From assembly GCA_021811105.1 (NCBI GenBank), contig JAJZPM010000045.1:1-32472 (forward strand): a DNA stretch of 32,472 nucleotides. Reading direction: 5' to 3'. Shown piece by piece: positions 1 through 32,472 of the stretch; within the stretch, counting starts at the first letter, position 1, and the number at the start of each line of letters is the position of its first letter. This DNA comes from Nitrospirota bacterium. Lineage in GTDB: Bacteria > Nitrospirota > Thermodesulfovibrionia > Thermodesulfovibrionales > UBA6898. The notes beneath the pieces were generated by a model, which was not told where the DNA came from, ran no database searches, and saw only the letters and a list, made by a program, of their open reading frames with translations. The position numbers were made by a program, and so were the translations under genes.

Positions 1-90
1 AAGATCCATTTGCCAAATAGACCCAAGATTATCGAAAACGCAGAAAATGTAGTGCAGAAAATAGCCTGTTTGCAACTGTAACTACTTGAT

Positions 91-300
91 ATGACTAACT
101 TTCACTTTTCGAACTGCGGAAGATGGGCTAATAAGTTGGATGCTCTCGACAGAGTGATCGCTTCGCTGCCAAGGCCACCGCAGAAAGCTATTTTTTATTG
201 TGGAGATGGGAGAACCACTGATGCTATACTTGACGAAGAAGTTCGTCAGATTCCAGCTCTCTACTCTACAGTTATCTCCGCAGGAAGAAGTCCGGGCTAG
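91..300 (+). pseudogene. Remnant of a DEAD/DEAH-type helicase (restriction/SNF2-like)
   Basis: The 69-residue open frame contains a segment (about residues 10-55) with the pattern GRW..KLDALDRVI.SLPRP, then FYCGDG, then DEEVRQI. From memory this resembles the start of the C-terminal helicase lobe of restriction- or defence-associated DEAD/DEAH helicases, where FYCGDG and ExxRQIxA-like motifs occur. The Walker A and DEAH boxes, the rest of the second RecA lobe and the arginine finger are all missing. The frame is closed upstream by a TAA at 79-81 and ends abruptly at 300. I read it as a relic; the family assignment is tentative. Confidence 0.45.
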
Positions 301-539
301 TGCCACATATTGCCATGGTTCCTGTCTTTCAACGCGGATGTGCAATTTCATATCGTGATGTCGCCGGAAGATCTCGGACGGGCAGGGCTCGACGCCTTGG
401 GAAAGAAGTGGGTACAGGGCTGAGAGTCCGGTGCACGGCCCTTCGGAAAAAACCGCGACAGGTCTTCTCACGATCCAGCTTTTCGCCACGCATATGTTTT
501 CTCCGGTCAGATTAACTTTACATCATGAGGGGGGTAAAG

Positions 540-560
540 CCGGCGAAGCCAAGACGCCGG
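540..560 (-). terminator. Possible terminator hairpin downstream of kup
   Basis: CCGGCG and CGCCGG arms (6 bp, all G/C, 9-nt loop) lie about 35-55 bp past the kup stop codon at 594-596. The T-tract on the minus strand is short and interrupted, so this may be a weak terminator or only an mRNA-stabilising stem. Confidence 0.4.
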
Positions 561-593
561 GATTTACATGAACTGGGCGAGACGGATGTTGTG

Positions 594-2408
594 CTACATC
601 CCCACTTTCGTCAGCACGCCGTGGAGCTTCTTCGGCGGAAATTTATAGAACTGGATGAACGTGGGCGTGAGCCTCTTGATCACCGCGAAAGATTTCCAGA
701 TAAGGTTCCGCGTAGTGATGTCCTCGAGGCCGTAAAAGACGACGCGCTCTTCTATCCCCGCCTCGCGAAGTATTTCTTCCACGTCGATGACTTCCATGTA
801 CCCCATCTGGATCTCGAATACCCTCAGTCCCCTTGCGAGGTCTTCCTTGAAGAAGCCGATGACGCCGTAAGGGTCGTCCCTCTTGATGACGGAGACGAAG
901 ATGTTGTCCTCGTAAATTATCCCGTGATAGAACATCGTTTGCGTAATATAAAATGGGATTTCTTTGACGTCCTTGAGGAGGAACAGCACCGTTCCTTTTA
1001 TCTTCTCGCTCGTTTCGTACACCCTGTTGAACTTGATGAGAAAATCTTCGAGCGGCATGAAATCCATCATCCGGTAGAGCCTCTTCTGCCCCTGGGTATA
1101 AAGGACGATTGTCACAAGGGGGATCGAGGCGATGATCAGCGACCAGTACCCGCCGTGAGGAATCTTATAAAAGTTGGCACCAAGGTAGCTGATATCGATG
1201 CAGGTGACTACCGATGCCAACGCTACAAACCAGGGCTGCTTTTTCAGGGAAAAGATCATGATCATCATGACGCCGGTCAGGGTCATCGTCCCGGTGACCG
1301 CAAGGCCGTATGCGGCGGCTAGACGACTTGATTCCTGGAACTCCAGCATGATGAAGAGGACCGCGAACAGAAGGAACCAGTTTACCGATCCGATATAGAT
1401 CTGGGACCTCCTTTCCTGGGATGTATAGTCGACCTTGAACATCGGCATCACCCTGGTGTTGATCCCCTGATACACGATCGAGAACATGCCGCTGATCATC
1501 GCCTGCGAAGCGATGATCGTGGCGGCGATGCTGAGGACAAGAAAAGGCACGTACAACGGACGGGCGTAGTGAATGGTCATCTCGAAGAGGATGTTCTTCG
1601 CCTCCGGATGCCGCATCAGGAACGCGGCCTGGCCGAGATAGTTCAGCACAAGCGCTATGAATACCCCTCCCCAGGCCTGTCTGATCGGTCTGCTCCCCAG
1701 ATGCCCCATGTCGGCATAAAGGGCCTCACCCCCGGTGGCGCAGAGAATGATCTCACCCAGCACGATAAACCCCTTGAGGCCGTTATCTATGAGATATTTG
1801 ATCCCGTAATAGGGAAACAGGGCCTTCAACACTCCCGGAGAGTCCGAAATCGAGAATATACCGCTGAGACTCAGTGAGGCAAACCACAGGATCATGATCG
1901 GACCGAAGGCTCCGGCGACTTTTTCAGTGCCCTTGCTCTGGAAGGCGAAAAGGACTATGGCGATGGTCATCGAAATGAGCACGATGACAGTCTTCGAAAG
2001 GTGTTCGAACCCCGGTATCAGGACCGCGCCCTCCACCGCGCTGAGGATACTGATGGCAGGGGTGATCACGCCGTCTCCCATGAGGAGGGAGATGCCGATA
2101 AACGACAGTATCGAAACGAATATGACGGCCCTTCTGGACTTGAGAGTCGATGCCAGTATCTCCTTTAACACGATCGTCCCGCCCTCTCCACGTCTGCTGA
2201 GGTTCATGGCGATCCATGCGTACTGGATGGTGACCAGCGCGACGAGGGTCCAGACTACGAGTGACACGACGCCCAGGATGTTCTCTTCGTTCCTCCCGAG
2301 GATCATGAACACCACGGTCAGCGTATAGATGGGGCTCGTGCCGATATCGCCGAATACGAGCCCGAGCGATCTCGTCACGGCCTTCATTGAAGTCTGTTTT
2401 TCGAGCAT
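594..2408 (-). CDS. kup: KUP-family potassium uptake permease
   Basis: This 604-residue inner-membrane protein imports K+, probably by symport with protons as in the KUP/HAK/KT family. The diagnostic GDIGTSPIYT motif is at about residues 20-29 in the first membrane segment. About twelve hydrophobic segments follow up to residue ~440, and the C-terminal ~160 residues form a hydrophilic cytoplasmic domain. The length is slightly short but normal for bacterial Kup. The ATG at 2408 gives a short hydrophilic lead; an alternative ATG lies seven codons downstream. The gene is divergent from the LOG-family gene on its right, with no sign of an operon. Nothing is broken. Confidence 0.95.
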   Translation of the reverse strand: MLEKQTSMKAVTRSLGLVFGDIGTSPIYTLTVVFMILGRNEENILGVVSLVVWTLVALVTIQYAWIAMNLSRRGEGGTIVLKEILASTLKSRRAVIFVSILSFIGISLLMGDGVITPAISILSAVEGAVLIPGFEHLSKTVIVLISMTIAIVLFAFQSKGTEKVAGAFGPIMILWFASLSLSGIFSISDSPGVLKALFPYYGIKYLIDNGLKGFIVLGEIILCATGGEALYADMGHLGSRPIRQAWGGVFIALVLNYLGQAAFLMRHPEAKNILFEMTIHYARPLYVPFLVLSIAATIIASQAMISGMFSIVYQGINTRVMPMFKVDYTSQERRSQIYIGSVNWFLLFAVLFIMLEFQESSRLAAAYGLAVTGTMTLTGVMMIMIFSLKKQPWFVALASVVTCIDISYLGANFYKIPHGGYWSLIIASIPLVTIVLYTQGQKRLYRMMDFMPLEDFLIKFNRVYETSEKIKGTVLFLLKDVKEIPFYITQTMFYHGIIYEDNIFVSVIKRDDPYGVIGFFKEDLARGLRVFEIQMGYMEVIDVEEILREAGIEERVVFYGLEDITTRNLIWKSFAVIKRLTPTFIQFYKFPPKKLHGVLTKVGM

Positions 2409-2581
2409 AGTACGGAACCCTGTAAGTCTTATATTTTATACATGACGGACGCACTTCACAACAAAAAAGTGAAGAAACCTTTCTTGACAAAGCGATGCAG
2501 GGTTGATAGATTAAATAGCGTTGCGTGCCGCGAAGGAATGTTCCCTCCGATGCAGTTGTGTGGCGCGGACAGATAACCTGT

Positions 2582-3613
2582 ATGAATCTCCATTTTACAA
2601 AAACGGATAGTCCGGCTGATGCCGCAATCGACCAGCTGCTGGAGCTTGCCGGTAACGTGCACCATCCCGAGATCGTGCGCGAGATGATTATCGCTGCGCT
2701 CAAGGCGGGGCAGGAGGACGAAGAGAGGGCCGACCTTAAGCTCATGAATTCAACGCTCAAGGAGATGCGGTTTACCGCCAAGATCTTCGGTCCCTACGCC
2801 GGGGTGAGAAAGGTGACGGTCTTCGGCTCTGCGAGGACGAAGCCGGTGGAGCCGGTGTATATGATGGCCCGCCAACTCGGCAAGGATCTCGCTGCTGCGG
2901 GATACATGGTGATCACAGGGGCGGGACCGGGCATCATGCAGGCGGTGAACGAGGGTGCCGGGCCTGAACACTCGTTCGGGGTGAATATCCGGCTTCCCTT
3001 CGAGCAGAAGCCGAACCCTGTGCTTGAAGGAAATCCCCGGCTCATTACCTACAAGTACTTCTTCAACAGGAAGGTCGCTTTTCTAAAAGAGGCGCATGCG
3101 ATCGCCCTCTTCCCGGGTGGCTTCGGGACGCTCGATGAGGCGATGGAAACGCTTACCCTTGTGCAGACCGGCAAGCGCGACCCCCTGCCCCTTATCCTCG
3201 TGGATGAGCCGGGGGGGGAATACTGGGTCAAGTGGCTGCGTTTTTTCGAAGACGAACTGCTTTCCCAGGGATATATCGCGCCCTCAGATTTCAATCTCTT
3301 CGAGCGCGTCGACTCGGTAAGCTCCGTCATCGAGCGGATAGACCATTTCTACCGTCGCTATCACAGCCTCAGGTATGTGAAGAAGCGTCTGGCAATCAGG
3401 ATGACTTCAGGTATCAGCTCTCAGGACGTGCGGGAGTTGGACCGCCTTTTCGGGGACATCCTGACGCCGAGCGGCGGGATCGCGCTTTCCGGTCCGATGC
3501 CGGAGGAGGCGGACGAACCTGAAATCGCCCATCTCCCCCGACTCATTCTTGATTTCCGGCGCAAGGACTTTGGGAGGCTGAGAAGTTTGATAAACGTGCT
3601 CAATGATTTCTGA
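2582..3613 (+). CDS. LOG-family protein (TIGR00730/lysine-decarboxylase-like fold)
   Basis: Members of this family with known activity are cytokinin riboside 5'-monophosphate phosphoribohydrolases or related nucleotide 5'-monophosphate nucleosidases. The Rossmann core begins with VFGSAR, continues with GAGPGIMQAVNEGA and contains the hallmark PGGFGTLDE motif, whose Glu and preceding residues form the active site. The protein is longer than minimal LOG (about 190 aa). It has an N-terminal helical extension of ~70 residues and a C-terminal extension of ~100 residues, like the larger family members that use LPFEQ..NP. The ATG at 2582 is preferred because upstream codons look non-coding; an earlier in-frame start at 2525 is possible. 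The substrate cannot be told from sequence. Confidence 0.85.
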   Translation: MNLHFTKTDSPADAAIDQLLELAGNVHHPEIVREMIIAALKAGQEDEERADLKLMNSTLKEMRFTAKIFGPYAGVRKVTVFGSARTKPVEPVYMMARQLGKDLAAAGYMVITGAGPGIMQAVNEGAGPEHSFGVNIRLPFEQKPNPVLEGNPRLITYKYFFNRKVAFLKEAHAIALFPGGFGTLDEAMETLTLVQTGKRDPLPLILVDEPGGEYWVKWLRFFEDELLSQGYIAPSDFNLFERVDSVSSVIERIDHFYRRYHSLRYVKKRLAIRMTSGISSQDVRELDRLFGDILTPSGGIALSGPMPEEADEPEIAHLPRLILDFRRKDFGRLRSLINVLNDF

Positions 3614-3671
3614 GTAGTGTCGATAACCTTTGTCCGACTCTCCACGTACCACTGACTCTTCAGTGTTTGGC

Positions 3672-5228
3672 CTAACTGAAGGGCGCGACCGGGAAGCCGA
3701 AATTCTCCCTGTCCCAGGTCACATGCCGCTCCCATCCCTCTCCCCTTTCTTTGAAATCGGTGCGGTAATGGGCCCCTGCGCTGCCCCTCCTGCGCAGGGC
3801 GGCCTCTACGATGATACCGGAGATGAGTACCATATTCTTCAGCTCGAGTTCGGGCCTTGAGAGAAAGGTCTGCCCGGTAATCCCTTCCCAAGAGAGGATT
3901 GCCTGCTTTGCTTCCTGGAGTGATTCCCCGCAGCGAATGATCCCCGCTTTTTCCCACATCAACTGCCTCAGCCTGTTGCGTATCGTCTCGCATTCCCTGA
4001 CCGTCTCGGGACGGAACTCCGGGCGGGTACGTTTCTCCGGAACCACGGACGAATTCAGGGCAGCCCTGCCGGCCCTTGCACCGAAGACCAATCCCTCGAG
4101 CAGGCTGTTGGAGGCAAGCCGGTTTGCTCCGTGCACTCCCGTGCAGGCAACTTCACCGGCCGCGTAAAGTCCCCTGATAGTTGTCTTTCCGTCGAGGTCC
4201 GTCTTTACGCCGCCCATGATATAATGCGCGGCGGGTGAGACGGGGATGAGGTCCGCGGTAATATCAACGCCGTACAGCAGACAGGTAGAATATATTTGCG
4301 GGAATCTGGTCTTTACGAACTTCGCCCCCATGTGTCTGAGGTCGAGGTACACATGGTCGCTTCCGGTCTTTACCATCTCCGAAATGATCGCCCTCGACAC
4401 GACGTCTCTGGGGGCGAGTTCCGCCATCGGAGTGTAGTCCTCCATAAACCTCCGTCCATGAACGTTCAGAAGCATCGCCCCTTCGCCCCTCATCGACTCG
4501 CTGAGAAGAAAGTGGGGCGCCGAAGGATGAAAAAGGCTGGTGGGATGGAACTGGACGAACTCCATGTCCTCAAGTGCGGCGCCCGCCCTGAACGCGATCG
4601 CCATGCCGTCTCCCGTCGAAACAGGAGGGTTAGTCGTCCGCGCATAGATCTGCCCGGCCCCGCCTGTAGCAAGCACGGTCGCCCTCGCGAAGAGCGCGGT
4701 CACTTCTCCTTCGCGGAGCACATATGCTCCGTGGCATTCGTTTCCGTTCATCACGAGGTCCATGGTCAGGGCATAGGGATATTTTCGGACCGAGGGCATG
4801 GAACGGACCTTGGTGAGAAGGACCCTTTCGAGTTCCTTCCCCGTCGAATCGCCGTGAGCGTGCAGGATCCTCCTGCGCGAGTGGGCAGCCTCGAGGGTAA
4901 GCGCGAGCTTCATCCCCTCCCTGTCGAACTCTGCGCCCCAGGATATCAGTTCGATGATCCTCTCCGGACCTTCTTCAACAAGCGTCTTGACGGCGTCTTC
5001 CCTGCAGAGTCCGTCTCCTGCCTTCAGTGTGTCTTCGAAATGGATCCCGACCCGGTCCTCGTCGCTGATTGCCGCCGCGATGCCGCCCTGGGCGTATTCG
5101 GTGCTGCTCTCTGAAGGTTTGTCCTTGGTCACCACGAGGACAGAGCCGTGCGGTGCGAGTTCGATCGCCGCCCGGAGTCCCGCGACTCCGCTGCCGATGA
5201 TAAGAAAATCGACTGTTTCCGAATGCAT
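3672..5228 (-). CDS. nadB: L-aspartate oxidase (NAD biosynthesis)
   Basis: NadB oxidises L-aspartate to iminoaspartate with FAD, the first step of de novo NAD synthesis; the product is passed to quinolinate synthase NadA. The N-terminus has the dinucleotide-binding motif GSGVAGL, followed by the family segment STEYAQGGIAAA. The catalytic region shows HSRRRILHAHGDSTG and FVQFHPTS, and the capping-domain region has PRDVVSRAI. The helical C-terminal domain is present to the end. The ATG at 5228 gives 518 residues, normal for the family, and starts directly before the FAD-binding strand; a TTG at 5264 would add 12 unlikely residues. nadA and nadC are not nearby. It is separated from pilR by ~170 bp, so it may have its own promoter. 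Confidence 0.93.
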   Translation of the reverse strand: MHSETVDFLIIGSGVAGLRAAIELAPHGSVLVVTKDKPSESSTEYAQGGIAAAISDEDRVGIHFEDTLKAGDGLCREDAVKTLVEEGPERIIELISWGAEFDREGMKLALTLEAAHSRRRILHAHGDSTGKELERVLLTKVRSMPSVRKYPYALTMDLVMNGNECHGAYVLREGEVTALFARATVLATGGAGQIYARTTNPPVSTGDGMAIAFRAGAALEDMEFVQFHPTSLFHPSAPHFLLSESMRGEGAMLLNVHGRRFMEDYTPMAELAPRDVVSRAIISEMVKTGSDHVYLDLRHMGAKFVKTRFPQIYSTCLLYGVDITADLIPVSPAAHYIMGGVKTDLDGKTTIRGLYAAGEVACTGVHGANRLASNSLLEGLVFGARAGRAALNSSVVPEKRTRPEFRPETVRECETIRNRLRQLMWEKAGIIRCGESLQEAKQAILSWEGITGQTFLSRPELELKNMVLISGIIVEAALRRRGSAGAHYRTDFKERGEGWERHVTWDRENFGFPVAPFS

Positions 5229-5399
5229 ACAGCAAGAATACAAGGATAAGATGGATGAAATCAAGTATCCGGTAAGAGACCGAACGCAGCGGGACGGTCA
5301 AAAGGGTGTGATTGCCTTTAAAGGTCCGGTATTTTTCTCCGCGGGATAACTATCTCAAAGCCGTAGGACGCCATAGCGCCTCCCCGAGTTTCAGGGCCA

Positions 5400-6764
5400 T
5401 TACTTGATCCTGTATTTCGAGAGCCGATGTCTGAAGGAGCGAAATGAAAGCTTCAGTATCTTGGCGGCCTCGGTTTTTACACCCCCGGATTTTTCAAGGG
5501 CCTTGAGAAGATAGTCCTTCTCGATTTTTTCGAGTATCTCTTCGAGATCGAAGCCTCCGTCCTCGAGTTCCGGAAGACAGCCCAGATTGTCGGCGGCCTG
5601 CAGAATTTCGGGCGGAAGATCTTCCGGGGTAATTACTTCCCTGTCGGACAGCAAGACTACCCGCTCGACGATATGCTCAAGTTCCCTCACATTTCCCTTC
5701 CACGGATATTTCATCAGGATCTCAAACGCCTCGGGAGAGACTCTCGTCGAGGTCTTCGAATATTTCAAAAGGAAATGGTCCACCAGAAGAGGGATGTCCG
5801 AGGGCCGCTCCCGGAGAGGAGGGATATTCACCGGCACGACGTTCAGCCGGTAGTACAGGTCTTCCCTGAAACTCCCTGCCGCCACCGCTTCGACGATATT
5901 CTTGTTGGTGGCCGAGATTACCCGGACGTCCACGGTGATGTCGGTCGTGCCGCCGACTCTCCGAAACGTGCCGTTTTCGAGGACCCTGAGGAGTTTGGAC
6001 TGGAGTGACAACGGCATCTCTCCGATCTCGTCGAGAAAGAACGTACCGCCGTCGGCAATCTCGAAGAGCCCGGACTTGCTGAAGACCGCGCCGGTAAAAG
6101 ACCCTTTCATATGCCCGAACATCTCGGACTCGAGAAGCCCTTCTGGAAAGGTGGCGCAGTTGATCGTGACGAAGTTCTTGTTTTTTCTCGGGCTGAGATT
6201 ATGCAGAGCCGAAGCGACCAGTTCCTTGCCGGTGCCGCTCTCCCCCGTGATGAGGACCGTCGAACTGCTGTTGGCGACCTTGGGGATCAATTGGAACAGT
6301 TCCATCATCCTAGCGCTCTTGCCGATGATGTTCTCGAGGCCGCATGACGACTGGAATTTTTCGCGCAGGAGCGAGACTTCTTCGCTCAGGTTCTTTTTTT
6401 CGAGCGCTTTTCTGACTATCAGCCGTATTTCGTCGATCTTGAAAGGCTTGTGGATGTAGTCATAGGCGCCTTTTTTCATTGCCTCGATCGCGGCTTCGGT
6501 CGTACCGAAGGCAGTCACCATGATTACGATGGTCGAGGGGGCGATCTCTTTTGCCTCTTTCAGTATCTGGAACCCGTCGGCCTTCGGCATCTTGATGTCC
6601 GTTATGATGACATCGAAGATATTATTTCTGATATGGTCAAGGCCTTCCCGCCCGTCCGCCGCGGCTGTCACATCGTAGGATTCTTCTTCGAGGAGGATCT
6701 TGAGCACTTCTCTCATGCTCTTTTCATCCTCGACTACAAGTATTCTTCCCTTAGCGGTTTCCAT
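5400..6764 (-). CDS. pilR: Sigma-54-dependent response regulator, PilR/NtrC type
   Basis: This cytoplasmic activator has the three usual modules. The N-terminal receiver carries the acidic pair VVEDE and the phospho-acceptor Asp near residue 56 (ITDIKMP). The AAA+ domain has Walker A GESGTGKE, the sigma-54 contact loop as GSFTGA (a known variant of GAFTGA) and a Walker B ending FFLDEIGEM. The C-terminus is a Fis-type helix-turn-helix (EAAKILKLSFRSFRHRLSKY). Its 454-residue length is normal. It overlaps the histidine kinase by 14 bp and sits below pilB-pilT-pilC, so pilin or pilus-gene control with sigma-54 is the likely role. No pilA or sigma-54 target promoter is visible here, so the target is inferred from context. 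Confidence 0.9.
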   Translation of the reverse strand: METAKGRILVVEDEKSMREVLKILLEEESYDVTAAADGREGLDHIRNNIFDVIITDIKMPKADGFQILKEAKEIAPSTIVIMVTAFGTTEAAIEAMKKGAYDYIHKPFKIDEIRLIVRKALEKKNLSEEVSLLREKFQSSCGLENIIGKSARMMELFQLIPKVANSSSTVLITGESGTGKELVASALHNLSPRKNKNFVTINCATFPEGLLESEMFGHMKGSFTGAVFSKSGLFEIADGGTFFLDEIGEMPLSLQSKLLRVLENGTFRRVGGTTDITVDVRVISATNKNIVEAVAAGSFREDLYYRLNVVPVNIPPLRERPSDIPLLVDHFLLKYSKTSTRVSPEAFEILMKYPWKGNVRELEHIVERVVLLSDREVITPEDLPPEILQAADNLGCLPELEDGGFDLEEILEKIEKDYLLKALEKSGGVKTEAAKILKLSFRSFRHRLSKYRIK

Positions 6765-8346
6765 TCTCCGCGTCTAGTATAATCTCAAAGGAGGTTTTAA
6801 TTCCAGGAACGCTCTTTACCAACAGTCTGCCGCGGTGCTCCTCAATGATCCGGTAGGCGATAGAAAGACCGAGTCCCGTGCCTTCGTCCTTCGTGGTATA
6901 AAAGGGAAAGAAGATTTTTTCAATAGTTGCCTCAGGTATTCCGGGCCCGGTGTCGGCAAAGACTATCCTGAGCGAATGGTCCTTTTTTTCTGTCGATACT
7001 CCGAGTTCGCCTCCGTCTTTCATCGACTCTATCGCGTTGATACCGAGGTTCCAGAAGACCTGCCTGATCTTCTGTGGGTCAACCAGCGCAAAAAGCCGGC
7101 CCGCAAAATCTTTCTTAATTGTCACATTGCCCTTATTCTGCTCAACGTTCCTGAGAAGAGACAAGGTTTCATCCAGGAGCAGATGCAGATCGACCTTTTT
7201 CATTTCGAGAGGTCTCGGCCTTGAATATGTCAGGAAGTCCGTGATGATGTTGTCGAGCCTTTCCATCTCTTTCAATGCGATTCCCATCAGCTTTTCCTTA
7301 TGCTTGAGCGGTATCTTGTCGTCTCTGATCATTTCGATGGACCCCCGCATCGAGGCAAGGGGGTTTCTTATCTCATGGGCTATGTTTGCGGAAAGTTCTC
7401 CTATTGCGGCCCATTTCTCTTTCTGCTTGATTTCGGCCTCAAGGGCCTTAAATGGCGTCAGGTCCTGGAAGATGCCGATAAACCCCGTCTGCTGACCGCT
7501 CGCATCTTTCAGCTTCGAGACGGTGAGTCCCACGATCTTGCTTTTGTCGTTCTCTCCGGGGAGCAGTTCTTCCCGGCGGCCTTCCTTAAAGGGAAATGAG
7601 AGAAAAGGCAGCGCAGCGTCTATCCTCCCTCCGATTATGCGGTCTTTCCCTGCGCCGGTAATCTCCTCGGCGGCCCTATTGAAGATCAGCACATTCCCGC
7701 TTATGTCGGTGGTAAAAAGTCCGCTGGGCAGGCTCTCTATTACCTTCGTATTGAATAGTTCGAGTTCCTTGAGGTAGGTATCTCTTTCCTCGATCGTCCG
7801 GGATGCACTTTCGAGTCTTGATGAAAGGTACCCCCCGAGAAACGCTGTGCTGTAAAGGGAAAGGATATGAACGAAGATGTTGTAAAGGAATTCTCCTTCC
7901 CGGATGACGACCTCATGAGGTATCGGAAGGATGTTGAAATACTGCAGGTCGAGAAGTGTACCGTAAAAGATACTGCTTACACTTGCGATGATATACCCGG
8001 CTTTTCTGTTCAGCACGATGCTCGAGGACAACACGGTAAGTATCAGGACGAACGAGAACCAGCTTTCCACCCCGCCGGTAATGGAGATGAGCGTGATCTC
8101 CTCCATGACGTCGACGATGAGCTGGACATATACGAAGGCAACGATGTTTTTTACCCTGCCGAGCAGGAGAGCATACGCGATGGTCAATGTATACAGGGAT
8201 ATGATCAGATAGGATATAACCCTGGGATGGGCATAGAAATAGTCGATCTTAAACAGGTACGAGGAGCCGAGCAGGATCGTGACAAATACGGCCCTGAAGC
8301 TGATCAGGGCCTTTACTCTCAACGAAAGAACATTTTCCGGCATCAA
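6751..8346 (-). CDS. pilS: Membrane sensor histidine kinase, PilS type
   Basis: The N-terminal ~190 residues contain about six hydrophobic segments, as in PilS of type IV pilus clusters. A PAS-like domain follows (about 205-310: LPSGLFTTDISGNVLIFNRAAEEITG). The HisKA helix carries the phospho-acceptor His in SANIAHEIRNPLASM. The ATPase domain shows the N box (NLGINAIESM), G1 (DTGPGIPE) and G2 (GTGLGLSIAYRI). The 531-residue protein is complete. It overlaps pilR by 14 bp, which implies translational coupling and a cognate pair. The membrane sensor in characterised PilS proteins monitors pilin levels; whether this one does is inferred. The gap to pilC is only 11 bp, so all are probably one transcript. 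Confidence 0.9.
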   Translation of the reverse strand: MMPENVLSLRVKALISFRAVFVTILLGSSYLFKIDYFYAHPRVISYLIISLYTLTIAYALLLGRVKNIVAFVYVQLIVDVMEEITLISITGGVESWFSFVLILTVLSSSIVLNRKAGYIIASVSSIFYGTLLDLQYFNILPIPHEVVIREGEFLYNIFVHILSLYSTAFLGGYLSSRLESASRTIEERDTYLKELELFNTKVIESLPSGLFTTDISGNVLIFNRAAEEITGAGKDRIIGGRIDAALPFLSFPFKEGRREELLPGENDKSKIVGLTVSKLKDASGQQTGFIGIFQDLTPFKALEAEIKQKEKWAAIGELSANIAHEIRNPLASMRGSIEMIRDDKIPLKHKEKLMGIALKEMERLDNIITDFLTYSRPRPLEMKKVDLHLLLDETLSLLRNVEQNKGNVTIKKDFAGRLFALVDPQKIRQVFWNLGINAIESMKDGGELGVSTEKKDHSLRIVFADTGPGIPEATIEKIFFPFYTTKDEGTGLGLSIAYRIIEEHRGRLLVKSVPGIKTSFEIILDAENGNR

Positions 8347-8357
8347 CCCTTATTTCA

Positions 8358-9581
8358 TTACTTGATGAGCGTAATGAGTTTGAAGATAGGCAGATACATC
8401 GCAACGACGATAAACCCTACTGTGCCGCCGAGAAATACCATCAGCATCGGCTCCATCATGGCCGTGAGGTTCGCAACGGTGTTGTCCACTTCGTCATCGT
8501 AAAAGTCAGCTATCTTGCTCAGCATCGCATCGAGCGCACCCGTGGATTCTCCGACAGCGATCATGTGGGTGACCATCGGGGGAAAGACCTTGGATTTCAT
8601 GAGCGGTTCCGCCAGCGTCTTCCCTTCCGAAACAGCGGACCTTACGTCCATGACCGCATTTTCTATCACTGTATTGCCCGCGGTCTTGGCCGTTATTTCG
8701 AGACCGTCGAGTATCGGAACGCCGCTGCTCACCAAAGTGCCCAGGGTGCGGGTGAATTTCGCCACGGACACTTTCCTAAGGAGAAGGCCAAAAATGGGTA
8801 ATCTCAGGAATATTTTGTCTGTAGCCAGTCTGCCGCCTTTTGTCTTCCTGATCTGGCCGAACGCCACAATCAAGCCGACAATCGTGAGGAACGTGAGAAG
8901 ACCCCCTATGCCCGCGAGGAAATTACTCAGCTTGATGATCAGCAGCGTCGGGAGGGGAAGGGTTCCTCCCAGGGTCGCGAACATTTTCGAAAAAGTGGGT
9001 ACCACGAAGATCATGATGATCGCGATAACCAGGACGGCAATTGATGATACCACGATCGGATATGTCAGTGCCCCTTTCACCTTTTTTTTCAGTTTCATCG
9101 CCTTTTCTATATAGCTTGCAAGCCTGTTAAGGATTGTATCAAGTATGCCGCCAGACTCGCCGGCAGCGACCATGTTCGCATACAAATCCGTAAATACCTT
9201 CGGATGTTTCCTGAGGGCATCTGCATAGGTCGAACCGGACTCGACATCTGTCTTAATGGCGGAAAGCGTCTTGGCGAGGAACTTGTTTTCAACCTGGGAC
9301 GAAAGTATTTCGAGTGCCTGCACAAGAGGCAACCCGGCATCGATCATGGTGGCGAACTGCCGGGTAAAAATTACTATGTCCTTGTCGTTTACCCCGCTTC
9401 CGAAACTTAACGTGGAAAGCGAGGCGAGCCCGCCTTTTTTCTCCTTCTGTTTCACGATCGTAGGGGTGATATTCTTTCGCCGCAGTTGGGCGATCACTTC
9501 TTCCTTGGAGCCTGCGGTTATTTCCCCTGTTTCAATAGTCCCCCTGCTCGTCTTCCCGGACCATTCAAACACGTTGGCCAT
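8358..9581 (-). CDS. pilC: Type IV pilus inner-membrane platform protein
   Basis: PilC is the polytopic inner-membrane protein that links the assembly and retraction ATPases to the growing pilus. The sequence shows the family layout: an N-terminal ~60-residue region (FEWSGKTSRGTIETGEI), then two repeated T2SSF domains. Each begins with a conserved run (FTRQFATMIDAGLPLVQALEIL and FTRTLGTLVSSGVPILDGLEI) and includes a long hydrophobic segment. The C-terminal membrane helix (MLMVFLGGTVGFIVVAMYLPIF) is diagnostic. At 407 residues it is full length. It follows pilT with 3 bp between genes, consistent with one operon. Confidence 0.95.
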   Translation of the reverse strand: MANVFEWSGKTSRGTIETGEITAGSKEEVIAQLRRKNITPTIVKQKEKKGGLASLSTLSFGSGVNDKDIVIFTRQFATMIDAGLPLVQALEILSSQVENKFLAKTLSAIKTDVESGSTYADALRKHPKVFTDLYANMVAAGESGGILDTILNRLASYIEKAMKLKKKVKGALTYPIVVSSIAVLVIAIIMIFVVPTFSKMFATLGGTLPLPTLLIIKLSNFLAGIGGLLTFLTIVGLIVAFGQIRKTKGGRLATDKIFLRLPIFGLLLRKVSVAKFTRTLGTLVSSGVPILDGLEITAKTAGNTVIENAVMDVRSAVSEGKTLAEPLMKSKVFPPMVTHMIAVGESTGALDAMLSKIADFYDDEVDNTVANLTAMMEPMLMVFLGGTVGFIVVAMYLPIFKLITLIK

Positions 9582-9584
9582 CTT

Positions 9585-10676
9585 CTACCTCCCGCGTCCA
9601 GAGGGAGCGCTTGTCAACCTCTGGAGCATTGTTATTAACTCTTCGGGCACCGGCGACCTGCCAATGGCATCCTCATAGGAAAGATGCCCCTTCGAATACA
9701 GTTCGATCAGCGACTGGTTCATCGTCTGCATGCCGAATTTTGCCTGTCCGGTCTGCATCATCGAGTAGATCTGATGTATCTTGTCTTCCCTTATTAGGTT
9801 CCTGATTGCCGGATTCGGGACGAGCAACTCTATCGCAAGCACTCTCCCCTTGCCGTTTTTTTTGGGGATTAGCTGCTGGGCGAGTATCCCCTCGAGCACA
9901 AAAGAGAGCTGCACCCTTATCTGTTCCTGCTGGTGTGGGGGGAACACATCGATGACGCGGTTTATCGTCTGTACCGCCGAGTTGGTATGAAGTGTAGCGA
10001 GGGTCAAATGTCCGGTTTCAGCGACGGTGAGAGCGGCCTCGATAGTCTCAAGGTCCCTCATCTCCCCGATAAGTACGACATCGGGGTCTTGCCGCAGCAC
10101 GTATCTTAACGCCGCTTTAAAAGAGGAGGTATCGGCGTTTACCTCCCGCTGATTGATGAGGCATTTCTTGTGGCTATGAAGGTACTCGATAGGATCTTCG
10201 ACCGTGATGATATGATCGTATCGTTCGGAATTTATCCTGTCGACCATGGCCGCAAGCGTCGTGGATTTGCCGCTCCCCGTTGCGCCGGTGACAAGTATGA
10301 GCCCCCTTGGCTTCTTTACGAGCTCATTGACTATTTCGGGCAGCCCAAGGTCCTGGAAGGTCCTGATCTCAAAGGGGATTGTCCTGAAGGCCCCCGCGAC
10401 CGCACCCCTTTGCATGAAAATATTGCCTCTGAATCTGCTCAGTCCTTTCACGCCGAAGGAGAGATCGAGTTCGTTGTTCTCCTCAAATTTATGCTTCTGG
10501 CTGTCTGTCAGGATACTATAGCAGATCCCCTTGGTCTCCGCAGGACTGAGAGCGGGAAGGTCAAGGGGGGCCAGTTTTCCGTCGATCCTCAGTCTTGGCG
10601 GGCTGCCGGTGGTGATATGCAAATCGGAAGCCCCTCTCTCGATCATTGTTTTCAACAGGTCATAGATGCTCGCCAT
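9585..10676 (-). CDS. pilT: Type IV pilus retraction ATPase
   Basis: PilT is a hexameric cytoplasmic ATPase that powers pilus retraction and twitching. The PAS-like N-terminal domain starts with MASIYDLLKTMIERGASDLHI, typical of PilT. Walker A is GATGSGKST, followed by the Asp box (ITVEDPIEY), Walker B (DVVLIGEMRD) and His box (GHLTLATLHTNSA). The C-terminal region includes the AIRNLIRE segment, which matches the AIxxLIRE motif needed for retraction in characterised PilT proteins. Its 363 residues are normal for the family. It follows pilB by 12 bp and precedes pilC by 3 bp. Confidence 0.95.
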   Translation of the reverse strand: MASIYDLLKTMIERGASDLHITTGSPPRLRIDGKLAPLDLPALSPAETKGICYSILTDSQKHKFEENNELDLSFGVKGLSRFRGNIFMQRGAVAGAFRTIPFEIRTFQDLGLPEIVNELVKKPRGLILVTGATGSGKSTTLAAMVDRINSERYDHIITVEDPIEYLHSHKKCLINQREVNADTSSFKAALRYVLRQDPDVVLIGEMRDLETIEAALTVAETGHLTLATLHTNSAVQTINRVIDVFPPHQQEQIRVQLSFVLEGILAQQLIPKKNGKGRVLAIELLVPNPAIRNLIREDKIHQIYSMMQTGQAKFGMQTMNQSLIELYSKGHLSYEDAIGRSPVPEELITMLQRLTSAPSGRGR

Positions 10677-10688
10677 TCATGTCTCCTT

Positions 10689-12512
10689 TTAATCACCGAA
10701 GGTCACACGCATAACCTCTTCGATGGTCGTGACCCCTTCGGCAACCTTCGTCAATCCGCTCATTCTCAGGGTCTTCATCCCTAGGCGGATTGCCGCCTTC
10801 TTGATCTCGGCGGTTGAGGCCCCTTCAAGTATCAGTTCCTTCAGTTCGTCTCTTATCGGCATGACTTCATAAAGGGCCACTCTCCCCTTGTATCCGGTCC
10901 CGTTACAAGTCGGGCATCCCTTGCCCCTGTAACACCTTATGGACTTCGACTCTTCCTCGGTGAAGCCGACTTTGAGAAGCGCCGACGGAGGAATTTTCTC
11001 TTCCTCCCTGCACTGTGCGCATATTCTACGCGCGAGGCGTTGGGCGAGAATCAGGATCACGGCAGAGGATACCAGAAAGGGTTCGATGCCCATGTTCAAA
11101 AGCCTGCTTATCGTGCCCGGGGCGTCGTTCGTATGCAGTGTGCTCAGCACGAGATGTCCGGTGAGCGCGGCCTTGACGCCGATTTCAGCGGTCTCGAAGT
11201 CACGGATCTCCCCGACCATGATGATGTCGGGGTCCTGCCTGAGAAAAGACCGCAGGGCCGCGGCGAAGGTCAGGCCTATCTCCTCTTTTACCTGTACCTG
11301 GTTGATGCCCATAAAATTGAATTCGACCGGATCTTCGGCGGTCATGATGTTGGTGTCGGCTTTATTGAGGTAGTTCAACGCCGAATACAGCGTCGTGGTC
11401 TTTCCGCTTCCGGTAGGTCCGGTCACCAAAAGCATGCCGTAGGGCTTGTTCAGAGCATCCATGACGTCGTCGAGCGCTGCCTGCTCAAAGCCTAATTTGG
11501 TGAGGTCCACCTGGAGGTTCCCTTTATCGAGAAGCCTCAATACGGTCTTTTCGCCGAAAAGACAGGGCAGCACCGAGACACGGAAATCGATATCGCGTTT
11601 TTTGCCGAGCTTCAACTTGATTCTTCCGTCCTGGGGAAGCCTCCGTTCGGCGATGTCGAGTTTTGACATTATTTTGATCCTCGACGTTAGCGCCGCCTTG
11701 ATCTTGGTCGGCAGGTTCATCACGGTATACATGACGCCGTCGACCCGGTACCTGACCCTGAGTGAGTTCTCATAAGGTTCCACATGAATATCGCTGGCCC
11801 CCGACTTGATCGCGTTCACGAATATGCCGTTCACGAGCTTTACGATCGGCGCCTCGACTTCCTTTACGACTTCGGAGTCGTCCTTTTCTTCAAGGACGTC
11901 GACGTTGTCGAGGGCGCTCCCCACGATCTTGTCGAACTCGTCGACATTTACGCTGGGCCCCTCGTCATAGGAAGTACTCTCGAAGCCTCCGTCCGACATG
12001 TCATCATCGCCCAGGGTGTAGTCTTTTGCCTGAATACTCATTGTGGGGGCCGACGACTGGCCCGGTGTGGCCAACATGTTCTCGCCCTTGCCCAGATAGC
12101 AGCCTGTGATCGAACTGATGATCGCGGTCTCACTGGAGACCACAACCTCAACATTATAGCCGGTCATGAATTTCACATCATCGATCGCAAAGACATTGGA
12201 GGGATCAGCCATAGCAATCGTGAGTGTCGCGCCGACCCTCGCGACCGGCATGATAAGATATTTTTTTGCCATATCCGCCGGTATGAGTTTCAAGACGGAG
12301 GGGTCGATTTTATAGTCCGAAAGGTTGATGGCGGGGACTCCGTATTGCTTGCTGAGAAAAGCGACCAGTTTATCTTCGGTGATGAACCCCATCTTAACAA
12401 GATTCGTGCCGAGTCTCCCCCCTTCTTTCTTCTGGATGCTCAACGCTTGCTTCAGCTGGTCTTCGGAGATAATACTCGAGGCTATCAGTAACTGTCCCAG
12501 TTTTACCGCCAT
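10689..12512 (-). CDS. pilB: Type IV pilus assembly ATPase
   Basis: PilB drives pilus extension. The N-terminal ~140 residues form an MshEN/GSPII_E N-terminal domain (LGQLLIASSIISEDQLKQAL). In some relatives this domain binds cyclic-di-GMP. The ATPase core has Walker A GPTGSGKTT, Asp box (AEDPVEF), Walker B (DIIMVGEIRD) and His box (GHLVLSTLHTNDAP). A four-cysteine zinc site follows (CAQC and, later, CPTC), typical of PilB/GspE. At 607 residues it is slightly long because of an acidic linker (about residues 150-205) between the N-terminal and ATPase domains. It is first in the minus-strand pil run, so the promoter should lie in 12513-12720, a divergent intergenic region. Confidence 0.95.
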   Translation of the reverse strand: MAVKLGQLLIASSIISEDQLKQALSIQKKEGGRLGTNLVKMGFITEDKLVAFLSKQYGVPAINLSDYKIDPSVLKLIPADMAKKYLIMPVARVGATLTIAMADPSNVFAIDDVKFMTGYNVEVVVSSETAIISSITGCYLGKGENMLATPGQSSAPTMSIQAKDYTLGDDDMSDGGFESTSYDEGPSVNVDEFDKIVGSALDNVDVLEEKDDSEVVKEVEAPIVKLVNGIFVNAIKSGASDIHVEPYENSLRVRYRVDGVMYTVMNLPTKIKAALTSRIKIMSKLDIAERRLPQDGRIKLKLGKKRDIDFRVSVLPCLFGEKTVLRLLDKGNLQVDLTKLGFEQAALDDVMDALNKPYGMLLVTGPTGSGKTTTLYSALNYLNKADTNIMTAEDPVEFNFMGINQVQVKEEIGLTFAAALRSFLRQDPDIIMVGEIRDFETAEIGVKAALTGHLVLSTLHTNDAPGTISRLLNMGIEPFLVSSAVILILAQRLARRICAQCREEEKIPPSALLKVGFTEEESKSIRCYRGKGCPTCNGTGYKGRVALYEVMPIRDELKELILEGASTAEIKKAAIRLGMKTLRMSGLTKVAEGVTTIEEVMRVTFGD

Positions 12513-12721
12513 ATGACTAAAATATATGAAATTCCAATTATTGTCAATAAATCCAAAACCGGGAAAAGTCGTTGATATTTCTGTAGATATTCAGTCCCCG
12601 ATTATTTTATATTAGAAAAAGAATGCCATGATTGATGAGAGACCCCGGAAGATATCCGAAATAGGAAAATCTCTTAAAAATAAAAAAGTTGCCGGCAATA
12701 ATGTTTAATACCAGTAAAAAA

Positions 12722-13129
12722 ATGCCTTCATCCATTGATCTCGAGCGGGCCGAGCGGCTCAGGGAGGTATTGGGCGCCCTTTTTGAGGTGAACAAGAGGG
12801 TGCCGGTGATCGTTGAGGGCAAAAAGGATGCGCTGGCACTGCAGAAGCTGGGGCTTGTCGGGGAAGTGGTCCTCCTTCACCGCGGTCAGGGACTCTATGA
12901 GTTTTGCGAAGATATAGCCGAAAAGTTCCCGAAGGTGGTTCTCCTGCTCGATTGGGATGAAAAAGGCGAGAAATTATATAGTTCGCTGGCCGGGAACCTC
13001 AGCGGACATTGGGAGGAGTTCTCGGCATTCAGGGGCATTATCAAGGTCCTGTGTCAGAAAGACATTAAGGATATCGAGGGGATACCAAAACTGCTGGGCC
13101 GGCTTGAGGGTGATGAATACCCTCGGTAA
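12722..13129 (+). CDS. Small TOPRIM-domain protein
   Basis: This protein of ~135 residues consists of little more than a TOPRIM fold. The first motif, VIVEGKKDALAL, supplies the catalytic Glu, and LLDWDEKG supplies the DxD metal-binding pair. TOPRIM domains act in primases, topoisomerases, OLD nucleases and RNase M5, which makes a nucleic-acid function likely but not specific. Stand-alone TOPRIM proteins of this size occur in bacteria and archaea; RNase M5 is larger and differs outside the fold. The start is uncertain: ATGs at 12701 and 12722 are both possible and neither has a strong Shine-Dalgarno site. It overlaps yraN by 17 bp and is probably co-transcribed with it. Confidence 0.75.
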   Translation: MPSSIDLERAERLREVLGALFEVNKRVPVIVEGKKDALALQKLGLVGEVVLLHRGQGLYEFCEDIAEKFPKVVLLLDWDEKGEKLYSSLAGNLSGHWEEFSAFRGIIKVLCQKDIKDIEGIPKLLGRLEGDEYPR

Positions 13130-13460
13130 AGAAGGGGAGGAGTTGGCTCTGCGCTTCTTGAAAAAGCAGGGATACCGGATTGTCGGCAAGAACTACCGGA
13201 CCCCGTTTGGAGAGATCGATATTATTGCGGACGACGGAGGGGTGCTCGTATTTGTTGAGGTCAAGACGAGAAGCGGCGATGCCTTCGGGTCTCCGTTTGA
13301 GGCAGTCGACCGGAAGAAAAGGGACAAGATCAGAAAGGTGGCCCTATGTTATATGAAGAGGATCAGGAAAGAACCGGCCGCGAGATTCGATGTCCTGAGT
13401 ATCGATGTCGACGGCGGGCAGAAGAAGATAGATCATATCAAGGACGCCTTCGAAGTCTGA
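13113..13460 (+). CDS. yraN: YraN/UPF0102 family nuclease-fold protein
   Basis: The 115-residue product is a typical UPF0102 protein. It begins with GKEGEELALRFLKKQGYRI, then has the restriction-endonuclease-like active-site pattern FGEIDII..DGGVLVFVEVKTR, matching the D...ExK signature. The family role is unsettled; a link to Holliday junctions or DNA uptake has been suggested by fold and neighbourhood. The start at 13113 has a GAGGG Shine-Dalgarno just upstream and overlaps the end of the TOPRIM gene, which argues for translational coupling. A longer open frame upstream is only the shadow of that gene. This is the last core protein gene before the island. Confidence 0.9.
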   Translation: MNTLGKEGEELALRFLKKQGYRIVGKNYRTPFGEIDIIADDGGVLVFVEVKTRSGDAFGSPFEAVDRKKRDKIRKVALCYMKRIRKEPAARFDVLSIDVDGGQKKIDHIKDAFEV

Positions 13461-13465
13461 ATCTG

Positions 13466-13495
13466 TTGACATTGTTTTTTTATTGATGCTATTCT
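13466..13495 (+). promoter_or_regulatory. Sigma-70-type promoter for tRNA-Ala
   Basis: A consensus -35 box TTGACA (13466-13471) and a -10-like TATTCT (13490-13495) are separated by 18 bp. The tRNA begins 15 bp further on, a normal distance for a short 5' leader. A T-rich spacer is visible. Confidence 0.65.
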
Positions 13496-13510
13496 CAAGT
13501 TTATTGGCGT

Positions 13511-13586
<76 letters not shown>

Positions 13587-13600
13587 TATTTTTCAAGGAC

Positions 13601-14695
13601 TTATACGCTTGCAACTTTCTCTTCACCCGGCACTGTAGCCAAATTGTAGCCACTCATGCTTCGATCATAGATTTCCACCGCCTTGACCTTGTGACTGGGG
13701 GCGAGGTGTGCATACCTTAGAGTCATCTTAACATCGGCATGACCCAAAAGCTCTTTCACTGTTACCAGGTCTATACCGGCCATGACTAAGTGAGACGCGA
13801 AGGTATGGCGAAGGTCGTGAAAATGGAAGTCCTGAATTTTGGCCCTTCGCAGTGCCGTCGCAAAACTCTTCTTAACTTCCTGATACGGCTTGCCGCTTGC
13901 CGGATCGAAAAAAACATGCTGCACATCCAGCCTTCTCGGCAAACTCTGCAGGGTAGCTCTAAGGGTCGAGTTAATCGGGATTTCCCGTCTCTCACCGTTC
14001 TTTGTATGCGAGAGCAGAATGAAACCATGTTTGAGGTCAACATGAGCGTCCCACCTTAACCCCAAAATTTCCTGCCTTCTCATGCCTGTGTTAAGAGCGG
14101 TGATTACGATAGGTCTTAAATGAGGATCACAAGCTGCAATCAATTCCGAGCACTCTTCCTTGGAAAGATACCGGAGGCGTTTGTTGTTCTCCTTGAGCAT
14201 TTTTACTTTCGGGATATTGGCCCTGTCGATCATTTTCCAGTCAGCAGCCTTCGTAAACATGTGGGCAATAACAGCAATAAAGCGGTTGATGGTGGCCGGT
14301 TTGTTCGGAATATTATGAAGTTTACCTTCTACAATTTTTTGCTGTTTTCCCCGTTTCAGTTTTTCTGACTGCAATTTCTCAAGCTCACGCACGCCTATCA
14401 TCGACAAGCTGTAATCCCTAAAACGCTCTTTGAGTTGACTGATTATATAGATCTTGAATTTGGATCTATATCTGCCTTGCATCCAATTTTCATACTCTTC
14501 AGCCAATTCCAGAAAAGGGGGATCGTCTTTTGTCTCCTGTTCCTTGAACCATCTGCCCTCGATGATGTCTGTCTTAGCCTTGGAGTAAATGTTTTCTGCC
14601 AGTCTTTTATTGGCAGTTCCTGTTGACCGCTGTATGCGGCCTTCGCTTGTACGAATTCTGAACCAGTAGATCTTACCTCTCAGGTAAAGCCCCAT
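13601..14695 (-). CDS. int: Tyrosine recombinase (island integrase)
   Basis: This 364-residue integrase would catalyse site-specific insertion and excision of the island at the neighbouring tRNA-Ala. The N-terminal part (MGLYLRGKIYWFRI...) is an AP2/Arm-like DNA-binding region, followed by a SAM-like core-binding domain. The catalytic domain shows the first Arg in NTGMRRQEILGLRW, then HDLRHTFASH (His and second Arg), LLGHADVKMTLRYAHL (third His and nucleophilic Tyr). The ATG at 14695 is chosen because AAAGGAGG lies 8 nt upstream; an earlier in-frame start would overlap the excisionase gene. It follows that gene by 1 nt and appears complete. Confidence 0.93.
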   Translation of the reverse strand: MGLYLRGKIYWFRIRTSEGRIQRSTGTANKRLAENIYSKAKTDIIEGRWFKEQETKDDPPFLELAEEYENWMQGRYRSKFKIYIISQLKERFRDYSLSMIGVRELEKLQSEKLKRGKQQKIVEGKLHNIPNKPATINRFIAVIAHMFTKAADWKMIDRANIPKVKMLKENNKRLRYLSKEECSELIAACDPHLRPIVITALNTGMRRQEILGLRWDAHVDLKHGFILLSHTKNGERREIPINSTLRATLQSLPRRLDVQHVFFDPASGKPYQEVKKSFATALRRAKIQDFHFHDLRHTFASHLVMAGIDLVTVKELLGHADVKMTLRYAHLAPSHKVKAVEIYDRSMSGYNLATVPGEEKVASV

Positions 14696-14696
14696 T

Positions 14697-14927
14697 TTAT
14701 TTGCCTCCTTTCCTGGGGCTACTGGTAACGGTTTTGGCAAATGAATTATAACCCGATGTGGCGGACCTGTGGCAAGCCCCGATCCACCCTAACATTTCAT
14801 CCAGGTCAAACCTCAGCAAACCATTGACCTTGTAATGGGGAATTAGTCCCTCTTCTGCCCATTGGTAGACTGTTTTCGGGCTCGCGCCAATGATTTGTGC
14901 AACCTCCTTTGCAGTCATTAGCTTCAT
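14697..14927 (-). CDS. Excisionase-like helix-turn-helix protein (MerR/AlpA type)
   Basis: The 76-residue protein opens with MTAKEVAQIIGASPKTVYQWAEEGLIPHYKVNGLLRFDLDEMLGWI, the standard winged helix of the excisionase/HTH_17 family. The last ~25 residues are polar and basic. Directly upstream of and nearly touching the integrase gene, it most likely sets the direction of recombination by bending att DNA, or represses the operon. Its stop codon is 1 nt from the int start, so the two should be translated from one message. It lies 9 bp downstream of parB. Confidence 0.85.
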   Translation of the reverse strand: MKLMTAKEVAQIIGASPKTVYQWAEEGLIPHYKVNGLLRFDLDEMLGWIGACHRSATSGYNSFAKTVTSSPRKGGK

Positions 14928-14936
14928 ACCCTGTTA

Positions 14937-15866
14937 TTATCCGGCAGCTTCTCGTTCCGATTGTTCGATCCTCTCCAGAAAGCCCGCGAACTCTCTCTGA
15001 AGTCTCTCCCTGTCCCCGGCCTGGATCCTTGAGCCCTTTTCGTATCTCATCAGCAAGGAGATGTGACGTTCGGTCTCTCTGAGCGCGCTGTGAACGGGTT
15101 GGTGTTGGGCATCAAGGCTGGGCTTGCTGCCGGGTGGCCTGCGGAAGCTCTTCAGTGCGCGTTTTATCCCTTCCTCATTCACCGCTTCGACAAAGTCCCT
15201 GAGTTCCTCTTGCCCGAGGCGCCGGCCTATCTCCGCAAGGGCTTCTGCGTCCCGGAAATCAATCAGGTCGGCATTCCTTTGAAAAAGCGACAACAGCGTC
15301 CTGGATGATGTCATGACGCTCTCGATCCTGACGTATCTTTCTACACTCCGCCGCGACAGCCCTAAGGCCTCGGCCGTCGCTGATGTGTCGCCGATCTCAC
15401 GTTGCAGCGATCCTATGGACAGAGTCTTTTCTACAACATTGAGTTCCTCCCGCTGCATGTTCTCAATAAGGGTGAGGAGCTTCATCTCCCTATCGTCCAC
15501 TTCCCTTATCATGGCGGGGACCTCTGTCAACCCTGCCAGCTTTGCCGCTCTCAGTCTCCGCTCCCCGGCAACGACCTCATATTTGTAACCCGGAGAATGA
15601 CCGGCGGCTTTCCTCAAGGCGATCGGATGGAGCATGCCCCGTCCCTTCAGGGACTCGGAGAGGGTCCATATCTTTTCCTCGTCGAAGCGTTTCCTGGACT
15701 GAAACGGGTTCGGCGCTATGTCGTCAACCGGGATCTGCGCCACCTCCTGACTAACCCCGGCAGACAGGTCCTCCTCCTCGGGAACCTCTCCCTGAGCGCT
15801 CCCCAGAATTGTCTGAAGGGCTTCTTCCCCCCTCTTCGAAAATAGATCCCTGATTCCTTTTCCCAT
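14937..15866 (-). CDS. parB: ParB/Spo0J-family partition protein
   Basis: The 309-residue protein has an N-terminal ParB/sulfiredoxin domain (about residues 40-135). It shows the CTP-site motifs PNPFQSRKRFDEEKI (box I-like), GERRLRAAKLAGLTEVPA (the GERRxRA motif) and LIENMQREELNVVE (the ENxQR motif). A central HTH follows (about 145-175, ATAEALGLSRRSVERYVRI). The C-terminal part is helical and probably dimerises. No parA gene is adjacent, which is common for island-encoded ParB-like proteins that act as regulators or stabilisers. GGAGG sits 6 nt upstream of ATG 15866. It heads a parB-xis-int minus-strand group. Confidence 0.9.
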   Translation of the reverse strand: MGKGIRDLFSKRGEEALQTILGSAQGEVPEEEDLSAGVSQEVAQIPVDDIAPNPFQSRKRFDEEKIWTLSESLKGRGMLHPIALRKAAGHSPGYKYEVVAGERRLRAAKLAGLTEVPAMIREVDDREMKLLTLIENMQREELNVVEKTLSIGSLQREIGDTSATAEALGLSRRSVERYVRIESVMTSSRTLLSLFQRNADLIDFRDAEALAEIGRRLGQEELRDFVEAVNEEGIKRALKSFRRPPGSKPSLDAQHQPVHSALRETERHISLLMRYEKGSRIQAGDRERLQREFAGFLERIEQSEREAAG

Positions 15867-16262
15867 TGGAAACCTCCTTCGGGTTTTCAGTACCCTAAAG
15901 GGATATTAACGGCGAGGGGACTTCCTCTGAATCGACACGGTGTCGCTCCGCAAATCCACTATCGTTTGATTCGGGACCCCTCAGGCAGCCCCTCAGGAGA
16001 CCACTAAGGTGGGCACGAGCAGGAATCCTGTAAATTTAGTGTTATTTCCAAGTACTTATAGGTCTCAGACCAAGCCGAGCTCTATCCTTTTTTGGCCATC
16101 CCCTACCCGCGTTGAACCTTTCATCATCGAAGTACTGTCATTGCCTTTATTGCCACCTTCTTTGTCCTGCATTTCGCACAACCTCTCTTTGGTCTTCTCA
16201 GGTCTCACGCTCTTTGGTACTCTCTGTCCTGGCCCATTCAAGGCCTCTCGATAATATTAGGT
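15867..16262. other. Divergent intergenic region between parB and the replication-relaxation gene
   Basis: About 400 bp without a credible gene; an 81-codon plus-strand frame is rich in Pro/Ser/Leu and looks random. It should contain the divergent promoters for parB-xis-int and for the rightward genes. It holds the palindrome CGACACGGTGTCG (listed separately) and a short tandem of CCCCTCAGG (around 15978-16000). This would be a reasonable place for a centromere-like or replication site, but no iteron series is apparent. Confidence 0.4.
15933..15945. promoter_or_regulatory. Palindrome CGACAC-G-GTGTCG, candidate ParB/regulator site (copy 1)
   Basis: A perfect 6-1-6 inverted repeat lies 67 bp upstream of the parB start. 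The same arms recur at 17018-17030. It does not resemble the chromosomal parS consensus, so if ParB binds it the specificity is private to this island. Confidence 0.4.
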
Positions 16263-17036
16263 ATGGTGAATCTGACCCGCAGAGATATCGACCTCTTCAA
16301 GGTCCTTGCCCTTGGTGTCGCGAATTTTAAAATGATCCTTGGTCTCCTGAACCATGCTTTCAATTATGGTATGAGCGAAACTGCGCTCCTCAGGCGACTG
16401 TCGATTCTCCACCGTGCCGGCTACATAGCTACCCGCAGAGAACCCTATCGAAAACGGCACGGTCATTTTACGATCTATGCTTTGACAAAGTTGGCTGTGC
16501 AGGCCCTTGCGGAACTAAACTATCCCAATGAGAGTGTCCGCATGGATTTGCCGGCAACCTATTTCGTCAGGCATGAACTGAACGTTACTTCGGTCCTCCA
16601 CAGGATTCACCGGGAAAGCTCTCAAGGCTTTTACAGGTACAGGTTCCTTGACTCGTCCGTCTTGAAACAGTACCGCAAAAAAGAGTCACGGGACCCCATC
16701 CCCGACCTGCGAGTAAGCCTGTATTTCAAGAAGAACTCGACTATCGAGATGAACATCGAGGTTGATCTTGGCACGGTCTTGATTCCCAGGATGGCCCGGC
16801 GTATTGCAGATCAGGCCAACACGTCGGACTTCATACTGATTATGTGTAACAGTGATGCCCGGCTTCAGAGCATATATGAAGCCTGTTCAAGCTTTACCAA
16901 AGACAACGTATTGTTGGCACTGCTGCGCGATTTTCTGAAGGGTGGCTTCCGGCATACCGGTCTCCGGACAATACAGGATGAGACGGTGCGTCTGAAACTC
17001 GATGATGAAGAACCTTGCGACACTGTGTCGGAGTGA
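16263..17036 (+). CDS. Replication-relaxation family protein
   Basis: The 257-residue protein begins with a winged-helix-like segment. RRDIDLFKVLALGVANFKMI is followed by SETALLRRLSILHRAGYIATRREPYRKRHGHFTIYALT, the usual start of the Replic_Relax family of plasmids and conjugative elements. The central and C-terminal parts (VRHELNVTSVLHRIHR, PDLRVSLYF, EMNIEVDLGT) match the nuclease-like half seen in this family, with Asp and Glu residues on predicted strands. Its exact action is not established; a role in element replication or relaxation is inferred from family membership. The ATG at 16263 has only a weak ribosome site. A 93-bp gap separates it from the next gene. Confidence 0.7.
   Translation: MVNLTRRDIDLFKVLALGVANFKMILGLLNHAFNYGMSETALLRRLSILHRAGYIATRREPYRKRHGHFTIYALTKLAVQALAELNYPNESVRMDLPATYFVRHELNVTSVLHRIHRESSQGFYRYRFLDSSVLKQYRKKESRDPIPDLRVSLYFKKNSTIEMNIEVDLGTVLIPRMARRIADQANTSDFILIMCNSDARLQSIYEACSSFTKDNVLLALLRDFLKGGFRHTGLRTIQDETVRLKLDDEEPCDTVSE
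17018..17030. promoter_or_regulatory. Palindrome CGACAC-T-GTGTCG (copy 2)
   Basis: The same arms as at 15933-15945 occur within the last codons of the replication-relaxation gene, about 100 bp upstream of the next start codon. Exact 12-base arm identity at two sites in the same module makes coincidence unlikely. Confidence 0.4.
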
Positions 17037-17129
17037 GGTCAGAACACCATCCGGAGATCGGGTCCTTCCCTGGACCTAAAAGTAATATTTATTTGAGGCC
17101 ATGGCGGGAAACATTTACGGAGGTTCGGT

Positions 17130-18407
17130 GTGGATGACGCCTTTAGACTCCTGAGCATGAATGGATCAGTGATGGAGAGGGTGTCGGCTGAATGCATCTC
17201 AAGCTCAGCCGCTGCCCGCGAACTGGGGCCCCTGGTAGACGAACATGTGAAGCCGGTGACGTGGGTCAACAGCGCTTTACGCAGAGGAAGGATTCCTGTC
17301 AGACAGCATTTCAGGCATGTCGGAACAATGAAGTTTGAAAGACACCTGGCAGGTAAAATCTGTGAAGAAATTCGCTTAAGAAATAGCCTCGGCGAAGGTC
17401 CGGTACACAGAAAAACAAAGACTATGCTGTATCATGCCCTCACAGGGTGTATTCATCATAGCGTAAAGATTCCCTGGGTCTCGAGTAATAGAGTAGCCAC
17501 ATCGTTCCGACTCTCGGGCGATCTGTTGAGTGAAGTGGTGGAAGCACGAGTAGAAGAAGAAATAAAGACGCCTCTTGGAATTAACTTTAGAGCAGACATT
17601 GCGCTGTTTGGCAAGGTCATTAGAAAGAGGAACCTCTTGCTGGGGATAATAGAGCTGGAACACCATCACCGTTTTGACTATATGAAATGTCTGGTCTATA
17701 GACAACTCGGAGTCCCCGTCATCTCAGTTGATCTTTCCGGCTTAACAGAAGCTGAAATCACGGAAGACTGGACAATGCGGACCCTTGAAGGCATGTCAAT
17801 TACGCCCGGGGATCGGGACCGCAAGACACATATACTCCTGCCGTACTCCCTGTATCCTATATTTGCGGACATTCCGTATCCCATGAGACAAGACACGCAC
17901 GAATTCATCATTTTCGTGCGCGACGATGATTTCGAGCTCCTTTTGAGGCACCTCGATGACCTGAAGAGATGTCTTTCCCTTAACGACAAGAAGGTACTTG
18001 TCAGACCTTATAATCGGATGATGCGAGAGGATGAAGCGATGGAAAAGACTCTCGGCTCAGTCGGTGTTTTGGCGGGACCCAGCTGGAGAAATTATAACGA
18101 GAGGCGTTTCATCCGGGTCATCTGCGCGGTGCCGCGGGATAAAAGAGGCAGAAGCTATATTTTCCATGTCGTTATGGCTTCGCTTCTCAATGCTTATTAC
18201 GACGTTCTCATCGGCTACAGATTCAACAGGGAACTACAAGTCGATCGTTCCTCAGGACTGCCTGTTTGGTGTAAGAGGGAAGAGGGCACACTGACACCCG
18301 TGCACCCGGTTCATCTTGCGGAGCCTCTTAGACCGTTGCTAGGACGCATCGCCAGACTTTCATTGGATCAATTTCCGAAGAGAGACCGCCTTAAGTGTGC
18401 GACATGA
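17130..18407 (+). CDS. Unrecognised 425-aa protein with a nuclease-like core
   Basis: I do not recognise this family. Translation starts at GTG 17130 with GGAGG 5-6 nt upstream. Residues ~150-205 look like a restriction-endonuclease-type core: FRADIALF (Asp156), then LLGIIELEHHHRFDYMK (Glu175, Glu177), then QLGVPVISVDLSG. This layout recalls CoiA- or DUF559-like nucleases, but the usual ExK is ExE here, so catalysis is uncertain. The C-terminal ~200 residues are mixed alpha/beta with no cysteine motif or membrane segment. Sitting directly behind the replication-relaxation gene and in the same direction, it probably belongs to the mobility or maintenance module of the island. Confidence 0.6.
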   Translation: MDDAFRLLSMNGSVMERVSAECISSSAAARELGPLVDEHVKPVTWVNSALRRGRIPVRQHFRHVGTMKFERHLAGKICEEIRLRNSLGEGPVHRKTKTMLYHALTGCIHHSVKIPWVSSNRVATSFRLSGDLLSEVVEARVEEEIKTPLGINFRADIALFGKVIRKRNLLLGIIELEHHHRFDYMKCLVYRQLGVPVISVDLSGLTEAEITEDWTMRTLEGMSITPGDRDRKTHILLPYSLYPIFADIPYPMRQDTHEFIIFVRDDDFELLLRHLDDLKRCLSLNDKKVLVRPYNRMMREDEAMEKTLGSVGVLAGPSWRNYNERRFIRVICAVPRDKRGRSYIFHVVMASLLNAYYDVLIGYRFNRELQVDRSSGLPVWCKREEGTLTPVHPVHLAEPLRPLLGRIARLSLDQFPKRDRLKCAT

Positions 18408-18520
18408 CAACAGATTTGTGGACAAAGACCGCAATCGTCCCTGGTTGAGTCTGGGTGCGGGAGATAACGGAGTTCACCATAATGAAATGTTAGAAAGAAA
18501 CCTGGATCGGGAGGAGGGGA

Positions 18521-18552
18521 GGTAGAAAACCGCCAAATGGCGGAAATCTACC
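18521..18552. repeat. Palindromic hairpin repeat, copy 1
   Basis: The outer stem GGTAGA/TCTACC and inner stem CCGCC/GGCGG flank an AAAT loop, with a short mismatch of A residues between them. The core reads CGCCAAATGGCG. Confidence 0.75.
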
Positions 18553-18623
18553 CCCTTGTATGCCTACGGAAGTATTATCGGGCTTCACCATAATGAAGAA
18601 TGAACCGGGAGCGGATCAGAGAA

Positions 18624-18661
18624 GGGGGTAGAAAAGTGCCAAATGGCATTTTTCTACCCCC
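18624..18661. repeat. Palindromic hairpin repeat, copy 2
   Basis: The 17-bp arms (GGGGGTAGAAAAGTGCC and its near-perfect complement, one G-U pair) close on an AAAT loop. The core reads TGCCAAATGGCA. Confidence 0.8.
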
Positions 18662-18789
18662 CTCTTTACGCCTTTGCCCTCCCTCGCTTCCATTTCATTC
18701 TGTCCTGAAACCTGTCCTTTGCTTGACAAAAAAATCGTAAGTTCAATCTGTTATCTTACTGTTGAGTAACAGCCGCAATCGTCCCACAC

Positions 18790-18825
18790 GGGGTAGAAAA
18801 AGGCCAAATGGCCCTTTTCTACCCC
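18790..18825. repeat. Palindromic hairpin repeat, copy 3
   Basis: The 16-nt arms (GGGGTAGAAAAAGGCC and complement, one non-Watson-Crick position) close on AAAT. The core reads GGCCAAATGGCC. Confidence 0.8.
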
Positions 18826-18875
18826 CCCGCCATGCCTATTTGAGGATATGTTTCGCATGAATTGTTTCACTATAT

Positions 18876-19204
18876 ATGTCAGTTTCACCATATGATAAAC
18901 CTTCAGATCTTCTTAGTCCCGGACATCAAAGAACAGAGCTTCCACCGGATGAGGCTATCCGTGCGATCCACTACCGGTTTTCTACCTGGCTGGAAGAGAG
19001 GCGGAGAGCGGCGGTGGGGTCTTCAGGGAGCTTGCTGGGTGGGTTAGTAGAGCCACCTCCGCGGGGGGGTAAAGAAATCATAAAATGCTGGTTTCTTTAC
19101 CCCTTCGTCAATGAGGTAATAACTGCCACATTTGGTGGAACCCATACACCCGCAATAGAACCACCGTTTCCAACCATCCCGGCGATATCTCCCGCTTCGC
19201 TTTC
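18876..19204 (+). CDS. Possible truncated hypothetical gene
   Basis: An ATG at 18876 opens a frame whose first ~75 residues (SPYDKPSDLLSPGHQ, EAIRAIHYRFSTWLEERRRAA) look like genuine protein. After about residue 90 it runs into sequence that matches a HicA remnant in another frame. It then continues antisense through the AbiEii gene to a stop at 19361. I read it as the 5' part of a gene cut off by rearrangement; the end given here is approximate. A fourth hairpin lies inside it. No known family is recognised and it may not be expressed. Confidence 0.3.
19066..19103. repeat. Diverged hairpin related to the upstream repeats, copy 4
   Basis: Arms GGGGTAAAGAAATCA and TGGTTTCTTTACCCC (14 of 15 pair) enclose an 8-nt loop. 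The outer stem resembles copies 1-3 (GGGGTAGAAA), but the GCCAAATGGC core is absent. Confidence 0.5.
19145..19195 (+). pseudogene. HicA toxin remnant (short copy)
   Basis: In the frame starting CGC at 19151 the translation is RNRTTVSNHPGDIS, which matches the TVPNHPGDI segment near the C-terminus of HicA-type mRNA interferases. It breaks off after ~15 residues. The DNA is nearly identical over ~45 bp to the longer remnant at 21641 onward. Confidence 0.6.
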
Positions 19205-19237
19205 AGCAAGCCTCGGCCAAAGCGCCCGGATTCAAAA
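19202..19237. repeat. Cassette-boundary repeat, copy A
   Basis: This copy carries TTCAGCAAGCCTCGGCCA and then AGCGCCCGGATTCAAAA. It overlaps the stop codon of the AbiEii-like gene (19232-19234). Related copies are at 21921-21961 and 22888-22920. Confidence 0.7.
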
Positions 19238-20659
19238 CTTTGTAGTCACATACATGCCGGTGCGGCCGGGGCAAGGATATCCTTGCTTATTCTTATGCTG
19301 GTTCAGGGATGAGTCCATTGCTTTATGCGTAAACTGTCTTCCGCAGACGATGCACCTATAAACATACTTAGGGCCATAGCCGGATGATGTGCTCCTTCTG
19401 CTTGTTGATTTGATCCGTTGAGGCCGTAGGCTGCCAATCCCCTCCGTTCGCATTGTTGTAAGTGGAGCAGAAAGCGGACCTACAGCGCTAAGCTCTACTG
19501 CATATTTAGGCGTAAATGGGATCTTTGTCACCTCGGCGCCTTGAATACGGTCGACTCTGTATGATCTATCTGCCCTGGTATCGTGCTTCACAGCATACAG
19601 AAGAAGATTGCCGTCGCGCGTGCGCCTCAGGGAATAAGGCTCGATGAGTCGTCTGCTCCCCTGGTAAGCCAAATTAACGCACAATCTATTTGCTGCTGCA
19701 TATCGTATTATCTCCATTGGCGCTGCAGTGTGCCATGCCGTTGCCATTACCGGCGGTTTCCATGTTGTATCGATTGCCTGCCCTCCTGCTGATATTGAAG
19801 GAGGGGCTTCTTTTTCAACTGCTCGGTACAGCCATTCAAAAACCTCCGGCAGCTCCTGCCAGAACTGATCAAAAGGCGGCAAAACAGGCACCTGATGGCC
19901 CAGCATGTTTTCCCACTCAGATACCAGTTCCGCCCGCTCCGGTTTGCTCTCAAGCATCTCCATGGTAGGAACCGATAAGCCTTTGAATGCACACTTTGCT
20001 TCGAGGATGCTCAGAATTTTCTCGCGGCCCTGCCTCGTGCTGTCATGCCTGTAGAGATGGATCACGTCATAGAGGTCTCTCGGCCTTAGCTGTTCGCCCA
20101 ACGCCCTGATCTTTTCTGCAAAGACCTCTTCAAAGCAATAGCAGGGAACATGAATCCCTCCTGCAGGGGTGTCGGAGTATGGATGGGATACTTCGCGACT
20201 GACAGGATCGGACACTAATACCTCATCGTCTGTGAGGTCCAGTTTGATGCGGGGAAGATCGCCGCCCGGCCGCAGCGGTCCCCTATAAGCAATCCTTCCC
20301 TGAACGGATATCTTGCCTCTTGGATTTGTGTAAACATCAAACCTGATCAGATCGCGCGGAATCTCGATACCTGATGCATCATAAACCCAATCAGCTATTT
20401 CCCTGAACGCATTAATCAGAAAGTCTTGATCCTGATGCTTAGCATCTGTCAGGGTAAAGTCCAGGTCTTCAGAGAATCGGTAGGTTTCAAAATAACATTT
20501 CTTGAGGCATGTACCTCCTTTGAATGCCCAGCTTGCGCTGAGATCTTCGTGCTGCGAAATTCCTGCCAGCAGCCAGCCAAGCATATAGTCTTTCTCGATG
20601 ACATTTATAGCTAGGCCGAACTCCCTTGAGAAATCCATTATCTCCTGTCGGTCTATCAC
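19232..20659 (-). CDS. AbiEii-like nucleotidyltransferase toxin fused to a WYL-like domain and zinc-knuckle tail
   Basis: Residues 1-285 form the AbiEii/type IV toxin nucleotidyltransferase. The GGT at 48-50, SEDLDF with the paired Asp at 65 and 67, and RDLYDV at 194-199 are its hallmarks. AbiEii toxins transfer nucleotides to RNA or nucleotide acceptors and block growth, usually on phage infection. Unusually, residues ~313-390 (EIIRYAAANRLCVNLAY, RLIEPYSLRR, SYRVDRIQGAEV) read as a WYL-type ligand-sensing domain. The tail has CIVC (436-439), His454 and Cys463, a possible zinc knuckle. Start is GTG 20659, 1 nt after the antitoxin stop. At 475 residues it is well above the usual ~300. Confidence 0.8.
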   Translation of the reverse strand: MIDRQEIMDFSREFGLAINVIEKDYMLGWLLAGISQHEDLSASWAFKGGTCLKKCYFETYRFSEDLDFTLTDAKHQDQDFLINAFREIADWVYDASGIEIPRDLIRFDVYTNPRGKISVQGRIAYRGPLRPGGDLPRIKLDLTDDEVLVSDPVSREVSHPYSDTPAGGIHVPCYCFEEVFAEKIRALGEQLRPRDLYDVIHLYRHDSTRQGREKILSILEAKCAFKGLSVPTMEMLESKPERAELVSEWENMLGHQVPVLPPFDQFWQELPEVFEWLYRAVEKEAPPSISAGGQAIDTTWKPPVMATAWHTAAPMEIIRYAAANRLCVNLAYQGSRRLIEPYSLRRTRDGNLLLYAVKHDTRADRSYRVDRIQGAEVTKIPFTPKYAVELSAVGPLSAPLTTMRTEGIGSLRPQRIKSTSRRSTSSGYGPKYVYRCIVCGRQFTHKAMDSSLNQHKNKQGYPCPGRTGMYVTTKF

Positions 20660-20660
20660 A

Positions 20661-21467
20661 TCAATTCTCCTTTATCCAGCTTTGCGGAATCCAAAGCCTC
20701 CAGCGCGTTACCAATCTGTCCGCAGGAAGCGAAGGATCAAGCCTCACATTTCCTTTTGTAAGACTGGCTCTGCAGTCGTTTATGGCTGCCTCCTGGTCCG
20801 GCGCATAACGTTCCAGCAGGAACCCAAGACGCTTAAACACAGCGCCATTGTCCAGCCGTCTGGCATAATCTATCAGGAGTTGAATATTCTTGTTCTCTGA
20901 CTTCAGGTAGCTCAGGAATATGTCCGCTGTTGGCCGTATCCCTCCGCCAAGCTTCGGATCAGCCAGCATGTCGAGGATCGTGCGGGTTGGATCAGAGACC
21001 GACACCTTAACCTGTCCTTTCCACACCGGCTTTGTCCCAAAGAGCGCCTTCTCCGATATTGTGCGCAGCATGAAACTTGTACCCTTGATCACAGGGGCAC
21101 GGTCTCTTGGCTTCTGAGTTGTCAGGACAACAACAGTACGGAAAATCTGCTCTGTAAGGTCCCAATATTCGGCAGCGCCCCATCCTCCGATATAGCAGGG
21201 CGAGAATAACCGGTCGGCGATAATCCAGGGATCTTCAAGGGGAACATCAGACGTGCGGGACTCAAGCGGCACTCGTACATACAAGCCCCGGCGCACGCGG
21301 GAAATCCATCCCTTCTTTGCCCAGCGGGAAAGCATCTTCGCTGCGTCGGGCGAAGAGACGTTCAGGATGTCGGCAGCATCCTTGACCGAGATCGTGCCTT
21401 TCGTCTCCCGGAAGATTTCCGAGAGCCTTTCCCTGTCTTTCTTTCCTATGCCCGCCAAGGTTTTCAT
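20661..21467 (-). CDS. AbiEi-family winged-helix antitoxin
   Basis: The 268-residue protein begins with a winged helix (residues ~10-70: TISVKDAADILNVSSPDAAKMLSRWAKKGWISRVRRGLYV), the antitoxin_4-like domain of AbiEi. The C-terminal half (PWIIADRLFSPCYIGGWGAAEYWDLTEQ, KVSVSDPTRTILDML) is the second antitoxin domain. In characterised AbiE systems AbiEi neutralises AbiEii without stable binding and represses its own promoter cooperatively at inverted repeats. Here a palindrome (21496-21510) lies just upstream of the start. The toxin gene starts 1 nt after this gene ends, so the two are translationally coupled. It appears intact. Confidence 0.85.
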   Translation of the reverse strand: MKTLAGIGKKDRERLSEIFRETKGTISVKDAADILNVSSPDAAKMLSRWAKKGWISRVRRGLYVRVPLESRTSDVPLEDPWIIADRLFSPCYIGGWGAAEYWDLTEQIFRTVVVLTTQKPRDRAPVIKGTSFMLRTISEKALFGTKPVWKGQVKVSVSDPTRTILDMLADPKLGGGIRPTADIFLSYLKSENKNIQLLIDYARRLDNGAVFKRLGFLLERYAPDQEAAINDCRASLTKGNVRLDPSLPADRLVTRWRLWIPQSWIKEN

Positions 21468-21495
21468 AGTATATTAAAAGAGTAATACTTCATCT

Positions 21496-21510
21496 TATAG
21501 TTGAACTATA
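21496..21510. promoter_or_regulatory. Inverted repeat upstream of abiEi, likely operator
   Basis: TATAGTT-G-AACTATA is a perfect 7-1-7 palindrome 29 bp upstream of the AbiEi start. A TATAAT-like box lies a further ~20 bp upstream on the minus strand, so the palindrome overlaps the transcription start area, where an autorepressor would bind. Confidence 0.55.
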
Positions 21511-21557
21511 GCACATTATATATACTAAAGTTAAGTAGCAAATGATATATGAGAAGG

Positions 21558-21589
21558 GTAATAATTCAATGAATACATTGAATTATTAC
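21558..21589. repeat. Perfect 14-bp inverted repeat with 4-nt loop
   Basis: GTAATAATTCAATG and its exact complement are separated by AATA. The arms are A/T-rich and no U-tract follows, so this is more likely a protein-binding site or mobile-element end than a terminator. Confidence 0.7.
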
Positions 21590-21633
21590 GCATAAGATAT
21601 CCTGGTTCGCTTTGCAACGCTTCAGGCTGCTTC

Positions 21634-21753
21634 AGCAAAGTCACCCGCAAAAGAACCACCGTTCCCAACCATCCAGGCGATATCCCTCAAGGTACCTTGC
21701 GAGCCATCCTGAAACAGGCTGATCTTCCCATTGAGGAATTTCTGAAGTTATAG
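21634..21753 (+). pseudogene. hicA: HicA toxin C-terminal remnant (long copy)
   Basis: The frame beginning near 21634 reads SKVTRKRTTVPNHPGDIPQG, then TLRAILKQADLPIEEFLKL and a TAG at 21751-21753. This is the typical C-terminus of HicA mRNA interferases. The N-terminal half with the catalytic GSH motif is missing and no start codon is in place. No hicB antitoxin is nearby. The remnant is about 40 codons, half a normal HicA. Confidence 0.75.
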
Positions 21754-21920
21754 CGCACAGAACATTCCGGCACTGGCAAGGGACCGGTCGATTCGACCTC
21801 ATGCCAAGGGCAAGCACATGCCTTTCCGCCCCGGCGGACTCTCCGTGGAGAGCGCTCCTCCGATGCTTGTCCTTTTTACTCGCCGGTTAGTGTGGTGGGC
21901 GCCTTGCGAGGAATGAAAAC

Positions 21921-21961
21921 TTCAGCAAGCCTCGGCCAAGCGCCGGGGAAATGATTTCAAA
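21921..21961. repeat. Cassette-boundary repeat, copy B
   Basis: The copy begins TTCAGCAAGCCTCGGCCA and continues AGCGCCGGGG, with a short insertion before TTTCAAA. It lies between the HicA remnant and the metallophosphoesterase gene. Confidence 0.7.
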
Positions 21962-22033
21962 TGGACAAATAGAAGAAGGTCGTTCATAATGATGCATTCA
22001 GATGCTCAATAAACGGAGTTGTCTTAAGGTGAA

Positions 22034-22855
22034 ATGAAAATAGTTTTCCTAACAGACCTCCACGGTGAGGTATGGAAGTATGACAGGTTGCTTAAGGCAG
22101 CACGTGATTTCCGGGCAGATACGGTCATCAACGGCGGCGACATGCTGCCAAAGACCGGGAATCTTTTTGATCAAGACAAGTTTATAACCGGATATCTGGA
22201 GAAACATTTCAAGAAAGCTGCCGAGCTTGGGATCTCTTATCTCTGCTATCTTGGCAATGACGATCTCAGAATCTTTGATGATCTCTTTGAGAGGACCTGC
22301 GAGAAATACCGTGGTGTGGTAAACCTGGCACAGCGGAAATACGATATCGGGAAGTTCGAGTTCATTGGCATGAACTGGGTCGTAGATTATCCTTTCAGGC
22401 TGAAAGACCGGTGCAGGATGGATACCAAAGACTATGACTTCCAGAGGCAGTACGGGAAAGGCCTCCTATCAACGCAAGACGGATTTGAAGAACTGCCAGA
22501 CTGGGTCGCTACAGCGAGAACACTGCCTACAATAGAAGATGAGCTGGATCGGCTGCCAAAGCCAAAGAATATGTCGCAGAGCATATATGTGATTCATATG
22601 CCGCCCCACAGGTTAGGGCTTGATGTATGTGCCAATGGTTCAGAAGTCGGATCAAAGGCTATTTATAATTTCCTGGAAAGAAAACAGCCGATGCTTTCTC
22701 TTCACGGACATATTCATGAATCCCCGGAGACCAGCGGAGTTTGGCATGCAAAACTCGGCAAAACGCTCTGTATCCAGCCCGGCCAGCTCACCCCTTTTAT
22801 GTATGTGACCATCGATCTTGAGACAATGGAGTTTGAAAGGCATACAGAGTATTGA
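22034..22855 (+). CDS. Calcineurin-like metallophosphoesterase
   Basis: The 273-residue protein carries the full set of dimetal phosphoesterase motifs: D8-x-H10 (TDLHG), GGD at 34-36, GND at 74-76 (GNH/GND variant of the third motif), His188 in VIHMPPH, and GHIH at 225-228. The family cleaves phosphomono- or diesters; this sequence does not show whether the substrate is a cyclic nucleotide, nucleic acid or protein. There is no signal peptide, so it should be cytoplasmic. AAGGTG lies close to the ATG at 22034. It stands alone between two boundary repeats like an independent cassette. A role in defence is inferred only from location. Confidence 0.85.
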   Translation: MKIVFLTDLHGEVWKYDRLLKAARDFRADTVINGGDMLPKTGNLFDQDKFITGYLEKHFKKAAELGISYLCYLGNDDLRIFDDLFERTCEKYRGVVNLAQRKYDIGKFEFIGMNWVVDYPFRLKDRCRMDTKDYDFQRQYGKGLLSTQDGFEELPDWVATARTLPTIEDELDRLPKPKNMSQSIYVIHMPPHRLGLDVCANGSEVGSKAIYNFLERKQPMLSLHGHIHESPETSGVWHAKLGKTLCIQPGQLTPFMYVTIDLETMEFERHTEY

Positions 22856-22887
22856 ACGGTGCCGTTGCTTATCCTGCCGTGAATACC

Positions 22888-22920
22888 TGCAAGCCTCGGC
22901 CAAGCGCCCGGGATTCAAAA
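22888..22920. repeat. Cassette-boundary repeat, copy C
   Basis: GCAAGCCTCGGCCAAGCG is followed by CCCGGGATTCAAAA. It ends 2 bp before the stop codon of the ImmA/IrrE gene (22923-22925), much as copy A meets the stop of AbiEii. Confidence 0.7.
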
Positions 22921-22922
22921 TG

Positions 22923-23771
22923 TCACTTTCTGAACTTCATGTAGCCGTCGAGCTCGCCATAATCGTCAGGGTCGTCATCGTAGACTTCTTCATCGTCTTC
23001 CTCGTGGTCGACGAACAAGAATGTCAGGACATGGTTATACGTACTCGATCCGATGGACATTTCCATGACCTTCGATGAATTTCTGAACTTTGAATCACCA
23101 GTCCAGGCATTCGAAGGGACTTCATTAAATGAATCCGGGATAGCAGTCCCTTTGAAGAAATCGTATGCAAACGAATCTTTATGAACAGGGCTCCCAGGCC
23201 TTACGTCGAGGAAATACTTGAACTCTTCTCCAATATGGAACCAGTTTATTCTTGAATTCTCCGAGTATACCATTGCATATTCAGGCTTAAAGGTAATACA
23301 TCTCATGCCCGTCGCTGTCAACGATGTACCGAATTCTGCGCAGAGGGCATCAAGCAGGCTCTTGCTCAGGTCCTTGTACTGGACACGTTTTTTGAAATGC
23401 TCTTCAGGCATCAACAGTTCAGATGCAAACCAGTTTGCTTCAAACTCCCTATTGTCAGCCTTCCCAAAACTGGAAATGTCTTTATCAGAACACTGAAACG
23501 ACGTCCGCTCAGGAGTGATATGTCCCGGAATTGTAAAGTGCCCAAGCTCGTGAGCGACTGTGAATTTCTTTCTACTTGGTTCCCGGAGAGCCTTCTTAAC
23601 TGAAATCAACGCCTCTCCGTCAACTACCAAGAGCATTCCCGTGTAACCCTCGGCATCGTCCTCGCTGACCTCAATGCCCTTCTGAATTGCTATCTCTACC
23701 GGGTCAACAGGAATCTTGGTGTAATTTATCTCTTTGCGGAGTTGTGCTGCATATGAGGCTGAACCTTTCAT
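22923..23771 (-). CDS. ImmA/IrrE-family metallopeptidase
   Basis: The 282-residue protein has the zinc-peptidase motif HELGH (His74, Glu75, His78) and downstream the family segment REFEANWFASELLMP, whose Glu completes the zinc site. In ICEBs1 and Deinococcus relatives such peptidases cleave an XRE-type repressor after a stress or DNA-damage signal. The partner XRE gene is directly upstream and overlaps by 4 nt, so the pair is translationally coupled. The C-terminus after residue ~255 is a very acidic tail (HEEDDEEVYDDDPDD), which may aid protein contacts. The catalytic residues are present, so it should be active. The likely substrate is the neighbouring repressor. Confidence 0.88.
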   Translation of the reverse strand: MKGSASYAAQLRKEINYTKIPVDPVEIAIQKGIEVSEDDAEGYTGMLLVVDGEALISVKKALREPSRKKFTVAHELGHFTIPGHITPERTSFQCSDKDISSFGKADNREFEANWFASELLMPEEHFKKRVQYKDLSKSLLDALCAEFGTSLTATGMRCITFKPEYAMVYSENSRINWFHIGEEFKYFLDVRPGSPVHKDSFAYDFFKGTAIPDSFNEVPSNAWTGDSKFRNSSKVMEMSIGSSTYNHVLTFLFVDHEEDDEEVYDDDPDDYGELDGYMKFRK

Positions 23772-24121
23772 TTCTTGGGCGCCTTTTTGCTGGCCTTGTC
23801 TTTTAGATACGCTATATGGTCCATTATGGTGGCCCGGTCTTTCAGGGTAAACCCTTTAAAATCTCTGAATGCCATAGAAACTTCCTTGTCAATGAGAATG
23901 TCTTTTTCCTTGGAAGCTCCAAGAAGGTAGTCAGTTGTCACACCGAGGGCCTTCGCGAGTTTAAGCAGGGTCTCTGTTGAAGGTACTTTCTCTCCCTTTT
24001 CATACTGGTTTACAGCAGATGGCGAAACATCAATAAGCTCGGCAAGGCTTTTCTGGCTCAGGCCGGCAGCATCCCGGCGCTCTTTTATACGTTGACCGAT
24101 TAGCTTTCCTTCGATCTCCAC
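23768..24121 (-). CDS. XRE-family repressor (ImmR-like)
   Basis: This 117-residue protein has an HTH_3 domain near its N-terminus (IGQRIKERRDAAGLSQKSLAELIDVSPSAVNQYEKGEKVPSTETLLKLAKALGVTTDYLLG), then a short helical tail with lysines. GTG at 24121 is preferred because AAAGGAGG lies 4-5 nt upstream; the open frame continues to 24229, but that part overlaps the operator. It is the probable repressor of both itself and the divergent ubiquitin-like operon, since a perfect inverted repeat overlaps the opposing promoter. The overlapping ImmA/IrrE gene probably encodes its inactivating protease. This follows a well known switch design, but the wiring here is inferred. Confidence 0.88.
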   Translation of the reverse strand: MEIEGKLIGQRIKERRDAAGLSQKSLAELIDVSPSAVNQYEKGEKVPSTETLLKLAKALGVTTDYLLGASKEKDILIDKEVSMAFRDFKGFTLKDRATIMDHIAYLKDKASKKAPKK

Positions 24122-24210
24122 AGGTCCTCCTTTCTTAATGGCCTTTTTCTTATTATATTGCTCAGCCTGTTTCAGGTCAATTAAAAAATAACCTGTAGTT
24201 AACTTTTCTC

Positions 24211-24239
24211 TTGACATTAACTTAACCATAGGTTAAGAT
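24211..24239 (+). promoter_or_regulatory. Promoter of the ubiquitin-like operon with embedded operator
   Basis: TTGACA (24211-24216) and TAAGAT (24234-24239) are spaced by exactly 17 bp. The perfect inverted repeat CTTAACC-ATA-GGTTAAG (24221-24237) fills the spacer and reaches into the -10 box. Further TTAACC or GTTAA half-sites lie near 24190-24202 and 24243-24250. A bound repressor would block polymerase. AGGAGG at 24261-24266 serves the first gene. Confidence 0.75.
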
Positions 24240-24274
24240 GTTATTAACCTAATGCAGCAAAGGAGGATTCGAAG

Positions 24275-24550
24275 ATGTCAGACGAAAAGAAGGAACACAA
24301 CGAGAAGAAGCCCGAGGAGCATCCTGTCTTCCACTACACAGTGGACGACGAGCCGCAAACGACAAGTGAGCACGTCCTTACACCCAAAGACATTCTGGAG
24401 AAAGCCGACTTGAACCCTGCCACATACTATCTCGTCCAGATCAGGGGCAACGAACAGGTGCCCTACAAGGACAAATACGATGAGCAGATTCACATGCACC
24501 AGCATATGACCTTCATTTCTGTATTCATCGGCGATACCCCGGTCTCGTGA
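24275..24550 (+). CDS. Single-domain ubiquitin-like protein (Multi_ubiq type)
   Basis: The 91-residue product has a charged N-terminal tail (residues 1-17) and then one beta-grasp domain of the bacterial multiubiquitin type: VFHYTVDDEPQTTSEHVLT, PKDILEKADLNPATYYLVQI, then IHMHQHMTFISVFIG. It is probably the modifier or signal protein of the operon. Many relatives have several tandem domains; this one has a single copy. The C-terminus ends GDTPVS, so there is no diglycine, and no further residues are available to be trimmed to one. AGGAGG lies 8 nt upstream of the ATG. The stop codon overlaps the start of the next gene (TGATG). Confidence 0.78.
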   Translation: MSDEKKEHNEKKPEEHPVFHYTVDDEPQTTSEHVLTPKDILEKADLNPATYYLVQIRGNEQVPYKDKYDEQIHMHQHMTFISVFIGDTPVS

Positions 24551-24909
24551 TGGCAAAGGCAGATTTCATCAGTCAACTGACGGAGATTGGGTACACAGTC
24601 GAAGAGCTTGGAGACGACAAAATTGCCTTTCCTTATGAAATACCGGCAGGGCGCTTTAAAGGTCAAACGATAAAGCTCGGCTTTAACGCACCTGCCGATT
24701 TCCCTGTGTCGTCACCTTCAGGCCCGCACCTGACACCTCATTTGCTTCCGATGAACGCAGGAGCTCCGGCACATCCCGCACGAGTGGCCGATAGCAATTT
24801 TGGTCCCGAATGGCAATACTGGAGCAGGCCCTTTCTCAAATGGGCGGAAACAAACAAGACAGCTAAAGATTATATGCGGTACATCCGCCATCTCTTCGAG
24901 ACGCAATGA
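24550..24909 (+). CDS. E2-fold (UBC-like) protein, Prok-E2_E type, lacking cysteine
   Basis: The 119-residue protein resembles the prokaryotic E2 group found beside multiubiquitin and JAB-E1 genes. It has an N-terminal helix, a strand region (KIAFPYEIPAGRFKGQTIKLGF), the segment FPVSSPSGPHLTPHLLP, a histidine pair region (APAHPARVADSNF), then GPEWQYWSRPFLKWAET and the final helix KDYMRYIRHLF. In classical E2s a catalytic Cys follows the HPN-like motif. Here the complete protein contains no cysteine, so it cannot form a ubiquitin thioester. It may act as a scaffold, like eukaryotic UEV proteins, or use another chemistry. The ATG overlaps the Ubl stop by 1 nt; its stop overlaps the next ATG by 4 nt. 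Confidence 0.72.
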   Translation: MAKADFISQLTEIGYTVEELGDDKIAFPYEIPAGRFKGQTIKLGFNAPADFPVSSPSGPHLTPHLLPMNAGAPAHPARVADSNFGPEWQYWSRPFLKWAETNKTAKDYMRYIRHLFETQ

Positions 24910-26423
24910 AATACAGCGTAGCCCTTACAGAAGATATCCACAAGGCCGCCTATGAGCATCTTATCCGTTTAGATCGGCAAGAGGACCTCTGCTTTGCCCT
25001 GTGGTTTCCAAGCCAGGGGCATACCCGGAAGACAGCCTTGATCTGGAAGCTCATACTTCCCGGCAGTGGCGACCGCAAAGTCCATGGCAATGCGAGCTTC
25101 ACCGGCCGGTATTTTGAACGCGCTATAGGTGAGGCCGTGAAAGCCGGCGGTGGTCTGGCTTTAATGCACAGTCACCCCGGCCCTGGGTGGCAGGGCATGA
25201 GTTCAGATGATATCAGCGCCGAAAGAAATCATGCCGCGGCAACGAAGGGGGCAACCGGCTTACCGATTGTCGGCCTGACAATAGGGACGGATGGCGCATG
25301 GAGTGCCCGGTTCTGGGAAAAAACCAAGCCGAGGACATACGAGCGCTTCTGGTGTGAAAGTGTAAGGGTTGTCGGCGACGCTCTGAATATCACATTCATG
25401 GATGAGCTCATGCCTGTGCCAAAGTTCAGGAAGAACTTGGATCGGACTATATCGGCTTGGGGTCATAAGAAACAGGCGGTCCTTTCCCGCCTGAAAATAG
25501 GGATAATCGGCTTAGGAAGCGTAGGAAGCATTATATCCGAAGCGCTTGCACGCATGGGAGTGTCCCATGTAAAACTGATGGATTTTGACACTATCGAGTA
25601 TGTGAATCTCGACAGAACCCTGCATGCCTATGAAGATGACTCGACAACGGGACGGGCAAAAGTAGCAGCCGCGGCTAACGCTTTCCGAAAGAGCGCCACG
25701 TCCGAAAAGGTCACGGTGGAACTACTTGAATGGAGCGTCACCGAAGAGCAAGGCTTTCGGGATGCCCTCGACTGCGATATCTTATTCAGCTGCGTTGATA
25801 GGCCATGGCCTCGCGCGGCTTTGAACTTGATCGCATATGCTCACTTAGTCCCTGTTGTTGATGGCGGCATAGCTATCAAAATCAAGTCTAACGGTACGAT
25901 GAGAAGTGCTGACTGGAAATCGCATATTGTCGGACCGGGCAGGAAATGTCTGGAGTGCCTTGGTCAATATGACTCCGGTCTAGTCTCAGCAGACCGTGAG
26001 GGATATTTCGACGATCCCACGTACATACAGAATCTTCCCATGGACCACTCTATAAAGAGAAATGAGAATGTCTTTGCATTCAGCCTAAGCACAGCTTCTT
26101 TCCATGTTCTGCAAATGCTTTCCATGATCGTCGCTCCCTCAGGATTGGCGAATGTAGGGGCTCAGAATTACCACTTTGTTACAGGCGCCCTCGATGTCGA
26201 TCGCGACAAGTGTAAGGAATCCTGTCTCTATCCTTCCTTTACCGCCAAAGGCGACAGCACAGGGATAGTTGTGACCGGAATACATGCCAAGGCAGAAGAA
26301 GCCAGGGCTCTCAGATTAAAGTCGGGTACAGCTTCTCAAACATGGAGAGATAGAATTGTTGTACTTTATCATGCAATGATGGGCACGGTAAGGCGAGCGT
26401 TTTTGAAAATCTTGAAAACTTGA
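24906..26423 (+). CDS. JAB deubiquitinase-E1 (ThiF-like) fusion protein
   Basis: Residues 1-160 are a JAB/JAMM metalloprotease domain with Glu26 (QEDLCFALW), His88, His90 (HSHPGPGWQGMS), Ser99 and Asp102. Residues ~190-450 are an E1/ThiF adenylating domain: GLGSVGS (202-208), Asp226 in LMDFDTIEYVNLDR, Asn234 to Arg237, Lys252 and Asp298 in CVDRPWPR. Zinc ligands are probably Cys348/Cys351 (CLEC) and Cys436/Cys440 (CKESC). The protein could adenylate the Ubl C-terminus and also remove it from targets. A catalytic Cys of E1 type is not obvious; Cys296 is a candidate by position only. It is the last gene of the coupled operon and ends 55 bp before a convergent gene. Confidence 0.88.
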   Translation: MKYSVALTEDIHKAAYEHLIRLDRQEDLCFALWFPSQGHTRKTALIWKLILPGSGDRKVHGNASFTGRYFERAIGEAVKAGGGLALMHSHPGPGWQGMSSDDISAERNHAAATKGATGLPIVGLTIGTDGAWSARFWEKTKPRTYERFWCESVRVVGDALNITFMDELMPVPKFRKNLDRTISAWGHKKQAVLSRLKIGIIGLGSVGSIISEALARMGVSHVKLMDFDTIEYVNLDRTLHAYEDDSTTGRAKVAAAANAFRKSATSEKVTVELLEWSVTEEQGFRDALDCDILFSCVDRPWPRAALNLIAYAHLVPVVDGGIAIKIKSNGTMRSADWKSHIVGPGRKCLECLGQYDSGLVSADREGYFDDPTYIQNLPMDHSIKRNENVFAFSLSTASFHVLQMLSMIVAPSGLANVGAQNYHFVTGALDVDRDKCKESCLYPSFTAKGDSTGIVVTGIHAKAEEARALRLKSGTASQTWRDRIVVLYHAMMGTVRRAFLKILKT

Positions 26424-26478
26424 TAGGCAGGTGCTCCGAGTTCGAGACTGTCAGACATGCAACTTCGGAAACTAATTG

Positions 26479-27258
26479 TTATTTCGTTGGCGGGTAGAAT
26501 ACGCCTAAGATCATAAAATTCTGTCTGAACCTCTTCATATTTCCCACAAAGAAGTAGGTATCATTCTTCATGGAACAGAGATTATCCAGCCAGCGCTCTT
26601 TGATCTTCTCGAGCAGCACCGCCTCATCCTTATAGGTGAACCTCCACGTTCTATACGCCTGTCCGATCTCCCAGTCAATAATGGGCAGGTCATGACCGAG
26701 ACAGTCGTGTCTCCCCTGACAGAAGAACTGATATCTAAAATCAAAGGGTATCTCCTCAATAGCCTGTTTGCTCTTGTTGTAAAAGCTCAGTTGAGCGTAA
26801 CAGACATCTCTCTCCGTCTTATTTTGAAGCTTCACTTTCTTATGCGTGAAGGCGATTCTATGAGGTTTGAACATGCCGAGAGACAAACCGGACTTCTCGC
26901 TGCCTTTCAGGAGGTCGCAGTATGAAGGGGCAAGCGTAGGAAGAACGATCTTCTTTCTCTTGTTCCATCCGTCTTTCGTTCTTGTATCGTACCACTCCAG
27001 CACTTTAATGCTATCGGCGTCTACCTTGAAACTCTCAGACCGCGTATCATCCGGGGCTTTGTGTGCCCTAATTTCGATGATGCTATATTTCCTGAATTTC
27101 TTTTCATCCTCCAGGTCCCTATATTGAATGGGATAAAGGCGTATCCATTTTTCTGTGGTAAGATCAATGCCGGCGACACAAACAGTCTCTCCATACTTCT
27201 TGCTTGGGTTGGGATAGGCTTTGACGGTGACGAGAACTTTTTTAAGTTCCCATAGCAT
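26479..27258 (-). CDS. Predicted dual OB-fold protein, DUF488 partner
   Basis: The 259-residue protein opens with KKVLVTVKAYPNPSKKYGETVCVAGID, then WIRLYPIQYRDLEDEKKFRKY. From memory, this is the start of a family annotated as dual OB-domain proteins, often next to DUF488 genes in defence or DNA-processing islands. Here too the DUF488 gene is directly upstream. Its TGA overlaps this ATG (27258-27256), so the two are coupled. The C-terminal half (PFDFRYQFFCQGRHDCLGHDLPIIDWEIGQAYR) contains two close cysteines and histidines that could bind metal. OB folds suggest nucleic-acid binding. An upstream in-frame start at 27330 would overlap DUF488 more deeply and is rejected. Confidence 0.65.
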   Translation of the reverse strand: MLWELKKVLVTVKAYPNPSKKYGETVCVAGIDLTTEKWIRLYPIQYRDLEDEKKFRKYSIIEIRAHKAPDDTRSESFKVDADSIKVLEWYDTRTKDGWNKRKKIVLPTLAPSYCDLLKGSEKSGLSLGMFKPHRIAFTHKKVKLQNKTERDVCYAQLSFYNKSKQAIEEIPFDFRYQFFCQGRHDCLGHDLPIIDWEIGQAYRTWRFTYKDEAVLLEKIKERWLDNLCSMKNDTYFFVGNMKRFRQNFMILGVFYPPTK

Positions 27259-27704
27259 CAAATATGTGTGATTACCAGGCCGTTGCCGTCGATCGCTTTG
27301 ACCTTCTTGGCAACGATAAGGCGATGACATTTAAGTGGATCGCGCTCCATGCACATGAAGCAACTTACATCCTGTGCTATGATCTCCCTGTACATCTCCT
27401 CCATGTCGCCGTTAAGGGTTTCGAGATATGCCCTGTATCCATCGAAAAAGGAATCGTAGTCCTTATCCCTATGGAGCTTCTCTCTCAATTCTTTTGGGCT
27501 GCCGAGCTTGCCGACGTGAACATAGTTTATCCCTGCGGACCGAAGGTGCTCGCTGATGCGTGTCTTTGAGAAGTCACGTTTTCTACTATAGGGTATCTCA
27601 CGGACATCGATGAGTGTGCTAATTCCGTGCTTTTTCAGTCTGCCCAAAAACTCATCTATTGTCCGCTCTTCATAGCCGATAGTAAATACCGTTATAGGCT
27701 TCAC
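27258..27704 (-). CDS. DUF488 family protein
   Basis: The 148-residue protein shows the DUF488 pattern: VFTIGYEERTIDEFLGRLKKHGISTLIDVREIPYSRK near the start and FMCMERDPLKCHR near the end. The CMERDPLKCHR segment is the conserved core of the family and probably holds its reactive cysteine and ligands. The biochemical role is not established. GTG at 27704 is chosen because CGGAGG lies 6 nt upstream and it puts the protein start at the usual place; an ATG at 27746 would add 14 residues without a ribosome site. It is coupled to the dual OB gene and starts ~50 bp after a truncated ATPase tail. Confidence 0.8.
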   Translation of the reverse strand: MKPITVFTIGYEERTIDEFLGRLKKHGISTLIDVREIPYSRKRDFSKTRISEHLRSAGINYVHVGKLGSPKELREKLHRDKDYDSFFDGYRAYLETLNGDMEEMYREIIAQDVSCFMCMERDPLKCHRLIVAKKVKAIDGNGLVITHI

Positions 27705-27753
27705 TGAATGCCTCCGCACCTTCGGTGTTTTGCCTAAGTATAGCATATTTGCT

Positions 27754-28176
27754 TTACTCCCTAATCTCGATCTTCAACCCCAGTTGCTTTGCTGCCTCCT
27801 GCATAGCCTTGAAAGCAGGATCGTTCTTATTAATCGGGTGTTCGCTGCTCGGCTCTATCTCGAACTGAATCCCAAGGTTCAGTTTCTTTAACTGCATACG
27901 CGCAGCAGGATTTACGAAACACCTGAAGATATCGCCCCAGCTATCAAGAGGGACATGCCCTTTAATAACTACCGACTGTATAGTCGCCTTTCCGGCTTCT
28001 GCTGTTTCCGTGGAGCCGCCTGTTTCCGTGGCGGCTGTTGCCGTAACACCCGAGGTGCCCTCCGCACTAAAACCGGCGCTTTCTCCTTTTCCTTCTTCGC
28101 GCCTGAAAGGCGGAATGATCCAGATTCCGTCTTCATTCGGATCAATGAACACTTGGTCCCTGCCGGGTTTAAGCTA
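27754..28176 (-). pseudogene. C-terminal remnant, probably of a DUF499-like defence ATPase
   Basis: The frame ends in a compact domain of ~75 residues (ATIQSVVIKGHVPLDSWGDIFRCF...LGIQFEIEP) and begins with LKPGRDQVFIDPNEDGIWIIPPF followed by a Gly/Ser/Thr/Ala-rich linker. This pattern resembles the very end of large DUF499-type ATPases; I call it by memory only. An in-frame TAG lies directly before LKPGRD, and the divergent gene begins at 28187. The ~900-residue ATPase body is missing. A GTG at 28152 would allow a 132-residue product, so a small expressed protein is not excluded. Confidence 0.45.
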
Positions 28177-28186
28177 AAATAGCGGC

Positions 28187-28879
28187 GTGGACTTTGATGA
28201 GACAATTGGCACGCTCAACAGGATATTAGCAGATGAGGATCCGGTTACATTTAGCAGTTCCTGGGTACTAAAATACGCTCCCCGGTGCTATCGGTTCATA
28301 TATAGAAATATAAGAACGGAGACCGGTCGTATAGACTGGGATAAAGTTACTTTTGCTCTGGAGCGGAAATTTCAACGTCGCTGGACGCCAAGACGAAAAC
28401 CAAATGGTCGAGCACTTTATGAGGATTCATCTGAAGTAAATGCTATCCTCAATAAATACCGGGACAAACTCTACGTCTTTCTTGCTCCCTCTGATCTTAA
28501 CGATAAACACATACGAAACGTAATCAGCATCTCCCTTGTGCGCCTCGCTCAACATGGAAACCAGTTAGCAAAACGGGAGGCTGTAAAGCTTGTCCGTTAT
28601 ACTATTGATGACTGGATTGGGCGCTATCGTTTTATGTCTCGATGGGAAGGCTACGACGAGGAAATTCAAAAACACCTCGAAGCATGCATGCGCCGTTATC
28701 GCTACACAGGATCATTTCTCAAGTATCTGTTCCGGACTCTTCAATGTGCGGGAAGGGGCCTGCGACCGCTCTATACATGCTCATTACATGATCCGGTCGC
28801 CTTTGGTTCGGGGAAATGTAAGATTGAGAATGTCTATCAGGATGCTGAGACGAATGAAATCCGTATTCATACGGGATAA
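28187..28879 (+). CDS. Uncharacterised protein, possibly sigma-70 region 2-like
   Basis: I do not recognise the family firmly. The 230-residue protein starts at GTG 28187. Residues ~115-190 (VRLAQHGNQLAKREAVKLVRYTIDDWIGRYRFMSRWEGYDEEIQKHLEACMRRYRYTGSFLKYLFRTL, in segments) resemble the helices of sigma-70 region 2, with YTGSFLKYLFRTL at the place where sigma factors have their F..WL segment. The C-terminus (SLHDPVAFGSG, KIENVYQDAET) recalls the region just after region 2. No region 4 HTH follows, so a full ECF sigma is not encoded. It is divergent from the truncated ATPase tail and may be the sole complete gene of that module. Confidence 0.5.
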   Translation: MDFDETIGTLNRILADEDPVTFSSSWVLKYAPRCYRFIYRNIRTETGRIDWDKVTFALERKFQRRWTPRRKPNGRALYEDSSEVNAILNKYRDKLYVFLAPSDLNDKHIRNVISISLVRLAQHGNQLAKREAVKLVRYTIDDWIGRYRFMSRWEGYDEEIQKHLEACMRRYRYTGSFLKYLFRTLQCAGRGLRPLYTCSLHDPVAFGSGKCKIENVYQDAETNEIRIHTG

Positions 28880-28888
28880 ATAAGCAGA

Positions 28889-28920
28889 AATAACCAGATG
28901 GCAATAACGATCTGGTCATT
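28889..28920. terminator. Hairpin after the sigma-like gene, possible terminator
   Basis: AATAACCAGAT and ATCTGGTCATT pair over 11 positions with one G-U, around a 10-nt loop, 9 bp past the stop codon. No U-tract follows, so termination is uncertain. Confidence 0.4.
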
Positions 28921-29044
28921 CTCGCTGAGATGCAAAGAGTAGTATAGAGAAGATCAACGCAGTCTTCATCGGCTGATTGAGATTAGAGACTTTTTGTGGA
29001 CTTAAAAAGTGCAATCTGTCAAATTCTCACAATCTTGCCTCCGG

Positions 29045-29916
29045 CTAACGTTCCCGCCCGCCCTCGTCAATTCCCTTTCTCAGTTTCTCAATCTGCCGCA
29101 ATATTTCATCGAACTTGTCATTATAGCTGAGCGAGCCTCTGATCATATCTGTGACCAATCTGTATTGAGACTGCTCCTCTGTTTCCGCCCCCAAAATTGC
29201 TTTGATAGCACTCAACGTCTCGGGATCAGCGATCTTCGCCATGTCCCGGCCAAGCAGTCTGATGCCGGCATGTCTGGTATTAAAATCCTCTTCCTTAAGC
29301 AGGTCTTGCTCTTTATCGTATAGTCTCTCAAAGTTTCCGGCCTCCTCGTATTTTTGCATGATCAGCAAGAGGTCCTCCGCGTCTTTCTTCCTTTCAGGAT
29401 ATTTTTCCCTCCACGAGATGATCTTCATGAGCGCCAGCCCCGGCAGGGTCGGCAATTTAATATCGAGTTCAGGGTCTGTGCTCAGTCTGACAGTGATGGA
29501 GTATTCATAAGCCTCTTTAAAGCCGACCATGCTCATGAACATCTCATGTTCCGGAGGCCAGGCGATCCTCCGGTTCTCACCGGCAATAGGTCCGAATGGT
29601 ACGATATCGATAAGAACGGAATCGAAACGAAGGCGTTGAGCTTCTCTTTCGTCAGGGATAAACTTGCCCGTGGCCTTTAATGTTTCTCTCAGCTTGCTGA
29701 ACTGTTCCCAACTGGCAACCTCTACTCAGAGGTCAATATCCGTGGTCATCCTGGGTGGCTCTATTCCGTAGCAGTATTTCAGTATAAAGTCTCTTGCCGA
29801 GGCGCCGACAATAAAGAAGGAAATCCCGAGAGAATCGGCGGATATCTTGACAGCCGAAAGGCATCGACTGTCTGCCGGTCAATCTTCCCTGACAAGTCGA
29901 ACAATATGTTGCTCAT
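29045..29916 (-). pseudogene. Broken AbiEii-like nucleotidyltransferase toxin gene
   Basis: The original gene can be rebuilt from two frames. It starts at ATG 29916 (MSNILFDLSGKIDRQTVDAF), shifts frame near 29850 by loss of one base, and continues with AVKISADSLGISFFIVGASARDF and RMTTDIDL. It then meets an in-frame TGA (29726-29728) directly after the catalytic DID motif. The rest (VEVASWEQF, then DSVLIDIVPFG, then LDIKLPTLPGLALMKIISWREKY.RKKDAEDLLLI) is intact to 29045. Length and motifs fit the nucleotidyl transferase AbiEii/type IV toxin family. The start overlaps the upstream antitoxin gene by 38 bp. Two lesions make a functional product unlikely; an internal ATG at 29542 would give only the C-terminal domain. 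Confidence 0.85.
29726..29728 (-). other. Premature TGA stop in the toxin gene
   Basis: The codon follows the sequence for TTDIDL, immediately after the catalytic Asp pair, and precedes VEVASWEQF in the same frame. A single base change would restore a sense codon. Confidence 0.85.
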
Positions 29917-30928
29917 AGACCATCTTTGCTGTTTCGAGATTGCGCTGATTCCCTGTTGCCAGAAGGTCGGCATACACAAGGACTGGGTGGACCAGGTCGT
30001 CATGCTGTTGATCCTCTGCAGGCTTCCAGAAGCGTTCGAGGATTTCAACGTCTCCCGTATTGTCCATTTTCAGTCTGTTGTCGAGAAGCAACTGATTGAG
30101 ATGCTGAGCATCCGCGTAGATCGTGATCAGCTGGGGTTTCAGATATTGAGTCAGTCTTGCGGCCGCTATCTCGCCGCCCCACTGGGCCTTTTGCGGGTCG
30201 AGCCTCTTCTGCTGCCACCAATCATGTTGACCTTTGTAGCGGCCCAGGAGCTGCTTTAGTCTCAACTGCTCAGGATATGCTGTCACCCAGCGTTGCAAGA
30301 GAGTTTCTTTCTGCGCCAGTTTCAGACCTCTCTTACCCATGTCAATAAGAAAGCCCAGTTCCTTTAGTTCCTTCATGGTCCAGTCAACGGTCCCAAGAGC
30401 AAGACCCGTAGCGGCCGCGATCTCCCGGTAGGTTTTGTTTTCAAAACCGGGATTGCATAAAAAGTAATAAATCATTTTAAGCCCGGCAGCCTTGAAGGCC
30501 CTCTTAACAGGGATCTGTCCGACAGTTTCCGGCAACCTGTTGCCCTTTACAAAAATATAGACAGGCGGCTGGTTAATAAAGGCATTGCCGGCAGTATCAA
30601 TGAATTCAATGCCGTCCTCACGTAACTGTTCGGCCATCTGGGGGTTCACGTATTTTGCGATGAGCAGCAGTGGGTACTGTAGTCCCTCCCTGTGCAGAAG
30701 CAGCAAGAGCCTTTGGGCTTTTGTGACCGTGGTCTTTATTCCGGCATAGTACTTCAACTCCTTGCCGTGTATCACCATCCGTATCATCCGGTCGGGCTGA
30801 AACCCAGCCGTATAGGCAGGCCCCAGCTCTAACGTCTCGATCTCCGTCTGCGCCGGGGCGGTCTTCTTGAATGCCTCTACAGCATGCCGGAAGATTTCCT
30901 CTTCGATATCAATCTTGGGTCTGTCCAT
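29879..30928 (-). CDS. AbiEi-family antitoxin/regulator (type IV TA)
   Basis: The 349-residue protein has the layout of large AbiEi antitoxins. The central segment TKAQRLLLLLHREGLQYPLLLIAKYVNPQMAEQLREDGIEFIDTAGNAFIN is characteristic, and residues ~165-240 form a winged helix (YREIAAATGLALGTVDWTMKELKELGFL). It should repress its own promoter and neutralise the downstream toxin. ATG 30928 (MDRPKIDIEEEI) is preferred over 30994, since the intervening bases hold a perfect palindrome that fits an operator. The gene is intact although its toxin partner is broken, so it may be a solitary regulator or protect against other AbiEii toxins. It overlaps the toxin pseudogene by 38 bp. Confidence 0.8.
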   Translation of the reverse strand: MDRPKIDIEEEIFRHAVEAFKKTAPAQTEIETLELGPAYTAGFQPDRMIRMVIHGKELKYYAGIKTTVTKAQRLLLLLHREGLQYPLLLIAKYVNPQMAEQLREDGIEFIDTAGNAFINQPPVYIFVKGNRLPETVGQIPVKRAFKAAGLKMIYYFLCNPGFENKTYREIAAATGLALGTVDWTMKELKELGFLIDMGKRGLKLAQKETLLQRWVTAYPEQLRLKQLLGRYKGQHDWWQQKRLDPQKAQWGGEIAAARLTQYLKPQLITIYADAQHLNQLLLDNRLKMDNTGDVEILERFWKPAEDQQHDDLVHPVLVYADLLATGNQRNLETAKMVYEQHIVRLVRED

Positions 30929-30948
30929 AGCTTTGTTCACTTTATTAT

Positions 30949-30971
30949 TATGTTCATTTAGTATGAACATA
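30949..30971. promoter_or_regulatory. Operator-like palindrome upstream of the second abiEi
   Basis: TATGTTCAT-TTAGT-ATGAACATA is a perfect 9-5-9 inverted repeat beginning 21 bp upstream of the ATG. Single TGTTCA/TGAAC half-sites flank it on both sides. This suits cooperative binding by AbiEi as known from other AbiE systems. Confidence 0.7.
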
Positions 30972-31445
30972 CCTGAAATATGAACTAAAGTCAAGTTAGG
31001 AAAATGTTACAACGTAGTAGTGCGCGGAGTTTAAAGGATATTCTGGTCTTGGAAACATGATCTTAGGTCGTCGGCTTTGTGGCAGACAAAATGCCATGTT
31101 CATAATTACCTGGTGTTCATTATTGCTGAACATCAGCTAATTATGAAGTCGATTCGGGGTACTGAAAAGTATCGCAGGTTTCAATTTCTTTGCGGCAGTT
31201 CCTTGTGAATAGGTTTACGTTCTTTAGGTAGACGGTCAAAGTAAGCTTTCCCGGACAGTTGCAAAGTAGAGCACTGATTTCTCAGAAGTCCACAGGAACA
31301 AGGATGATAAAAATATAACAGAGTACTACAATCGGAAATCGGCAAGACGTTTCAAAAATCAATAGGCAACTCTGCCCCGATAAAGATAAAGTTCACCGCA
31401 CGGAATAAGTTAACAAAGTCAACGGGCGACAAATTTTATCAATAG
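30972..31445. other. Intergenic region with a long inverted repeat
   Basis: About 470 bp without a supported gene. It contains an imperfect 21-bp inverted repeat (31099-31147, listed separately). The part from 31148 to 31445 is A/T-richer than its neighbours, and I see no motif in it beyond scattered stops in all frames. Confidence 0.5.
31099..31147. repeat. 21-bp imperfect inverted repeat with TGTTCA half-sites
   Basis: The left arm starts TTCATAATTACC and ends GTGTTCA; the right arm is its complement with two mismatches, around a 7-nt loop (TTATTGC). The inner ends TGTTCA and TGAACA are the same half-sites as in the abiEi operator 130 bp away. Confidence 0.7.
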
Positions 31446-32090
31446 TCACTCTTTAGGGGTAGAACTGTCTGCATCTCTACCGACTTGGATTATCGTTATT
31501 CCAGAACTTCCCGCAATGTCAATTTTTTGGGTCATGTTGGATTTCTCAGTCCGCCTCGATCTTGCCTTTTGAACTGGCTTTTCTTTTTCATCTTTAGACT
31601 TTGTTTTTTGATTTCCTCGCTGTTCCTTAATAAACTCGTGGTTAAGTTTTCTGATCTCTTCTTGGAGGTCGTGAGGAAAATGCTCTACACGTATCCCGCT
31701 ATCGGTGAGAATCCAGACGCCGTTGCCTCGTATGTCGGGGTTAGGGTCAAGGATGCCGACAACGACCTTGCCAATTTTTCTTTTTACAATCCTTTTTGCA
31801 CATGGAATCTTTGGGTGATTTCGAGTGGTGCATGGTTCGAGAGTCGTGTACAAAGTTGCGCCCGTCAAGTCGACTCCGACCAGTTTTCTCTCAAGCGTGG
31901 TGTATTCAGCATGTTCACCTTCCGATATCTCTCCCCTGCATGCACTGGCAAGGAGATTGCCATTTTTAACGACAACCGCCCCGACATAAAGAGGCGTTTT
32001 TCCGCCGTCTAACTTGGACTTCTTCGCCTCTGCAATAGCGAGTTTCATGAAGTTAAGGTTTTGTGCCGCATCGTCTTTTGATATTTTCAT
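31446..32090 (-). CDS. Cytidine/deoxycytidylate deaminase-like protein with unusual tail
   Basis: The 214-residue protein has a zinc-dependent deaminase fold at residues ~10-155. H60-A-E62 (GEHAEYTTLE) and PCTTRNHPKIPC (Cys87 and Cys97) form the metal and proton-shuttle site. The segment VVVGILDPNPDIRGNGVWILTDSGI resembles RibD-type deaminases rather than CDA. The reductase domain of RibD and any other rib gene are absent, so a riboflavin role is unlikely; nucleotide or nucleic-acid deamination is more plausible. Residues 160-190 are a lysine-rich linker, and the last ~25 residues (KIDIAGSSGITIIQVGRD) look like a short separate module. Its start overlaps the stop of the small upstream gene by 4 nt. 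Confidence 0.82.
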   Translation of the reverse strand: MKISKDDAAQNLNFMKLAIAEAKKSKLDGGKTPLYVGAVVVKNGNLLASACRGEISEGEHAEYTTLERKLVGVDLTGATLYTTLEPCTTRNHPKIPCAKRIVKRKIGKVVVGILDPNPDIRGNGVWILTDSGIRVEHFPHDLQEEIRKLNHEFIKEQRGNQKTKSKDEKEKPVQKARSRRTEKSNMTQKIDIAGSSGITIIQVGRDADSSTPKE

Positions 32091-32326
32091 TCTCTAACCA
32101 TCCTTAGATTCTCAAGGCATATTTTATGATAAGGATTATCGTTCCCAATACTGGCGCCTCTCAGCACATTCACATCTTTGTCACAATCAGTGATAGTTTC
32201 TATGAATTCCTTGCATCCCACGAAATCAGCCCCCGTGGGGTCTTGTTGATAAGTTTTGAAAGAAAAGGACTTCATGACTTTCGACGACTCCCCTTCTTGT
32301 GTGGATATGTACCTTCCCCCTTGCAT
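32087..32326 (-). CDS. Small hypothetical protein coupled to the deaminase gene
   Basis: The 79-residue product is of a family I do not recognise. It has four cysteines and histidines scattered over residues 37-70 (GCKEF, DCDKD, YHKICLEN), no membrane segment and no known motif. The ATGA overlap with the downstream deaminase start supports that it is real and co-translated. The true start may be ATG 32275 (MKSFSFKTYQQ), which has GGGGAG upstream and would give 62 residues. Possible roles include a partner or regulator of the deaminase. Confidence 0.5.
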   Translation of the reverse strand: MQGGRYISTQEGESSKVMKSFSFKTYQQDPTGADFVGCKEFIETITDCDKDVNVLRGASIGNDNPYHKICLENLRMVRE

Positions 32327-32423
32327 GAAGTTAATTTGATTCTCTCTTGTTATTTTTCGGATTAATCCGGCCTAAGATTTATCAATAAACTGACCCGTTC
32401 ACAATAGGGCAGCCCGAAGGTGT

Positions 32424-32449
32424 AGGAGGAGAGGAAAGTCTCTCCCCCT
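32424..32449. terminator. Hairpin near the right edge
   Basis: AGGAGGAGAG and CTCTCCCCCT pair over 10 positions with one mismatch around GAAAGT, followed by TT and then mixed sequence. It could end a gene entering from outside the window; it is not firmly a terminator. Confidence 0.35.
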
Positions 32450-32472
32450 TTAAGGTTAGATAATTTCGGTAG

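Follow-up and report, generated by a model that had tools for sequence, protein, structure and literature searches.

A compact gene set in a Nitrospirota bacterium, encoding a ubiquitin-like protein (Ubl), an E2-fold protein and a JAB-E1 fusion, raises the question of which conjugation system it belongs to, and of how such a system would work with the residues that it has. A first-pass annotation had recognised the set. Three features go beyond what it described: an E2-fold protein without cysteine, a Ubl without Gly-Gly, and a flanking HTH/M78 regulator.

A three-gene operon of the Bub family

The window (the whole stretch of DNA analysed, 32,472 nt) carries the three genes on its plus strand. 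A BubA-like Ubl gene at 24275-24550 (91 aa, a single β-grasp domain, C-terminus ...IGDTPVS-COOH) is preceded by the ribosome-binding site AAGGAGG at 24260-24266 (plus strand), as read from the sequence. It is followed by a BubB-like E2-fold gene at 24550-24909 (119 aa, zero Cys), and by a BubCD-like JAB-E1 gene at 24906-26423 (505 aa), with a JAB/JAMM peptidase at about aa 1-160 and a ThiF/E1 adenylation domain at about aa 175-450. The ORFs bear out the operon as first drawn, being co-directional with overlaps of 1 nt (TGATG) and 4 nt (ATGA).

Relatives were searched for using a five-sequence alignment as the query; the window E1 by itself retrieved none in a genome scan. About 88 loci of the same clade were sampled from many phyla, comprising 80 genome loci and plasmid loci. 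Since the sampling used two E1 peptide patterns on one collection plus plasmids, the frequencies given here are valid for this sample only. Iterated Ubl and E2 profiles ran together across the natural fusions and were therefore split by gene position. The order Ubl-E2-E1 recurred in nearly all of the roughly 88 fetched loci, across many phyla, with Ubl and E2 fused in eight. This recurrence establishes the three-gene operon as real, far beyond chance, and supplies the conserved association across genomes on which the first-pass reading had been made to depend.

The JAB-E1 protein is homologous to the BubCD fusion, its best solved relative being Citrobacter BubCD (9ea4, E 3e-20, aa 6-325), and gave a ThiF match of 95 bits in Pfam. 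Among 89 relatives, the JAMM ligands E26, H88, H90 and D102 are kept in 89, 89, 89 and 88, respectively. The residues of the E1 nucleotide site (GxGSVG, D226/D228, R237, K252 and D298) are intact and near-invariant in the same 89, in agreement with the earlier statement that both sets are intact. For the E2-fold protein, a profile of 67 relatives matched Citrobacter BubB (9eae_C, E 6e-5), as did hhalign (8e-6), with the WSR motif aligned in both. Its AlphaFold model (pLDDT 93) has BubB as the best structural match (Z 10.4), followed by E2 and UEV proteins (Z 8-9). The fold is thus that of a BubB homologue without a catalytic cysteine, as in Bub and type 6e. The Ubl is predicted to be of the Multi_ubiq/BubA type that Bub and type 6e require: the top PDB matches of its AlphaFold model (pLDDT 84) are the multi-ubiquitin proteins 8u38 and 9d59 and BubA 9ea8, and Pfam Multi_ubiq (PF14452) was matched by 10 of 33 Ubl relatives. 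The placement of the first two genes in Ubl and E2 folds, which the first-pass annotation had left to profile searches, therefore stands, but not through Pfam: the window Ubl had no match there, PF14452 included, and is unnamed by Pfam, PADLOC and NCBIfam, while the E2-fold protein, at 24.2 bits, fell just short of the cut-off of 25.

With an E1 resembling BubCD, an E2 resembling BubB, a Ubl resembling multi-ubiquitin proteins and BubA, and the gene set of type 6e, the operon is therefore almost certainly a member of the Bub (bacterial ubiquitination-like) family. It corresponds to type 6e of Iyer, Burroughs and Aravind (2006; PMC1779556), described as one to three Ubl domains, a Cys-less E2 fold and a JAB-E1; the attribution of the gene set to these authors was correct. 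The same annotation had set it apart from Bub as a group of less established biochemistry, and here the record needs correcting, as Citrobacter BubCD, BubB and BubA are its closest relatives of solved structure: the operon is Bub, and no separate uncharacterised set is involved. It is a coherent Bub operon, of a known kind and a notable variant. In an E1 tree made by a quick method, the 88 rows of its clade separate from nine Gly-tailed Bub operons with SH-aLRT support of 100, the haloarchaeal row L009 having a long branch and an unsure placement. The operon belongs to a distinct glycine-less Bub clade.

An invariant serine and a tail without glycine

To our knowledge, ubiquitin-like activation is held to depend almost universally on a C-terminal glycine, and both this glycine and the catalytic cysteines are at issue here. 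No cysteine is conserved among the E2 relatives, and 31 of 73 lack cysteine altogether. In the E1, the only clade-conserved cysteines are a Zn-type set (348/351/436/440) and C296 of the FSCVD motif. A transfer cysteine was sought in the E1 and rejected, no conserved candidate being present besides these. The first-pass verdict of "probably functional", based on the intact catalytic residues of the JAB-E1, cannot with a Cys-less E2 refer to a classical thioester cascade.

The E2-fold protein has a serine instead. Ser92 (codon 24823-24825), in the WSR motif, is invariant in 67 of 67 relatives (15-54% identity) and again in 73 of 73 in a second alignment. WSR is also present in the natural fusions and in every one of the nine Gly-tailed Bub E2s examined, and is shared with BubB. 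In the model, Ser92 lies after the last strand and before the last helix, a position that would be the one where E2s carry the catalytic cysteine; hhalign against human UBE2D2 aligned the DFPxxPP stretch only. On these grounds Ser92 is, on balance, the favoured acyl acceptor, and the invariant Ser92-Arg93 could instead be structural. The E2-fold protein might then be a catalytically dead RWD-like scaffold, with the Ubl passing directly from the acyl-adenylate to the target by E1-only chemistry. The E2 domain of type 6e was called inactive because it lacks cysteine (Iyer et al. 2006; PMC1779556), the E1 has no conserved transfer cysteine, and the presence of the E2 in nearly every operon fits a scaffold as well. 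We nevertheless consider this doubtful, since a single serine is invariant in every E2 despite a mean column identity of 28%, and is common to BubB of the Gly-tailed clade.

The second departure is the Ubl tail. Unlike the Gly-tailed Bub type (TEG/NNG), the window Ubl ends in TPVS. As read from predicted ORFs, the tail is [VT][SA] in 70 of 79 unfused clade Ubls, and GG in none of the 79. Val-Ser is followed by 2-4 additional residues in the Ubls of L019, L028, L038 and L057, and VS or VA is retained at the Ubl-E2 junction in the eight natural fusions. Gly-tailed Ubls reach their terminus or E2 junction at TEG, TDG, HNG or NNG, with glycine at the equivalent position in all nine examined. In a Citrobacter freundii homologue this glycine is residue 229, the last one of the solved BubA 155-229 construct. 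Gly-tailed and Ser/Ala-tailed Ubls stop at the same place, so the terminal residue has changed while its position has stayed, and conjugation through the terminal serine or alanine is slightly favoured by this comparison of tails.

Trimming by the JAB domain to an upstream residue, for example the G in TGPTPVS, would restore conventional glycine chemistry and make the Val-Ser/Ala tail a cleavage signal. The JAB domain is intact, and many tails have a G a few residues upstream. This reading is nonetheless unlikely, as a subgroup ending in APVA or ADVA has no glycine there, and as most unfused Ubls stop exactly at the serine or alanine, with extra residues or fusions starting right after it. A sulfur-carrier or small-molecule pathway of the ThiS/MoaD kind, in place of protein conjugation, would suit an E1 of the ThiF/MoeB superfamily with Zn cysteines. 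Sulfur carriers, however, require a C-terminal Gly-Gly thiocarboxylate, whereas the tail here is Ser/Ala; the operon has no rhodanese or cofactor gene and does have JAB and E2-fold partners, which makes such a pathway very improbable. A toxin-antitoxin or otherwise unrelated cluster resembling ubiquitin enzymes by chance, to which the HigA-antitoxin annotation of some upstream regulators might point, is already contradicted by homology, all three proteins having solved-structure relatives and an order conserved across many phyla.

A tag ending in serine or alanine, together with an E2 that has an invariant serine in place of cysteine, suggests that the chemistry of this operon is probably unusual. 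In the scheme that we favour, acyl transfer through Ser92, the JAB domain would trim residues beyond Val-Ser where Ubls carry them. The E1 domain would adenylate the carboxylate of the C-terminal serine or alanine. The acyl group would then be held on Ser92 of the E2-fold protein, in an oxyester, before reaching the target. The JAB domain would later remove the tag. The route through Ser92 is proposed because neither the E1 nor the E2 has a conserved catalytic cysteine. The biochemistry of Bub was published in 2025-26, and a Bub biochemistry paper reportedly describes non-cysteine chemistry. The Ser/Ala-terminated Ubl and the invariant E2 serine are the part that deserves specialist attention: glycine replaced by serine or alanine beside an active-looking E1 and JAB would reveal to what extent E1 chemistry is able to drift, and the operon offers a small three-protein system for testing serine-based transfer.

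A CapH/CapP-type regulator and the host island

Divergent from the operon, on the minus strand, lie a gene for a CapH-like HTH repressor (23768-24121, 117 aa from the likely GTG at 24121; PADLOC capH, E 3e-19, 68 bits) and, overlapping it by 4 nt, a gene for a CapP-like M78 (ImmA/IrrE) metallopeptidase (22923-23771, 282 aa, HExxH intact; PADLOC capP, E 4e-56, aa 8-254, 188 bits; Pfam M78). An HTH repressor and an HExxH M78 protease thus stand divergently beside the operon, as in a CapH/CapP module. The first-pass annotation had taken the neighbours for toxin-antitoxin genes, and the adjacent pair is instead CapH/CapP-like; a toxin-antitoxin identity was ruled out by the capH and capP profiles and the conserved divergent position. 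The capH profile match begins at aa 42 of a longer ORF (ATG 24229), and the start is probably GTG 24121, with a strong SD (GAAAGGAGG) just upstream, which leaves a 153-nt intergenic gap to the bub operon.

A consensus scan of this region gave a candidate capH-capP promoter, TTGACC-17-TATAAT (11/12), at 24152-24180 on the minus strand, and a candidate bub promoter, TTGACA-17-TAAGAT (10/12), at 24211-24239 on the plus strand. The spacer and part of the -10 of the latter are spanned by a candidate CapH operator at 24221-24237, the perfect palindrome CTTAACC-ATA-GGTTAAG (CTTAACCATAGGTTAAG), which is the sole match in the window at up to 2 mismatches (0.06 expected). A second, overlapping palindrome, TAGGTTAA-7-TTAACCTA, with a third half-site, lies at 24229-24251; among 100 shuffles of the region upstream, none reached it. 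In the other clade operons, upstream palindromes are only modestly enriched (p<=0.05 in 18 of 86, by mononucleotide shuffles).

When the 2.5 kb on either side of the operon was scanned with an M78 profile partly trained on these same loci, an HExxH M78 protein appeared upstream in 67 of 83 loci (divergent in 56) and downstream in 1 of 80. In the closest relative, L011, the place of CapH/CapP is taken by a LexA-type S24 repressor (L011:5675-6277, S24 peptidase, divergent to the operon), and a C5 DNA methylase gene adjoins it. CapW or CapH plus CapP occurs in 219 of 544 Bub operons, and control of Bub by CapH/CapP has already been reported (PMC13373217). CapHP-type regulation of the operon is therefore very probable. 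The strong M78/CapP-type link and the LexA-type substitute point to DNA damage as the signal that these systems stand ready to answer.

In resting cells, the palindromes at the bub promoter would be occupied by CapH. DNA damage, whether caused by phage or otherwise, would yield ssDNA, whereupon CapP would cleave CapH and the operon would be expressed. CBASS-linked CapH/CapP are known to undergo such ssDNA-activated CapH cleavage and derepression (cited in PMC13373217); the same paper notes no demonstrated protection by Bub against phage to date. DNA-damage-induced Ubl conjugation is the mechanism that we consider best and fairly likely, with a chemistry that we infer. The fuller picture, a widespread clade that has dispensed with the C-terminal glycine and both catalytic cysteines, adenylates its Ubl at serine or alanine, forms an oxyester directly on the E2 serine and is under DNA-damage control, is put forward tentatively.

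The operon is carried on an island at tRNA-Ala(ggc), with AbiEi/AbiEii, a metallophosphoesterase and a PADLOC PDC-M19 pair as neighbours, in keeping with the integrase-bearing island with defence genes of the first pass. Its left end is the 47-nt 3' part of tRNA-Ala(ggc) (13540-13586, plus strand), repeated exactly on contig C86 of the same genome (C86:60704-60750), where there is no tRNA; the repeats are likely attL and attR. The tRNA and the adjoining integrase gene together occupy 13511-14740, with the tyrosine integrase of the island at 13601-14740 on the minus strand (Pfam Phage_integrase, E 4e-33). An AbiEii-type nucleotidyltransferase with a C-terminal WYL domain (19232-20659) precedes AbiEi (20661-21467). 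Near-identical repeats of 25-32 nt (GCAAGCCTCGGCCAAGCGCCCGGGATTCAAAA) at 19206-19237, 21925-21949 and 22889-22920 bracket the AbiE pair and the gene for the metallophosphoesterase, an arrangement reminiscent of exchangeable cassettes. A region with no assigned gene, 18519-19103, holds four palindromic repeats of 38 nt (GGGGTAGAAAA..GCCAAATGGC..TTTTCTACCCC). Directly downstream of the bub operon and convergent with it is the candidate pair PDC-M19B/M19A (26479-27746; a dual-OB protein and DUF488), and at 29879-30994 is an AbiEi_2-type protein of 371 aa with a RepL-like winged-helix region, for which no obvious AbiEii partner was seen.

Among 100 related genomes, one other had anything like a full E1 (29% identity), and the E2 was found in none of 60. 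This sporadic occurrence suggests that the bub operon was probably acquired horizontally. No relatives were found in phage records or viral contigs. On a Celeribacter plasmid (L105:2619-3890), an IS256 transposase splits the E2 from the E1 gene of a Gly-tailed Bub operon.

Relation to known systems

CBASS Cap2/Cap3 resembles the operon in the homology of its E1 domain (PADLOC E1-E2 models, E ~1e-13) and in CapH/CapP-type control. In Cap2, E2 and E1 form one fused protein that acts on a substrate other than a Ubl, whereas the E2 here is separate. No CD-NTase and no effector was found among the operon genes or scanned neighbours, unlike in type II CBASS. Bil (BilABCD) likewise combines a Ubl, E1, E2 and JAB in one defence-type operon, and the Ubl fold matches 8u38, titled Ubl-BilA in its structure entry. 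Bil relies on cysteine chemistry and keeps E1 and JAB on separate proteins; the operon, with its JAB-E1 fusion and an E2 devoid of cysteine, lacks the separate E1, Cys E2 and separate JAB of Bil. Type 6e shares this gene set, with a case of a solo Ubl and with Ubl-E2 fusions among its members, and usually adds a fourth, metal-binding protein that this operon lacks; a Ser/Ala tail, a conserved serine and a CapHP link go unmentioned in the 2006 text on 6e (PMC1779556).

A DUF6527 gene (PF20137), the fourth Bub gene, follows in most Gly-tailed Bub operons examined; it had no match in the whole genome of the window and, by phmmer, none in the fetched loci of the clade, the only match being in Gly-tailed L010. 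A conserved fourth gene downstream was sought in the clade and not found. The clade also differs from Gly-tailed Bub in its separate E1 branch, its Ubl ending in [VT][SA], often with one Ubl domain, and its mostly unfused Ubl and E2. The four Zn-type cysteines kept in the clade E1 are absent from Citrobacter BubCD, though two CxxC pairs occur in the E1 of some other Gly-tailed Bub operons. Citrobacter Bub (BubA/BubB/BubCD; PDB 9ea4, 9ea5, 9ea8, 9eae, 9eav; 9d59) has homologous Ubl, E2-fold and JAB-E1 proteins in the same order, and shares with the operon the WSR serine, the Cys-less E2, the JAB-E1 fusion and the CapH/CapP-type regulators known for Bub (PMC13373217).

Follow-up and report, generated by a model that had tools for sequence, protein, structure and literature searches.

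Two descriptions in the literature are close to the locus studied here. In the type 6e operons defined by Iyer et al. (2006; PMC1779556) a polyUbl gene is followed by a stand-alone RWD-like E2 lacking cysteine and then by JAB-E1, and the E2 fold was predicted to be catalytically inactive. Bub operons, of which 544 have been described, carry CapW or CapH together with CapP in 219 of the 544, and phage protection by them has not been demonstrated (PMC13373217). The present locus shares the composition of the solved Citrobacter BubA-BubB-BubCD system (9ea4, 9ea5, 9ea8, 9eae, 9eav), namely a ubiquitin-like protein (Ubl), an E2-like protein lacking a cysteine at the site and a JAB-E1 fusion.

A predicted Bub operon in a Nitrospirota genome

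The window is the whole stretch of DNA analysed, 32,472 nucleotides of contig JAJZPM010000045.1 from a Nitrospirota bacterium (GCA_021811105.1). Its E2-like gene occupies the middle of an operon running Ubl, E2-like, JAB-E1 at 24275-26423 (Table 1), whose three genes overlap at their start and stop codons (TGATG between Ubl and E2, in the junction GTGATGG, and ATGA between E2 and JAB-E1). Identical gene order was found at loci L002, L033, L034 and L019 and on actinobacterial plasmids. Ubl, E2-like, E1 and JAB components, by which a Bub operon is recognized, are all present within this one operon.

Citrobacter BubCD (9ea4) was the best solved relative of the JAB-E1 fusion, with an E value of 3e-20 for the single sequence and 5e-37 for the clade profile, the latter over positions 6-407 across JAB and E1. 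For the E2-like protein, hhalign matched the clade to a BubB-type profile at 95.9% (E 5.6e-9; 96.5% for the five nearest sequences), and this BubB-type profile retrieved Citrobacter BubB from the PDB at 4e-40. By profile-profile comparison, the only route through which we claim this homology, the E2-like protein is remotely homologous to the BubB family. Because the JAB-E1 fusion resembles BubCD and the E2-like protein resembles BubB, we assign the operon on homology to the Bub operons, corresponding to type 6e of Iyer et al. (2006).

Table 1. Coordinates of the operon, its regulatory pair and selected residues in the window
Feature	Position	Strand	Description
Ubl (BubA-like)	24275..24550	+	91 aa, single ubiquitin-like domain, C-terminus ...FIGDTPVS
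E2-like protein (BubB-like)	24550..24909	+	119 aa + stop, no Cys; Ser92 codon 24823-24825
GPEWQYWSRPF block	24802..24834	+	residues 85-95 of the E2-like protein; contains W88, S92, R93
JAB-E1 fusion (BubCD-like, P0003)	24906..26423	+	505 aa; ThiF 95 bits
JAB-E1 JAMM residues			H88, H90, S99, D102
JAB-E1 nucleotide site			GLGSVG, N234-L-D-R237, K252, D298
JAB-E1 Cys pair			C348/C351
CapH-like HTH regulator	23768..24121	-	PADLOC capH 2.9e-19; GTG start at 24121 (probable), AAGGAGGACCT upstream
CapP-like M78 metallopeptidase	22923..23771	-	PADLOC capP 4.4e-56; Peptidase_M78 1e-14; 4-nt overlap with capH
Promoter-like TTGACA-N17-TAAGAT	24211..24251	+	overlapped by TTAACC/GGTTAA inverted repeats, 24221-24237 and 24229-24251

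Absence of cysteine and an invariant serine in the E2-like family

The initial annotation of this DNA had read the E2-like frame as cysteine-free and had concluded that its product cannot pass a Ubl as a Cys thioester, and both statements hold, since translation of 24550-24909 (+) gave 119 residues with 0 Cys. A cysteine-free protein of 119 aa is by itself not improbable: taking the base rate from the 25 other proteins of the window, in which Cys makes up 0.96% of residues, the probability of finding none in 119 aa comes to about 0.32; among stretches of 119 aa drawn from those proteins, 38% have no Cys. What counts is the pattern across the family. When 31 E2-like sequences, BubB among them, were aligned, no Cys column was conserved, the maximum being five members in any column, and this protein lacks the catalytic Cys that follows an HPN-type motif in a canonical E2 (UBC). 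Because no Cys column exceeds 5/31, we regard absence of Cys as a family property, and on this alignment the missing residue belongs to the whole BubB-like family and not to one defective gene. The annotation had overlooked that a Cys-less state of the type 6e E2-like domain was already published in 2006 (Iyer et al.; PMC1779556) and that there is a solved structure for Citrobacter BubB, a homologue with no Cys at the site.

The sole invariant column of the 31-sequence alignment was Ser92. After addition of six haloarchaeal sequences and one from Abditibacteriota it remained invariant (38/38), as did no other residue, in a set spanning several bacterial phyla and haloarchaea. Ser92 sits within the GPEWQYWSRPF block, which the annotation had singled out as possibly marking a different active surface and which is indeed the conserved surface: R93 is kept in 30 of the 38 sequences and W88 in 26 of the smaller set of 31, and hhalign pairs the block with WSRH of BubB, the motif that contains the invariant Ser on the BubB branch. 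In the window's clade P, D, E or Q takes the place of the His of WSRH, so the window's site is not identical to that of BubB, and His60 is invariant in 12/12 clade members.

Ser92 thus offers, on its conservation, a candidate non-Cys nucleophile, which goes beyond the three options named in the annotation (direct transfer by the JAB-E1 protein, a UEV-like scaffold, or non-covalent signalling). In the reading that we consider fairly probable, the protein is the Bub E2-like component of a cycle in which the E1 domain would adenylate the Ubl C-terminus, the Ubl would be handed to Ser92 as an oxyester rather than a Cys thioester, and from Ser92 it would be passed on to a target; the JAB domain fused to the E1 would process and deconjugate the Ubl, and CapH and CapP, encoded divergently, would keep the operon repressed until the cell meets a stress, for instance DNA damage. 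We infer the role of the serine from conservation, an invariant Ser92 may also be structural, and E2 activity of the clade is a prediction. Biochemical work on Bub by Gong (2025) and by Ye et al. (2026) is said to argue for such oxyester chemistry. Ser92 is the testable candidate residue for cysteine-free Ubl transfer, and the natural loss or substitution of the motif His in the clade could reveal which residues the chemistry needs.

The main rival to a Ser-based E2 is a scaffold role, in which the E2-like protein would be an inert UEV/RWD-like partner of the Ubl or the target and JAB-E1 would move the adenylated Ubl straight to its target; this unites the annotation's first two options with the 2006 prediction. 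Iyer et al. (2006; PMC1779556) saw in the domain an RWD-like E2 fold without catalytic activity, which agrees with it, as do the lack of Cys in the protein and of a conserved Cys in the family and the presence of UEV (VPS37A) and the FANCL RWD region among the E2s of the structural list described below. Yet invariance of Ser92 across bacteria and archaea is more than an inert scaffold needs, and the solved complexes are of BubCD with BubB, in keeping with hand-over from E1 to E2, so that we hold this rival to be unlikely, though still to be taken seriously.

The E1 and Ubl of the clade

The JAB and adenylation motifs of the JAB-E1 protein are intact and shared. JAMM H88, H90, S99 and D102, the GxGSVG loop, N234-x-D236-R237, K252 and D298 are conserved in 12/12 clade E1s. 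Conserved Cys in the clade E1 alignment is limited to C348/C351, C440 and a CVD motif, a pattern that fits a pathway lacking a Cys relay. We discarded the idea that a Ser/Thr of the DP[ST]Y segment serves as catalytic residue of the E1, because actinobacterial members have A, E or G there.

Single-sequence scans were nearly empty, with one locus recovered from genome contigs and, for E2 or Ubl as query, no relative in viral contigs, phages or plasmids; relatives were therefore collected via the E1 gene. An E1 tree, from which Citrobacter BubCD itself was left out, placed the window in a separate clade (support 100/99) together with Planctomycetota, genomes of the same phylum and actinobacterial plasmids, neighbouring the haloarchaeal clade and apart from BubCD-type E1s. 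Pfam cut-offs miss the Ubl and E2 of the window's clade, which thereby escapes standard profiles, and on its actinobacterial plasmids the E2-like genes carry either the label hypothetical protein or no annotation; judged by these searches, the window copy comes from a divergent and mostly unannotated branch. The haloarchaeal plasmids L015 and L046-L050 carry operons of Ubl, Cys-poor E2-like protein with the invariant Ser, and E1, followed in L015 and L046 by a DEAD/DEAH helicase gene. Their Ubls have varied short tails, often behind a Gly.

The clade Ubls align end to end and are stand-alone in near relatives. All ten that were aligned (window, L002, L033, L034, L019 and L008-L012) end in V-A or V-S, compared with the terminal Gly of the solved BubA piece; in some a Gly 3-5 residues before the end would allow trimming, others lack a Gly near the end, and the window Ubl, ending FIGDTPVS, could be trimmed by JAB to Gly86. 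A PDB search with the Ubl alone gave no match, the Ubl profile matched multi-ubiquitin/BubA entries weakly, and Pfam Multi_ubiq scored 17.9 bits on an actinobacterial Ubl relative (cut-off 24.5).

These tails bear on two further readings. The clade may represent an uncharacterised Bub subtype, combining a Ubl activated at its strictly conserved C-terminal Val-Ala/Ser, in place of Gly-Gly, with a Ser-based E2 that lacks the BubB His and perhaps uses His60 as base, a proposal that we put forward as doubtful. A non-covalent pathway, in which the E2-like protein merely binds the Ubl and signals, would suit Ubls that end V-A/V-S instead of Gly, some of them without Gly near the end, but adenylation and JAMM residues are kept in every member and would be needless in a purely non-covalent system, which makes this reading very improbable.

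Fold of the E2-like protein

The AlphaFold2 model of the E2-like protein, built from two sequences, had a pLDDT of 58.6 and a pTM of 0.53, with residues 51-99 poorly defined. With this weak model as query, Foldseek against the PDB gave no match with E < 0.001, and structural re-alignment by VIA-align produced a list made up almost entirely of E2, UEV and RWD domains, among them UBE2H (Z 5.3), Citrobacter BubB (Z 4.5 over 95 residues), the UEV domain of VPS37A and the RWD region of FANCL, the Z values being modest. A PDB search with the sequence alone gave nothing meaningful. Pfam Prok-E2_E (PF14462) scored 24.2 bits, under the 25-bit gathering cut-off, and gave 17.7 bits or no match on the nearest relatives. 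In an alignment with three eukaryotic E2s, whose sequences were approximate, the segment holding Ser92 fell in a gap and was not placeable on the E2 active site, and the local profile match to these approximate sequences was 12%.

An E2 fold is supported, mainly by BubB homology, and not proven. The fold modelling proposed in the annotation gave an E2-like list, from a model too weak at 51-99 to place Ser92 at the E2 active site. A protein without an E2 fold would agree with the weak model, the lack of a Foldseek match, the narrowly missed Prok-E2_E cut-off and the low match to eukaryotic E2s, yet the profile match between the clade and the BubB family and the dominance of E2-fold proteins in the structural list stand against it, and we consider it scarcely credible.

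His-Pro and scattered cysteines among relatives

His-Pro occurs at residues 75-76, as the annotation had placed it, but in the 31-sequence alignment only the window and its three nearest relatives L002, L033 and L034 have it, followed by Ala in the window, Cys in L002 and Gly and Asn in L033 and L034. Cys therefore stands behind His-Pro in one of the four sequences having it, and the proposal that His75-Pro76 marks an active surface finds no backing. The annotation had named Cys at this place in most relatives as an outcome that would refute it; the alignment shows the reverse, with at most 5 of 31 sequences in any column, and so favours the annotation by its own criterion. The earlier interpretation as a whole survives in part: its E2-like assignment, its exclusion of a thioester on Cys and its choice of the GPEWQYWSRPF block stand, and His75-Pro76 as a marker lacks support.

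Relatives with Cys near the motif are scattered (HPC in L002, 4021-4383; DC or EC ahead of PGW in L008 and L011-L014), and the best-populated Cys column, the five of 31, consists of actinobacterial plasmid homologues with Cys just ahead of the conserved Trp. The least tenable reading, which we reject, takes the window's gene for a degenerate exception within a Cys-using E2 family: the Planctomycetota L002 with Cys right behind His-Pro and the 5/7 actinobacterial plasmid homologues with Cys shortly ahead of Trp would suit it, but such a Cys is missing from the window, L019, L033, L034, L009 and L010 and from the entire BubB side including Citrobacter BubB, most relatives carrying none at any one column, and the window operon is intact with overlapping genes.

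The CapH-CapP pair and the surrounding island

Both capH and capP adjoin the Ubl-E2-E1 operon and are divergent from it, in agreement with the published link of CapW or CapH+CapP to Bub operons. The capH match begins at residue 42 of a longer ORF listed from 24229, which is thus probably over-extended, GTG at 24121 being the likelier start. The 153-bp intergenic region between capH and Ubl (24122-24274) has a sigma-70-like promoter under inverted repeats, and these TTAACC/GGTTAA repeats are a plausible candidate CapH operator for the operon.

The operon is located on a plasmid-like island integrated at tRNA-Ala. The left end of the island, at 13511-18407, is formed by tRNA-Ala and, following it, genes for a tyrosine integrase, ParB and a replication-relaxation protein. 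Also present are an AbiEi/AbiEii toxin-antitoxin pair at 19232-21467, whose AbiEii protein has a WYL domain as well, a second, separate AbiEi-type protein at 29879-30994, and a candidate defence pair at 26479-27746 consisting of a PDC-M19B-like protein (weak dual OB domain match) and a DUF488 protein (PDC-M19A). A cytidine-deaminase-like protein similar to the MafB19 and AID/APOBEC deaminase families lies at 31446-32090.

Comparison with known systems

Eukaryotic UEV/RWD domains resemble the window protein in lacking a catalytic Cys and, probably, in their E2-like fold, but no Ubl and E1 of their own are encoded beside them, and we know of no invariant Ser motif in them. Bil (BilABCD) likewise places Ubl, E1, E2 and JAB protease within one operon, whereas the catalytic Cys of BilB lies within a CEHH motif (PMC11354881) and BilD and BilC are separate proteins, in contrast to the fused JAB and E1 of the window. 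With type 6e and Prok-E2_E the window has in common the gene order and a Cys-less RWD-like E2; unlike type 6e, its Ubl is single and not polyUbl, and the Zn-finger partner gene of that type was not identified adjoining the operon. Compared with Citrobacter Bub, the window Ubl is one domain on its own gene and ends GDTPVS, whereas BubA 155-229, the part of the Citrobacter Ubl that has been solved, ends ...VNNG; the His of WSRH in BubB is Pro in the window, and the window E1 has the C348/C351 pair, unlike several BubCD-type E1s. In common with Bub operons the window has the CapH-CapP association, and like Citrobacter Bub it has the invariant Ser in a W-x-x-x-S-R block.
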